Source: Psococerastis gibbosa
Lineage: Eukaryota > Arthropoda > Insecta > Psocodea > Psocidae
NCBI GenBank assembly: GCA_963971405.1
Contig: OZ020484.1
Span: 14,508,001-14,572,000 of the forward strand
Length of the DNA: 64,000 nt
Direction: 5' to 3'
The notes below the pieces were generated by a model. The model saw nothing but the letters and a program-made list of their open reading frames with translations. It made no database searches and was not told where the DNA came from. This document shows positions 1 through 64,000 of the stretch, piece after piece; the stretch's first letter is position 1, and each line of letters begins with the position of its first letter. Made by a program: the position numbers and the translations under genes.

Positions 1-838
1 AGTTCCATTGTTTTTTAAACAACCTATCCTAGTATAGTTTATTGATAATGATTTTCAGTTCTTGTATACATTTTTTAATAATGATTTAATGATCTTGAAT
101 CTGCCTTCAAAGACAAGATAAGTAATTAATCAAACCGCAAGAGTCAGTACCTGGAAATTATTGTTCAAAAGACACTATAAGAACTTGCAATGAGGTGGGC
201 AACATACTTGATAATGGGGCCTAAGTGTGCCGGATCTTGTTAATAATTAACAAGATGTGATTGAAGGTACCGTTAGGAAAGCACTTGAAGATAATTGCAC
301 AGAACAGTGTTCCAGGAAAGAGTCCCTTTTTGCAATGCGGGATTACCGATTGCACGTATATTCACGTACTCTCTCACCGAACCGCACAACCCGTGTGGTC
401 CAGCAGTTCAGCAAGAAAACCGCAAGAAAAACTTCCGCGGGCTGTCATTATGTTCATTTTTATAGCGCATACACGCAAAATTAATTAAGGGTAAAAACAT
501 GTGAAATGGTGAAATAATCATTAATTTACTCAAATTATTGCATTCAGAAATATGATCAGATGTAGCGTCTTGGCATTTCTCAGTTGCTACCCTTTAGGGT
601 GCGCTTAGAGCTTTAATTCTATGAGAGAGATGGAACATTCGAACCCGCCAAAAAAACATTTTATTCCTGGGGCTACCTGCCACGTCTTTTCAATGACAGA
701 TTATATGGCGGGTCAATTAAAAACAAATATTTTTTATGGGAAGCAAAGTCCCATCACTCCTACATAGAACTCTAGGTACGCCGTCCCCGTTTTCCATTTA
801 TACGCGAGTGATAATGGAATGAAGTGATATTTGCTATA
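1..838. other. Unassigned AT-rich sequence
   Basis: No convincing coding region, RNA gene or repeat boundary is visible. Two overlapping short open frames near 257-488 lie in different frames of the same strand and show no recognisable domain, so they are treated as chance frames. Confidence 0.5.
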
Positions 839-846
839 ATGCCGTG

Positions 847-1021
847 CATGGCCGTGCCCAGGGGGGTGGTCCATGGGGTCCTACCCCCCCCCCCCCGAAA
901 TAAATTTTTTGTATGTAAACCAGTATGGTTTGAAGAATTTAAATCCATTATTTCATTAATAAATTACGTAAAAACAAATTGGACCCCCCCCCCCCGAAAT
1001 CAAAACCTAGGCACGGCCTTG
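847..1021. mobile_element. hAT-like MITE with G/C runs
   Basis: The ends are inverted (CATGGCCGTGCCCAGG and CCTAGGCACGGCCTTG). A long C run follows each subterminal region. It is flanked by a near-perfect 8-bp duplication, atgccgtg (839-846) and atgcagtg (1022-1029). An 8-bp target duplication and short GC-rich ends are typical of hAT elements. It is 175 bp and non-coding, so it would depend on a transposase encoded elsewhere. Confidence 0.75.
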
Positions 1022-1029
1022 ATGCAGTG

Positions 1030-1626
1030 CTTTTTTCAATGTGCCAATTATAATTTTTGCCTTTAAGAAATTGTTAGGTACGCTAAAGCCGACAGTTTTT
1101 ATTTAATTTCTTCGTGGAGTTAGAACAGACATCTTTCTATATTAGGTACAATTCTTTTTAATTCCTGCACGGGCTACGAACCTACGATATTGGCTATTGG
1201 ATATCTTCAACTATTACTAAATGTTTGATATCTTTATTTAAAGATTATCGATATGCGATAAAGAAAATTAATTGGTGTTCAGCGAATCGTACTATAAATT
1301 TGAGGAGGTTTCTCTAGAGAAGAACTCACTGAATAAAACTACATGGATGCATATACAAACAAGACACTAACTTAGCTTCATGGCGAAACTATGAATACAG
1401 GTAACTAGCGGTGAGGGCCTGTTTATTTTTATCTATATTCTATGCCCAAAATAAAAATAATTTTAATTAATGTACAATAAAGATAATAAAATAAATAATT
1501 ATATAATAATCATCCAAGTAGCTGAGCTTCTGAGCAATGTCCAATAAGTAAGTAAGTAAGTATGTAAAAAGTATATTACAGTTTTTCTTGTGCAGTTTAC
1601 AAAGTCTACCCCAGTACTAAGTACTC
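1030..1626. other. Unassigned sequence with short (TAAG)n run
   Basis: AT-rich DNA without a coding frame of note. A short TAAG/AAGT microsatellite lies at about 1545-1562. Confidence 0.5.
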
Positions 1627-1630
1627 AAAG

Positions 1631-1673
1631 AGACTTGTATCACTGGGGTAAAAGACTTGTATCACTGGGGTAA
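1631..1673. repeat. 21-bp tandem duplication
   Basis: The unit agacttgtatcactggggta occurs twice in direct order, one base apart, just upstream of the LINE-like fragment. It is probably a local duplication at a retroelement junction. Confidence 0.6.
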
Positions 1674-1699
1674 TATGGTCTCAGAGGTGACGGCGCGAA

Positions 1700-1913
1700 A
1701 ATACCAAATACCAAAAACCATAGAAGGCGTGAACCTACCTGGTCACCCGAGAAAGGAGTATCTACAGCAAGTGATGGAGCGGACGGAGGATGTATTGGCC
1801 AATACATACGTGGAGCTGAAGAGGGCGTGCCAGGATCGAGGGGAGAGGAGGCATCGATGCCACATGTTGCGGCCAACCAGCCAGCCGGCTGTAACTTGAA
1901 GAAGAAGAAGGGC
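1700..1913 (+). mobile_element. LINE 3' end (RTE-like), degenerate
   Basis: The frame reads as the far C-terminus of a non-LTR retrotransposon ORF: a Pro/Gly/Arg patch, then an acidic helix, then ELKRACQDRGE, matching the usual ..ELAQDRxxW.. block. It ends in a (GAA)n tail. At least five other fragments here share this tail. It is 5'-truncated, as LINEs usually are. Confidence 0.55.
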
Positions 1914-2006
1914 GACGTTATAACTATTTTGTATTAATTGTTTTATGCTGCACGTTTACTTACTTAAATTTCGAGCTGTCAATATTTCCAACGGAACGTA
2001 CACTCT

Positions 2007-2373
2007 CGAGAGCCTGTAGGAAATTGGCAACTCGAAATTTATTCCTTTTTATTTTGTTTTATAATTAACTAAGCATGTTATTAAAGATTTGGCTCATCAA
2101 AGTTGTAGAAGACTACTTCATGCATCATAATATAAGATATTTTTAGTTTTCGAAATTGTAGTTTTTTTCATAAACATGCAGATATTTTATAAACAATAAC
2201 TTTTCACGTAAAAGCGATTTTATAAAAAAAATTACAATTTCGAAAACTAAAAATACCTTATTATATGATGCATGAAGTAGTCTTCTACAACTTTGATGAG
2301 CCAAATCATGCTTAGTTAATTAAATAAAAAATAAAAAATAATAAAGTTCGGGTTGCCAATTTCCTAGGGGCTG
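2007..2373. mobile_element. hAT-like foldback MITE with 8-bp TSD
   Basis: The element is flanked on both sides by the perfect 8-bp duplication tacactct (1999-2006 and 2374-2381). Outer inverted repeats share taggaaattggcaac. Inside, arms of about 110 bp at roughly 2060-2170 and 2230-2330 are near-perfect inverted complements, so much of the element can fold into one long hairpin. It has no coding capacity. Confidence 0.8.
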
Positions 2374-2394
2374 TACACTCTTAATATGCCGGAT

Positions 2395-2880
2395 TAAATA
2401 TTTTGTGTAAATGGTAAAAATTTAAAACTTCTTTAACCAGTTGCAGGCCATCAGCATCGACATCTTCTCATTCTTGGTGAGATCCCATGAAGGGTAATGA
2501 GCTAAATCTCTTGAAGATTCTCCACGTGTATCTTTGTCGAATATCAACCGAGAGGAACGTTAACATGATGCGATCAAGTAATAGGTTTGGTCCATTGATC
2601 GAACGCTTCGATTCCAAGAACAGTGAGACAGCAAGCTGGACCATATTGAATTAGATGCTGGACAGAAGTCTCGCAACATCAGCTCATCAGGGATCTTACT
2701 TAGGTATCCTAGGGTCAAGGTTTCAAACTCACCATTCCTAAATACCTTCCCAGAATTCTAGCCCTTATTCTCCGTGTAACGCTTAAGATTCTCAGAAGGT
2801 TTTGTTTTAGACTTCTGAGTTCAGGCTCATGATTTACTTTCGGTCTATTTAAAGGAGAGTATTATTTTTGTCTCACTCCA
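2395..2880. other. Unassigned, possible old retroelement debris
   Basis: This stretch is less AT-rich than its neighbours. The minus strand has short broken frames rich in Leu/Arg that faintly recall reverse-transcriptase-type polyproteins. Nothing is diagnostic, so no family is assigned. Confidence 0.2.
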
Positions 2881-2920
2881 ATGCAATGTCTTTCTTTACG
2901 GGCTATCAAGGCCGTCTTTA

Positions 2921-3181
2921 GGCGGCAATTCCACCGGCGAATTTACTTCATTTATGATTTTTTGTTTGTTTCGTTTTAAGGAGACTATTATGTAGATACT
3001 TAACTTATCTATTATAAATTAAGTTATAATATGGTAGAGACTTATTAATGATGTCTGCTACCATATTATAACTTAATTTACAGTAGATAAGTTAGGTATC
3101 TACATAATAGTCTCCTTAAAACAAAACAAACAAAGAATGTCAAATCACTATTGAAGTAAAACCGCCGGTGGAATTGCCACC
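2921..3181. mobile_element. PIF/Harbinger-like foldback MITE (GGCGG ends)
   Basis: Ends are GGCGGCAATTCCACCGGCG and its near-complement, flanked by TTA on both sides (2918-2920, 3182-3184). The two halves are inverted copies around a centre carrying the shared motif tgtctgctacca. A 3-bp TTA/TAA duplication is characteristic of PIF/Harbinger elements. A second copy lies at 30804-31074. Confidence 0.75.
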
Positions 3182-3183
3182 TT

Positions 3184-3240
3184 AGGGGGGGGGGGGGGGG
3201 AAATCCAGGGGTCTGCCCCCCCCCCCCCCCGTCATGAAAA
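3184..3240. repeat. G-run/C-run remnant
   Basis: A G run of about 15 and a C run of about 16 lie about 20 bp apart directly abutting the foldback MITE. This resembles the subterminal part of the G/C-run MITEs found throughout the window, truncated on both sides. Confidence 0.4.
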
Positions 3241-3571
3241 ATTAAAAAATTGATACTGATTGATACTAAACAAACTAGAAATATGAACAACAGGAAATAT
3301 AAACAAACAAAAAACGAAAGATGACTAAAACTGAAATCACTTCAAAAGTTCAAAAGAAATAAAAACGCGGGATATTGATATAGCCAACGTGTCTTTCTAG
3401 TTACACCCCCCCTCTCCCTCCCCCCTCCCCGTCGCAAATCTATAGCTACGGCCTTGCGGGCTATGTCTTGGACTCATGGACACCCATTCATTTTTGCTTT
3501 CCAATTTATACTATTAGGACTATTTAACTCTAGGACAATTTACGAAGGAACTATTACAGTACCTATCCTAA

Positions 3572-3711
3572 GGCGGGGTTTCCATTGACCTCGTTTTTGA
3601 ACGTGAGCGAGATATTGACGTGGTAGCAGACATTTTTAGACTGTCTTTAATGTCTGCTACCACGTCAATATCTCGCTCACGTTCAAAAACGAGGTCAATG
3701 GAAACCCCGCC
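3572..3711. mobile_element. Perfect 63-bp-arm foldback MITE
   Basis: Two 63-bp arms are exactly complementary around a 14-bp loop. Ends are GGCGGGGTTTCCA and its complement, and TAA flanks both sides (3569-3571, 3712-3714). The arm contains the core gacgtggtagcagacatt shared by the copies at 5599, 57693 and 59934. The complete arm match implies recent mobility or active homogenisation. PIF/Harbinger-like by target duplication. Confidence 0.85.
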
Positions 3712-3798
3712 TAATTGATGAATAGAAAAGCATGTACGGGTTGACTCGTACCGGTTCTTATAGAATTACGTAAGGTATCAATCTGTCCAATGTTTCTT

Positions 3799-4176
3799 CA
3801 ATTTTGAGTTTGTCAATGACGGAATATCATCAATGTTGCATTCATATTTTTACACCCCATTCCACTTGTTTTCAATAATTGATCATTTTTGTAAGTTTGT
3901 CCGTCGTCTTTCTTTTAATTTAATAATCTACAAGAAATTTAATGATTTAAATTATGAAATAATTCGTTTGTTCCCAATAAATTAATTACAATTATTTATC
4001 ATATCCAGACGACGCCATTGCTTAATTTTAGTTTGTTATTGTTTGCAAAGCGTGATTTTACTCTATGATTATTGATCAATTTTAACATGAGGAATGTCAT
4101 TGAACAAAAAAATCTCATCTATTATCGACACACAAATGAGGGATTATTGACAGATAGAATAGCCACTAAGGTAGCT
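3799..4176. mobile_element. GGCGG-type MITE, one end truncated
   Basis: It matches the longer elements at 31469-31868 and 62398-62834 over most of its length, including the tracts caccccattccacttg and ttgtttgcaaagcgtgattt. The right end (atagccac, then TAA) is intact. About 20 bp of the left terminus are missing. Confidence 0.65.
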
Positions 4177-4179
4177 AAG

Positions 4180-5595
4180 TCTATCTAACTTCAATGATTC
4201 GGTAGCGTTCAGAGATTGAGTATTATCGGTGCCATAATGATACATGGATTTTTCTTACTCACAAGATTGCTTGGGAAAGCCCTGAAAATAACCCCTCTGG
4301 GATGCATGCACGCAAGTCGCAACTGTCATTGCAATGTGCATTATACGCACACAAAAAATAAAATTGCACAAAATTAGCTGCTACGGTACATGCAGTCTGT
4401 AATATGCACGTTTAAATTGAGGTGAGGCCCCTAATTGGCATTTGGCTTGTACAAGCTAATTAGTCATTAAAAATAAAAAAATATTCTGCGGCATCACGAG
4501 GCGGAGCTAGGCAATTTTTCTGGAGGGGGCACCACCCCTCAATGACTGGAACTGACCATGTATTTAAAAATTAACAATTTTGAAACGTCCAATTTCATTG
4601 ATTCATGGCAAATGTTCGGGGGCAGCCATCCCCCCCCCCTCCCCGTCACCAATTTCAAAAATTTCATTGTAAGCTTCGTAGTGACTTGGCAAAGTTTTCA
4701 CTGATGTCTTCAAGTCACAGCCGGATGGCTGGTTAGCAACAACATGTGACTTCGATGCCTCGAATTATACATGGTTGCTGGTTCTTGGGATACCACTTGG
4801 GCCTACAATGCGGTGGTTTCCCCTTGCCTTCCGCATCCTATGTCGTTACCCGTCACCTGTTGCCAGGATCCAGTTCGTCCGCCTTTAGGGAGCTTTTCGT
4901 CTCCCATGGACAAGAGGGTGCCCATGCCCTAACTCCACGGAGTTAGGCGGGGGGTCTTTGACCGAACCTGCCTGTGTTAGCCGTCATTGAATGTTGACGT
5001 TGCCCGCCCATCACCGCGAGGAGGTATAGGTCAGGAGTTTGCTGAAGGGCTAAACTTCACTGATGGTGTCTGTAGTTTCTCTTCCTCGCCTTGAGGTTGA
5101 AAATTCACGTTCCCATAGGTTGGTATAATCAACATTTAGTAAGCTTAACTTAACACTAATTGCCTACTGCCTGTCAATAACGAAACTTCTTCTTCTTCTT
5201 TTTATTTAAATGCCTCTTTTATCGGAAATTAGCGATCATCATCGGACCTAGACTGCTGCTCTGAAAAAAATAACTATCTCAGGTTTTTCAACCAGGATTT
5301 TTTTCTTCTGCCGGGAGCCCCCAGCCCTTCAATCTTCCATTACGACATCCGCATTGTATAAAGCGTGAATCTCCACATTTTCATAGACAATAAAATAATT
5401 TATAGTTTAGTTAAGTGAAAATTTCAAAGGATTTCTACTTATATAATATAAGATTACATGTAAGTGGGTTCGATTTTCAGCAGCTGCAATATGATGACGG
5501 GACTGGAAATAAAAATTTTGCTTAGGGGATATATGTGAACAACATCAGCAATCTCCTTCATTTTTTAAAAACCGTTTCTTACCATATTTTACTAG
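4180..5595. other. Unassigned sequence with a degraded G/C-run fragment
   Basis: About 4500-4660 has a gcggagctaggc-like start followed by G and C runs, resembling a worn hAT-like MITE. The rest, including a GC-richer patch at 4730-5060, has only short frames without domains. A (CTT)n tract lies near 5189. Confidence 0.4.
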
Positions 5596-5598
5596 TAA

Positions 5599-5986
5599 GG
5601 CGGGGTTTCCTCTCATTGCAGAAAGCAAAGACATTGACGTGGTAGCAGACATTCAAGACTTAGGCGGGTATTCCACCGACCTCTCATTGCAGAATGCACA
5701 TGACATAGACGGAAATTTTTGTTTTATTCTATGTCATAGTTAAAATTGATCAATGGACACAGAGTAAAAAAACAAACAAACAAACTAAAATTAAAAAATG
5801 GCGTCATGGGATATGTTAAGTACAAACGTTTTAATAGATTTCTATAAATAAAAAAAATTCAAATTTCCGTCAATGTCATTTGCATTCTGCAATGAGAGGT
5901 CCGTGGAAACCCCACATAAGTCTTGAATGTCTGCTACCACGTCAATGTCTTTGTATTCTGCAATGAGAGGTCGGTGGAAACCCGCC
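5599..5986. mobile_element. Foldback MITE carrying a nested relative
   Basis: The outer ends are GGCGGGGTTTCC and GGAAACCCGCC. The arms (tctcattgcagaa.., attgacgtggtagcagac) are inverted complements. The two halves are separated by another GGCGG element at 5663-5916, placed exactly at the centre of the hairpin. Confidence 0.75.
5663..5916. mobile_element. Inner GGCGG MITE nested at hairpin centre
   Basis: It begins GGCGGGTATTCCACCGAC and ends GTGGAAACCCCACA, with TTA on the left and TAA on the right. About 55 bp at each end are inverted copies (ctctcattgcagaatgca..). The interior, with caaacaaacaaac, is unique sequence. A closely related inner element occupies the same position in the foldback at 59934-60317. 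Confidence 0.7.
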
Positions 5987-6072
5987 ATAGACAAACTGCG
6001 AAAGATCTTCTGTATGAGAATAGATGTATTCACCTCCGGTCCAGTAGCAGGGCGACCAATTCCACACTCTCC

Positions 6073-6254
6073 CAGGCTAGGACGGACACAGGGGGGTAGG
6101 TGGTTGCTGCCCCCCCCCCCAAATTTTGTAAGTCTATTTTAATATTTTAAGTCAACCTTTTAACATTATAATTTAATCATCAATACGGTACTTACTAAGT
6201 TTTTTGACCCACCACTACCCCCCCCCCCCCGTAAAATTATAGGCTGGAGCGGAC
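6073..6254. mobile_element. hAT-like G/C-run MITE (GGACGGA ends)
   Basis: The left end is ggacggacacagggggg and the right end ggctggagcggaca, with C runs inside both. It belongs to a family recognisable at 20219, 36846, 38591, 39483, 40661, 51665 and 60857 by GGACGGATNCAG ends and an AT-rich middle containing tctattgtaagtt-like tracts. The target duplication is unclear. Confidence 0.55.
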
Positions 6255-6259
6255 ACTCC

Positions 6260-6848
6260 AATGTCATGACAGTGCATTGTTAGTAGGCTACTTAGTATTC
6301 AAACATATGTAATAAAATCTACATTGTTAAGGGGGCCGTGCAGAATTTGAGGTCGTGGACCTTCAATTTCGTACCCCAGGTGGCTAGCCTGCAACCCATT
6401 AAAAAATGCTGAACCGACACTGATGGGGCCTATCAATCAGCGATCGAAGTCCGAAACATTGACGCTGTAATACACACCTACTGAATGACACCCACCACTT
6501 ACTCTTTCAAATGTCAAGTCAACAATGGTAGAGCTCAACAAATTTTCTTGGCGGGGGGGCCGCATGTATGCCTATTTCCCACAATAAATTGCGCAAGATG
6601 CAAAGATGGCGGTGTCTCTGTTACTAGGCAACTGGAAAGTGTAGGTAGGAGATTCTCGTTGATGATTGGCCCTTGAATGCAGAGCAGTTGCATGGCAGAA
6701 CACATCCCATTCTCAAGCTGAACAGAATGTTTTTATAATATATGGTCAGCTTTTTAACCCAGTTGCACATTGATTTATTGTAGGTATATTGCTCAGGAAG
6801 TACCGCTTTCTGTAAGAGGCCACCAAAATACTTAAAGAACCGGTCCGA
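6260..6848. other. Unassigned sequence
   Basis: No repeat boundary or coding domain is recognised. A small G run at 6553 and short open frames are present. Confidence 0.4.
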
Positions 6849-6849
6849 G

Positions 6850-7705
6850 TTTACTCGAACATGCTTTCCAATTTATAACTTAGTAGACAGACATAATTTG
6901 TAATTTCATAGTAAATAATTTCCCTATGGTTAAATTTCAGATCCCTTGAGGGGGGGGGTCCACCTCAATATATTAGAAACCCCATAAAACTCAATTGCAT
7001 ATTCTGGAACGAACAGACCAATACAATGTAACAGTAGTAACAATGACACACGGCACGTAATGTATTGGAGCGTGAATTTAAATAATTTTCCATAATTTCT
7101 TCAAAAAATAATTTTTTGCACAGCACCTGTCCGGTTTTGTTACTCTATTGAACACCTAAAACATACCTGAAGGTAGAAATCATCGATAGAAAGGTTCCAC
7201 AGAAAAATTATTTTTAAGTCATTTTTCTTGAGAATTGAGTTATTTTTATTTTTTTACCCCCCAAAGCAAACTATCAAGGGGCAACCGACCCCCGCACTTT
7301 GTTAACAGTAATAACGACTACAATATATGGGAATTGAAAAGAAATCGTTGGAGCCGTTTTTGATAAATAATTTTTTTAGACGTTGTTTTTTTAGTTTTTT
7401 GAGAATAAAGCCCCCCCAAATTGAGTTACCCCAAAATTAAAAAAATTTTCCCGAGGTATGATTTTTGTGAATCTACATGCAAAATTTTATCAAAATCGGC
7501 CGAGTAGTTTGCCCGGAAATCGATGAACAGACATACAGACATATAGACAGACAGACATACGTACAGACAGACAGACACACAGAAATTTTGTTAAAACCAC
7601 TTTTTTGGGGTTCCTGGGACCTCAAAACGAGTAAATCCGGGATCGGAAACTTCGACCATCACAAAGCTTTCCTTATACTACGTATAAATTGGAAAGCAAT
7701 AAATT
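6850..7705 (-). mobile_element. 0.85-kb non-autonomous element with (CAGA)n
   Basis: Ends are inverted around gctttccaatttata (6870) and tataaattggaaagc (7683). A near full-length copy lies at 58685-59545, with partial copies at 32495 and 40345. Near the right end is a CAGA/CATA microsatellite, followed by ggttcctgggacctcaaaac, a stretch conserved in all copies. It is non-coding and the superfamily is not assigned. Confidence 0.6.
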
Positions 7706-8014
7706 CTATACGGCATAAAGAAATAAATGCGTAGCGCAAAAGTAGCAAAGCATTGATTTCCATTAAAATTGGTAATAAAGTCGGTATTCAATATTTATTT
7801 CGGTCCTAAAGGTATTCGAGAAAAAAATACTTGTTGTCGGAGTCCGATTGATTTCATTTCATTTATGTTTTCTCTTTAATTTTAGGAAGTTTCACTCTCT
7901 CCTTCTCCTTTCTTTCTGACACTCAACATGTGTAACCTATCTAGGGAACTAGACAGGCCTGCGCTGTGTTTATATGAGGCGGTGAGGGAGCCGAAGCGAT
8001 CAGGCACACTGGGA

Positions 8015-8171
8015 GATTACTTTGTAAGACTTTATTTGAGTGAATTTATAATATGAGTGGAAAACAGCGAGACAAAGAATTTTTCTGGCACTGATTACTT
8101 TCTAAGACTTTATTTGAGTGAATTATTAAACATGACTGAAAAACCGCGTGACAGAGAATTTTCTGGCACCG
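8015..8171. repeat. 78-bp imperfect tandem duplication
   Basis: Two adjacent copies, about 8015-8092 and 8093-8171, share attact..aagactttatttgagtgaa and end in tctggcac. They differ at many positions, so the duplication is old. No matching copy elsewhere in the window was noticed. The flanks at 7710-8600 hold nothing else I recognise. Confidence 0.65.
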
Positions 8172-8601
8172 AAAATGAAACAAAACAATCTTTTTTCGCG
8201 GGTTTGCCGCAATTTTGGTATGTGGGCCGTGTGGGTGCTCTTCTTTCCTTATCACAGAGAGTGCCCCCTAATTACGTCGCGAAACAAACCTTCAAGTTTC
8301 AATTTACAACTCGCTAGTCTTGTCTAAAATCAGTGAATATCATTAATCATTAATACAATTTTAATGTAGGTTGTTGAAATTAATGTGACATCAGTGTTCT
8401 CTCATTGACATTTGACGATTTTCGCCCTGATATTTTCCTATATTTGGTTTAAAAACGGTTAAATTCTGTCGTCAAATCAAAATTCAAAACTTATCTAACA
8501 CAAAAAAAAAATGGAAGGGGGTCACTTGTGATATTGGTGCACTTTCAGAAAATCAGACTTGAAACTTTGACATTTACATCATAAATAAGCATGCTATACT
8601 A

Positions 8602-8828
8602 TTTATAAATAAATAAAATAAATAAGGGCTTTTTATTGTTTCTATTACTAAGCCAACCTCGCGGAGTTAGGGCTATAAAGCCCCTCTTACACTCAACTAG
8701 GAAGGCCCGGGACCGCCTGCTTTACATGCCCTCCGAAGCATGGCCAGAAAATGTAGCTAGTGTGGGACTCGAACCAACAACCTTTCGGGTGAAAGTCAGA
8801 GTCCGTACCACTACGCTACATGTCCCGA
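8602..8828 (-). mobile_element. tRNA-derived SINE
   Basis: Read on the minus strand it has a tRNA-like head with A box (TAGCGTAGTGG) and B box (GGTTCGAGTCC), a central domain around catgcttcggagggcatgta and ggcggtcccgg, a lineage-specific 3' part (tagccctaactccgc) and an AAAT-rich tail. It would be transcribed by RNA polymerase III and moved by a partner LINE. Eight copies of this family lie in the window. Confidence 0.85.
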
Positions 8829-8837
8829 CATTTACAC

Positions 8838-8839
<2 letters not shown>

Positions 8840-8876
<37 letters not shown>
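8840..8876. repeat. (AT)n microsatellite
   Basis: An uninterrupted AT dinucleotide run of about 18 units sits immediately beside the head of the SINE. Confidence 0.9.
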
Positions 8877-8879
<3 letters not shown>

Positions 8880-9322
8880 ATTATTATATAAATGTGTATT
8901 ATATAGTAGCCTGTGTTATATTTATGCAAGATATATTAGCAAAGGTTGCACACCTCACAATATTATTTTTCCAAATAACATTAGATTTCTGTGAGACTTT
9001 GCTGCTTTGAGTTTGAAGCTTTTCGATGGAATAAAAATATAGGCCAAATTATTCAATAAATAAGGGTTAGTGGTTATTCGCAAGAATGGACCAAAAGGCC
9101 CAAAATTCGCCTATATTGAAAATAAAGATAACTTTCTTTCTTTCTTTCTCCCCTTCACAAAATACAGCAGGCTTACCTTAGCTTATTTAAAATTTAAATG
9201 TGTCTTTTACAATTATTAATTTTATTAATTGTTAATCATTTTTTCTCCCCCGAACTATCTTGGAACCACTTTTCAGCATTACTTCAGGATAGTCCTGTCT
9301 TTTTCTGCTGTATTAAAATTGG

Positions 9323-9607
9323 TTAAGGTCTTTTCTCTTTCAACTTGCGGCTCAAGATGAGCCATGCCAACTTCTTCACAGCACACCAAGCCGCCCCTGA
9401 CTGAACCATTTTCTGAACTATATATAACTGAACCATCTTCACATTTAGAGTTCTGACCTTGGCTTCATATGCCCTTCTCTCGTTTTCCCACCGCCGATAG
9501 TCAAAGATAGTACCGGCCATATCCTCATGATCCCCATCGCATGTGCACCGGTTGGTACTTGGTAGTACTTCTTTTAAACTCATGAAGGAAAGCCCGAAAA
9601 CTGCCAT
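9323..9607 (-). CDS. Hypothetical 94-aa open frame
   Basis: No family is recognised. From an ATG it reads a moderately polar protein with a Cys/acidic patch (CTCDGDHEDMAG) and an Arg/Lys/Glu-rich likely helical segment (DYRRWENERRAYEAKVRT). The amino-acid balance is more protein-like than most frames here, but there is no splice or promoter evidence. It may be a chance frame or an exon fragment. Confidence 0.2.
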   Translation of the reverse strand: MAVFGLSFMSLKEVLPSTNRCTCDGDHEDMAGTIFDYRRWENERRAYEAKVRTLNVKMVQLYIVQKMVQSGAAWCAVKKLAWLILSRKLKEKRP

Positions 9608-9609
9608 AG

Positions 9610-10550
9610 TAGGCTAAGGGAATTCTTTGTACTTAGCTTTTTAAAAAAAACCCAGTGCCAATGTAGTAACTAATATCATAATTCCTAAGTACCAACTAAG
9701 AAGTTTATTTTTCGTTCGATTTTTCACATCTAAAACATCTGACAATGCCAATTGCATAACAATAAAATGATATGCAATGCAAATCTGCATTATAGCACTT
9801 TATTTGGGGCACCAGTCCCGGCCACCTCCGCAATCTCATGAACTATTTTGAAATGGAGGTACCCGCCCTTGAACTGCATTGAACAACATACAGTATTCAT
9901 ATCGGCCATCTCCCCCGCAAATTGCATAAGAAAATCTTTCGACGTCCGAACAAAGTATCTTCGAACAACAATAACCTGCCAACACTCGATAATCCAACTT
10001 CAAAAGTGTAAGAGAACATTTTTAAATTAGGAAGTAAAAATGTTGTACAAATTACAAAGCATTGATAGTATATCGACAGTGGCGGTAGGGTAGAAGTGAG
10101 AAGGTAGAGTGATAGTGGCATCTCTGTGTGAAAGTCGGACTTTTTAAATAGGCAACACAGGTTCAATTCCTGGAAACAATCAGTTGCCTCGCAAGCGATT
10201 CATGGAAAAGGGGCCTTTGTCACTGTTTGAAAATGAAGCCTCCGCGCCCACCTGCTAGCGAACAAACCTCTTCATATATCTGTCTAATTATTTTTATTTA
10301 AATACTTTTGAGTGTTATGTTAGAGAAAAGTTCCGCAAAGATTTGACATTTTTCAATGTTAATTGAGGTAATGATAATCGTGGTTAAAAAATTAAATGTT
10401 TCGTTTTTGTCAGTAACTCCCCGGATTATACTGTTCATCAATGATAAGACAATTAGAATTCCTATTAAATTTCAATTTACGAATAGGACAGCCGGTTCCA
10501 CATTCCATATTCTAGAATCGAGTGATTCCTTTCGATGACTAACTCCCATG
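9610..10550. other. Unassigned sequence
   Basis: Only short open frames are seen and no recognised repeat. A (CTTT)n tract at about 9130-9150, just upstream of the preceding open frame, resembles the tail of a retroposed sequence (aaataaagataactttcttt), similar to one at 37141-37175. Confidence 0.4.
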
Positions 10551-10551
10551 A

Positions 10552-10645
10552 CCAACAGCCCTATTATGGCGATTTGCGATTAACATTATATCGGGGTTTA
10601 TTTTTTAATACCGCATTAGTAAGGTGTCACGTGACGGTGTGGATG
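10552..10645. mobile_element. Fragment of the CAGCAG..GGCGATT element
   Basis: It contains cagccctattatggcgattt, cggggttta and gtaaggtgtcacgtgacg, matching parts of the element at 61486-61865 with the middle missing. It looks like an internally deleted or worn copy. Confidence 0.45.
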
Positions 10646-11252
10646 CGGCCAAGGTATTTTTGCGAAATTTGTGAAATGACATTGTGTTCTTTGTAAATCC
10701 TTACATTGTAATAAAATTACAAATCCTATTCCTTTTCAATGCTAATCATCAACTTCAGGTGTTAAACATAGGTACATTGGAAATATGACAAGATCTCTCT
10801 TACTAAATACTAATATTTTAGAGAAAATCTGTCCGGGATAAATGTCCAATTGGTCAGTAATACATCTTCTTACGTGAAATTTACTCATTTGCGTGTTTAA
10901 ACATAAAATATAAATTTACAGCGAGTTGACGTTGGAACAAGTGCTAGAAAAAAATGCAACAAACAAAAATTGATGCCTAAAAAAACAAAACAAATTTCAA
11001 TCACAACAAATTTGTATGCGGGCAAAGTAAATACCTCAAATTATATTTAAAACACATTATCATTTTTCTATTTTTCAACACCCTCCCACCCTTCGGTCCG
11101 ACACTCCAATTCTGTATAATAATAACTTTACTAAGGCATTTTTCGCAGAAAAAATTATATTGAAATGTATAAATAATAAAAGGTAAATATCATAGATAAA
11201 ACCAGAGTAGCACAAGTATATTTTGAAGTTTTCCAGGGGAAAAATATTAGGT
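10646..11252. other. Unassigned AT-rich sequence
   Basis: No coding frame or repeat is recognised. Confidence 0.4.
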
Positions 11253-11253
11253 T

Positions 11254-11677
11254 CAGCAGCCTGATCGAGGCGATTATAATGCCGGGGTTAAATAAATACC
11301 CTAGGATTATAACTGCATGTAAATAAACAAATTTTGAATAGCACTTTCCATTACAAAATTATCTTGTTTACATTTTTATTACCAGGGGATTAAATAAATA
11401 CCGGTATTACAATCGCCTCGATCAGGCTGCTGCAGGCTGATCATGGCGATTACAATACCGGGTTTATATAATACCCTGGTATTAACAATGTAAACAAGAT
11501 AATTGTATAATGGAAAGTGCTATTCAAAATTTGTTTGTTTACAGGTTTAATCCCAGGAGTAAGTTAATACCAATCGCCATGATCAGCCTGCAGCAGACTG
11601 ATCAAGGCGATTATAATACCGGTATTTATTTAATCCCCTGGTATTAAAAATGTAAACAAACCAATTTTGAATAGCAC
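11254..11677. mobile_element. Three head-to-tail MITEs (CAGCAGCCTGATC ends)
   Basis: Unit 1 (11254-11432) and unit 2 (11433-11590) are complete, each with inverted ends (CAGCAGCCTGATCGAGGCG type). Unit 3 (11591-11677) is truncated after gaatagcac. Each unit is itself nearly palindromic and contains gaatagcactttccatt and ttatcttgtttaca or their complements. No spacer separates the units. Single copies lie at 28269 and 38950. Confidence 0.8.
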
Positions 11678-11679
11678 AT

Positions 11680-12461
11680 CATCCATGATTTTTCAGTGTT
11701 GGTAATATTTTTCCTTCAAATGGACAATGCTAAACACACATTAATTATTAGGCTTTAGGCTGCGGTACCTTAATTCTTAGCAATAGGCAACCCTCGCCAG
11801 TTTCACATCCACCCATCATAATTTTTGGGGGATTTGACGGATGGATTCTGTTTAAAAAATATCCTTTCCTTTCCCTTCGGCGCTCAATGAGCTTTGGCAC
11901 CTGAGGCGACTTATGTGACCGCCCGGCCTAGATTAGGGATACTCAAAACACTGTTGTTGTTTTTGATAGTAGCATGTAATGCTAATTCTTGCCAATAATC
12001 CATCGATCGCAGTAAATTTAATTTACAAGGTACCACAAAATCCGTGCAATTAACTGTTCAGCAAGTTTTTGACCAAAGCACTCCTATGAAGGCGTCCAAC
12101 TTGTCGATTCTCTTCATTTCAACCATGATAAGATAAACTCAGCTACGGGGTTAAATTAGTAATGAGCAGTGAATAAATAAACAAGATGTCTAATCGAAAC
12201 TTTGTTTGCTTATTTACCTTTTATTTCGATTTTGGAATCCCCAATACACAATCCTCCTATTACACATTCGAGTATTGTTCCAATATTCGTTCCAAGAAAT
12301 ATGGGTCTAAGAAAAATTGGAAAGCGTAAATTCTGCGTAATACTTCAATTCAGATTCAAATCGTATACTTCAACATTAGCATTCCAATATTAAATAATAA
12401 ATAAATATATATGTATATATATATTTCGCACAATACAATTGATGTAGGTAATATAAATGCA
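11680..12461. other. Unassigned sequence with short AT microsatellite
   Basis: AT-rich and without a convincing gene. A TATA/TGTA microsatellite lies at about 12405-12424. Confidence 0.4.
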
Positions 12462-12469
12462 CACAATAG

Positions 12470-12842
12470 CATGGGTGCCGGTTCCATAAGGCTGAGCCAT
12501 ACCAATAATTTTAGGAATAACCACCTCATATTTTAGTGTCTTTTGATCGATAAATAAATTCACTATTTTACATTGCACTTATTTAGAACAAATCCTATAA
12601 TTTATTATGAAAATTAAAAATTAAAGGAAATGAAATCGTCAAATCGATTATTTAAATCGAAATTGGCGGGAGCGCTGAAGAGAGTTGGCGCGTAGATGAC
12701 TGTCCACCTCGGCTAGGCTGATCTTTGTCATAAGCTAAGCATATACAATTTTAATGTGGCAAATCGACTCCTTCCCCCGAAAAAAAGATTTCCTCGGGCA
12801 ATGTTGGGCCATACCAATAATTTTCACAACTCGGCGCCCATG
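12470..12842. mobile_element. hAT-like MITE with perfect 8-bp TSD
   Basis: Ends are CATGGGTGCCGG and CGGCGCCCATG. Both flanks carry cacaatag (12462-12469 and 12843-12850). The subterminal tract ccataccaataatttt occurs near both ends. The 373-bp interior has no transposase. A related right end (aactcggcgtccctg) lies near 42640. Confidence 0.85.
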
Positions 12843-12996
12843 CACAATAGTATCGGCAGAAAGCGTCATATAATACATCATGCAATACATGAGCAAAACA
12901 CAAAACTCCAAATACCCTCCTAAACAATCAAAATCTTGCTGATTAGGACAAATAGGGAACAGATTTTAGACCTCCCTTAACTTCTTCTATCGTGTA

Positions 12997-13550
12997 TGTC
13001 ACACTCCGAATACCACTAATTGGGACCTTCTATAGATTAGAGTATTCAGAGTGGACTTATGAGGGGGGAATTATATATAAGCTAATAGGATGGTACCAAA
13101 TACCTTATATTATATTAATACACTTAACATTAATACCACATAATAACTTAGGGACAACTTAAGCACTTAAGGGACAAGGGACAACATCATGAATTGGGGG
13201 GAGGGGGGGGAACTTAGTTACATAAGGGCTACATGATAACGTACTTACTCATACATCCATAGGAGCTTACTCCTACTTGCACCGTGTATCAACTCACATG
13301 GTGAATCAGTTCTGTCTCACTAGACTCTATCGACTCTAACTACTCTATCCATAGTCTCCAAACTCTCTCTCTGGACTCTCTAAAACTACTCTCCTTCTTC
13401 GAACCCAAGGTTCGTGATTTATACATTATGGCTAAGGACATACGTGACGACCGATATAACATTTACACAACAGAGGTTTGCCGTTTGTCCTCAGCCCTGA
13501 GCCTAGGCCAAGAAGAGCGTCTGCTCTTGTGTTAGGCCTGGGGCGTAACA
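12997..13550 (-). repeat. LTR (left copy)
   Basis: 554 bp. It matches the right copy throughout apart from a G-run length difference near 13196-13210. In the inferred minus-strand orientation it is the 3' LTR. Confidence 0.9.
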
Positions 13551-13854
13551 CCCACCACCCTCACAGAGTTGAAAAAACTCATCGTGATGGGTTTTTTTCA
13601 TAAAGACAGATTCGACCCGTATCAAAACACAATGCAGTAAGTTATCATGGGACACAATATTAGCAGATCATAAAAAATAGAGGGACAAACAACATTATAA
13701 AATTGGGACAACAATAACAACAAAACATAATATAAAAAGATAAATGTGCGTGTGTGTGTGCCCGAGACGGCTGGGAAGTGATGTGTAGACTTGTAGGGGA
13801 CTCGACGTGTAGGCGACTGGACTCGAAGCAGGAGCGAAGAGAGCTCGAAAAGGG

Positions 13855-13990
13855 ACGATTGGAGGAAGGTTGACCAGCGGAAAACTTCGTGAAGACTCGA
13901 GGGGACATTGACCAGTGGGAAACTCGATGAGGACTCAGGAGAAATGGACCAGTGGAGGACTCGATATGATGACTCAAAAGTAAAACGGAC
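13855..13990. repeat. About 38-bp tandem repeat inside the LTR element
   Basis: Three imperfect units each begin accag(c/t)gg and contain aactcg.tgaggactc-like sequence, followed by a fourth partial start (accaatgg). The array lies in the non-LTR part of the element, near the left LTR. Confidence 0.6.
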
Positions 13991-15925
13991 CAATGGTGCT
14001 GGGCCCGATGCATAGTTACGTGGACGGGAATGGGTCGTCGCATGGTGCGTGGAACAGGAGGTTGATCAGCAGTCAAAGCATTGCCTGGTGTGGCGGATTT
14101 TATGTGGCACCGCCTGGTACGTGGTTATGGCACGAGTATTCAGCATGGAGGCGACTTTGATGTAGGTCGCATGGGGTCGTGCGGCTTAGTGGTTGGCCTG
14201 TACGTACGAGGGAAATGGCCAGATTGAATAGGCAGGAATCTGATCAGCTGTATCGCAGACGACTGACGGAATTGATTTTGGCGGGTAATACCAGCGGTTG
14301 GAGTCGAATGCACACTTTGACTCAGGAATGACTGGTCTCGGAAATGACTGGTCTCGTTCCGAACTGGTCGAAGATAACATAGGCTGGGAGGACGTTGGGT
14401 GGCTGGTCGTGGTGTTGAACTGGACGAGACGTGACGTCGGTGGGTAGGGGCACATCTCGGGCTATAACTTAGACTGAGCAATCTTAGAAACATAGCCATA
14501 CTTACGGTTTATAAATACATTTTTTATTTATTTTGAAAATACAAATCAATTCTTAAATTTAAACTTAATTGCTACACTTAGGGTTGAGGAAAACGTCTTT
14601 ACATAGACTGATAACATTTAAATTATAGGGACTATGGACTGAAATACTAGTCTGGGGGTTTTTTGGGGCAAATTTTTAGAAAGTGTATTTCAGACCATAT
14701 TGATGAGAGATGGGAAATCGAAGGTGAAATTTGGCTTTCTGCCGTAATCCTTGAGGAAGGGGGCTCTTAGAATAGAAACATAGGTAGGAAATACAAAATT
14801 CGTTATTTCGGGGAGTGGTGATAAGAAAACTTTCAAAATTCTGTGCCTCTCAAAAGAGACAGGGGGCGGGGCATACATAAAAACATACATACTGTATGTG
14901 GAAAAGGCACAGAGAGCTGTAGGGAGAGAAAACAGTTAATTTAGTCAAGTGACTGATCTTAAAGGTGCCAGGGTGCCCATGTTTCTTTACCAACCCCTCG
15001 ATACAGATACTGGCCAGTCATCTGCAGCGAGAACGGTGTTAGCAAGTAACAGGGCTCTTTGCCAAAAGTTTTATATACTTCAAAAATAAAAAGTCGGCAC
15101 AGTGATTGTATAAGCTTAAGCTTATTCAAGGCTGTACTTCGTTTTATAACGCTGATGTCACATCACCACCAATATTTCATTGTTATTTTTTATATGTTTA
15201 TTATCAGCTGCACATAGGCTACATCAGGTTCGCGATGCCTGTGTTTAGCTGCAGTTACCTTAGGAGGGGTTTTTCACCATTGATACTACTTACTACCTCT
15301 TCTTTATTATTTATATAGGACTTAGGACAAATATTTTATGATAGACTCCATCTATCTTTGCAATTGTACTATTCGACGTGGGGAGTTCACTAAAACACAT
15401 ATAAATAGCACATAAATATACAGGACAATATTATTCACAAATAGCCTTTCAGGCTATTAACAACATCACTTCAAACGTATACATAGTATTAATATCACGG
15501 TACCTACCGCGGGGGGGGGGGGGGGGATCTTCTCAGTTCTTTTGCGAACTGGGGTACTCAATTCATATATAAGAGAAGCTCATAGGCATGTATATAAGGT
15601 GGGACATGTACTACTTAGTACCTTTTGTATAGAAGCAATGCAAATAATGCAAAATTAATAAACTTAAAATTAACCTATAGTCTAACACTAACTAATTATA
15701 AAAAAAAAATTAACAATTGAAGGTCTGGGCCTTCTTTGCATGCATGTCTTATTTAGCTATTTGACCTAGGCTAGGCGCTGCATTACGTGCATCAGCTAAG
15801 GTCAGTGTGCAAAAATGTTTAACTTATTAGTGTACACAATAGACTCTTCTGAATAGTTTAAACACTAAAATACATAAATTGTTTTTCTTATGGAAATACC
15901 ATCTGTCAGTAACCAAAATTTTCAT

Positions 15926-16159
15926 CTAATACAATACACAATCTTCCTTTAGAGACTGATCACAGAAAAGGATGGTCAGTCCAATTTTTCTGATGTTTTC
16001 AAGGGGGGTAGAAATCACGCCTATTGCCTGTCTGTCAAGGGGATGAAGAAGCTTTGCACTTCCATGGGGGCAAGAGGAGAGGGGGATTACAGACATTTCA
16101 GCGCCGTTGTCAAGAAACACACTTCCGGGGCTTGGAGGGGAGGGGGTGCGCAATTGCAA
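15926..16159 (-). other. Retropepsin-like fragment of the LTR element
   Basis: A minus-strand frame contains SVFLDNGAEMSVIPLSS, which resembles the active-site block of Gypsy-type aspartic proteases, followed by hydrophobic and polar segments in the usual order. It is short and isolated and is treated as a fossil piece of the pol region. It fixes the likely coding strand of the element. Confidence 0.45.
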
Positions 16160-16565
16160 AAGACAACACAGGTTGCGGGATCTCTTCTCTAGGCTTGGAT
16201 AAGGGAATAAATTCAGCGCGGGGAGTTGGGCCTATCAGAGAACAAAGAAATTTTCGACCGCTGTTTGTTGACACAATCTGAATGCGATACCAACAACTGT
16301 TACGCCTTCATTATATTGGACTGCGTCAGTAGTTCACCTGCCTCGATATCTGCGATGGCCAGGTTAAAAATATAGTCAACACACCACCGTGCACTATCAG
16401 CACTTTTAACAACTAAGGTCAAGTTCGTGGTTAAGTCGGACGCTCAACTATCAATGACCGCTAGAGTACATACAGTACCTTATTAATTAACAAGTTATAC
16501 AGATACAGTTCTTAAGCTAGTGGGTACGAGGGGGGGGGGAGCAAAAAAAGAAGAAAAAAAAAACT

Positions 16566-17121
16566 TGTCACACTCCGAATACCACTAATTGGGACCTTCT
16601 ATAGATTAGAGTATTCAGAGTGGACTTATGAGGGGGGAATTATATATAAGCTAATAGGATGGTACCAAATACCTTATATTATATTAATACACTTAACATT
16701 AATACCACATAATAACTTAGGGACAACTTAAGCACTTAAGGGACAAGGGACAACATCATGAATTGGGGGGAGGGGGGGGGGAACTTAGTTACATAAGGGC
16801 TACATGATAACGTACTTACTCATACATCCATAGGAGCTTACTCCTACTTGCACCGTGTATCAACTCACATGGTGAATCAGTTCTGTCTCACTAGACTCTA
16901 TCGACTCTAACTACTCTATCCATAGTCTCCAAACTCTCTCTCTGGACTCTCTAAAACTACTCTCCTTCTTCGAACCCAAGGTTCGTGATTTATACATTAT
17001 GGCTAAGGACATACGTGACGACCGATATAACATTTACACAACAGAGGTTTGCCGTTTGTCCTCAGCCCTGAGCCTAGGCCAAGAAGAGCGTCTGCTCTTG
17101 TGTTAGGCCTGGGGCGTAACA
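16566..17121 (-). repeat. LTR (right copy)
   Basis: 556 bp, near-identical to the left copy. An A/G-rich tract (16530-16563) adjoins its left edge. In the inferred orientation this is the 5' LTR. No classical tRNA primer-binding site beginning TGG is visible next to it. Confidence 0.9.
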
Positions 17122-17126
17122 GTGTA

Positions 17127-19440
17127 ATAACTATGTTTCCGTAAGTGCTTTCTGATACATTTTGTGAACCTAGGTTTATTCAAATCTCTTACGGCTTCCG
17201 GTAGCAAGTTAAATAGGGTTACTGACGTTAGACAAGGGGAAGATGCAAATTTAGCAGTCCTTTTGTATTTCTTCGACCAAAGAAATATTGGTTCAAATAA
17301 ATATTAGAGTGTGTACTAATTAGGGCCACTACATGGGATTAAAAGTGAGCATGTTTAGCATCAACAATTTACAGCTGCAACAAATTTAAAGTCATTCGTT
17401 TCAAATAATTTAAGGACAAGTCGTAGGCTGCGTCTCCACTCCATATGTGGGAACTTGATGTTTAAAACGTGGGCACTCTGTATCGCATGCTTGGTTCATC
17501 ATTATAGCTCGTTGCATGTCTTGAGTTTCTTCTACTTCTCGCATGAGAACTGAAAATATCCATCTAGCAATAATAAAACGCAATCCTCCTAAAAGTGCGC
17601 GAAGTAAGTTTTTAAATTTGAATTTCAGATAATCGTGGAACAAGAGATCGATCCGACCACACGCTGTCCAAAGACACGTCGCGAGTCTCGAAGCGATTCC
17701 TAATAAGCCAGGTGTATCAACAAAGTGCTGTGCTTCTTTCTCGTTTTGTGCGGTATTCTACAGTAAATTCGAGAACCCAAAGTCGGCTTGGCATAGAACC
17801 CATAAGCAGGTAAGTTTAACATACCTCTTAATAAGTTAACTTAATTAAAACGGTACATTTTTCATTGGATCACTTGTAATTTTGCATGGACGCGAGCTTA
17901 TAGTCAGGTGACTACTATTTGAGTGCAATGTCCCAGACGGTTTCTTATAATAACTCTCTCAAGGTTACCGGCTGATTGACACAGACTACAAAATAGACGG
18001 CAGACGCAATCGGAGCTCTATTAACTGAGTTTCCAAATCACCAAAATAGCCTAATACTAGGCTAGAGATTTTCATAAAAAGATAAAAATAACAATATTCT
18101 CATTGCATTTTAGCATTGCTATATATTTTATAATTTTTCTGCGCTTAGTTTCAATCACATACAATATTGTATGAGAACACAGAAACTATATCTATACTGC
18201 GGCTGTTATACGTTTCTCTTGCCAGTGCAGTATGCAGGAATTTTGTGACGTGGGGGTGTTTCAGTCAATAGTATGAAACGTAGTTAAAAAACTTAAAATT
18301 ATAGATTATTTGTATTCAACTAATTTACATGGTATACTCTGCAAACAGGGGAGCAGTGGGATTTTCACGCATTTTGATAGGACTTAGGAGCAAGGTTTGG
18401 AATGTACTAAGGAAGATTGATGTAGCTGCAAACGGAGGGGGGGGGGGGCTTGGGTTCACAATTAGGGGCTTTCGCGCATTTCATTTTTGTTGCACATGCT
18501 AGACGTAGGAGGAACTTTCTTTTCTGGACTCTATTGGTGTCAACAAAACGAAACAGAAACATGCAAATAAAGTGGGAAACAGCCTTCAATTGTTTTTACT
18601 GTTCATAAATTCTTATAAAGTTTCCTTCCTGTTTACATATTATAGCCTATTCTAATAAGCAACCTAAAAAAATCCCAAAACTACCGATGAAGTTATCGAA
18701 CAGTACATCCTATATATTATGTACATAGCCTATAATTCCTACCCATTGTATCAATATCATCTCCATCTCATTGTATTATATTACAGTACTACTGTATCCT
18801 AAGAACACAAGAAATACAAATCATACCAAGCCAGAAATCTTGGGGACTGGGCGGCTGCAGCACCCCCCTCCCCCAATTTTTTGACTTTACCATAAAGAGA
18901 ATTGAACTTTCCAGACGTGCGGCATTTCACTATATACTCTCAGGTTACGGGTCTGAGTCATACCTATGGGAGTGAAGAGTCACGAGATAGCAATAATAAC
19001 GATTTTTACCATATTTATGGTTGATCCATAAATGTTGGGGAAACAACCCAATAGTAACGGAAATTACGTCGGCGGCATTAAAAAAATTGACAAAACACCA
19101 TTTTTTTTATAGTGTTTGGTCTGTCTTTACACCAACATTCCAGCAAGCCCCTTGTTATAATTGTTGGCTATCTTTATCTTTGGATAAATGTGCTGCCTAC
19201 CATAAAAAATTTCTCCAGTACTATCCATTTTCCGGGAGTTTTTAATCTAAACATGAATATAGCCCTACTCATCATTGAATGTTATGACAGTTATCCAAAA
19301 TGTAGTCAGTCTTCATTTAACTGTTTTAAATCCATTGCACTACAGTAGTGAGAAGAGAAAAATGAATGGGTCACCTGATCAAACAAGAAGAACTCCTAAG
19401 CACCATAATAGAAGGCACAATCGAAGGCACCAATGCAAGG
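17127..19440. other. Mostly unassigned; one exon-like edge
   Basis: A clean splice-donor consensus (aagcag|gtaagt) occurs on the plus strand at about 17813, following a moderately GC-rich stretch (17640-17813). No coding frame supports an exon there. G or C runs at 18437-18449 and 18865-18878 look like MITE scraps. Otherwise nothing is recognised. Confidence 0.3.
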
Positions 19441-19469
19441 GGGTGACCAAGGGAGGCGTACGCAGAAGA

Positions 19470-19600
19470 CCTCAAGAAATATTTATGAGATCCGGAACCT
19501 GCTTGGAACTAAAGAGAACGGCCCAAGACAGGGAGGAGTGGTGAAGGAGGTGGGAAGATTTGCTGCAAACCAGTCGTTAGATTGAAACTAAAGAAGAAGA
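19470..19600 (+). mobile_element. LINE 3' tail (RTE-like)
   Basis: It reads CLELKRTAQDREEW and then a Trp/Arg-rich block, ending in a (GAA)n tail. It is closely similar to 33445-33565 and 50975-51112. Only the last 130 bp are present. Confidence 0.6.
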
Positions 19601-19984
19601 AAGTACTACAGTACGTGCCATATCGTGATATATTTGCAACATGACAGCTTGTTCAGCATAGCACACTAGCCTATTTAGCGGCAAATGGTTAACATTTCCA
19701 AAGCAAATGTAAGCAAGTGGAATACACGGAATGGGGTTCCCAGCATTGATTCTAATTTCGGAGAAAGGGGCCGACCCCTGGCACGCAAACCAATTATTTT
19801 TCTGCCCCAACTACCGGCTATAGACGCGTGGCTAAGATGGTATTACGAAATTATCATCGATTTTCAAATCTCATCATGATGCACTAAAGGTTCTTCGTCA
19901 ACTTGTTTAATTAAAATGCATTTGTTTTGTAAAAATAAATAAAAATATAATAATGCCCTGGACTCATTATGAACCTTGGCATTG

Positions 19985-20115
19985 GTCCCTTGTCCAATGC
20001 CAACGACCCCATGGATTTCAGACATTTTTATTGTTTCCGTATAAATTGGCAAACTGGTATACGTTCTCAATGTCAACCTACACCGGCCAAAAGTGATAAT
20101 AGATAAGCTGAGACT
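19985..20115 (+). repeat. Interspersed repeat D, copy 1
   Basis: It shares ccaacgaccccatggattt, gtttccgta and gatgtcaacctacaccggc in the same order with copies at 24768, 33865 and 49100 (minus), and partly with 25825 and 53812. No terminal repeats, promoter boxes or coding capacity are evident, so it is unclassified. Confidence 0.6.
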
Positions 20116-20218
20116 TGATCCAAGCGCACAGCAATCTTTAGTAAGAATTCGTGGACCTTTCCCAAGCCGCTATCAGAAAGGCTGTGAGTTCAAATAAATG
20201 GTCTGTATAATGAGAGAC

Positions 20219-20350
20219 ATGGACGGATACAGGGGCTGCCCCCCCCCCTCCCCCCAATGTAGTAAATCTATTGTAAGTTATTACGCTCTGATTTAATCGA
20301 TCCTACATTTGTTTTTCCTATTTTGACCCCCCCCCCCCCCAGCCCATGGA
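20219..20350. mobile_element. G/C-run MITE (GGACGGATACAG family)
   Basis: The left end is ggacggatacaggggctg. The interior has tctattgtaagttattacg. The right end is a C run then agcccatgg. It is a short copy of the family seen at 6073 and elsewhere. Confidence 0.55.
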
Positions 20351-20363
20351 TGAGGGATAGGCT

Positions 20364-20530
20364 TATTTTAAATAAATAAACAAATATTTACTTTTTGTTC
20401 TATTACTAAGCCAACCTATCTTTTACACTCAACTAGGAAGACCCCGGGACCGCCTGTTTACCATGCCCTCCGAGGCATGAAAATGTAACAAGTGTGGGAC
20501 TCGAACCAACAACCTTTTGGGTAAAAATAC
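20364..20530 (-). mobile_element. SINE, 5'-truncated
   Basis: The AAAT-rich tail, the gttggcttagtaat complement, the central domain and the B box (GGTTCGAGTCC) are present. The A-box end is lost and part of the 3' body is deleted. Confidence 0.75.
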
Positions 20531-20534
20531 AAGA

Positions 20535-20808
20535 CAAGTGTCAAAAATATGCAACTTTATGTGACAACAGCTTAAATACTGTGTATCGCAAAGTTTCCCT
20601 AAAAATCAAAATCTACTTTGCAATTAAATTAATTATGATATTCAAATAACCTTAAAAAATTATGTCTTGTTCACACCTCTATATTATTCCCATAAGACTG
20701 GAAGGTATTGTCTGAATATAATAGTCTTGCGGGCATCAAGCTAGACATATCAGGTACTTTGAACCCCATACACGGATTACGGTGTTTGGTGGCTATTTAA
20801 ATGCTTTA
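20535..20808. other. Unassigned sequence
   Basis: AT-rich with no repeat or coding signal recognised. Confidence 0.4.
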
Positions 20809-20811
20809 AAG

Positions 20812-21143
20812 CAGGGGTTCCCAAACTGTGGTCCATGGATCACCGGAGGTCCACAGACATATATCAGGTGGTCCACGGGCCAAAGTAAGAAATAATTAAA
20901 TAAAACAGCTCAGTTATTGGAAATTTCCAATAAAATACATTAAGTCTTGGCACTGAACAACAAAATCCGCCCGGTACCAGTTCTAAACATTTTATCAAAT
21001 ATTACCACGTAGTTTTAGGCACAAGCTACAGTACTTAATCTTGGTCCTAGAATGTAACGATTTTCTAATCACAGCCATGGGGGTCCACGGAAAATCATAA
21101 AATAATCTTGTGGTCCACGGACAAAAAAGTTTGGGAACCCCTG
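20812..21143. mobile_element. hAT MITE with CAGGGGTTCCCAAACT ends
   Basis: Classic hAT termini: CAGGGGTTCCCAAACT on the left and AGTTTGGGAACCCCTG on the right. Subterminal ggtccacgg motifs recur near both ends, as expected for transposase-binding repeats. It is 332 bp and non-coding. Flanking 8-mers do not match. A second, left-truncated copy lies at 24163-24482. Confidence 0.85.
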
Positions 21144-21455
21144 CAGTTTGAAGGCATGCAATATTCAAAATAGAAATATCGAATCACCCAAAAGCATTAT
21201 CACGATGCAATGTGTAGTTATGACATGTGAACAGCACAACTAGACTGGTCACACGTTTGTAGTGTCGACAACATGAAATGGGGGCAAATTCCAATTTTCG
21301 ACTTTAATATTCAATCCCAGAATTGTTTGAAAGGGGAAATTAAGGCTACTACTCATGTCCAGTAAAGGCATTATCACGTTAGACCGTCGGGGCACAGTAT
21401 TGGTACCGGTATATTATAACAAGTAAAAATAATTATGTAGGGCCTTCACTCAAAA

Positions 21456-21617
21456 GGCGGGTATTCCACATACGTCAATCGTCAATGAAAAATTGAAAAA
21501 TGACGTTTCAGCAGACATTAAAGACATACTAAAAATTCTGCTACCACGTCAATTTACGTCATTGTTACGTCATTTTTCAATTTTTCATTGACAATTGACG
21601 TATGTGGAATACCCGCC
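21456..21617. mobile_element. Foldback MITE (GGCGGGTATTCCA ends)
   Basis: Ends GGCGGGTATTCCACATACG and complement. The arms include gtcaatgaaaaattgaaaaa, and the centre has the shared gcagacatt / ctgctaccacgtca motifs. The arm sequence differs entirely from the copies at 3572, 57693 and 59934. TAA lies on the right flank. Confidence 0.75.
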
Positions 21618-21619
21618 TA

Positions 21620-22172
21620 AATGCGGTCAATGAGGTCGCTACTGATGTATTTTAAAAAGCATTTTTTTTAACGAACATAGAAACAATTCAATGACGAATG
21701 CATCCGAACAACCTTTAATATCAGCTTCTGTGTACGCTTCAAAATTCAAAATAGGCGTTTTAGTCAATACACAATAATATTATCCGGGTGCAACCTCAAA
21801 AATAAATGCAGAGTCCTACATCACCCTGCATCCGTATCATTGTGTACTAAGTCATTACGTCAAGTGGGTGTCACCCGCGTCATTCACTATACCTCAAACC
21901 TAACAAGCCATAACCAATTTCAAAGAAACTGGATCTCTTTGCCGTGGGGAGCGTTGCTATAGCTATCTAATAATAGGTGCGCATCCGGCATCTTCTCAAA
22001 TATTAATTTAGCGCAGTCTCAGTTATCACCATATATATATTGTCATTGACGGCAAATTCAATAAAATAAATTGTTTAATAAAGTGAATCAGTCTCAATTA
22101 CTTCAGACCCCCGTCCTTGGGATTTCGCCGCCCTGGGTAACAAGTCTTCCAGCGCCCCCTACCCCATTAAAA
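21620..22172. other. Unassigned sequence
   Basis: No coding frame or clear repeat is seen. A GC-richer patch at 22110-22165 (gccgccctgggtaac) may be a hAT-like MITE remnant. Confidence 0.35.
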
Positions 22173-22173
22173 T

Positions 22174-22342
22174 CAAGGGCGGATTTTAGGGGGGTCAGGG
22201 GGTCTGAACCCCCTAAAATTAAATGAACTTACACTAGATAATATGGGCTTACAGTAGGAATTAAAAATAATGATGTTTTTTAATGTTATAATCAACTGAC
22301 CCCCCCCCCCCCTAAATTAATTGGAGGCAAAATTCGCCCTTA
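22174..22342. mobile_element. hAT-like G/C-run MITE (CAAGGGCGGATTTT ends)
   Basis: The left end is caagggcggattttagg and the right end ggcaaaattcgccctta. Flanks are attaaaat (22166-22173) and attaaaac (22343-22350), a 7/8 match. A relative with a perfect duplication lies at 29406-29578. Confidence 0.75.
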
Positions 22343-22344
22343 AT

Positions 22345-23394
22345 TAAAACAAAATGTTGTGAAAGGAAATTGTAAGAATTACGGCCAAAGTATAAGGTGT
22401 AAAGTGTAAACTCTCAAGGTATACTTTAATTGCTGAATGGCTGAATGGCTCCCCATCGCCGACGCCAAAAAAAAAAAAAAAAAAATACTTTAATTAACTT
22501 GAGTAAACACCAATACTATAAAAATAGACCTGAAAGATAGATGAGGATTTACACAGACCAGTCATAATGTATTTTCCTTGCCTCTTGTTCAGCAAAATTG
22601 ACAGCCTGTCATGAATTTCGCATGGGTTATTTCTTCATTTCGACTGGCACCCTCCCGAAGCTCGGCGCCCTGGGTAGATGCCCACTCTATCCTTTTATAA
22701 TGGCTATTGGCCTTAAGGCCAAACCGGAGGGTTGTGGCCTTGACCGTTGAATACATAGAAATATAATATATATAATATGCCTTACGAGGCACCCGTTAAC
22801 CATAAGCCAACTATCAGAGACCAGCGCAAAAAATATCGAAGTCTTACACATTGCAGCATTGCAATTGCGGATACCTGGACCCGGTCAAAAACTCTGTAGT
22901 TTGTAGTTAGCTTGTGCAGGCTATTTCCCCGCCGAATTGCGTACTTATCTTGTGCAGGCTACACTAGCAGCCATATTGATAACGGTCTCCAGCCACGGGA
23001 TCGTTGAACATCCATTTTATAAACAAAGCCCCGCGTCTCGTACCTGTTCCGTATTTGACTTGTATTATTTCAAATAATTGCAGTTTTACCTATTTCTGGC
23101 GCTTTGCTGTCAAATTAAGTGTTGAGCTTCTGACTAAAGTGCATTTCATTACAAAAGTTGGAGGTTTTTAATTGCTTCATGCACAAATTTTAGACCTAAT
23201 GTAATTGTAATTTTTGCTTTAGTGAATAGTGTAACCATGTCTACGCGTATACTATACCCATCTATCGATTTTTACTATGCCACTGCAGTTTAAAACATAT
23301 ATTACGAACCCTCTGCAAAGACATTTCCAGGCCAGTCACGTGACCCCCTCCGGTTTGGCCTTAATGTATTGTAGTAAGCAGTCTACGCTAAGTA
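22345..23394. other. Mostly unassigned
   Basis: It holds an A run (22467-22485) and a moderately GC-rich patch (22860-23060). No coding frame above 70 codons has a recognisable domain. Confidence 0.35.
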
Positions 23395-23448
23395 CTAATA
23401 TTAGTATCTTATTAGTATATTAGTATATTAGTAATATTAGTATTAGGA
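23395..23448. repeat. (TATTAG)n-like tandem repeat
   Basis: Irregular repeats of attagta/tattag make up a simple-sequence tract of about 50 bp. Confidence 0.7.
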
Positions 23449-23561
23449 AATCGGCAATCACGTGCTGCAAAGTGTGACTGATTATACTCGGTGGACAGCG
23501 CAAGACTACAAGGACGACCAAGGATGTCCATAGAAACAAAAACACAGGATCATTATTTAAC

Positions 23562-23802
23562 AAAGGGTTAGTTGGATTTACGTTCCCTGCTGTGTCAGAG
23601 CAATGAGTCAATTATCCAGAAACCATCAATCAGGACTAAACCTCTCCTACTCTGGACTAAGCCTGATGATGGGAGTAACACCCACTCCCGAAAATATGTC
23701 GCCCCCTTCACCCGACAATGGGCTACCGCCCTAATTGTTCAATGAGGCCCCTGACTATTGACCACAGCAGGTAATTTAAGTCCAACTCACCCTTTGTTCA
23801 AT
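23562..23802. repeat. Inverted repeat with about 45-bp arms
   Basis: The arm at 23562-23612 (caaagggttagttggattt.. cctgctgtg) is complementary, with several mismatches, to 23755-23802 (cacagcagg..aagtccaactcaccctttg). The spacer of about 140 bp has no coding. It is a possible worn MITE without visible target duplication. Confidence 0.5.
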
Positions 23803-24162
23803 AATATTAAACCATTGCCATTGACCTGTGCCCCCTGGCATCGCTGCCATGGTCAGTTTACATGTCGCTACTTCGGAAGTAAAAGGGCACAACTCAAGCA
23901 TTGTCGATTTCGACTTAATAACGCTAAAATATGTTTTATTTTTATTTTTGCGTTAATGAAGTGTGTATATTTTTCGCGCGAGGGCAGAAGTGTCCTTTTC
24001 TATTTGGCGGGAACCGTCAGGTACAATTTCTGTAAATTGATGGATTTAGAGTTGTGTCCTTTTTCTTCCGGAATAGCGATGTGACATTCATCAAGGTAGT
24101 GAGGGATTAACTGACCGTTCTACCTACCCTAGGGATTAGGGGATTACTGACCTTCTATCACC

Positions 24163-24482
24163 ACCGGTGGCCCACATACATATATCAGGTGGTCCAAGGA
24201 CCAAAGTAAGAAATAGGAAAATAATGTTGAAAATATGAGTTATTGGAAATTTGAAGTAAAGTACAGTAAGTTATTATTCACAAGTCTTGGCACTGAGCTA
24301 TAAGTCCAACCGATACGTCCTATACATTTAATCAAATATTACCACGTAACCTAATTGTACGCACAAACTACTTGATTTTGGTCTAAGAATTTGACGATTA
24401 TCCTGTCACAGCCATGGTGGTCCACGGAAAATCATAAAATAATTCTAGTGGTCCACGGACAAAACAGTTTGGGAACCCCTGC
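24163..24482. mobile_element. hAT MITE, left end truncated
   Basis: It matches the element at 20812-21143 from the atatatcaggtggtcca region to the right terminus AGTTTGGGAACCCCTG. The left CAGGGGTTCCC end is absent. Confidence 0.75.
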
Positions 24483-24767
24483 AGTGCAGTGGTAACACGA
24501 ATAGTTTGAGTTTCGCATTGCTTCCAGATTCATTATTGAGGCGTTGCGTTCGAATTAATTCACAAAAATGTTGTCCAAATTTAAAAAAAAGCATAAATCA
24601 CATAGCTTGAATTCTCATATTTTATAGGTTTCATGATGTTCGTCAAGTAAAAAATTGGAATTGTTAGCTTTATTTTACTTTTATTTCACCGATTAAATTT
24701 ACTTAGCCTAGGCAAAGTCTAATCAACTGAACTTGTAATGTATTTTTTTTTTTTGATAGTGCTTTTC

Positions 24768-24975
24768 AGTTTGTCCCATGCTAACGACCCCGTGGAATCT
24801 CGAACATTATTTGTACTGTTTCCGTATGAATTTTTGGCCACTGGCAAACTAAGTTCTCGATGTCAACCTACACCGGCTACAAACGATAATGGACAAGCAG
24901 AGGCAAGCTTACCATTGACGCAACGAAACAGGCGAAAGCGTGACTTAACCAAGTACAGATACGAGTCATCAACTG
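24768..24975 (+). repeat. Interspersed repeat D, copy 2
   Basis: One of the fullest copies: tgctaacgaccccgtgga at the left, tcgatgtcaacctacaccgg in the middle, and aggcgaaagcgtgacttaac at the right. The copy at 33865-34070 matches across the whole span. An A/T-rich run follows. Confidence 0.65.
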
Positions 24976-25404
24976 AACTTAAAACTATTTCGGTGAAGTT
25001 AGTATTATTATTATTTTTTTTTTATATTTTTTTTTATAAAGATTAATCGCATACAAACAATGGGGTTCATTTGTGGCGTCATTTGGTAGATGGCAGCACC
25101 AGTTGCAATGATATCAAAGCGTTGATTTTTCCATAAGCCTCAATACTATTTTAAAATGATTTTTAATTACGTATTATTTTAAAGTGATATTTTTCTATAA
25201 ATCATGGAGAGTATAGATATTAAATTATACGCAGCGAAATAAGGTCCAGGCATAGTAAAAATATTATAAAAAATATTAAAAGAATTAATTAGATGCTAAG
25301 AGCTTAGTTTTCGCATGCAAACGGCGGCCATTTTGAATAATATGGATATCGGTTTGTCGTCAGCGAACCTTGTGACCAAAACTGTCTCTACAGAACCTCA
25401 TTTA

Positions 25405-25530
25405 ATGAATGTATCCGATTGACCTTTTCAGTCGCCTCTGTAGGTTATTACCCGTGATGAGTACGACACGTCTCCGATTGCATGGCGTGTAAAGACTCGC
25501 ACAAGTGCAAGCACGTTACCACCTGGCCAT
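25405..25530 (+). repeat. Interspersed repeat E, copy 1
   Basis: It contains tatccgattgacc, cagtcgcctctgtaggtta, gacacgtctccgattgcatg and gcacaagtgcaagcacgtta. The reverse complement resembles a tRNA A-box region (catgtggtaacgtgcttgca), but no B box is seen, so a SINE origin is only possible. Other copies are at 26339 (interrupted), 27545, 51885 and 63730. Confidence 0.6.
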
Positions 25531-25824
25531 TATTATCATTAGTTTATCAGCAATTTTAAATCTGGACATTTATAGTCGCTCCTTGATTGCTCAGAAGAGC
25601 GTTCTAAAGTTTTTTCTGGCGGTTACAATATATATTGTCTCCTACACTTCAGCCATGAAAATTGTCAATTTTTTTACAGGCTTGTAGATACGACGGTTGG
25701 ACGTAAAAAATTAGGGAAAAAAGAAATTTTTTGATGCAATAAAAAAAATTGTCTTTTTGCAGTTAAATCAGATGGCAAATCAAGGAGCGACTTTTTTTAA
25801 TTAATTATTTGATTTTATTTTCTT

Positions 25825-25930
25825 TGAACCTTGCTCAATGCAACGATCACATCACAACAAAATTGGTATTGTTTCTGCGCCAAACTGGTTCAAGCCCTCG
25901 ATGTCTAACTTCACCGGCTACAAACTACAG
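25825..25930 (+). repeat. Interspersed repeat D, partial
   Basis: Worn copy with gaaccttgctcaatgcaacg, gtttctgcgccaaactggt and tcgatgtctaacttcaccgg. Confidence 0.4.
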
Positions 25931-26338
25931 TGTTAAATTAGGCTAAATTTGATATGAAACTGTATTATTTTGTCTTAAGCGTTCTTGCTTGAGAAACTAA
26001 TTCCTGTTCGCTGCTAGGCTGCTGTTGCTAATTCTTGCTATCCCCAAAGGTACACCGTCACTGTCTCAACGAACATTAAATTGTATTACTGAAGTCCGGA
26101 CAAACCTAACTCCAAGGACAATAATCAATAATTTAGTAATAACGGATGACAAAGCGGTTGAGTAGGATATGAATTGCCGAACAATTGGATGGGTGTATCT
26201 ATTGTTAAAATAATGAATCACTAGAAAAAATGCATAGGCTACTACTAGTACGATATGACTCAGACATTCCCTGGCGTTCACTCGTTCAGATCAATGGTAT
26301 TATTTTTATTATTATTATTACTTAACCAATAGTAATCG

Positions 26339-27370
26339 ACTTCGATGACAAGGTGCGTGCTTGTACTAGTGCGAGTCTCTACATGCCATGCGATCTGAAA
26401 CGTGGCGCAACTCAACCATTGGCGTAAATTCCCAAAATTTCTGGGGGGGGGGGAGGCTATAGGACCCCACGACGTTGATCCTCCGGGGAAAAATTTTTTA
26501 AATGAGCCCAAAATAGTGAGGTTTTACGAATATTATACCCTGGAAAAAGGGGGGCCCGGGGGTCTGCCCCGGAGAAAAAAAATGAAGAATAGGCCCAAAT
26601 TAGTGAGTTTTTACGCATTTTGCAAGCAGTACATTTGACGTTTTATAGACGAATAAACCTACCACTAAGGGGGGCCCGGGGGTCTCCTCCGAAGAAAAAT
26701 TTTGAAAAATAAGTCTGACATATTTTAAGCATTTTGAGTAATATATTTTTGTAAAAGTACTTGGTCAATGCATATGTTGATTTTTTTCAAATAAGTATTG
26801 CAAGAATTAATTTCCCTTTCGTTATTGTGGATACTAGATGCTTTTCGCCTCCATAATGTCTTTGTCACCAGAAATCCTAGGGGGGGGGGGGCTACGGGTG
26901 CTTCTGGGAGGGGGGGGGTTTTAGCCCAGAACACTCCTCCTATTTATGCCATAATATTTGCAAGCAGTTCAATGGAGATATTATAACGACGAATAAACCA
27001 ACTATTGAGGGGTCTCCCCAGGAGAAAAATTTGGAAAAAATAGCTCTGAAGTATTGGAGTTTTAAGCATTTTGAGTAATATATTTTTTGTGAAAGTACTT
27101 GGTCAAGATGTTGATTTTTTGTAAAATAAGCATACTTAGAATTAATTTCCCTTTCGTTATTGTGGATCCTGTGACTTTAGCCTTGATAACGTCTTTGCCA
27201 CCAGAAATCCTGGGGGGAGGTACAGGTAGACATGCCCCCCCCCCAGGAGCCCCCTATTTACGCCAATGAGCTCAACACGGGTACTAACCTACAGAGGCGA
27301 CTGGAGAGGTCAATCGGACAGATTCATTAAAAAAAATTATGCGATTAACCTTTAAAAAAAAAGTACGGGA
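26339..27370 (-). repeat. Repeat E interrupted by a hAT-like element
   Basis: The left part (acttcgatgacaaggtgcgt.. gatctgaaacgtgg) and the right part (aacacgggtactaacctaca.. gaggtcaatcggaca) are contiguous in the copy at 63730-63890. The 852-bp element between them is therefore a later insertion, confirmed by the empty-site copy. Confidence 0.75.
26417..27268. mobile_element. 852-bp hAT-like G/C-run element with internal duplication
   Basis: Ends CATTGGCGTAAATTC and TTTACGCCAATG; flanks aactcaac (26409-26416) and agctcaac (27269-27276). The interior has two diverged direct copies of about 300 bp (about 26625-26935 and 26955-27235), each with gacgaataaacc, gcattttgagtaatatattt, aattaatttccctttcgtta and accagaaatcct followed by a G run. 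It is non-coding. Confidence 0.75.
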
Positions 27371-27544
27371 ACGAGTCAGATCAAAGGTAACTTTTTGACT
27401 TTTTAATTTTTTAATGTAGAAATCTCGAATAGTTTTGTAAACCCTTCTCATGTCATTTATCGATTGCAGCAATCTTTCCATCTTCTTTTACATTCATTTC
27501 TGTGTGTTGAGTACCAACTAGGTTCTGAATCTCATATCTTTTTT

Positions 27545-27640
27545 TTTATTGTTTAGAAAAAGGTTAATTGCATGCAAAAAATCATGTATCCGATTGACCT
27601 CTTCAGTCGCTCTACATCCGCATCTACTCTACAGTAGTTG
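27545..27640 (+). repeat. Interspersed repeat E, partial
   Basis: It contains ggttaattgcatgc and tatccgattgacctcttcag and breaks off within the tail half of the repeat. Confidence 0.5.
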
Positions 27641-27759
27641 TAAGACGATGGATTCAGAGTGTGTTTAGTGCACTAGAATCTGGCTGGCAGTTATTGGTAT
27701 TTGGTTTGCAATACAAGGTAAAGACATGGCATGGGCGTCATTTAGACTAGCATATTGAT

Positions 27760-27957
27760 CTAATGGTGCAGAAAAAGTAGAAATGTCTGTCCACCTAGCA
27801 AACGGTTCACAACCAAACATGGGAAGACGGCAGCGACCAGTTCATCTTCATGCTTTGAATCCAAAATTAGTAATTTTCCGACTGTTAATTGCTTCACAGT
27901 CGCCTGCTCATCATTGAATATGTTGCACATGCCTTCGCCATCCATATTATTCTGCAA
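27760..27957 (-). CDS. Hypothetical 65-aa frame, possible exon
   Basis: No family is recognised. It reads GMCNIFNDEQATVKQLTVGK, then an acidic stretch (DSKHEDE) and a hydrophobic end (VAAVFPCLVV). On the minus strand a pyrimidine/AG-like acceptor (ggtttgcag) precedes the segment near 27955. The amino-acid mix is plausible for protein, but nothing else supports it. Confidence 0.18.
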   Translation of the reverse strand: MQNNMDGEGMCNIFNDEQATVKQLTVGKLLILDSKHEDELVAAVFPCLVVNRLLGGQTFLLFLHH

Positions 27958-28268
27958 ACCTTACTCTAAAATAACATTAGCCAAGGTCATTTCATTTCAT
28001 CAGGCACAAGCAAGATCGATGACATCTTGTTACTACTCATTTAGGGTCTTCATCGTTATCGAGTTAGAAGTGTTATCCAAGTTAACACACAATCGTGAGA
28101 GGACCTCTAGGTGAGGTATTATCTTCTTCCTTTTTTTCTTTTTCCTCGCTTTTGCCCCTAAAAGGGGTCAGCGATATGCTAAATCGAAAAATTTAACAGA
28201 GTAAACGACGTAGCAGTAGTCAGGACGTGGCAGAACTCTATTCTAGTGCCGTTTGTTTATATTTTGTT

Positions 28269-28445
28269 CAGCAGCCTGATCGAGGGGATTATAATACCGG
28301 TATTTATTTAATCCCCTGGTATTAAACATGTAAACAAGATAATTATATAATGGAAAGTGCTATTCAAAATTTGTTTGTTTACAGTAATAATCCTAGGGTA
28401 TTTATTTAACCCCGTGGTATTATAATAGCCTCGATCAGGCTGCTG
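28269..28445. mobile_element. MITE with CAGCAGCCTGATC ends
   Basis: Ends CAGCAGCCTGATCGAGG and CCTCGATCAGGCTGCTG. The interior has ttatataatggaaagtgcta and gttaaataaataccc-type arms. It is a single copy of the family found in tandem at 11254-11677. Confidence 0.8.
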
Positions 28446-28539
28446 GTAATTCTATTTTTAAGTATTTACGGTAATTGCTTGTGACATAATACAAACATAT
28501 TTAAATATTACAAAATTCTAAACGCGTGTTTCAAATCAG

Positions 28540-28698
28540 CCGATGGGAACAAATACGGTGGCGGTCAAACTAAGACTGTCGATCGTAGCGCTAGCTAAAT
28601 AACTCAGAAGTGCGATTCGGATATCACGCTGGTTAGCTTGGTTATCTAGCTTGTTAACTTGATATGACACACTTAACTAGAGATAACTCAATAACACC
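28540..28698. repeat. Interspersed repeat J, copy 1
   Basis: It shares gtcgatcg, cgctggttagct and acttaactagagataactca, in order, with 48790-48980. It has no ends or coding capacity that classify it. Confidence 0.45.
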
Positions 28699-28970
28699 CA
28701 GGCGCGGATCTACGGGGGCGGCTATGGGGGCTATGCCCCCCCCCCTATTAGGTTCCTCAAAATGTGTAAAGCCCCACTATTTCAGTCTTATTTTTCACAA
28801 ATTTTCTCTCGGGGGAGACCCCCCGGCCCCCCTTGACCTCGATTGTATTAATTACCTATAATATAGAACCCTTATTGCTCTGAAAATGCGTAAACCCCCA
28901 ATATTTCAGCCCTATTTTTCAAAAAAAAAAATCGTATTTAATCTTAGACCCCTCCTTGGTCTCATTCTAT
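28699..28970. mobile_element. hAT-like element, CAGGCGCGGATCTA end
   Basis: The left terminus CAGGCGCGGATCTACGG is a familiar hAT-type end. Repeated internal blocks read gtaaa..cccc.ctatttcag and tatttttcacaaattttctc. The right end stops at ttggtctcattcta, a few bases short of the terminus seen in the copy at 44634-45276, and abuts a fragment of the 0.85-kb element. Confidence 0.65.
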
Positions 28971-29000
28971 ACTACGTATAAATTGGAAAGCAAAAACAAA
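28971..29000 (-). repeat. Terminal scrap of the 0.85-kb element
   Basis: Only the right end (actacgtataaattggaaag) of the family at 6850 and 58685 is present. Confidence 0.6.
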
Positions 29001-29405
29001 CGTGTATTACTTCCTTGTCTTTCCTATCAGAAGAAAATAATAGACCCTATTACACCCTAGACTGTTCATTAGACAACTATGCGAATGTATGGTCACACAG
29101 TGCCGGATTTGGGCACCGACACAAAAAGGTCCCAAACAAACACAAATTTAATTTTTTTTTTTTTTTTAATAATTTTAAAGTTTTTAAAAAAGTTAAATAC
29201 AGACCGAATTGGCAGGAAAAATGAAATTTTTATTTGTTTAAGTTGTCGAACTGGTAATGCATAAAGGAAATATAGTAAATAAACAAATAAATGAACACAA
29301 TGTCAATGAAAAACGTTTAAAACGTTCAAGGGTTCTTACTAATGTACCTCGCTAGTTTTTATTGCTTCAATATTCATTCAAACCGACTCTAGACTGGCCT
29401 ACAAC

Positions 29406-29578
29406 CAAGGGCGGATTTTAAGGAGGGGTCAGGTGGTCTGGACCCCCCCCCCCAAAAAAAAAAAAATTAAATGAACTTACACTAGATAATTTGGGCTTAC
29501 AGTGGGAATAATAATGTTTTTTAATGTTATAATCTGCCCGCTGACCCCCCTAAATTCGAGGCAAAATACACGCCCTTG
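29406..29578. mobile_element. hAT-like G/C-run MITE with perfect TSD
   Basis: Ends CAAGGGCGGATTTTAAGG and ACACGCCCTTG. Both flanks read cctacaac (29398-29405 and 29579-29586). The middle matches the copy at 22174 (aacttacactagataat). It is 173 bp with a C run inside each end region. Confidence 0.9.
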
Positions 29579-29796
29579 CCTACAACTTATAGGCGGGAGA
29601 TAGGTCCTCTGACCCACATAGGCCCCAAATGTCCAAGTCCGCGGTCGCCGGGTTATAGAACAATGTATTCAATAAACAGGGTTTCAAATCACCACGTTAC
29701 AACTGTCTTATGCTTAAAATCAAATTTCCCAGGAAACATGTAGCCCAGGGTATAGGTAATTTCTTTTAAGACATTAAATTATATAGTAGAATGAAA

Positions 29797-30692
29797 CCTA
29801 TTGGAAATGGAAGATAATATGACAGACATTAAAGGAAAAATAAATTGCGGGCGATCTGAGTTCGGGAGGTTTTTAATGGTGAAATATGGTACATCTTCAT
29901 TTCCGACAAAACTACAAGTCTTATGGAAAAACGTCAAATTGCAAAAAGGTAGATAATAAAAAGATGTACAACTTTAGTGGTTATACTTTTTTCACATAAC
30001 CTCAAATTTGATGAGAAAAATGCCAAAAACCAAGGTTTTGAGTTTTTATTTTTACTTTCACAAAAAAACATCTTTTTACCGGAAAATTGGGGGAAAACTT
30101 TTGTATGTTCTAAATACACTGATTTTTTTTTTTTAATATTAATTTTTTTCCAACTATTTTTGACTATATATGGAATAAGCACCCTAATTTTCAATCGAAA
30201 AGTCTCACGTCAAAATATAAAATTTTTTTTAAAATTTAGTTTGGCCTTTTGTTACACTACTGTGTAAAATTTTCTTAAAAAATGCAAAAAACCAAATCGA
30301 AAAATGATGCCTCTAATATTTATAACATAATCCGGTCAAGTTAGTTTATCTAAGCCCTATATTTATATCTGTGTCAATCAGCTCTAAAATAAAAATAGTA
30401 ATATTTTCGTTCTATATATAATATATATATAATAGTATGGTTAGCGTTACCTTACCTAAAAAAATAAAATCGAATGATATTTCTGTACAATATTAGATAC
30501 TAAAGTTGTACATCTTTTTATTATCTACCTTTTTGCAATTTGACCTTTTTCCATAGGACTTGTAGTTTTGTCGGAAATGAAGATGTACCGTATTTCACCC
30601 TTAAAAACCACCCCTACCTGCCTCCCGAACTCAGACTGCCCGTAATTTATTTTTCCTTTAATGTCTGTCATATTATCATCCATTTTCAATGG
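29797..30692. mobile_element. 896-bp element with about 190-bp inverted repeats
   Basis: The left arm (from cctattggaaatggaagata to gatgtacaactttagt) and the right arm (from actaaagttgtacatc to gatccattttcaatgg-like sequence) are inverted copies of about 180-190 bp at roughly 95% identity by eye. The interior is T-rich with no transposase motif. It is a long-TIR non-autonomous DNA transposon of unassigned superfamily. No target duplication was identified. Confidence 0.75.
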
Positions 30693-30803
30693 TATAAGTA
30701 GGTACGAGAAGTAAGATACGGAAAAATCAATTTAATAAAAAATTATTATAAATTATCCTACTATATATTTTTTTAGACATTTCCAAGACCTGACATATTT
30801 TTA

Positions 30804-31074
30804 GGTGGCAATTCCCCCGGCGAATTTACTTCATTTGTGATTTGAGATTTTTGTTTGTTTTGTTTTAAGGAGACTATAATGTAGATGCTTAACTTATCTA
30901 TTATAAATAAAGTTATAATACCTGTATGGTAGACTTATTAATGATGTCTGCTACCATATTATAACTTAACGTATAATACATATGTTAAGTATCTACATAA
31001 TAGTCTTCTTAACTGAAAACAAACAAAAAATCTCAAATCACAAATGAAGTAAATTCGCCGGTGGAGTTGCCGCC
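30804..31074. mobile_element. GGCGG foldback MITE (copy of 2921)
   Basis: Ends GGTGGCAATTCC and GGAGTTGCCGCC with TTA on both flanks (30801-30803, 31075-31077). The centre has gatgtctgctaccatattat. It has the same layout as 2921-3181. Confidence 0.8.
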
Positions 31075-31077
31075 TTA

Positions 31078-31465
31078 GACAAATTGGCATAGAAAATACT
31101 AGTATATTTGGTGGGAAAAAAAAGTTGGCAACCCTAATTCAATCCCATATTGCCAAGTGAATGTGACAATGAACGGGTATCCATCCGGCACATGAAGAAA
31201 CAAGCAAACACGGATAATTGGTTACTATGTGTGTGGCATCGAAGCATTCTACGTCTTACAGACCGCGGCATTCCCATACCTACAGCGAACTCACTGGATT
31301 CCTCAATACAGACTTTTTGTCTTATCCCTCATTTTTATTGTCTTCTCTATCTATTGGCCTTGTTTTATTTTTCCATTTCATTACTGTGCAGTCCCAAATC
31401 TCAAGATGGCGGGAAAAGGGAGGTGCACATACTGTATTATGGTCTAAACATTGGGTGGAAACTTT
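31078..31465. other. Unassigned sequence between MITEs
   Basis: Several overlapping short open frames occupy this interval in different frames. The longest ends inside the next MITE and shows no domain, so it is not called as a gene. Confidence 0.4.
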
Positions 31466-31468
31466 TTA

Positions 31469-31868
31469 GGCGGCTATTCCATCATCAATGCTGCATTTAT
31501 ATTTTTACACCCCATTCCACTTGTTTTCAATAATTGATCATTTTTGTTTTCATTTTTTTTCCAATTTTTTTTAAGTTTGCCCGTCGTCTTTCTTTTAATT
31601 TTATAAGCTATAAGAAGTTTTATGATTTAAAAATTTAAATTATGAAATAATTAGTTTGTTCTCAAGAAATTAATTACAATTATTTATTATATCCAGACGA
31701 CGCCATTGTTACTTCGTTTTGTTATTGTTTGCAAAGCGTGATTTTACACTATGATTATTGATCAATTTTGGCATGATGAAGTTAAAATGGACAATGTTAT
31801 AGAGTAAAAAAAATCTCATCTATTATTGACGCACTAATGACGGATTATTGACAGATGGAATAGCCGCC
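31469..31868. mobile_element. 400-bp GGCGG MITE
   Basis: Ends GGCGGCTATTCCA and TGGAATAGCCGCC. TTA lies on the left flank and TAA on the right. It is closely related to 62398-62834 (opposite order) and 3799-4176. The inner halves are partly complementary. Confidence 0.75.
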
Positions 31869-31869
31869 T

Positions 31870-32490
31870 AAAGACCATCTCAGTTTCCTTAATAATTGGA
31901 TAACAGCCATTTTGTTGACTGCTAGATCATGCAGATTATTCACTTTATGGCAATTTAATTTGTTTTAATGTTTCATATTATGGTATCCTCATTTCATCGA
32001 AACACACAAATGGGAAACGAAAATATTTATACCGTATAACTAATGTGTTTCTCTTTTTATAGTTTGTATTTATTATTCTTTATATTTCATTTTAATTTAT
32101 CTTTTAGTTTCATTGCTTTCAAGTAGGAAAATTATGTCATGCCCATTTAGTTGAGTGTAGTTATACAGTACTATAAACTCAAAGCTACCTATGTAGCGAA
32201 AACTACTGCTGATGTCGTGTTATTAATACACGTACACAGTATATTATTAATATTATTATTTGAGAAAATATTTTATTATACGAACGTATTCCTACATATG
32301 CATAGTGTTGTATTATACTATATGAACTGTATACTGTGTATCGTCAATTGTGTGCAATATTGATTTTAAAATGTTCATACAATCATATCACATTACTTTC
32401 TCAAAGGGTTGCTAGGTTGCTCCCAACCCTAGCTGCAACAATAATAATAATTTATAATTATTTATAAGTATTTATATCTGATTTTATCTG
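31870..32490. other. Unassigned AT-rich sequence
   Basis: No gene or repeat boundary is recognised. Confidence 0.4.
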
Positions 32491-32494
32491 TTTG

Positions 32495-33010
32495 TTGCTT
32501 TCCGATTTATTCTTAGTATAACGAAAGTGATGGACTAAATTTTCGTTTTCGAGATTTCAACGGATTTACACGTTTTGAGGTCCAAGGAACCAAAAGGTAA
32601 CTTTTATGAAATGTGTGTCTGTCGGCCTGTCTGGCAAAGTACCTCGGTGGATTTAGATTAAATTAGGCATGTAAGTCCAAAAAGTCATATCTTATGACCG
32701 TTATTTTTTTGGGTTTCAACCTAAAAAAACTAAAAAAAACTGCAGAAACATTTTCTTAAAAAACGGCCCGAACGATTTTCTTTAAATTTACAAACATGGT
32801 AGTCGTTATTAATGTAAACACTACCCGATGTGTATATTGCCCCTTGATAGTTTGGTTCTTGAGCCAAAAAATAAAAAAACTGTATTTACATGAAAAATAA
32901 CTAAAAAATAACATTTCTGCGGAACCATTCTATCGAAGGTTTGCTTTATTCAGGTATGTATTAGGTGCTATATAGAGTAACAAAACCGATTTAGTGCTTT
33001 GGGATAGGGA
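32495..33010 (+). mobile_element. 0.85-kb element, truncated copy
   Basis: It starts with gctttccgatttatt and has gagatttcaacggatttaca, cgttttgaggtcc and a short TGTCTGTC tract. The right part corresponds to the interior of 58685-59545. The right terminus is lost next to the SINE. Confidence 0.6.
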
Positions 33011-33067
33011 AAGTTGAGGCACCTAAAATCTTACCTTAGGACATTATTATCTACTCATATTATCTAG

Positions 33068-33275
33068 ATATGTAGCGTACTGGTACGGACTCTGACTTTT
33101 ACCCGAAAGGTTGTTGGTTCGAGTCCCACACTACCTACATTTTCTGGCCATGTAAAGCAAGCGGTCCCGGGCCTTCCTAGTTGCGTGTAAGAGAGGGCTT
33201 TATAGCCCTAACTCCGCTAGGTTGGCTTAGTAATAGTAACAACAAAAAGTCCTTATTTATTTATTTTATCTATCA
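33068..33275 (+). mobile_element. tRNA-derived SINE
   Basis: A box region (tgtagcgtactggtacgg) and B box (ggttcgagtcc) are clear. The central domain is shortened. The 3' part ctaactccgctaggttggct and the tail attatttattttat are present. It is in plus orientation. Confidence 0.8.
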
Positions 33276-33427
33276 CGGTACCTATACTAATTGTCACGAA
33301 TCCATAACTGGGTTTGAGATTGGGAGTGGGGAGGGTTGAAAAGCCCCTCCAGTAAAATTTTTGAAAATAAAAGGTTTTTGTTCCCCTCATCCCTCAGTGA
33401 ATTGATATATCATATATTCCAGTGATT

Positions 33428-33565
33428 CCAGGTTCCGCATCTCAGAAAGAAGTGAGATGCGGAACCTGCTTGGAACTAAAGAGAACGACCCAAGACAGGG
33501 AGAAGTGGAGAAGGAGGTGGAAATATTTGCTGCAAACCAATCGCTAGATTGCAACTACAGAAGAA
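33428..33565 (+). mobile_element. LINE tail preceded by inverted copy of its own start
   Basis: The tail at 33445-33565 reads LELKRTTQDREKWRRRW and matches 19470-19600. Immediately before it, caggttccgcatctca is the exact complement of the first bases tgagatgcggaacctg, separated by 8 bp. Such a junction may result from twin-primed or template-switched insertion. Confidence 0.6.
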
Positions 33566-33864
33566 AATATTCCAGTGTCGCACCAATGAGTTGTCATCAC
33601 CATTCTCAGAGTACAGCTTAATAGGTACTAATCATAACAAAACGCATATAATGACACGGTGTCATGTATACGAACCTAAAATAATTACATAGGAAAAGAG
33701 ATATTCTGCCCAACTTGAAGCATTTTTATAAATGGCTTAGTTCCAAAACATTCTGCCTCTGTGGACACTAATGAGATTAAGATGCCTATAGGTATATTTT
33801 TCCTTTATTTAGGTAGGTAGTAGTAAAATAATGTCCGGAAGAATTTTTTATGGACCATAGCGGT

Positions 33865-34070
33865 CCCTCGTCCAATGCCAACGACCCCACGGATTTAGAC
33901 CATTATTAGAACTGGTTCCGTATGACTTTTTGGCCATTAGCAAACTGGTATACGTTCTCGATGTCAACCATCACCGGCTACAAGCGATAATGAACAAGCT
34001 AAGACAAGCTTTCCATTGACACAATGGAACAGGCGAAAGCGTGACTTAACCAAGTACAGATACGAGTCAG
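33865..34070 (+). repeat. Interspersed repeat D, copy 3
   Basis: It begins tcgtccaatgccaacgaccc and ends ccaagtacagatacgagtca, the same limits as the copy at 24768-24975, which defines a unit of about 205 bp. Confidence 0.7.
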
Positions 34071-34074
34071 GTAG

Positions 34075-36405
34075 GTAGGTACAAGAGAGATTAAAACTGG
34101 CCGCATGAGTGAGGATTAACATTTTCATGGGTCCTTAGAGACAGGCGCATACAGAAAATTACAATGCCACTTTACAAAGTGCCATTAAGCGTTGATAACA
34201 ACCCTTTGTGGCTAGTTTTAAGGCAAAATTCAAACCCGTCCGCGGTTTCACTTATACCTTTGCATACCTCGTAAATAAGATCATTGTTTAAGGTAAAGTC
34301 GGCTTGCAAATTATAGTGCAAGAAATTATATATGATTCATAAGAATAACAAAGTTATAGGTACACATTAAAGGACCCGACCTGCCGCACCCAAGAATTTT
34401 CGCCTGGGAGTGGCCTTGTGGTTTAGATCCTTCTATTGTCGCAACTTAGATTTTTTCTTGCAAATCTGGAATCAACTTAGGAAGATCTCACCGACCACTA
34501 CTACAGACAATATTAGAGACTTCCTTTTGATGAGAAATAGTGGTTAGTTATTATATTTAGTGTGTAGTTATATAAACAATGTGAAAAAGGCAGGAAGCCT
34601 TGCATGGAAGCCTTTGGAATGTGGTGCTTTGGAAGAATGCTAAAAATATCATGAACCACTGAACAAAAGTATAAATTAAGGAAGGACTACCTTCATATCA
34701 ATGAGAAGTACCCATTAGAGAGTTTCTTCAGTGACTTCGTGGAAGGGAAACATTATTAATAACTTTATATGTGAAAAAACAAAAATTGCACTTAGTTCCA
34801 CAACGGTGAGAAGAGCAAAAAGATGGGGCTCCTGATCAGACATGGGGACTCTTTAACGCCATCGCCTTTTGCATGTAATAATCCAAGCGAAGATAGGACA
34901 GAAGGCTCCCGGCAGAAGACAAACATTCTGGTTTATAAACCTGCTCGCACAACTTCCCCTTTAAGAGCAGCCGTCTCCAAGACACATATTGCCATGATGA
35001 TGGCCAATTTTCGATAGAAGAGGCGTTAAAAGAAGAAGAACATCATCATAAAATAATATACATAGTAGTCTCCTTATTAACTTACCAATTTTATCACCAT
35101 GTCCCATAGAGGCAAGTACGTACAGAAGATCAGGTGAAATTATGGCTGGAATTCCTTTAAGCAGCCCCATAGTGATAAGAGGTACCGTACTGAACAAAAC
35201 TGTGAATTTTATATCTGAAACGAACATTTGTTTTCAGTATTTCTTTTATTGTCACACTCACTGAAGAAAGCGCTTTGCGACAAAAGCCTATCTACGAGTC
35301 GGCGGTGTCATACGTAGAAAATGTTTCAATTTAGAAGCAACTAGGGTACGGTAGCATAATTACACAGTGAAAATGTTTTTATCGATGGGCACACTTAATA
35401 CCCACAGTACCTACAGAACAAAGTGCACTGCACTGCAATTTTGGAACTTTGAAGTAGGTGCCTCAATAAGGAATAGGCCCTATATATATACTGTACGTTT
35501 GAAGTGGATCCGTTTAGCGGGCTATACTCATTACCTTATGTGGGGTTACAGTACGCTGCAATACCTAGGGGCTAGTAAGCAAGGCACCTACTTACCTTCG
35601 ATGGTTGATTTTAATGATAAATACTATTCCACTGCAGTAAGCTTGAGAAAACGATAGGATGAAGTTTCACCAAGTGTTTACATCACACTCAGTGGCATTG
35701 ATAACATTGATATTGAACTCTTGAAGGTCAACGTCGTGGCAGATGTGAAACTATTGACACGGACTCCCGCCAATTTTCAACGTAATCGTAATATTCGAGG
35801 CTATCCACTTAACGGTTCAAATGGCAAATTATACTGCAATTCGCTGGTTATACATTTGGTATAATTTTTTTGTGTCCACTTTTTTTTTGGAAATGTCTCT
35901 TTGGTTACCACAGGCGATTTACCTTTATTCTGAACCCTATATTAGCCTAACTAGTATTATATTGTAATTTCAAACAATTCTAAATTTAATTATTAACTTA
36001 GGATTTTTAAAATTATTATTAGATATTTCGCTGGACCGACCTAGCGAGGAATCGGGGCTTTTTTACCACCAAGATTCTGGGAAAAATTGGATACAAGTAA
36101 GTTTTGTGCCAAATTTCAGTGTTGCATAACTTGCATTATCTAACTAAAATAAATGCGATCTGGTTTATTTAAAACTATTCAACAATTGCTTTGTTTAGTA
36201 AAGAAATAAAATAATGTCTTTATTCTTTATTTTCTATAGTGGCAAATTTTGGGCCTATATCAGCTCATTCTTACAATTAGCCCAATAGAGTGTCTTACAA
36301 AAGCAACAGTTTCAGTGACAAAAACTACCGATTTTTTTTTTTAACCTGCCTAATAAGTCATCGTTCACAGTCGACGGAAGTTGAAGACTCTTGGCTTTTC
36401 AATGC
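34075..36405. other. Mostly unassigned sequence
   Basis: No clear gene is seen. At 34985-35040 (ttcgatagaagaggcgttaaaagaagaag) there is the last 50 bp of a LINE-like tail, repeated at 50885-50922. The remaining frames are short and without domains. Confidence 0.35.
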
Positions 36406-36407
36406 TG

Positions 36408-36685
36408 CATTAAATAAATAAAATAATTAATATAATATAATATAATATATAATATAATAATAAATTAAATAAAAATAAATAAAAGGACCTTTTTGTTCTA
36501 TTACTAAGCCAACCTAGCGGAGTTAGGGCTATAAAGCCATCTCTTACACTCAACTAAGAAAGCTCGGGACCGCCTGCTTTACATGCCCTCCGAAGCATGG
36601 CCAGAAAATGTAGGTAAGTGTAGGACTCGAACCAACAACCTTTCGGGTGAAAGTCAGAGTCCGTACCACTACTCTACATGTCCTG
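36408..36685 (-). mobile_element. tRNA-derived SINE with long AT-rich tail
   Basis: A full head (A box near 36670, B box ggttcgagtcc complement near 36627), central domain and 3' part are present. The tail extends into an irregular (TAATA)n tract at 36411-36480. Confidence 0.8.
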
Positions 36686-36845
36686 AAATTGTGATATTAG
36701 TAAATATTTACTATTAATTATTAATCATGCAAGGAAAACCACCTCCCAATTCAAAGTGAAACTTCATTTAACTTGAGTAGACAGGCTCAGCCTCAGCAGT
36801 GTGGCCGAATTAACGTCAATTGATATTTCACATGATGTAGGACCT

Positions 36846-37017
36846 GGACGGATACGAAGGGCCGGCAGGAGGGGAGCTGCTGCCCCCCCCCCCCCAATTT
36901 ATTAAATATATTGTAAGTTAATTTATTACGCTTTAATTTAATCGATAGTATTATATGTTTTTCTATTTTGATGACCCACAACTACACCCCCCCCCCCGAA
37001 ATGGGTTGATCCGTCCC
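36846..37017. mobile_element. G/C-run MITE (GGACGGATAC family)
   Basis: The left end is ggacggatacgaagg and the right end gggttgatccgtcc, with C runs inside each. The middle shares attgtaagttaatttattacg with the family. Confidence 0.6.
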
Positions 37018-37196
37018 CAATGTTGGACATACCTACCACGGAATAGATACAGGATTGTGTGTGCTATGATTCTTGAAACTTGCGTTGGAATGCAAAAAAT
37101 TTAATTAGCTCTTTTTCCATTATTTGCCCCAAATTCGCCCATGTGGAAAATAAAGACAATTATTATCTTTCTTTCATTGTTTATTATGTACTATAG

Positions 37197-37440
37197 TAGT
37201 CAGAATGGCGTAGAGGTAACGACTCGGACTATCATCCAGAAGGTGACTGGTTCGAGTCCCACCCGAATGCCAAAATTTTCTAGTGGTACAATTATTTATC
37301 TTCTGACTACCATGCTTCGGAGGGCATGTAAAGCCGGCGGTCCCGGCAGTCTTCCCTGACTGTCGATAGGTTAAACAGGAGGCTGTTGATGCAACCTGAA
37401 AACTCCTGTACCACGGGTAGTACCACCCCGACACGAATTT
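37197..37440 (+). mobile_element. Second SINE type sharing the central domain
   Basis: The tRNA-like head differs from the main family (atggcgtagaggtaacgact, then ggttcgagtccca), and so does the 3' end (gctgttgatgcaacctgaaa). The middle catgcttcggagggcatgta and ggcggtcccggc is the same as in the main SINE. This looks like a shared central SINE domain joined to a different head and tail. Confidence 0.7.
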
Positions 37441-37559
37441 ACTTTTTTATGTACAGTAAGCGTGATTAAGATTTCCGTGTATAAGAAGCAACCAACCCCT
37501 ATTCGGTTGCCACGGTGGGCGAGCTGCCTAGGTAATTTTAAAAATTTTATTTGAGGAAC

Positions 37560-37840
37560 AACGGAGAAGACATAGTCCGGTTTATAAAATATGATGCTTG
37601 GGAGACGTCGTAAGTTTGTCAGACGACCGCATGCCCAATAAGAGGTACAAAGCAAGAATGACAGGAAGTAGACTGGCCGGACGTCTTCGAAAACGCTGGA
37701 AGGATGAGTTGGAAACTTGTACTCGCGAGTTGGAAGTCCGCAGATGGTAGAGCGTTGTACAAAACCGAGATGACTGCAGGAGTGTTGTCGAGCAGGCCCT
37801 TCAAGGGCTGCAGAGCCAGAAGAAGAAGATTTAAGGAACA
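37560..37840 (+). mobile_element. LINE ORF2 C-terminus (RTE-like)
   Basis: The clearest LINE piece in the window. One frame reads GRLRKRWKDELETC, then VVQNRDDCRSVVEQALQ, matching the conserved C-terminal GRPxKRWxDD..VAQDRxxWRxxVEQA of RTE-like non-LTR retrotransposons. It ends in (GAA)n and has at least one in-frame stop. It is 5'-truncated. Confidence 0.7.
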
Positions 37841-37919
37841 GCCTATCACAATCCATGCAGATTCCTCTGATTATAGCAGTGCAAGGGCGAGGAGCACTTC
37901 GAGGAGAGTATAGCTTGAT

Positions 37920-38585
37920 TAGCTTCCGCCTCCGGTAACGCTAGGCAGGCGGGGCTCCACGAAGACACGAAGAGGTGGATTATTTCTTTCAAAGCTAAAG
38001 CTCACATCCATGTGTCCTCCCAGTGACCCAGTAGAATGCAATTAAAACTGACAAATATAACGTTTATTGGGAAAAAATATTTAGCATTGAGAAAATGAAA
38101 ACCTGTTTCCCTTCTTCGAAACGAAGTAGGAAAAAGGGGAAAACGGAATGTTTAAAGCTTGCGAGGTTCCGGTAGCTGCTGCTGATTCAGCTTAAAAACA
38201 CAAGGTTAGTTGTCCATAAACTGGTGTTGAGCAGTTCACATCTCATTCCAGGAAGATTGCAAATATTTCTTGAAAGTTTAAGTTCCAGTGAACTGCTATC
38301 TTGCGAATGAATGAACATGCAAAATACAGTATAAATTTGGAATAGGCGTGACTCCACTGAACCGATAAGGGGTGAGTCACTGATGCTGATAGCATAGCTT
38401 ACTACCACTCCCCCCCATTCATCCCTCAAACTTCAATGTCCCTAGCTTGCCCCCCCCCCCTCCCAGTTCTGTATCAGCCTAAGCACGGGCTCATTAACTT
38501 ACATACCGTGTAAGCCCATTAAATTTGCCATATTTTAAATTCTTTCTTTTTAACCACAAAATGAGCTATTATTTATACACAATAC
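37920..38585. other. Unassigned sequence
   Basis: No domain-bearing frame is present. C runs at 38410 and 38450 may be MITE scraps. Confidence 0.35.
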
Positions 38586-38590
38586 TGTGG

Positions 38591-38731
38591 CAGGGACGGA
38601 TCCAGCCCATTTTGGGGGGGGGGGACAGTTGTGGGTCCAAATAGAACAAACATATATGTAGTATCGATTAAATAGAGCGCAATGGGGCAGGGCGCTGCAA
38701 CCCCCCTGCCCCCCTGTATCCGTCGATGCCT
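38591..38731. mobile_element. G/C-run MITE (CAGGGACGGATCCAG end)
   Basis: The left end cagggacggatccagcccat is followed by a G run. The right end is a C run then tgtatccgtcgatgcc. It is the same family as 20219 and 36846 in the other orientation. Confidence 0.6.
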
Positions 38732-38949
38732 GCAGGCCTACCATGGCGTTAAAAGAATAACTTGCCCCAGTAATTATTTTAACCATTTTAATAACGGTGT
38801 CAAAATAATTGCCATACTGCAGCAGACGAAATTATTTTTGTTTTTGTCATGTTGATACCACTTGGTCATTTGAGACCCGCATGGTTTCTTTTAACGTTTT
38901 TATTATTATTTATAATAAATAGTGTTATTCTATACTCTGTATTATCGTA

Positions 38950-39128
38950 CAGCAGGCTGATAATAGCGATTATAATACCGGGGTTTAAATAATACCCTGG
39001 TATTAATAATGTAAACAAACAAATTTTGAATAGCACTTTCCATTATAAAATTATCTTGTTAACATTTTTAATACCAATGTATTTAATTAACACCGGTATT
39101 ATAGTATAATCACCATGATCAGGCTGCA
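38950..39128. mobile_element. MITE with CAGCAG ends
   Basis: Left cagcaggctgataatagcga, right catgatcaggctgcag. It contains ttttgaatagcactttcca. It belongs to the family at 11254 and 28269, with somewhat worn ends. Confidence 0.7.
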
Positions 39129-39482
39129 GTAGGCTATCATGGACACAAGAATTTGTATGATAGCCTACTTAACATTATGTATCTGTTGCAGTATATTACA
39201 ATGATAAAGAAGTGCAATAAAAATGGAATATGTTGCAACCGCGGGAAACACAAACAGTATACGGTCACTTTCGCTCATGCTGGCGTGTGACGTCGCACGG
39301 AGTTCCCTAAATGGAGTGACTCATCTCACGTAAACCTAGTCAGGTTATCTCCATAATAATGTGGGCATTTGGCTCGACTCAATAGGTACTCATTCGTTCA
39401 ATAAACTGATATTTGGTTAAACTTGTTTCCATGTTATCAACAAGACATAGTGTATATATGTCTCTCAGCTATGGGCAGAGGG

Positions 39483-39640
39483 CAGGGACAGATCCAGCCC
39501 ATTTAGGGAGGGGGGGGGGGTAGTCAAAATAGAATAAACTTATGTAGTATCGTTTAAATCATAATGTAATAAATTAACTTATAACAGACTTACTACATTT
39601 TGAGGAGCAGTTACCCCCCCCCCCCCCCTGTAACCGTCCT
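39483..39640. mobile_element. G/C-run MITE (CAGGGACAGATCCAG end)
   Basis: A G run at 39509-39521 and a C run at 39613-39628 lie near the two ends. The middle has atgtagtatcgtttaaatca, as in 38591. Confidence 0.55.
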
Positions 39641-39644
39641 TTTC

Positions 39645-40340
39645 AGGTGGAGGGGGCATGCCCCTAAATCATCCAAAATTAAATTTATTATTGTAAGAAC
39701 TGAAGAATTATAATGTCAAATCAAAATTAATTTCAACATCCATCCAAACATTTCACGAAATTTTTTGGCAACATCGTATTTTATTTTGTGTCCCAACAAA
39801 GATTGACATTCCAATAGGGTGAACACTTAATACCCCCGGCTACTGCGATTGCTAGGTAACCAAATTTCACAGGAAATGTTCAACCAACACAGCCGACACT
39901 TTCATAATGCGACAACAGCACCTACTAGCAACCACTTATACTAAACTGTTACTGAACATTAAGAGTATATATATATTTAATTGTTATATAACAACAAACT
40001 GTTTCTACTTGGGTAGTAGGTACCATATCAGTGATGCCTTTAGCGGTCTAGCCTAAACGTTCTCTGATGCCAACTGGGAATGTTAATTGGTTCACTGTAC
40101 TTACTGACTTACTTACATTCACGTAGATTAAGCTTTTTTTTTTCAAATTTAAGCTGCACACGGGCTGAGCCCTGCAGCATATTATTGTTAATGTCATTTA
40201 ACTTTTTTATGGAAATATAAAAAAAATTATTGTATTGTATAATATTGCAATAGGAAACCTCGTTATAACAAATACAAAAGTCTACAACTCTACACCAATT
40301 ACTGACTTTATCTTTTGTAGGTCCTTTGCCCTAGATTGTT
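39645..40340. other. Unassigned AT-rich sequence
   Basis: No gene or repeat boundary is recognised. A short TA run lies near 39967. Confidence 0.4.
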
Positions 40341-40344
40341 GCTT

Positions 40345-40655
40345 TCCTATTTATATACTTAAGTATAATGGAAAGCTTTGTGTCGAAATTTTCGATTTCG
40401 AGATTTCACCGGATTTGCATGTTTTGAGGTGACCGAAACCGAAAAAAGTTGTTTTCACAAAATGTCTGTCTGTCAGTTACTATAGAGTTATGGGAAAACT
40501 ACTCGGGGGATTTTGATGAAATTTGGCTTGCAGGTTCACAAAAATTAAATCACGGGACATTTTGGGGGGGGGGGGGGCTAACTCTATTTTGGTGGGCTTT
40601 ACACACAAAAAAGTCCAAAAAAACAAGCGGATGAAAAATGTTTTCTATATATTCT
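40345..40655 (+). mobile_element. 0.85-kb element, left part only
   Basis: It contains gctttcctatttatata, gaaattttcgatttcgagat, gttttgaggt and TGTCTGTCTGTC, in the same order as 58685. It stops where the G/C-run MITE at 40661 begins. Confidence 0.6.
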
Positions 40656-40660
40656 CTATC

Positions 40661-40782
40661 CATGGACGGATACGGGGGGGGGGGAAGTAAATTTATTACG
40701 CTCTGATTTAATATGTTTTTCCAATATTTCGACCCCCAACTACCCCCCCCCCCCCCCCCAATTGGGCTTCATCCGTCCCTGC
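40661..40782. mobile_element. G/C-run MITE (CATGGACGGATACGG end)
   Basis: The left end is catggacggatacgg and the right end aattgggcttcatccgtccc then tg. Flanks tctctatc and cctctatt match at six of eight positions, suggesting a worn 8-bp duplication. Confidence 0.6.
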
Positions 40783-40839
40783 CTCTATTCCATTGCACCT
40801 GAATAGAATAGATGATTCGCGTTGCCTTCCCGCCTATTA

Positions 40840-41045
40840 GTAGTAGTATGGTTGGACACAGTCCCAGGCCACGGTGTGGGCCCATAGGACAGTGGACCTC
40901 TTGATTATAGTGGATTCCGAACCACTTGGGAAACAGAGTGAAGTCACACGATTATTTCGGAGGTGACCAGAACAAGTCCTACCATGTTTCCCTACCGGCA
41001 CTGTGCACACGACCAAGTTATCTGCAGCTTTGAACCTGCTCTGGT
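40840..41045 (-). repeat. Interspersed repeat K, copy 1
   Basis: It shares ttgattatagtggattc, gaaccacttggg and cggaggtgaccag, in order, with 50095-50405. The complement contains ggttcggaatccac, which resembles a polymerase III B box, so a SINE is possible but unproven. Confidence 0.5.
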
Positions 41046-41049
41046 CCGC

Positions 41050-42403
41050 TTGGTATGGCGGCCGGCTCTTCCCCCCTATTACACACTCGAACATTGGAAC
41101 ACTCGAATATTGCACCAATATTTCATTCAATATATAAATTCAGATTCAACTCCTATATGCTTCAATATAAACATCCGGAATATTCGGAATATTTCTTCGA
41201 TCGAATGAATAGCCCCCCCCCCCCCCCCCTTCACAACGCCCCTGTTTCCATTAAATTAATTGTCCTAACCAAATATTTTACAGTGTAATCTGGCCATAGA
41301 TTACATAGTACCCTAGTTTATTTCTATCCACTGCATCACCCATTAAGTTCCAATGCAATGCTAATGTTTATCTTTAAAGTACGTCAGAGCTCATTCTGGC
41401 TCCAAACCCCTCACTCATGACCAAAGATAAAAACCCAAAATGAAGTCATCTTCTCCAGTCAACCTTTCTTGCATGGAGTTAACAGTTAAACAATGCGAAG
41501 AAAACCAATAAGAACTAAGAAGTGTTTGATGAGTGCCTGAGAGTAACCTGACGCAAAGTTGAGTCACAGGCAGACGCCGAGCGGCCTTGCATGGTATGCA
41601 GGCTCACATTCCTGACACCTCTACTGTATGTGTCACTGATCTCTCTACCTGTCGCCCACAGGATGACGTAGGCACTCGTCAGTGGGGTAACATGTACAGT
41701 ATATACGGTATATTCCGGGATCCGTATTAAGTCGGCCGTAATGAAATCGGTATTTTGGCTTCCAATGTCACGGCCAAGGTAAACATATTCGGTGAATAAC
41801 CAAACGTCACTGGTGATTAACAGATCCGTTTTGTGAAGTAATTCTGAGCTTTATTACAGCCGATAGGAACTGAATGAATGACCTATAAATATAAAGTGTC
41901 TTACAAGATGACGTACAAAATAGATAATATAATTGAGATATCTGCTATATAATGTACACCGTACGGCCCATGTCTGCAAGTACAGTAGAATCATAAATTA
42001 ATTAGGGCTGGACCTCACTCGGGTAATCAAATATTCGGATGATTGGAATTTTTCGAAAAAGTATATAATTTTGAGAAAAAGAACTTATTTTTGGTCCTTT
42101 CTGTCATTATCTATCGCAAAAGCGCAGTGCGAAACCGAAAGTCATTGTTAACAGATCAACACGTTCAAAATAAGCTGTTAATAATTCTGTTGTACCGCCG
42201 ATTAATTCAGTGCTTTTGGATAGGGAACTCGATGCAGCTGAAATTTAACTCAAGGCCAATTGTTTAGTATGCAACTACCTACTCATCTCGGTACCTATAC
42301 TAATCGATAAATAGGAAAGCATGTACGGGCTCAATCGTACAGGTTCTTTTATAATGGGTAGGCACTAATATAATTATCGCACAATTTATATTTGTTACTT
42401 GGG
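41050..42403. other. Unassigned sequence
   Basis: It contains a C run (41213-41230). At about 42305-42340 there is a tail-like motif (ggaaagcatgtacgggctca) that also adjoins the 0.85-kb element family. No gene is evident. Confidence 0.35.
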
Positions 42404-42404
42404 A

Positions 42405-42665
42405 TAGGAAAATAGACTTCGGTGGCAGCGCCCCCCCCCCCCCAGACGGAAAGAGCATTCATAATGAATAGGCACAAAATCTTGATATATAAACTTTATT
42501 CAATAGTTTTATAGAAATAGCATAGCTTGTGTACGTCGGTCAACATTTTCTGCATTATAGTTATTTTAAGTAACCATTTACCAATGCATTTTCTAATACT
42601 TTCCAGAGTACCGAATTCTTGCCCCCCCCCCCCAGATTTTTCAAAACTCGGCGTCCCTGTGCTTG
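42405..42665. mobile_element. Probable hAT-like G/C-run remnant
   Basis: C runs at 42430-42443 and 42623-42634 bracket about 180 bp. The right edge aaaactcggcgtccctg resembles the right end of the element at 12470-12842. The left terminus is unclear. Confidence 0.4.
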
Positions 42666-42920
42666 TGCACGATTAACCTTTTTTATAATTAAAATAATAG
42701 AATGAATTAATGAAAAACGTCTTTATATTAGGCGAGCTTTACCCCCAAAGGGCTACTCTACCAGCTAACCAGGAATAGAATAATAAAATTTAAAACTAGT
42801 AGTTTTGGAAAGCCGCTCTTGTTCAATTAATATGAAAAAAAATTAGTAGCCTAAAATTAGTAGCCTAAAAAATGCGTACCTGTATCGAAACTCGAAAGAC
42901 CCAATATCGACGGTGCCCTA

Positions 42921-43220
42921 CAGTGGCGTAGCCAAGGGAGGGGGGTCAGCGGGGTCCGGACCCCCCAAAAATTTAGCAAAATAGCAATTTCTTCCCCTTT
43001 TTCCAGTTTTGTTAATAAAGTTTTCGTCTGCAAAATCAAAAAAAAATTTTGCCGACAAACTATTCCAGACTTATCTTTTAAAAAGCAATCCCCGGGGGGC
43101 GGGGGGGGGGGGGCTACAAATGAAACACCACCCCATTCGAAAACCTATCGTAAGAGGGCAAACTTTATGAAAACTGGTACCCCCCCCCCACCAAAAAAAA
43201 AAAAATCTGGCTACGCCATG
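42921..43220. mobile_element. hAT-like MITE with CAGTGGCGTAGCC end
   Basis: The left end CAGTGGCGTAGCCAAGG and right end TGGCTACGCCATG are typical hAT-type termini. Subterminal G/C runs and A runs are present. It is about 300 bp and non-coding. The flanking 8-mers do not match. Confidence 0.7.
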
Positions 43221-43424
43221 GCGCGCCAATGGTGCCGTGTTATTATTATTGCATCTCATTATGTCATATGGCATTGACTCTGACCACTCAAGCTCTCCTG
43301 TACATGATCGTAACTCGTACTATAATTTGCATCAAACGACTTGGCCAGCTGCCCTACTAACGTGTACGTCTTTGGCGCCATTGTTCATTACCCAGCCGTG
43401 TCTATATCTTAGGTTGATGCTGTC

Positions 43425-43500
43425 CATGGCGTGCCCAGGGGGGGGGCAAGGGGTCCAGTCCCCCTCCGAAATAAAGGGCTTTACACAAATTTAATTTTGT
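43425..43500. mobile_element. Left end of a CATGGCGTGCCCAGG MITE
   Basis: The start matches the element at 847 (catggcgtgcccagggggg, ggtccagtcccc, ccgaaataaa). It is truncated where the SINE tail begins. Confidence 0.5.
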
Positions 43501-43505
43501 ATTTT

Positions 43506-43704
43506 AAATTAATATAAATACTGGCTTTTTGTTTTATTGCTAAGCCAACCTATCGGAGTTAGGGCTTACACTCAACTAGTAAGGCCCGGGACCACCTGCT
43601 TTACATGCCCTCCGAAGCATGGTCCGAAAATGTAGAAAGTGTGAGACTTGAACCAACAACCTCTCGGGTGAAAATCGGAGTCTGTACCACTACTCTACAT
43701 GTCA
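43506..43704 (-). mobile_element. tRNA-derived SINE
   Basis: Full-length but with a small deletion in the 3' body. The B box complement (cttgaaccaacaacc) and A box region (ccactactctacatgtc) are present. It ends just outside the mariner left terminus. Confidence 0.75.
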
Positions 43705-43759
43705 TGATAGTACCCCGTACGAGGTGTGCCAATTAAATACCCGGACATAAAGCAATTTT

Positions 43760-44395
43760 TTTTTAATTACTTACTTTTACTAATTGTCACCTTCAACATA
43801 CATCCCTTCCCTATCTACACTTTGCTGCATGCTGACCTACTACTGTTTAAAACAATGCTGCAGGTCATTGGGTGTGAGGCTGTAGAGCAGCTCCGCCGTT
43901 TCCGCCTTCACCTTATGAATCGACCTCAAACGTGATCTTTTCAAGGCAGATTTGATTTTAGGGAAGAGGAAGATGTCGCATGGGCTAGATCTGGGAATAA
44001 GGTGCATATTCAAACACAGTGACCTGTCAGTCCACTAATTCTGTTCGATCTTTCTGTTCCTGCGAAAAGTTTTTTGTTACCAATTTCGCACTCACTTTTG
44101 TCATGTTCAGCCCGTCGAGCAAAATTTGTCGCACTGTCGCACCGTTTCTTTATTACTGTTTACCATTTCAGCTATCATTCTTGTTGAAAGACGTCGATCT
44201 TTCCGCACAATTTCGTTAATTTTCGACACCATCTCGTCTGTTCACATTGAGATTGGTTGTCCAGGACGCGCATGTCCATTACCTCTTCCCGGTCATCATT
44301 AAATCTTTTGTGCCACTCAAACACAGTTGTATGAGACATTAAATTATCGCCATAAGCCTCTTTCAAAAATTGGAAACATTGTGTGCTGTGGTCAA
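43760..44395 (-). pseudogene. Mariner transposase remnant, catalytic core deleted
   Basis: On the minus strand the N-terminal DNA-binding part is clear (FLKEAYGDNLMSHTTVFEWH, then KRFNDDREEVMD), followed after a frame change by a second helix-turn-helix-like stretch and a VTKNFSQE-like block. It then jumps to the C-terminal LFPKIKSALK block near 43940-43970. The segment that should hold the first two catalytic Asp residues is missing, and several frameshifts and stops are present. It is plainly non-functional. Confidence 0.85.
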
Positions 44396-44565
44396 GGCCG
44401 TAGCCAGGATTTATTTTCGGGGGGGGGGGGGGTTAAAAATTTCATTGGGTATTACATAGTGGTTTTTATTTTTCCTCTCAAAATCCGATTCTATCTAGTA
44501 TGAAGCCATTTCATTTCGGGGGGGGGGGGGGGGGGGGGGTTGAACCCCCCTTGGCTACGGCCTTG
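44393..44565. mobile_element. hAT-like G-run MITE nested in mariner
   Basis: Ends CAAGGCCGTAGCCAGG and TTGGCTACGGCCTTG, with G runs of about 14 and 22 inside. Flanks gctgtggt and ctgtgggt differ by an apparent indel. It interrupts the mariner ORF near its N-terminus, so it is younger than the mariner. A sister copy lies at 48065-48264. Confidence 0.8.
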
Positions 44566-44633
44566 CTGTGGGTGTATTTTTCTAAAAATGTCAAACTTTA
44601 ACGCTGCTCAATACTTGCATCAACCATTACCCC

Positions 44634-45276
44634 CAGGCGCAGATCTAGAATGAGACCAAGGAGGGGGCTAAGATATAAAACGAATAAAAAAGATGAATTG
44701 CAAAAATTACCAATATAATCAGAGGTGGTCCCAGACCTCTTAAAAGGTGGAGGCACTTGTCCGTCCGTGGCGTAACGATAGGTTTTCTATGGGGGCGGTG
44801 TATAATTTGGCGCCCCTCCACCATTTTCATAAAAGTGTATACAATGGGGAAAGCCGTTCTCATGGACGTACGCAGCTTTTAAATTAATGACCTCACTGTC
44901 CTTTGCGCATGAGCCAGAGGGTTCGGAGGATATGGTCACCCCCCCCCCCCCCGTTGAAATATTTAAAAATAGGGCTGAAATATTGGGGTTTGGGGTTTGG
45001 AAATATGGAAGGTGGTCTCCTCCGGGTGAAAATTTTTGAAATATAAAGCTGAAATATTGGGGTTTTACGCATTTTCAGACCAATAAGGTTTCTATAATCT
45101 ATATTATAGGGAATTAATACAATTAAGCAGAAGGGGGGCCCGGGGACTCCCCCGGGAGACAGTTTGTGAAAAATAGGACTGAAATAGTGGGGTTTTACGC
45201 ATTTCGAGGAACACAATGAGGGGCTATAGCCGCCGCCGCCCCCCCCCCCCCCCCCCCCCCGGTAGATCCGCGCGTG
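44634..45276. mobile_element. 643-bp hAT-like element nested in mariner
   Basis: Ends CAGGCGCAGATCTAG and TAGATCCGCGCGTG; flanks attacccc (44626-44633) and attccccc (45277-45284). The right part repeats gaaatattggggttt/gggttttacgcatttt blocks also seen at 28699-28970. A long C run ends at 45260. It may contain a smaller insertion around 44740-44900. Confidence 0.75.
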
Positions 45277-45484
45277 ATTCCCCCGCGGCAAAGTGTAGCA
45301 GCATGGTACACTTCCGATGGGCGTCAATCGCAAACTAACAAGGTGAAAGGAATGAAATTGCAAGGTGTTGAAGCTCAACGTGAGCAGGTCATTGACCTAC
45401 AAGTACTATTTCTCTCCGATAGAAGCCCTGTCAGTCATAGCCTATAGGTCCAGTCCGGGTATTTACTTGGCACACCTCGTATGT

Positions 45485-46100
45485 ATAGCACGAATTAACT
45501 TACCGGTGACAAAGTGACAAAGAATAATATAACTAACTACCCAAGAACAACCTTGACCTTTATTATGCAGCAGGAACAGCATACGGTAATATAGAGATTT
45601 GCAAAATACTTCCTCATAGCAAGCAGCAATTCTTCTTGTGAAAATGAACACTTCATTAAATGTCACATGAGCTGACTTCCAATAATTGCTGGATACATCT
45701 GTTACGTAACCTTATAATCAGGTGTTTTTCCCTCGCTGTCGTTCCTCATGAGTGCTTACGTATCCTGTTTTCCTATACTTCTGCTGGAATTTGTTAGCTC
45801 ATCCAATCGTCTAGACACGGGGATATGTGGATGAAATGTGAATGCGGTTTGTTTCGCCTAAAGAAACTTCTTCACATTTCTGCGCCGTTCGGCTGACCAA
45901 CCACCCAAAATCCTCAAGAAGAATTGGCAGGTTTTATCTCTCCCCCCTCCCCCATCATTAAAAAGGCGATCTTTTCTAATTGTCCTCCAGATTTCAAAAT
46001 TAAGTGGATGATCGGAGTGAGCCAGTAAACCTGTCAATAATAAACCCAATAACCTGTGCTCCTTTGATTGAGACATCAAGGAGGTCCTTCAGGTCAGGCC
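45485..46100. other. Unassigned sequence
   Basis: No domain-bearing frame or recognised repeat except a C-rich patch near 45940-45955. Confidence 0.4.
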
Positions 46101-46104
46101 GTGA

Positions 46105-46170
46105 GGGGTGGAGGGAAGGACGGAGGGGGGGGGGGCAGGGGGATAGCTGCCCCCTCCCACCCCAAATTTA
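46105..46170. repeat. Fragment of a G/C-run MITE
   Basis: It reads ggaaggacgga, a G run, gatagctgccccctcccacc and a piece of aaatttagcaaattt, as in the GGACGGA family. It has one end only. Confidence 0.45.
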
Positions 46171-46205
46171 GCAAATTTAGTGAGTTCCGTCACCGTGTCT
46201 TATTA

Positions 46206-46683
46206 GGGGTATTCACTTTCGATTTCCCTATAAGGGAAAGTAGGAATAGAACTCCAGTTTTTCTACGTAGAAAAATAATTGCCATGGAAACGTATACAGT
46301 ATCTCTAAGTTTCCGACTTTGCCCGACCCAACCTAACCTACTTCCAAAGTTTCTTTGCCTTCGCTTAACTTATGAACATCTGCTGTAGCCCACCTCTTGC
46401 CATATGATTCCTTTTGTTTTTGTTTTTTTATTAATTTCTGTCGCAGAGCTCATTTTTTTTCAAAGTTGACTAAAATTAAAAACTTAAATTTAAATGCTAA
46501 ACAACAACAAATATGGCCGTTTGGCGATTTCGATTTCCCAAGCTCAGTTTACCCAACCAAATAGTAGGGGAAAGAGGGGGGATGTTTTGAAATACATTTC
46601 CTTATGGCATTATTTTTCTACCGTAGAAAAACTGGAGTTCTATTCCTACTTTCCCTTATGAAATCGAAATGCAGTGAATACCC
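46206..46683. mobile_element. PIF/Harbinger-like MITE with about 80-bp TIRs
   Basis: Ends GGGGTATTCACTTTCGATT and the complement (GTGAATACCC); TTA lies on both flanks (46203-46205, 46684-46686). The arms include gtaggaatagaactccagtt and its complement. It is 478 bp with no coding. Confidence 0.8.
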
Positions 46684-46949
46684 TTAATATCTAATTCAGT
46701 GTTCAGGCAGAGTTACCGATTCTTAAAAGCTCCGTTCCCACTTGTCGAGTTGAAAGGTTTTAAATCGGGTGCCGGCAACTCTGTCGACACATTTCTGTGG
46801 TCGACTTAATGTCGAAGGGGACGAAGTGGTCGACAGCTCCGACATCCGGCACATGTGAACAGTGTCATTACAATTCATATGCGAACTAGATAAGACAAAA
46901 AAATTTCCGGATGACAAGAGCCGACAAACCATTTCTTGTCACCAGTGTC

Positions 46950-47161
46950 AGGACATGTAGAGTAGCGGTACAGACTCCGACTTTCACACAAAAGGTAATT
47001 GGTTCGAGTCTCACACTTGCTAAATTTTCTGGCCATGCTTCAGAGGGCATGTAAAGTAGGCGGTCCCGGACCGGGAAAAAAAGTTGAGTGTAAGAGAGGG
47101 CTTTATAGCCCTAACTCCGCTAGGTTGGCTTAGTAATTGAACAAAAATATTTATTTATTTA
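46950..47161 (+). mobile_element. tRNA-derived SINE
   Basis: Head aggacatgtagagtagcggt, B box ggttcgagtctc, central domain catgcttcagagggcatgta, 3' part ctaactccgctaggttggct and an ATTT-rich tail. It is one of the most complete copies in plus orientation. Confidence 0.85.
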
Positions 47162-47164
47162 CTT

Positions 47165-48055
47165 GGCAAGTGAGAACGGGGTGAAAAATTCACGTTATGG
47201 ACTTCTGGCCTATCAGCCTATATGAGACCAATTTCTAGGCGTTGTAACTAATGCATATGTATATTGTGATGTCATAATTGCGAGGGCTGCGAATTGCGAT
47301 ACTCCAATTACGTCAGGCCTACGTCAAACTCAGTAAATAAAGATGTGGTTTGGTTGAGGAATGTCCACTGCTTTGCAATTCGTTATCAATGTCAAGACAA
47401 ATTACCGTAATATACTATATTCCCTCAATCGGAGACCGGAGTTGTCTGTAAGGAATAAATACATATACTATATGTATATCAAGAAACCGCCAACAGTACA
47501 TAAGTGATATTTAAATGTATTAACGGGTTTTAAAGGCTAAGAAGCTTAAAGAAATGTAGGACTATACTTCAATTTAGCTGTATTACTGACAAAAAAAAAA
47601 TTCACCGACAGTTATGATCGAAGTTACAATACCCCAAATGATTAAAACTCTCCTATCCAACTAACCTATGTACTATCCACTATTGTACTGTATGTACAAC
47701 ACACAATTATTAACTTACCGGTGACCAAGAATTAAAAGAAATGCAACTTTGTGTTTCATCATCGGTTCCAGTTAAGAATGGGCGCATTTTTTCATTTCTT
47801 TCAATTACTGGTCACGCATCAGTGTCTACCACACTATAGATTGCACTCGATAACCGTGCCAACCTATAGCGAGTAAAGAGCTTTTAACCTTGATTACAAC
47901 CACCTGGCTGTCTGACCCTTGTCATTCTTGCCCTTGCGCTTAGACTGCGTCTAACTCCAAATCCGACGCATTAGGCATTATCAACAGGCCTGTGCCTTAA
48001 AGGTTTTTTTTTTGCTCCAGTTGTGTTTTATTATTAATTACATTTGTAGCTGCAT
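47165..48055. other. Unassigned sequence
   Basis: A small imperfect inverted repeat (about 47720-47745 with 47793-47818) is the only structure noticed. There is no gene. Confidence 0.35.
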
Positions 48056-48064
48056 TACTATGTT

Positions 48065-48264
48065 CAAGGCCGTAGCCAGGATTTGCTGTTTTTTTTTTTT
48101 TTTTTTTTTTTTTGGGGGGGGGGGTGGTCAGAAATTTCATTGGATATTACATTGTAGTTTTTATTTTTCCCCTCAAAATGCGATTCTATCTAGTGTCAAG
48201 ACATTTCATTATGGGGGGGGGGGGTTGAACCCCCATGAACCCCCCCCCCCTGGCTACGTCATAG
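48065..48264. mobile_element. hAT-like T/G-run MITE with 8-bp TSD
   Basis: The left end is CAAGGCCGTAGCCAGG and the right end CTGGCTACGTCATAG. Flanks actatgtt (48057-48064) and acgatgtt (48265-48272) match at seven of eight bases. It has a T run of about 24 followed by a G run, and shares agaaatttcattggatatta with 44393-44565. Confidence 0.8.
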
Positions 48265-48269
48265 ACGAT

Positions 48270-48785
48270 GTTTCATGCACTACATATTATTATAGGTTTT
48301 TGACTGTCTTTAACGGTACTTTTTTTTACATTTTAATTTGAAAGCGCTATCACTGTGGACATTGCACCTGTAATACCAGAAATCATTGTTATAAAAATAA
48401 CTATTTAGACTATTATTATTATTATTATGATTCATCAATTAAAATTATATCTTGCAGTGCCACTGCTCTAAGATCACTCGATAAGCAGAAGCTTGAGCAT
48501 AATAATTCGTTATGTATTAAATTTTTTTTAATATAGTCTATCATAAAATAAAAATAAAAATTATTAAAAATTTTATTTACGAAGAAAATTCAGACGTGCC
48601 GAGGAATTGCAACATCTGATTTTTTTTTAATATAATTGTATATTGTATTTTTTGGGGGGGGGGGGGGAAAGTAAACAATTTACCTTAAGCTGTAGACTCA
48701 AAATTAATACGTCAAACGAGCCATCTCTATGGGAGCTTATTAATGATGTGTTACGTGATCTAAATCATTTTTTAACTATAATATA
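48270..48785. other. Unassigned AT-rich sequence
   Basis: A G run at 48653-48667 and an (ATT)n tract near 48411-48427. No gene is present. Confidence 0.4.
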
Positions 48786-48789
48786 TATA

Positions 48790-48980
48790 ATAAATTAACG
48801 GCTGTATTCCATTCTTATGTCGATCGCAGTGCCGGTTAACTCGAATTTAACTCGCTTTAGCCATGACTGAAGTGTAATTAGCTAACGCGCTGGTTAGCTC
48901 AGTTTCCCGGCACCACGACTATTAACTTAACTCGACTTAACACATTTAACTAGGGGTAACTCAATAGTAACAACATTGCA
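48790..48980. repeat. Interspersed repeat J, copy 2
   Basis: It matches 28540-28698 in order: gtcgatcgcagtgcc, gcgctggttagctc, acatttaactaggggtaact. Confidence 0.45.
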
Positions 48981-49099
48981 AATACCTTTTTTGAGAAATA
49001 AGCCTGGTGCGAGTAGAATTGTATATACAGTATGTTAATTTAATTTGGAATAGAAATTCGACTAGTGTCTGTACTTGGTTAAATTATGCATTTCGTCAA

Positions 49100-49255
49100 T
49101 GGAAAGCTTATCTCAGCTTGTTAATTATCGCTTGTAGCCGGTGTAGGTTGACATTGAGAACGTAGCCTATACTAGTTTGCCAATGACCAAAAATGCATAC
49201 GGAAACAACACAAATCATGTCCGAAATCCATGGGGTCGTTGGCATAGGACAAAAG
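49100..49255 (-). repeat. Interspersed repeat D, copy 4 (reverse)
   Basis: The complement of the D unit: gcttgtagccggtgtaggtt then ccgaaatccatggggtcgtt. It is the only reverse-oriented D copy in the window. Confidence 0.65.
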
Positions 49256-49513
49256 ATCTATGGCTACTAGTATATTCAATAATAAAATGAAAAAAAAATA
49301 TTAGCAGGCCAAGATCCATAAAAAGTCCTTCAGCACATTACATGACCCCCCCCCCCCCTTAAATAAATCAATTCATAAGATAAAAAAAATCAAAAAGTCC
49401 TACCAAAACAACAACAAAACAAAAAAATAGAAAATAGTAATCATACAATAGATCAGGCACTCATTTATTCACTCGCACACTTCACTCCCCAGAAATTGTT
49501 GTCAGGCTGTCCT

Positions 49514-49744
49514 AAAAAATAAATAAAAATAATAAATATTGTCTTTTTTGTTCTATTACTAAGCCAACCTAGCGAGTTAGGGCTATAAAGCCCTCTCATA
49601 CAGTAATACACTCAACTAGGAAGACTCGGGACCGCCTGCTTTACATGCCCTCCGAAGCATGGTCCGAAAATGTAGAAAGTGTGAGACTTGAATCAACAAC
49701 CTTTCGGGTGAAAGTCAGAGTCTGTACCACAACTCTACATGTCC
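49514..49744 (-). mobile_element. tRNA-derived SINE (first of a close pair)
   Basis: An AAAT-rich tail at 49514-49540, then 3' part, central domain and head ending at gtcctaaaac. It contains a small insertion (cagtaata) in the 3' body. Another copy in the same orientation follows 80 bp away. Confidence 0.8.
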
Positions 49745-49823
49745 TAAAACTCCCCAAATTATTCAGCTTCTTCTGGTAAGGAATTCCAAAGGTTATGGGG
49801 GTGCTTACTGCGAAGGAGAGATT

Positions 49824-50037
49824 CAAATAAATAAATAAATTTTTATAAGGACTTCTTTTGTTCTATTACCTAGCGGAGTTAGGGCTACAAAGCCCCCTCT
49901 TATACTCAACTAGAAAGGCCCGGGACTGCCTGCTTTACATGCCCTCCCAAGCATGGCCAGAAAATGTAGGTAATGTGGGACTCGAACCAACAACCTTTCG
50001 GGTGAAAGTCAGAGTCCGTACCACTAATCTACATTTC
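49824..50037 (-). mobile_element. tRNA-derived SINE (second of a close pair)
   Basis: The tail (aataaataaataaat) starts at 49827. The gttggcttagtaa part is shortened. The central domain and both promoter boxes are present. Confidence 0.8.
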
Positions 50038-50094
50038 GTTTTCACCTTAATTTTAAAAACTATTTCTCGGGAGAGGGGTGGTTGACTCACCTAC

Positions 50095-50405
50095 ACATGT
50101 GTTGTTGTTTCTAACGCCTGCTTTCAGCATTTCTGCTTTAAGCAACCCTGTCAGCCTGGCGGGGGGAGTGAGTTTGTTAACTTGAGGCACCCTAAGGGCA
50201 GACTCTTTCACCTCGGGGAAAGGGGAGTTGACTAACAGGGTGGACCTCCTGATTATAGTGGATTCTGAACCACTTGGGGAACATGGTAAAGTCACACGAT
50301 TAAATCGGAGGTGACCAGGACTCGACTTATACTGCCTGAGCGAGTTATCATGTCCCACCAGGTTCCCCTGCCAACGCTGTGCACACTACCAAGTTGCCGC
50401 AGTTT
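50095..50405 (-). repeat. Interspersed repeat K, copy 2
   Basis: A longer copy than 40840: ggacctcctgattatagtgg, gaaccacttggggaacatgg and ggaggtgaccaggac, then gctgtgcacactaccaagtt. The extent beyond the shared block is uncertain. Confidence 0.5.
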
Positions 50406-50409
50406 GAAA

Positions 50410-50880
50410 CATGCTCTGCTCTAATGGAATCAACATGTTAAGGCCGTTGGCTCAAACCTACACATGTAACTTGTGACCCCCTCCAAAAATTCCACTGGAT
50501 TCGCCCTTGCGCGTCGCCGTTGTCAAACAACAATTACGACTGTCGGTTTATTTCGCACTTAAAAGGTGGATGGCTAAAAGGTACCTCTATGGAGGGTTAA
50601 CTAGTCAGTAAAAAGGGTTTGACAGCATCAATGACAAAACAAGTATACCCATACCAGAAGCTTATTTTATTCCCAATACACTGCATTGTTGGCAATCATT
50701 CATACACCTGAGTTTTTTGTTGGCGCAACCCCAAGGGGCGCAAAATTGACCCCTGGAAACATTCCATTTTCCTATGGGTATGAAGCGCTATCAGAAAAAA
50801 AACTCTAAGAGTATAAGGAAGACGGGAAATAATGGAATAAGTTAATACGGAAAAGTAACTGAAAAGGCGCAAAAATTTTC
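50410..50880. other. Unassigned sequence
   Basis: No gene or recognised repeat. Confidence 0.4.
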
Positions 50881-50884
50881 TTGT

Positions 50885-50922
50885 GACTATCTTCGATAGA
50901 AGAGGCATTAAAAGAAGAAGAC
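50885..50922 (+). mobile_element. LINE-like tail scrap
   Basis: cttcgatagaagaggcatta followed by a (AAAGAAG) tract repeats the sequence at 34985-35040. Confidence 0.45.
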
Positions 50923-50974
50923 TATATTAATATATTGGAGGGCGCAAATTTTTCACCTTGCCACCAGCGCAAAA

Positions 50975-51112
50975 GTACCTCGGCCCGGCACTGCACCTAC
51001 CTTGAACTAAAAAGGACCGCACAAGACAGACAAGAGTGGTGGAGGAGATTGAAACTCTCGCTACAAACCATTCGAAAGATTGAAACTCAAGAAGAAGATA
51101 GGAAGATAAGAT
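50975..51112 (+). mobile_element. LINE 3' tail (RTE-like)
   Basis: It reads CTYLELKRTAQDRQEWWRRL then LSLQTIRKIETQ and ends in GAA repeats. It is closely similar to 19470-19600. Confidence 0.6.
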
Positions 51113-51344
51113 ATGCACAGTAGGCATAGCAATTAGCAGCACGTGCCAACAATTAAAATTCCCAGTCAGAGTAATATACTGTATATGTAGGTATTGCTGA
51201 CTTGGTTACTGTAGCAATTGCTGTTTCTGCTTGTTTCAAAAAATAGTGTGTTATATTTCATTTCACTTCTGCTGAGTTGGGACTTGAGTTGAGTTTGGAG
51301 CTATAAGGCCGGTGGCATTATGTAATTGTAGGGCGGCCGAAGAA

Positions 51345-51490
51345 TTCATGGATCAGCTGTAGGAGAATACAGGAGCTCGAACGTATCAAGAGCTGAAGAG
51401 AAAGGCGCAGAACCGAAAGAGCTGGAGGATGAAATCCAGGGAGTTGATGCCAACCAATCGTTGAGATTGTGACCCCAGAAGAAGGGTGTT
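51345..51490 (+). mobile_element. LINE 3' tail (RTE-like), second subfamily
   Basis: It has gagctgaagagaaaggcgca, caaccaatcgttgagattg and a short GAAGAAG end, as in 1700-1913 but diverged. It lies 230 bp from another LINE tail in the same orientation. Confidence 0.55.
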
Positions 51491-51664
51491 GAAAATAATC
51501 GACACAATATATACACGGGGTGAACTGTGTTATTGAATGGAAATCATGGAAATCATTGAATAAGGCTACAGTAGGTCAGTAGAGGCTAATGCAATTAATT
51601 GGTCTAAGATCTAAATTGTTGTATTACTGACTATTTTCAAAATGACTAGAAATTTCGCCGAGGC

Positions 51665-51812
51665 CAGGGACGGATCTAGCCCATTTGGGGGGGGGGGGGG
51701 GGTAGTTGTATGTCAAAATAGGAAAAACATTTGTAGGATCGATTAATTCAGAGTGTAATAAATTAATAAATTAGGGGGGGGCAGCTACACCCCTACCCCT
51801 GCGGCAGGCCTA
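51665..51812. mobile_element. G/C-run MITE (CAGGGACGGATCTAG end)
   Basis: cagggacggatctagcccat plus a G run of about 16 on the left. The right side has ggggggggcagctacacccc and loses its terminus. Confidence 0.55.
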
Positions 51813-51884
51813 CAGTTTTTTCATGTTTATGAGTTGAGGATGCTATAACTGTCCAAAAGAATTAAATCGCGTTCAACGTTGAAC

Positions 51885-52025
51885 GTATCCGATTAACCTC
51901 TTCAGTCGCCGGCCGCACTAAGTAGCCTACTAGGTACTTGTGTCGAGTTACGACACGTCTCCGATCACGAAGTGTGTAGAGACTCGCCCAAGTACATGCA
52001 AGCAAGCTACCTCATTGCCACCGAA
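51885..52025 (+). repeat. Interspersed repeat E, copy
   Basis: tatccgattaacctcttcag, gacacgtctccgatcacgaa and agtacatgcaagcaagctac, with a short unrelated insert (gccgcactaagtagcc). Confidence 0.55.
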
Positions 52026-52331
52026 GCCACTAAAAGAATTTTTAAAAATCCCAATGCTATAGAGGTATACGATATAGACGATAGACTTAAATTGGAGTCA
52101 ACGGTTAGGTGAATCACAACACAATATTGACTTGAATTATAGCAGAAAGCCATAGCAGCAGTGGCGTGGTGAGTCAGTTTGTAATCATCTAATCGGCATA
52201 ATCCACCAAACCCCGACCGCAATACCGGTGTCTCCGGATATATCTGTCCCAGGTTACATGATTGAATCATCTTTCACGTCTTGCTCAGTCACAAGTGTTT
52301 ACTAATTATTTATACAAACCCTAGCTACGTG

Positions 52332-52485
52332 CAAAGCCGTAGCCAAGGGGGGTTCATGGGGGTTCAAACCCCCCCCCCCCCGAAATGAAATGTAATAATT
52401 AATAAATAAAATGTAATATCCAACAAAATTTCTGAAACCACCCCCCCCCCCCCCCCCGCGACAAAAAAATCCTGGCTACGGCCTC
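52332..52485. mobile_element. hAT-like C-run MITE (CAAAGCCGTAGCC end)
   Basis: Left caaagccgtagccaagg, right cctggctacggcct. The middle aatgtaatatccaacaaaat is the complement of the middle of 48065-48264, so this is the same family reversed. No clear target duplication. Confidence 0.65.
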
Positions 52486-52489
52486 ACTC

Positions 52490-53340
52490 CTCAGTGACAA
52501 TCAAAACAAAACGACTGCATTGTTAAAGTTTATATAACCTTCTCTGGTTTGATGCCCCAGATTTAACTAGGGAAAATCACACGCGGCGGGCGTAAAAGCA
52601 ATCCAACTTATTGAAAACGCCCTTAAAAACTATTATTAAAAAAAAATCAATACGGAAGCTACATGATATATTAGGTTCCAATGGTGAGAGTTCACAAATC
52701 AACAAACTTATGTAATATGTATTTAATAATATGTATACCCGTAACTAGTGATGGATTTCAGACCGGATCGAAGTCAAATCGGAGTGTGTTGACATTATTT
52801 TGTTAATTTGTTATTCCCAAGACTCGGAGGGAAAAGATGACGCCATACAAGATTCAATTCACTCGGCAATGTGCCCGACGCCAACCACTAAATTTAAAAA
52901 GTAGTAAAAAAGGGGGAAAATATGGGGTTTACTGCTTATACTGCCCTTGCGTTAGTAAGCAGCCTTTGGGAAGGTCGGTAAATGAAAATTACTGAATGAG
53001 TCACAAATTACATGGGTTTCAACAGACTATGTAACTGAATTTATCAATTATCCCTTGAATCACGGGTTTCTTGGAAGAGAAGGAAAACTCTGCTGCACCT
53101 CAAACAACTTGGATGAGTCAATATGAGTTCCCGCACAACCCATTCGAAATTGAAAAATGGGTTCGAAGGTCATGTACCTAACCATGCCAACAACCTTATA
53201 GATCAAAATAGAACTGATGAAAGCGATTATTGTAAAGAGAGTGCTATATTATTCCCACGCAGCTGCCGCCAAGCACCTGACTAGAAATACTCAGGGGGCT
53301 GTCAACGCTGTATAAAATGGAATTTTGCCTTTCTTCCAGT
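52490..53340. other. Unassigned sequence
   Basis: Lower repeat density than elsewhere. No frame with a recognised domain. Confidence 0.35.
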
Positions 53341-53360
53341 AAGAACCGTCTTCTGCTAGG

Positions 53361-53402
53361 TGGACGGAGATTATTTTTTCCGCACCGTGGCGCTTGCAGC
53401 GT
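53361..53402. promoter_or_regulatory. GC-rich motif repeated at 54495
   Basis: tggacggagattattttttc followed by cgcaccgtggcgctt is close to the block at 54495-54533 (tggacggagaaaaaatttcc then gctgcgcggcgtggcgct). Two copies of a CpG-bearing block on either side of a candidate exon could be regulatory or a shared repeat. The function is unknown. Confidence 0.25.
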
Positions 53403-53811
53403 TCCCGCTTAAATTCAAATTTTGGTCTGTAACATTTTAGTTGCCATATTCCAATGGAGATTAATATTATTTTTTTTTATATTCCATTATAATGACAGTT
53501 GACTGTATTTCAACGCTTATAGTATGTAATGTGCCATTGGCAGTGTAAAGTCTAATAAGCTTACGTATGATAAGTAGATAAGTATCGGTAATACAGTAGG
53601 CAGCGTTAGTCAATTGCAGTTCAAACGTTAAATTTCCACATTTCAATTTTATTCATATACTTTTATACTGTACTGAACATTCCCATTAATACGGTAGTTT
53701 ATTTTTACTCTTTGGCGCTACAGTCTAGAGCCCGTAATGTCCTAAAAAACTTTTTCATAGCCCGTACGTAGCACATTGTTTATTACTCTAGATTATTATT
53801 AGTAACCCATT

Positions 53812-53945
53812 CGTCTTATGTCGAATGCCAACGACCAACGACCAAAATTGATTGTTTTTTCCATCAGCAATCCGTTAAACGTCTTCGATGTCAACTTATG
53901 CTATCTACTATACGAGGGATAATGGACACTATGAGAGAATGAGCC
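53812..53945 (+). repeat. Interspersed repeat D, diverged copy
   Basis: cgaatgccaacgaccaacga, cttcgatgtcaacttatgct and gataatggacacta follow the D order with many changes. Confidence 0.4.
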
Positions 53946-53949
53946 ATGC

Positions 53950-54204
53950 TCAACATGGACAAAATGTACATAGTCGTATGAATGACTTCACCAAGTCAAA
54001 ACTGAAACCCATGAACGACCTTGGTCTACTAGGCAAGCCACAGCTACCCCGATGCCTTGTAGCCATTGCATCCGTGGTCGTCCCACTACTACCTATTCCT
54101 TCTCGATCCCTAGGACTTATCACCCTTTTGACTGGCATATTAATTGAATTGAAACAGCCCACAACCGAGCAATATCGGACTCTTCTTTTGCTAGCTTTCG
54201 GCAT
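53950..54204 (-). CDS. Candidate exon with THAP-like zinc-finger start
   Basis: From an ATG in good context (aaaatgcc on the minus strand) the frame begins MPKASKRRVRYCSVVGCFNS. The CSVxGCxNS pattern is the hallmark of the first half of a THAP C2CH zinc finger, a DNA-binding domain of host regulators and P-element transposases. The second half (C-x2-H) is not in this frame. THAP domains are often split by an intron shortly after this block, so only the first part may be exonic. A TATA-like ttatatttt lies about 25 bp upstream. It could be a host gene start, a transposon relic or chance. Confidence 0.3.
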   Translation of the reverse strand: MPKASKRRVRYCSVVGCFNSINMPVKRVISPRDREGIGSSGTTTDAMATRHRGSCGLPSRPRSFMGFSFDLVKSFIRLCTFCPC

Positions 54205-54494
54205 TTTTCTACTAAAAATAAAATCTAAAATATAATAGTGCCCAGTTGAAAATGCAAACAAAACAATTTCAGTAATGGCTGGTAGGCTGGATGGCGTGCG
54301 TCCTTCAGTGATCAGTCCTTGATTTTGGACTATCTTTTTGAAAATATGTTTCAAATTGAGATTTTAGTGATAGTTTCAGAATTTGTAAAAAAATCATTAC
54401 AATTTTTAAAATACATTTTATTCCCATGAATATTTAAATTGACATTTAAATATTTACAAAAGAATTTAACTTGAGCTCTGTTGTTCAAGGAAAG

Positions 54495-54535
54495 TGGACG
54501 GAGAAAAAATTTCCGCTGCGCGGCGTGGCGCTGCT
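54495..54535. promoter_or_regulatory. GC-rich motif, second copy
   Basis: A CpG-rich block (ccgctgcgcggcgtggcgct) lies about 290 bp upstream of the THAP-like ATG and about 900 bp upstream of the candidate exon at 55438. It matches 53361-53402. It may be promoter-associated. Confidence 0.25.
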
Positions 54536-54778
54536 ATCGCGAACTGAATCCCTATCCCGGTGACGAGTCTAGTTATCTGTTGTCTATGGAAATACTGAGA
54601 CGTAAACAGTTGCCACTTGCCGCATGGGCCCCGAATCATGAATGAAACAAGCTCCGCCCCCGAGTACTACTCACTGGCTGGCCATACGGGCCCATTCAAC
54701 AGGCTTCCGCCAGTTTAAAAAGCACCTGGTTCCCGTACCATCGCCATGGGCAGCAACCGCATATTATACCTTGGCAAA

Positions 54779-54957
54779 CTATCCCACGCTAAGAAGACTG
54801 TGACAGTCCTTACAGATCTTATTGGAATTTTCCGGGTTACTGCTGACTACAGAGGAAAAATTTTCACCCAAATCTTGGAAAACTAGAATGAGGCAGGAAC
54901 TATCAATTTCTAAATTGTCGAGTAATTTGTGTTGTTGCTGGAATTTCCCTGAAAATG
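54779..54957 (-). CDS. Possible internal exon, about 58 aa
   Basis: On the minus strand a plausible splice acceptor (atcattttcag|g) at about 54957 opens a frame reading KFQQQHKLLDNLEIDSS, then a hydrophobic/acidic stretch, then NSNKICKDCHSLLSVG and a stop. The ICKDC pair could be a zinc-binding knuckle. A donor-like ctgtaagg lies within the end. The family is not recognised. It lies upstream of the THAP-like frame on the same strand. Confidence 0.22.
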
Positions 54958-55437
54958 ATAGCATTGCTGACTTCGGACCCGCAAAATCTATGTAATCCCA
55001 AAGATATAGGCACTGTATAATGAAGCAAAGAGGTAGAAGAAAGGGGTGACACTTAATAATCCCTTTCCTCCGATATGTTGACCTCTAAAAATTAAGATAA
55101 CGTGTAGTGACAATTTATCCTAAGAAGACAAGTTGCGTCGTACGCTAAGCACACATAATATTAAAAGGAAATGCATTGTGAGTTGTTATTGAGAAGTTCT
55201 ACATAATCTAAGCATGCTAAAGAAGTAAAACATATTTAGGCAAGCGTTCATTTTAGCAGCACAAGATGTAATATATGTTTACACTTAAAACCGATGTCAC
55301 AGTAGTAGATTTTCTACCGTGGTGCTATTAGGTAGTGGAGGGTAGTTTGCAAAGGTACCTCCGCGCGAGAGGTTTAGTTGCTAAAAAGTTGTTCAACCGT
55401 TTACACATGTGGCGCAACTACTCGGTTTAAGTGCGGG

Positions 55438-55810
55438 ATGTCTTCGAAAGAAAGTGCCTCTTCCCCTGAACCGAAAATGTGCAGTGCTGATGAGTGGCAA
55501 ATAATTGATAATGACTCAAATTTGTTAGACCAGCAACAATTCTACGATAGTTTATATCGCGATCAAAGAACAGTTTTGACGGCAGATTATGCATACGAAA
55601 GCTGTAGATGCCCAAAACATCAGACCTGGGATTTTTTTAATACACCAAAGGATAAACAGATTGTGAAAAGGCGGCTGGCCTCTGGCACATCTAAGCATTT
55701 TTTTGCTCCTTGGAGAGATTTTGCCCAAAAAATAAATACTAGTGCACCTCAACGGCAGCCTGTTGTAAGGCCTAGCAGATTTCGTATTAGCACCAAGGCG
55801 GTGTCAAAAA
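55438..55810 (+). CDS. Candidate first coding exon, family unknown
   Basis: The start chosen is ATG at 55438 (context gcgggatgt). The in-frame upstream sequence has no other ATG. The frame is open for 128 codons to 55824, but a strong 5' splice site (aaaaa|gtaagt) at 55810/55811 suggests the exon ends there. The product is hydrophilic and acidic at first (MSSKESASSPEPKMCSADEW), then IIDNDSNLLDQQQFYDSLYR, then aromatic-rich (TWDFFNTPKDKQ, KHFFAPWRDFAQK) and basic towards the end. It has no signal peptide or membrane segment. The use of Cys, Trp and acidic residues is unlike the surrounding repeat frames. I do not recognise the family. Downstream exons are not identified. Confidence 0.45.
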
Positions 55811-55824
55811 GTAAGTTGAATTAA

Positions 55825-57688
55825 GCATACTGTATAATTTTGATTTCCATTAGAACTAGACGCAAGGTACCATCAGCAATGAATTCCTCCTTCCAGTCTT
55901 CCTAGACTCCTAGAGGCCAGAGGAGGAAGTCATCAAGACAGCAATTTCATTTTTTTTCTTCTAACTTTTAACTTATTATCCATATGTACCCTCCATAATT
56001 TTATTCATTCCACTGCACTGTTTGAAATATCATTCAAATAATTATAGGATTTAGGAATATCTCCCCTAAACTGTAATTTGACTGTGGCAAAATAATATGG
56101 TAGATAATATTTTATTGAATGATAATTTGTGTAATTTATACAGTACGGTAGGTTGCATAGCGAAATCCGGGACTGGATCGATAAAAAACAATAGTTCTTG
56201 GGCAACTTCTGTCGATTAATCTGTTAACAGATCTTTCGTAAAAATCGAGCATTAACAGATAGGGAATGGCCCAGGAAAGTAAAAAAATATGGGTTGCCTA
56301 CGTTTTTCTGGGGACTACAATGCTATAGGGTAGCCAGGGTTAAATGAGTGGCAGTGGGCTGTCCCAGATTAAGGGAAGGTGGAGGTCATATGGTGTAGGT
56401 TTGACCAACCATATGAATCAAGGCATGATCTCAGTCAGTCCTCAGGTTGCTTGCCTGTTGCAGGGTGTCACGCGAATTTTTGTGAAAAAGTTGTTATTAA
56501 GTGGTGAGTGGTGATAGATGAGAACTAAAAACACTTCCATTTCCAATATAAGGGGTTCAGTGAAGTTCAGTTGTATTTTTAAATTTTTACAAATTCAAAA
56601 TGTGACCTAAAATTCATGATGCCGGACTCGAACCCTGAGAAACACTCACAACCGCATTTTCTTCTCTTCCGAATGGGTGAGGGTCAGAAAATCTAGAAAT
56701 TTTCCCTACGATAAATATTTACTGTACAATAGCGAGCTTTTTTTACCACCTCTCGCAGAATTGACTAATACCTTACTTTAGTAAATCTTATAAAGTGCAA
56801 TTATTATATTAGATTAGAGTGGACTAACAGACACATATACCCTTATTTTTTTTCAATTGAGCTACCCAGAAAAGAAAACTGCTCAAAAATAACTTTTAGC
56901 AACAGCTATAATTGGCGGAAAAAGTGAAATTAGAAGGTTGTCGTCTGGAGGCAATGGTATATTCAATCACTTTAACATCGACACTACCCTTGTAAGGTAT
57001 TAAAAGTACCTACGCCGACTGAACATCAATTGATGAATATACTAATATTGATTTTCCTTTAATAACTTATAATATACTACCTAAGTATATGAACGCAGTA
57101 TTGAGCGTTGACTTGGTTCGCCCACCATGCTGGATAATAAATAAAAAGCCAATTTATTATACTTTGAATTGGTAATTTGAATGTTCCGATATTTTCTATT
57201 AATATAGGCCGTTTTATGTTCTGTCATGTCTTGAAGACAGCATCTACGACACTACGAATTAATTTTTTGCACCAGCGCCCAACACGTACGGTACCTACTG
57301 TACAATACAATAAAACTTGTAGACCTCGCAATGACCGTGTGTTCCATACACATGTTTACTCAATTGGTGGAATCTTGATTGGGCATATTCTTATAAACAA
57401 TGTAGTGTTATGGCGTGACAATGCCTCCCACTAAATGTAAAATGACAGCTTGTACACGTACTAACTCCGTAGGCTCTGCTGGTAGAAATGCAATAAATTC
57501 CTGTTGTCAACGTCCAGGGGTTGGTGGGTCATTCAACTGCCCTAGAGCTTAGCTTATTGTGCATTCATCCATGTCTTGGCTAATTCTGTATCGAACTCGA
57601 CTTGATACAGAAATTTGCGTCACACCGTTTGTACGGTAACCAAAAAATATTTCAAGTAGTCGGTCCGCTTAGAAAACGTGGCAATTCG
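55825..57688. other. Unassigned, possible intron sequence
   Basis: If the exon at 55438 is real, this would be its intron. No repeat of the families in this window is obvious here except short low-complexity tracts. Small open frames lack domains. Confidence 0.35.
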
Positions 57689-57692
57689 TTAT

Positions 57693-57822
57693 GGCGCTTA
57701 TTCCATCGACGTCAATAGTCAAAATAATGCTGATATTGACGTGGTAGCAGACATTTTTACACTGTCTTTAATGTCTGCTACCACGTCAAACACCGTCAAT
57801 AATCATTATTGGAATAACCGCC
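57693..57822. mobile_element. Foldback MITE (GGCGCTTATTCCA ends)
   Basis: Ends GGCGCTTATTCCATCGACG and AATAACCGCC, with TAT on both flanks (57690-57692, 57823-57825). The core gacgtggtagcagacat and complement are identical to the copy at 3572, while the outer arms are unrelated to it. Confidence 0.8.
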
Positions 57823-57825
57823 TAT

Positions 57826-58682
57826 GCAAGGACCAGAGGTACTTCGCTGAAAATTTTCCCTCCAAACTTGACAGTTCCATAAGTCAATAATTTACTATGA
57901 AAGTAATAAAACATTTAATTACTAATAAGAGTTGTAGGCCTAGATGGCTACTTTATACCTGTAGGTTTACATTGAAGTTTTAATCTCTTTAGAAGTTAAT
58001 TCGTAGTTAAGTGGCTTTATTTGCAGGATTTTTTTAAAATGCACTTTACCAATAATTAATTAAAAATTCCAATTAATTAAATTTACAACATTTTTATCTA
58101 TATTACTATAACTACTAGTAATTATATTATAATCACATTTGTTGTAAATAAATTAGAAATGAAAAACTGTTTAGATTTAGAATATAAATTTTCTATGGTC
58201 CATATCACTTTAAATGATGCAAGCAAACGAATTGTTCAAGAACTTCTGAACAATTTGGCGCACTTCACCTATGTGGACTGGACTGAGGTCTGTTTAACTA
58301 TTTTTATTTAAAACCCGATAATTATCACGCAGCCATAATTTAACCGTGCCAAATACTGAATACAAACCACAGTGCACTTACATAAATAATACCTTTTTAG
58401 GTACCATAACATATCTGCCAGAAAATGGGGCTATTTTTCTCATTATCAACACATCCACTGGAAAATTTCGTTTAAAATATGGTAATTGCTACTTTAATGA
58501 AACTAGAAACACGTTCATTGTTTCTGTTAATTTTTGCGCTTTTTTAATAGATATAAAACTCCAATATCGATCAGCCCAGTATTATTCCACCGTTTTTTTC
58601 TTCTGTCAAGTATTTGCGCCGGTCGGTGTATGTATGATACGGTGGTAATAAGCCACAATAATATCAAATAGTGGTTCGACTA
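57826..58682. other. Unassigned AT-rich sequence
   Basis: A 100-aa frame at 58346-58648 shows no domain and is not called. Confidence 0.35.
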
Positions 58683-58684
58683 TT

Positions 58685-59545
58685 ATTGCTTTCCAATTTA
58701 TACATAGTATAAGGAAAGCTTTGTGACGGTCGAAATTTTCGATTCCGAGATTTCAACGGATTTAAACGTTTTGAGGTCCCAGGAACCCAAAAAAGTGGTT
58801 TTTACGAAATGTCTGTCTGTCGCTCTGTCTGTCGCTCTGTCGCTCTGTCTGTCTGTCTGTTCGTCAATTTCCGGGCAAACTACTCGGTCGATGTTAATGA
58901 AATTCGGCATGTAGCTTCACAAAAATCATACATCGGGAACAAGTTTTTTATTTTGGGCTATCTTAATTTGGGGGGGGTTCTATATTCAAAAAACTCCAAA
59001 AAACGTCTAAAAACATTATTTATCCATAACGGCTCCAACGATTTCTTTTAAATTCACATACATTGTAGTCGTTATTAATGCTGACAAAATGCGTGGGGTC
59101 AATTGTCCCTTGATAGTTTGCTTCTGGGGTAAAAAAATAAAAATAACTAAATTTTAATGAAAAATGACTAAAAAAATAATTTTTCTGTGAAACCTTTCCA
59201 TCGATGATTTCTACCTTCAGGCATGTATTAGGTGTTAAATTGGGTAACGAAACCGGACAGGTTGCTTTCCCAGAAAAGTATTTGGTTTTGTAGAAAAAAT
59301 GTTTTTTTGAAAAAATTATAGAAAATTCACGTTGAAATGCATTGCGCGCCCTGCCATTATTGCTGAGTGGTAATGTGTTGGTCTGACCCACCTAGAATTT
59401 ACCTCACCTCTAGTGACATCAGGTGGACAACACCACACCCCCCCCCCCCCCCCCCCCGAGATATCGGAAATTTAACCATAGGAAAATTATTTACCATGAA
59501 ATTACTCATTTTCTATCTACTAATTTTGATAAATTGGAAAGCATG
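58685..59545 (+). mobile_element. 0.85-kb non-autonomous element, near full length
   Basis: Left end gctttccaatttatacatag, right end tgataaattggaaagc. It has gaaattttcgattccgagat, gaggtcccaggaacccaaa and a (CTGT)n tract at 58810-58862, then T/A-rich body blocks matching 6850-7705 in reverse. A C run (59438-59457) lies near the right end, possibly a small insertion. It is non-coding. Confidence 0.65.
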
Positions 59546-59930
59546 TTCGAGTAAACTCGGACCGGTTGTTATGAATGGAATTAATAATTAGCCTATTTAA
59601 TATTTGATGAGTTAATTCCGTATTTATCATATATGATACCAAACCATTAAAGAATAAATTTTAGTATTTAAAGAAAGAAAGAAAAGTAACTTTTTTTACA
59701 TTTTTCAGGCGAGCTTTGAGCTGTGGCCTGTCTTACAACTAACCCTTTGGACAAAATAATGCTATGAAATTAATATAATAGACCTGCTTACTTCCAAATA
59801 ATTCAACCAGATCAAAATTTAATAGTGCGTAAGCCGTTTCATTTGGTAGGTATTGTATATAATGTGCATCTGGATACTTAGGGGCAAAGAGGAGGACCAG
59901 GTCCCAGGGCAGGACCTATTGAAGATACAT
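59546..59930. other. Unassigned sequence
   Basis: A short (AAAG)n tract lies at about 59671-59688. Nothing else is recognised. Confidence 0.4.
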
Positions 59931-59933
59931 ATA

Positions 59934-60317
59934 GGCGCCCATTCCATTGACCGGCTAGGGCTATTTCCAAAAACAGTGACGTGGTAGCAGACATTCAAGA
60001 CTTAGGTTGCGTTTCCATCGATCTCGCATTGCAGAATGCAAAGGACATTGACGGAAATTAGAATTTTTCTTTTTATAGAAATCTATTAAAATGTTTGTAC
60101 TTAACATATCCCATGACGCCATTTTTTAATTCTAGTTTGTTTGTTGGTGATTTTACTGTATGATCATTGATCAATTTTAACTATGGCATAGAGGAAAATA
60201 AACTTTTCCGTCAATTCTGCAATGCGTGGTCGGTGGAAACGCCACCTAAGTCTTGAATGTCTGCTACCACGTCACCGTTTTTGGAAATAGCCCTAGCCGG
60301 TCAATGGAATGGGCACC
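59934..60317. mobile_element. Foldback MITE carrying a nested relative (second case)
   Basis: Outer ends GGCGCCCATTCCATTGACCG and complement. Arms include gctagggctatttccaaaaa, then the core gacgtggtagcagacattca. The two halves are split at the hairpin centre by 60005-60246. It has the same architecture and break point as 5599-5986 with different outer arms. Confidence 0.8.
60005..60246. mobile_element. Inner MITE nested at hairpin centre (second case)
   Basis: It begins GGTTGCGTTTCCATCG and ends GTGGAAACGCCACC, flanked by TTA on the left and TAA on the right. The interior shares cttaacatatcccatgacgc with the complement of the inner element at 5663-5916. Both inner elements are joined to the same outer core, attcaagact / agtcttgaat. 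Confidence 0.75.
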
Positions 60318-60319
60318 TT

Positions 60320-60655
60320 AAAATCGAAAAACCGCACCACTGGTCCAACTAAGCCGGCAGTCGGCAGGCTTCCTTCCCAGGAGACTGATCATTCGTGGAC
60401 ATTTTCGATTTTCGTGACAAGAAGTAAACAAACAGGTGCTTCTGGACAGGTTGCAAACAAATAATACCTGGGCCATCACACTGAACAGGTGGCCAATTCA
60501 TTTTAAACATCTCATCCCTTGGCTCATCCCGACCCTTTTATTCGTGGGGGATTGGCATTAAATTGTGCAAAAATCACTTGAAAGGTAAAAGGTAACCAAC
60601 ATAATGGTACTGTATACAATGTAAAAGAGTGCCCATAAATCATGTTCTGGCTATT
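60320..60655. other. Unassigned sequence
   Basis: No gene or repeat recognised. Confidence 0.4.
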
Positions 60656-60658
60656 CCA

Positions 60659-60825
60659 CTTGTCAATATTCCGTCATTTGTGCATCAATAATTGATGAGA
60701 TTTTTGTTGGAAGGAGACTATTATGTAGAGATACTCAACTTATCTATTATAAATTAAGTTATAATATGGTAGAGACTTATTATTGATGCATAAATGACGG
60801 AATATTGACAAGTGAAATAGCCACC
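60659..60825. mobile_element. GGCGG-type foldback MITE, left tip worn
   Basis: ggctattccacttgtcaata and the complement form the arms. The centre ggagactattatgtaga..ggtagagacttatta is the same as in 2921 and 30804, while the outer arms match 31469 and 62398. It appears to be a chimera of two subfamilies. Confidence 0.65.
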
Positions 60826-60849
60826 ACTGGTATAAGGTTCAGGATCAAT

Positions 60850-61198
60850 CAAGGGCGAGGACGGATACAGGGGGGGGGGGTAGGGGGGGGGGGGGGGGGG
60901 TAGCTGCCCCCCAAATTTGGTAAATCTATTGTAAATTAAGTTATTACGCTCTAATTTAGTCGATCCTACATAAGTTTTTCCTATTTTGACCCCCCTCCCC
61001 CAAAAATGGGCTGATCAAGGACGGATTTTGCCTCCAATTTAGGGGGGGGGGGCAGATTCAGTGGATTATAACATTAAAATAAACATGATTACTTTTATTT
61101 CCCAATGTAAACCCATTTTTATCTATTGTAAGTTCATTTTTTTGTTTGGGGGGGGGGGTCCAGACCCCTGACCCCCCCCCCCCTAAAATCCGCCCTTT
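60850..61198. mobile_element. CAAGGGCG MITE with an inserted GGACGGA MITE
   Basis: The outer flanks ggatcaat (60842-60849 and 61199-61206) are a perfect 8-bp duplication. The right half (from about 61013) matches 22174 and 29406 in reverse. Inside, 60857-61012 is a GGACGGATACAG G/C-run MITE (gaggacggatacagg to atgggctgat). It is a nested pair of two hAT-like families. Confidence 0.75.
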
Positions 61199-61209
61199 GG
61201 ATCAATCAG

Positions 61210-61480
61210 GAATAGACTATTCCTGTTTTGAACATAAATTGTACAATGGGAAAAAATATTGACACGATCTCATCTTGTACTAATAGTATGCAACTGCAAA
61301 GTGCAATGTTCGTATAAAAAGGTACCAACTTGAAAATAATGCATCACCGTATTGTTATCGATGCAACTGTGTTTTACAAACCATTATTTCGCAGTACATG
61401 CCACCATTCGATTATTTACTCCATGGGCCACAGCCACCTCCACAAACGTCAAAAGGCATTCGAGAACTTTTGAAGGCTTA
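61210..61480. other. Unassigned sequence
   Basis: No feature recognised. Confidence 0.4.
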
Positions 61481-61485
61481 CCCAT

Positions 61486-61865
61486 CAGCAGTTTGATCAT
61501 GGCGATTTCGGATTATTATAATACCGGGGTTTATTCAATTGTTTTAAGCAAATGAATGCAAAATGTGCGGGAAATTCAATTTGGTAAATTAATATTTTTG
61601 GTGGGTTTTTAATTTTTCTCCCTTAAAAGTAGACACATGAATTAAAATTCTTATTATGTTTGGAAATTCTACCTGTATAATTTAATGTTTATTAGTATTT
61701 CCTTCAATTTTTAGACAATGCAACTATTCTCTTGTATTCTGATAATTTTTTAATTTGAATTTCCCGCGTAAATTTTAACACCGTCACGTGACACCTTACT
61801 ACTTTGGCATTCAAAAATAAACCCCCGGGATTATAATAATACCAAATCACCATGATCGAGCTGCG
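61486..61865. mobile_element. Long variant of the CAGCAG..GGCGATT MITE
   Basis: Left cagcagtttgatcatggcga, right caccatgatcgagctgcgg. Arms include accggggtttattcaatt and cccccgggattataat. The interior (gcgggaaattcaatttggta) is also found in 62985-63200. About 380 bp. Confidence 0.65.
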
Positions 61866-61869
61866 GCTA

Positions 61870-62394
61870 TTAAATGTGTCCGTCGTCGTCTGGAAATGTT
61901 CATCACGCAGTTCACATAAAAACGAAACAGTTAAATTCACAATATGAAACATGTCAATGAGTGTAAATCAATCGGAAAAAGTTTTATGTCTGTAATCACG
62001 TCAAATTCAATATTAGTCTCAGTCAAAATAATGCGCTCAGCTGCGGAAAAATAAAGCCACAAACCATATTGTAAGTATAGCTTTAGTTTATGGTTCGGCT
62101 TTTACAGGGCTAGTGGCATTTGAGCCTAGATTGAGCACAATAAAAGTGTCGTAAAAGGGAGCAAACCTCCCAAAAAGTGGGAATAAACTGCGCACCCACA
62201 GCCGCGGCGGCGAGTGCGTGCTGTCAATTTTATGATCATTAAAATTAGGTTCCGGCGCTTAAAAACTCAATCACCGGCCGCGACTGCCTGCCTATGCCTT
62301 TATGCTACTCAGTCTCACTGTATATATATATATAAATATTTCTTAACGAATTTTGTGCCAATGCAAGCCAGACGAAAAAATATTTTTAAATTAC
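61870..62394. other. Unassigned sequence
   Basis: A short (TA)n tract lies at 62320-62333. The CG-rich patch at 62195-62285 is unexplained and non-coding as far as I can see. Confidence 0.35.
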
Positions 62395-62397
62395 TAA

Positions 62398-62834
62398 GCC
62401 GGCTATTCCACTTGTCACTATTCTGTCATTTGTGCGTCAATAATTAATGCAATTTTTCTTTAACTCTATGTCATTGTCCATTTCAACTTCAGCACGTTAA
62501 AATTGATCAATTACCATGGAGTAAAATCACGCTTTGCAAACAATAACAAACTAAAATTAAACAATGGCGTCAACTAGAGATGTTAAATAATTTAAATTAA
62601 TTTCTTGTGAACGAACGAATTATTTCGTAATTTCAATCCTTAAATTTCTTGTAGATTATAAAATTAAAAGAAAAACGGCGGGCAAACTTACAAAATTGGA
62701 AAAAATTGAAAACAAAAATGATCAATTGTTGGAGACAAGTGGAATGAGGTGTAAAAATATAAATGCAACATTGATGATATTTCCGTCAGTGACATTGCCC
62801 AAAATGAAGAAAACTGACAAGTGGAATAGCCGCC
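62398..62834. mobile_element. 437-bp GGCGG-type MITE
   Basis: Left gccggctattccacttgtca, right gacaagtggaatagccgcc, and TAA on both flanks (62395-62397, 62835-62837). It is the best-preserved copy of the 31469/3799 subfamily, in inverse order. Confidence 0.8.
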
Positions 62835-62984
62835 TAAAAAATTGACTCAGGTTGAAGATGTAATCACCTCCAGACATGTTCTATAAAGGGAATAAAGCAA
62901 AAAACTGGACCGTGGTATATTGTTGGTATACTTTAAGGCTAAAAAAAAAATATGTACTGAAAGTGTACCATTCCACATACAAAA

Positions 62985-63200
62985 TTAATTACCAGCAGCC
63001 TTATTATGGTGATATGGGATTAACGTAACACCTGGGTTTATTCAATCGATTTAAAAAAATGAGTAAAAAATGCGCGGGAAATTCAAATTGATAAATTTAT
63101 TCTCGTTTTTTTTTTCTGGCGTTTTCAATTTTTTCTCCCTTAGATGTAGGCACATTAATTAAAAATTCTTATTCCAAAATTCTACCTTGATATTTTGTGT
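62985..63200. mobile_element. Partial copy of the 61486 element
   Basis: cagcagccttattatggtga, ctgggtttattcaatcgatt, tgcgcgggaaattcaaattg and gtgtttattagtatttcctt match the left two-thirds of 61486-61865. The right terminus is missing. Confidence 0.55.
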
Positions 63201-63204
63201 TTAT

Positions 63205-63725
63205 TAGTATTTCCTTCAATTATAAAACAATGCAACCATTCTCTTATATCATTGTAGATGTGTTACCTACCTACAGGGTACGTGTAGGCTGGTTTAAAAT
63301 AATGAATTTGAACGGATGTGATCATTTCATCATCATTGTTTTTTTCAAGTTGTCCATTATTATTAATATATTATTTTTCTTCAGTTATCAAGTATTTTAA
63401 ACGACTTTCGAATAGTATAATAAAACAGATAGCATGGGCTATGGAGTCAATCTATTATCCAAATGTAATTTATTACTTTCTTGCTCAAGCGAAACACGGA
63501 GAAACGCCATTGGAAGTAGATGGCTGCACAGTTCCTTTCCATTGGCTGGTCAAACAACAGGCGTGAAAATTTGATTTTACACCTTTCAGTCAGTTCAAAT
63601 GACAAGCAGACTGGCGAAGAAGGACAGTCATTGCACCATGTAATTGCAGGGCACCGACAAAATATCAGCAGTCATTCCATTCCAAAGTAACCGAAGTAGA
63701 GGGAAAAAGCCTTATTGAATTGAAT
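63205..63725. other. Unassigned sequence
   Basis: A plus-strand frame ending at 63566 has a protein-like tail (YYFLAQAKHGETPLEVDGCT) but no domain and a low-complexity beginning. It is not called as a gene. Confidence 0.3.
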
Positions 63726-63729
63726 TCGA

Positions 63730-63890
63730 CTTCGATGGCCATGTGGTAACGTGCTTGCACTTGTGCGAGTCTTTACACGCCATGCAATCGGAGACGTGTC
63801 GTACTCATCACGGGTATTAACCTACAGAGGCGACTGAAGAGGTCAATCGGATACATTCATTAAATTGTTTGTATGCAATTAATCTTTTTA
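63730..63890 (-). repeat. Interspersed repeat E, fullest copy
   Basis: gacttcgatggccatgtggt, gcgagtctttacacgccatg, gacgtgtcgtactcatcacg and gaggcgactgaagaggtcaa in order, then an A-rich tail. It serves as the uninterrupted reference for 26339-27370. Confidence 0.7.
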
Positions 63891-64000
63891 AAAAAAAGAA
63901 ATTGAAAACGACTTTATTGCAAAAAAACAAAACAAAAGGCGAACAATAAGACTACAAAGTCTTCTTTTCATGCTAACCTTCAAAAAAAATATATTGTATT

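What the first reader, a model, noticed from the sequence alone, without database searches (positions are those of the whole stretch)
3572..3711. Foldback MITEs: fixed tips and core, unrelated but self-complementary arms
Copies at 3572-3711, 5599-5986 (outer), 21456-21617, 57693-57822 and 59934-60317 (outer) share the tips (GGCGG..TTCCA) and the central gacgtggtagcagacatt. Between tip and core, the arms are unrelated among copies, yet inside each copy the two arms are perfect or nearly perfect complements. Simple divergence from one ancestor would destroy the arm match. This suggests each copy acquired new arm sequence that was then mirrored, for example by hairpin-templated repair or replication of one arm from the other.
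Basis: partly seen in the sequence, partly recalled or inferred. Interest (0 to 1): 0.72.

Follow-up and report, generated by a model that had tools for sequence, protein, structure and literature searches.

The report
Inherited hairpin mini-transposon subfamilies
These five hairpin-shaped repeats are copies of a very abundant family of small mobile DNA elements whose arm sequences are inherited within subfamilies rather than being newly made and mirrored in each copy; the repeats are mostly ordinary, with signs that arms are occasionally swapped or matched up when a new subfamily arises.

Summary
The hairpins are real and mostly as described; one of the five (57693) has poorly matched arms. 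The 18-base core has about 46,600 matches in the 409-Mb host genome, so this is a family of roughly 23,000 short inverted-repeat elements. In subfamily A, source mismatches are inherited on a constant side. So arms are not replaced and mirrored copy by copy.

The idea survives at subfamily level. Some subfamily-defining sites changed on both arms together (A site 34: 27 of 27 concordant; C site 24: 38 of 38). One core sits between three arm groups, and one arm type occurs with two cores. This suggests rare arm exchange and arm-to-arm copying in founders. Three-base duplications (38 of 75 copies) point to PIF/Harbinger-type MITEs; no autonomous partner was identified. New member of a known kind.

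The parts
3572..3711 (.). Short MITE, subfamily C (140 bp: arms 45 + core 18, loop 14); TSD TAA at 3569-3571 and 3712-3714
   Evidence: 39 further scored places 94-99% identical (three of them one locally duplicated insertion)
3617..3634 (+). core GACGTGGTAGCAGACATT, left arm of copy 3572
3649..3666 (-). core, right arm of copy 3572
5599..5986 (.). Long MITE, subfamily E (388 bp), carrying a nested hairpin; cores at 5636-5653 (+) and 5926-5943 (-)
   Evidence: 39 further scored copies 90-93% identical
5663..5916 (.). Nested inner hairpin of the E element: same kind of tip, E-like arms, second core (GACGGAAATT), flanked by CAAGACTTA / TAAGTCTTG
   Evidence: boundaries read by eye
21456..21617 (.). 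Short MITE, subfamily D, unequal arms (46 and 67 nt from tip to core), cores with 3 and 2 mismatches
   Evidence: 39 further scored copies 97-99% identical, and 80-82% to the reverse strand
57693..57822 (.). Short MITE, subfamily F, right arm shortened to 35 nt; TSD TAT
   Evidence: 39 further scored copies 88-99% identical, most matching only up to query base 125 of 142
59934..60317 (.). Long MITE, subfamily A2 (384 bp); cores at 59978-59995 (+) and 60256-60273 (-)
   Evidence: 18,120 A-arm matches genome-wide
60005..60246 (.). Nested inner hairpin of the A2 element: alpha and beta arms differing by a fixed indel, second core GACGGAAATT
   Evidence: boundaries from core positions plus the 9-base flanks

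Best explanation
The five features are copies of one large family of non-autonomous inverted-repeat DNA elements (MITEs), about 23,000 copies, probably mobilised by PIF/Harbinger-type transposases of the host. Each copy is transposed whole with both arms, so the two arms of a copy match because both descend from a source element that was already largely palindromic and the copy has had little time to mutate; mutations after insertion hit one arm at a time. The family has split into several subfamilies. Within a lineage, arms have drifted while staying largely symmetric because one arm is occasionally copied from the other in source elements (replication template switching or gene conversion), which can also flip the interior. 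The core has been combined with at least three arm groups by exchange between elements. Shown here: family size, subfamily membership, one-arm mutation after insertion, inherited source mismatches, paired changes at some subfamily-diagnostic sites, three-base duplications. Inferred: the transposase, and template switching, conversion or exchange as the cause of paired changes and new arm-core combinations.
For: Core <=2 mismatches: 23,299 + 23,334 places, backward-read control 8 + 5. Whole-element relatives among 40 scored candidates per search, the window copy included: 3572, 39 others at 94-99%; 21456, 39 at 97-99%; 57693, 39 at 88-99%; 5599, 39 at 90-93%. Copy 59934 is A-type like 23 of 29 distinct elements in L001-L030, and A arms have 9,030 + 9,090 places. 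Private variants: C 40 single-arm, 0 both-arm in 38 copies; A 32 and 0 in 27 copies. Exact arms genome-wide: F 6 copies with both arms exact against 5.5 expected if arms mutate independently; C 5 against 2.2, P = 0.067. Source mismatches in A: site 42 mismatch on alpha in 8 of 8 A2 copies that have it and on beta in 7 of 7 A1 copies; tip site 3 C/T in 13 of 14 A2 copies, reversed in one. Paired diagnostic sites: A site 34 13 A/A, 14 C/C, 0 mixed; C site 24 7 A/A, 31 T/T, 0 mixed. Flanks: direct repeats of 3 bp in 38 of 75 copies, of 2 bp in 5, of 4-9 bp in none; TTA 17 and TAA 12 of the 38. At least 150 DDE_Tnp_4 matches, many with open frames.
Against: Five arm patterns account for 20,611 hits, 44% of the number of core hits, so many arms were not typed and an unusual subset could hide there. 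Variants present on both arms exceed independence: C 9 against 3.6 expected, A 38 against 22.0; most lie at diagnostic sites (7 of 9; 34 of 38), but one C copy at site 15, one at site 28, three A copies at site 38 and one at site 42 remain and could be arm copying. Within-copy distance is slightly below permuted distance even inside C (3.47 against 3.72 of 63 sites; 87 of 5000 permutations as low). In C, the T at site 28 is not on a constant side of the loop (4 and 4). Only 38 of 75 copies have identical 3-bp flanks; 14 are reversed and 23 other, a few of these through misplacement of a damaged tip by my rule. No autonomous element with these tips was seen.
Confidence: 0.86

Rival explanations
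1. One reading: each copy acquires a new arm, which is then mirrored by hairpin-templated repair or replication.
For: Perfect 64-nt arms in copy 3572; core shared by arms of three groups; both-arm variants somewhat above independence.
Against: All five window copies are in multi-copy subfamilies; 0 of 72 private variants mirrored, 95% upper limit 4.1%; the D subfamily and the relatives of 57693 have unequal or imperfect arms and amplified so (80-82% and about 75-80% to their reverse strands).
Confidence: 0.03
2. Founder-level version: a new arm was acquired once by a source element, mirrored once, and the symmetric element then amplified into a subfamily.
For: Same core with arm groups C/E, A and B/D/F; E-type arms occur with the GTGGTAGCAG core (418 places) and with the GACGGAAATT core (18,574 places); several diagnostic sites changed on both arms together; the inner hairpin has palindromic flanks CAAGACTTA / TAAGTCTTG.
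Against: No founder caught with one new and one old arm; the graded series C - L002 - L035 - E shows that much arm change was stepwise. Recombination between two elements followed by ordinary drift and correction also fits.
Confidence: 0.35
3. Selection by the transposase (needing matched ends) keeps arms symmetric, without any copying between arms.
For: Tip letters are shared across arm groups that are otherwise unrelated.
Against: Paired change at site 34, far from the tip, while mismatches at sites 42 and 28 propagate; subfamilies D and F amplified with unequal or imperfect arms.
Confidence: 0.12

Closest known systems
PIF/Harbinger (Tourist-like) MITEs such as mPing
   Same: Short, non-coding, inverted ends, 3-bp duplications mostly TTA/TAA, very high copy number; the host has at least 150 DDE_Tnp_4 matches. 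That the superfamily makes 3-bp duplications: start of the abstract of PMC2213677 in a search listing; the preference for TTA/TAA and GG-ends is recalled.
   Different: Arms that fill almost the whole short element; diverse arms around one core; about half of the copies lack identical 3-bp flanks; no autonomous partner shown.
CMITE of Acropora corals (PMC2872659; text parts 1-3 of 4 read)
   Same: Families with different terminal inverted repeats share a strongly conserved internal region; a composite element made by insertion is also described.
   Different: TTAA duplications and piggyBac-like ends; a 21-base piece of its conserved region is absent from the window with <=3 mismatches.
Galileo / Foldback elements of Drosophila (PMC3573991; passages read)
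   Same: Long inverted arms, 98-100% alike within a copy, subfamilies, chimeric copies; arm extension and exchange by recombination and conversion proposed.
   Different: P-superfamily transposase, 7-bp duplications, arms of hundreds of bases.
Template switching between inverted-repeat arms (PMC8604942, PMC8794818; abstracts and passages)
   Same: One arm copied from the other gives paired changes, and the spacer between arms can be inverted, as inferred here for A1 against A2 and perhaps for the loop in C.
   Different: Described in yeast coding sequences and in RNA genes, not in a MITE family.

Membership tests
PIF/Harbinger (Tourist-like) MITE | 3-bp target site duplication, mostly TWA | tested here: met
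   direct flank repeats of 3 bp in 38 of 75 copies, 2 bp in 5, 4-9 bp in 0; 29 of the 38 are TTA or TAA. Met for about half of the copies
PIF/Harbinger (Tourist-like) MITE | short element with inverted ends and high copy number | tested here: met
   130-388 bp in the window; 46,633 core hits genome-wide
PIF/Harbinger (Tourist-like) MITE | shared ends with an autonomous element encoding a DDE_Tnp_4 transposase | not testable with these tools
   150 DDE_Tnp_4 matches scored in the genome; the same search rang in 1 of 14 control genomes.
Foldback / Galileo | 7-bp (Galileo) or 9-bp (FB, recalled) duplications | tested here: not met
   no direct flank repeat of 4-9 bp in 75 copies
Foldback / Galileo | P-type transposase in the autonomous member | not tested
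   no search for P transposase was made
CMITE (coral piggyBac MITE) | TTAA duplications | tested here: not met
   no 4-bp direct flank repeat in 75 copies
CMITE (coral piggyBac MITE) | conserved internal region shared among families with different ends | tested here: met
   core shared by three arm groups, though with another sequence (window only)

The most novel reading that the evidence does not exclude
New MITE subfamilies are born by a two-step process: a core or an arm is exchanged on one side of a source hairpin, and template switching then mirrors the new arm onto the other side, giving at once a symmetric element with a new arm that can amplify; arms and cores thus behave as interchangeable modules.
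Probability: 0.3. Interest if true: 0.58.

Novelty: new member of a known kind. Interest (0 to 1): 0.3.

Why it matters
A family of tens of thousands of palindromic copies is good material for asking how such elements keep matched arms while their sequence changes. Source mismatches that are inherited on a known side are markers against which arm-to-arm copying can be counted. That process is described in yeast genes and RNA genes; in the listings of searches I saw no title or abstract start on measuring it in a MITE family. For the finding as given, the main value is negative: matched arms in single copies need no special repair.

Tried and rejected
Per-copy mirroring: rejected. Flank mirroring: if an arm were copied past its end into the duplication, TAA..TTA and TTA..TAA should be equally common; they are 11 and 2 (P = 0.022), so this does not fit well; a 2-bp TA duplication with one extra A/T on each end is a possible, untested alternative. 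Autonomous element: not reached. Host species: not determined; open frames of 130 codons or more in the window were listed but not searched further. A literature search needing all six terms gave nothing.

Rows dropped and sampling: L003 repeats L002's element and was left out; L004 and three further cores (in L020, L027, L035) had no facing partner and gave no element. 78 distinct elements were in hand; 3 (L002, L034 and one of two in L011) were left out of the TSD table by the tip rule, leaving 75. Of 40 C copies in hand 38 entered the C comparison; by arm length the two missing are L053 and L074. The site tables also count the 57693 copy, which is not a C element. L071, L079 and L080 share flanks on both sides and are one insertion duplicated locally, so the 38 C copies are not all independent. 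The C copies were chosen as closest to copy 3572 (39 of them), and L001-L030 as the first exact-core places on one contig, so neither is a random sample.

Full report
What was checked. The window lies in a 409-Mb genome of 68 contigs, by its size a eukaryote; the species was not determined. The five hairpins are at the stated places. Their core occurs ten times in the window with up to three mismatches, eight times exactly, against 0.01 expected. Four of the five have long inverted arms of 89-100% complementarity. The fifth, 57693-57822, has a left arm of 45 and a right arm of 35 bases that match poorly, so it does not fit the description.

Family size. The core with up to two mismatches has 23,299 forward and 23,334 reverse places, against 8 and 5 for the backward-read control. 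As nearly all elements in hand carry two cores facing each other, this is about 23,000 copies.

Are the arms private to each copy? No. Each search with a whole window copy scored 40 candidates, the window copy included. Copy 3572 has 39 others at 94-99% identity, 21456 has 39 at 97-99%, 57693 has 39 at 88-99%, most of them without its last 17 bases, and 5599 has 39 at 90-93%. They lie on many contigs, and the numbers are floors: 1,318, 1,173, 1,097 and 3,526 candidates were seen at first look. Copy 59934 belongs to the dominant type A, found in 23 of 29 distinct elements of L001-L030, with 18,120 arm hits genome-wide. Other arm types have 318 (C), 418 (E), 1,395 (B) and 360 hits (F). The five patterns sum to 20,611, or 44% of the number of core hits; the rest were not typed, and D was not counted this way.

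Do arms change together after insertion? Arm plus core were aligned in 38 of 40 C copies and in 27 A copies. Variants seen in one copy only are on a single arm in 72 cases and on both arms in none, an upper limit of 4.1%. In C there are 132 single-arm variants and 9 on both arms (3.6 expected), 7 of the 9 at one diagnostic site. In A there are 78 single-arm variants and 38 on both arms (22.0 expected), 34 of the 38 at three diagnostic sites, 3 at site 38 and 1 at site 42. Within-copy distance in C is 3.47 of 63 sites and with arms permuted among copies 3.72 (87 of 5000 permutations as low); in A it is 2.89 of 62 and 4.04 (2 of 5000), as two subfamilies would produce. Genome-wide, F has 6 copies with both arms exact and 5.5 expected under independence; C has 5 and 2.2, P = 0.067 (from places, taking copies as half the hits). 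The slight C excesses run against strict independence; mixed ages and the site-24 sublineage would also give them.

Inherited mismatches. Long A copies can be oriented by their interior, whose two inner arms (alpha, beta) differ by a fixed indel in all 27 copies. The tip difference (site 3, C on alpha and T on beta) holds in 13 of 14 A2 copies and is reversed in one. The site-42 mismatch is on alpha in all 8 A2 copies that have it and on beta in all 7 A1 copies that have it (counts read from its table). Source elements thus amplified with mismatched arms and descendants kept them. In C, the T at site 28 sits on one arm in 8 copies, four on each side of the loop, and on both arms in one; here the side is not constant, which recurrent mutation or loop inversion could explain.

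Changes between subfamilies. Here arms do change together: A1 and A2 differ at sites 14, 15 and 34. Site 34 is the same on both arms in 27 of 27 copies; site 14 is on both arms in 11 copies and on one in 2, site 15 on both in 10 and on one in 3. C site 24 is concordant in 38 of 38. In A2, three copies carry AACAACGGT on both arms, L017 has it on beta only and L026 on alpha only; transfer between arms or exchange between elements would explain this. The side of the site-42 mismatch is swapped between A1 and A2, as an inverted interior would give. Template switching between inverted-repeat arms is known to homogenise arms and invert spacers (PMC8604942, abstract and passages; PMC8794818, abstract and passages). 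This is the mechanism I favour for these rare events; it is inferred.

Modules. Excluding tips, arm types form three groups by alignment against shuffles: C, L002, L035, E and the inner arm of A; A1 and A2; B, D and F. Cross-group z-scores reach 3.5 (A1 against E), within-group links along the chains are mostly 5 or more, so the separation is clear but not absolute. The core is therefore shared by different arms. Conversely the E-type arm occurs with the main core (418 places) and with a second core GACGGAAATT (18,574 places). In 174 kb not chosen for content (window plus eleven 10-kb regions) a tip rule gave 12 hairpins, one of them nested in another and several without the core; the rule missed the 5599 and 57693 copies. 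The inner hairpin of long copies is usually flanked by CAAGACTTA and TAAGTCTTG, which are reverse complements, as an insertion at the centre of a palindromic loop with a 2-bp TA duplication would leave.

What kind of element. Of 75 copies, 38 have identical 3-bp flanks (TTA 17, TAA 12, others 9), 14 reversed (11 TAA..TTA, 2 TTA..TAA, 1 TGA..TCA) and 23 different. Direct flank repeats of 2 bp occur in 5 and of 4-9 bp in none. Over 151 ends, the flank reads T (0.84), A or T (0.93), A (0.86), with C favoured before it (0.44). This fits PIF/Harbinger (Tourist-like) MITEs. The genome has at least 150 DDE_Tnp_4 matches, several groups with open frames of 375, 382 or 384 codons; the same search rang in 1 of 14 control genomes. 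A link between these transposases and these ends was not shown.

Precedents. Coral CMITEs have different ends around a conserved interior (PMC2872659, text parts 1-3 of 4 read), the same puzzle in a different superfamily. Galileo copies have arms 98-100% alike within a copy, subfamilies, chimeras and proposed arm copying (PMC3573991, passages). The finding is therefore a new member of a known kind. I saw no paper measuring arm-to-arm copying in a MITE family in the listings of searches, which cover open-licence papers only and of which I opened four papers.

Noticed in passing
L051 (C1:13979959-13980184) and L064 (C13:7765192-7765416): Two subfamily-C copies share flanks on both sides (about 25 bases with gaps on one side, about 12 on the other) in opposite orientation, yet have opposite loop orientation and differ at site 24 on both arms. 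Either independent insertion at the same spot of a repeat, or one insertion whose interior was flipped and whose arms were replaced.
   Followed up: partly
75 copies: Reversed 3-bp flanks are skewed: TAA..TTA in 11 copies, TTA..TAA in 2 (P = 0.022); unexplained, perhaps an alternative 2-bp TA duplication.
   Followed up: partly
L071, L079, L080 (C1:2710042-2711272): Three subfamily-C copies with shared flanks within 1.2 kb, a local duplication of one insertion; L079 and L080 share variants that sit on one arm only.
   Followed up: partly
window 2921-3181, 30803-31075, 62398-62834; L040 6160-6430: Hairpins with the same kind of tip but without the core: further subfamilies with shared ends.
   Followed up: partly
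genome-wide, e.g. C1:13641828-13642322: 36 DDE_Tnp_4 matches share the score 127.2 bits, with open frames of 383-391 codons, which suggests a recently active PIF/Harbinger transposon.
   Followed up: no
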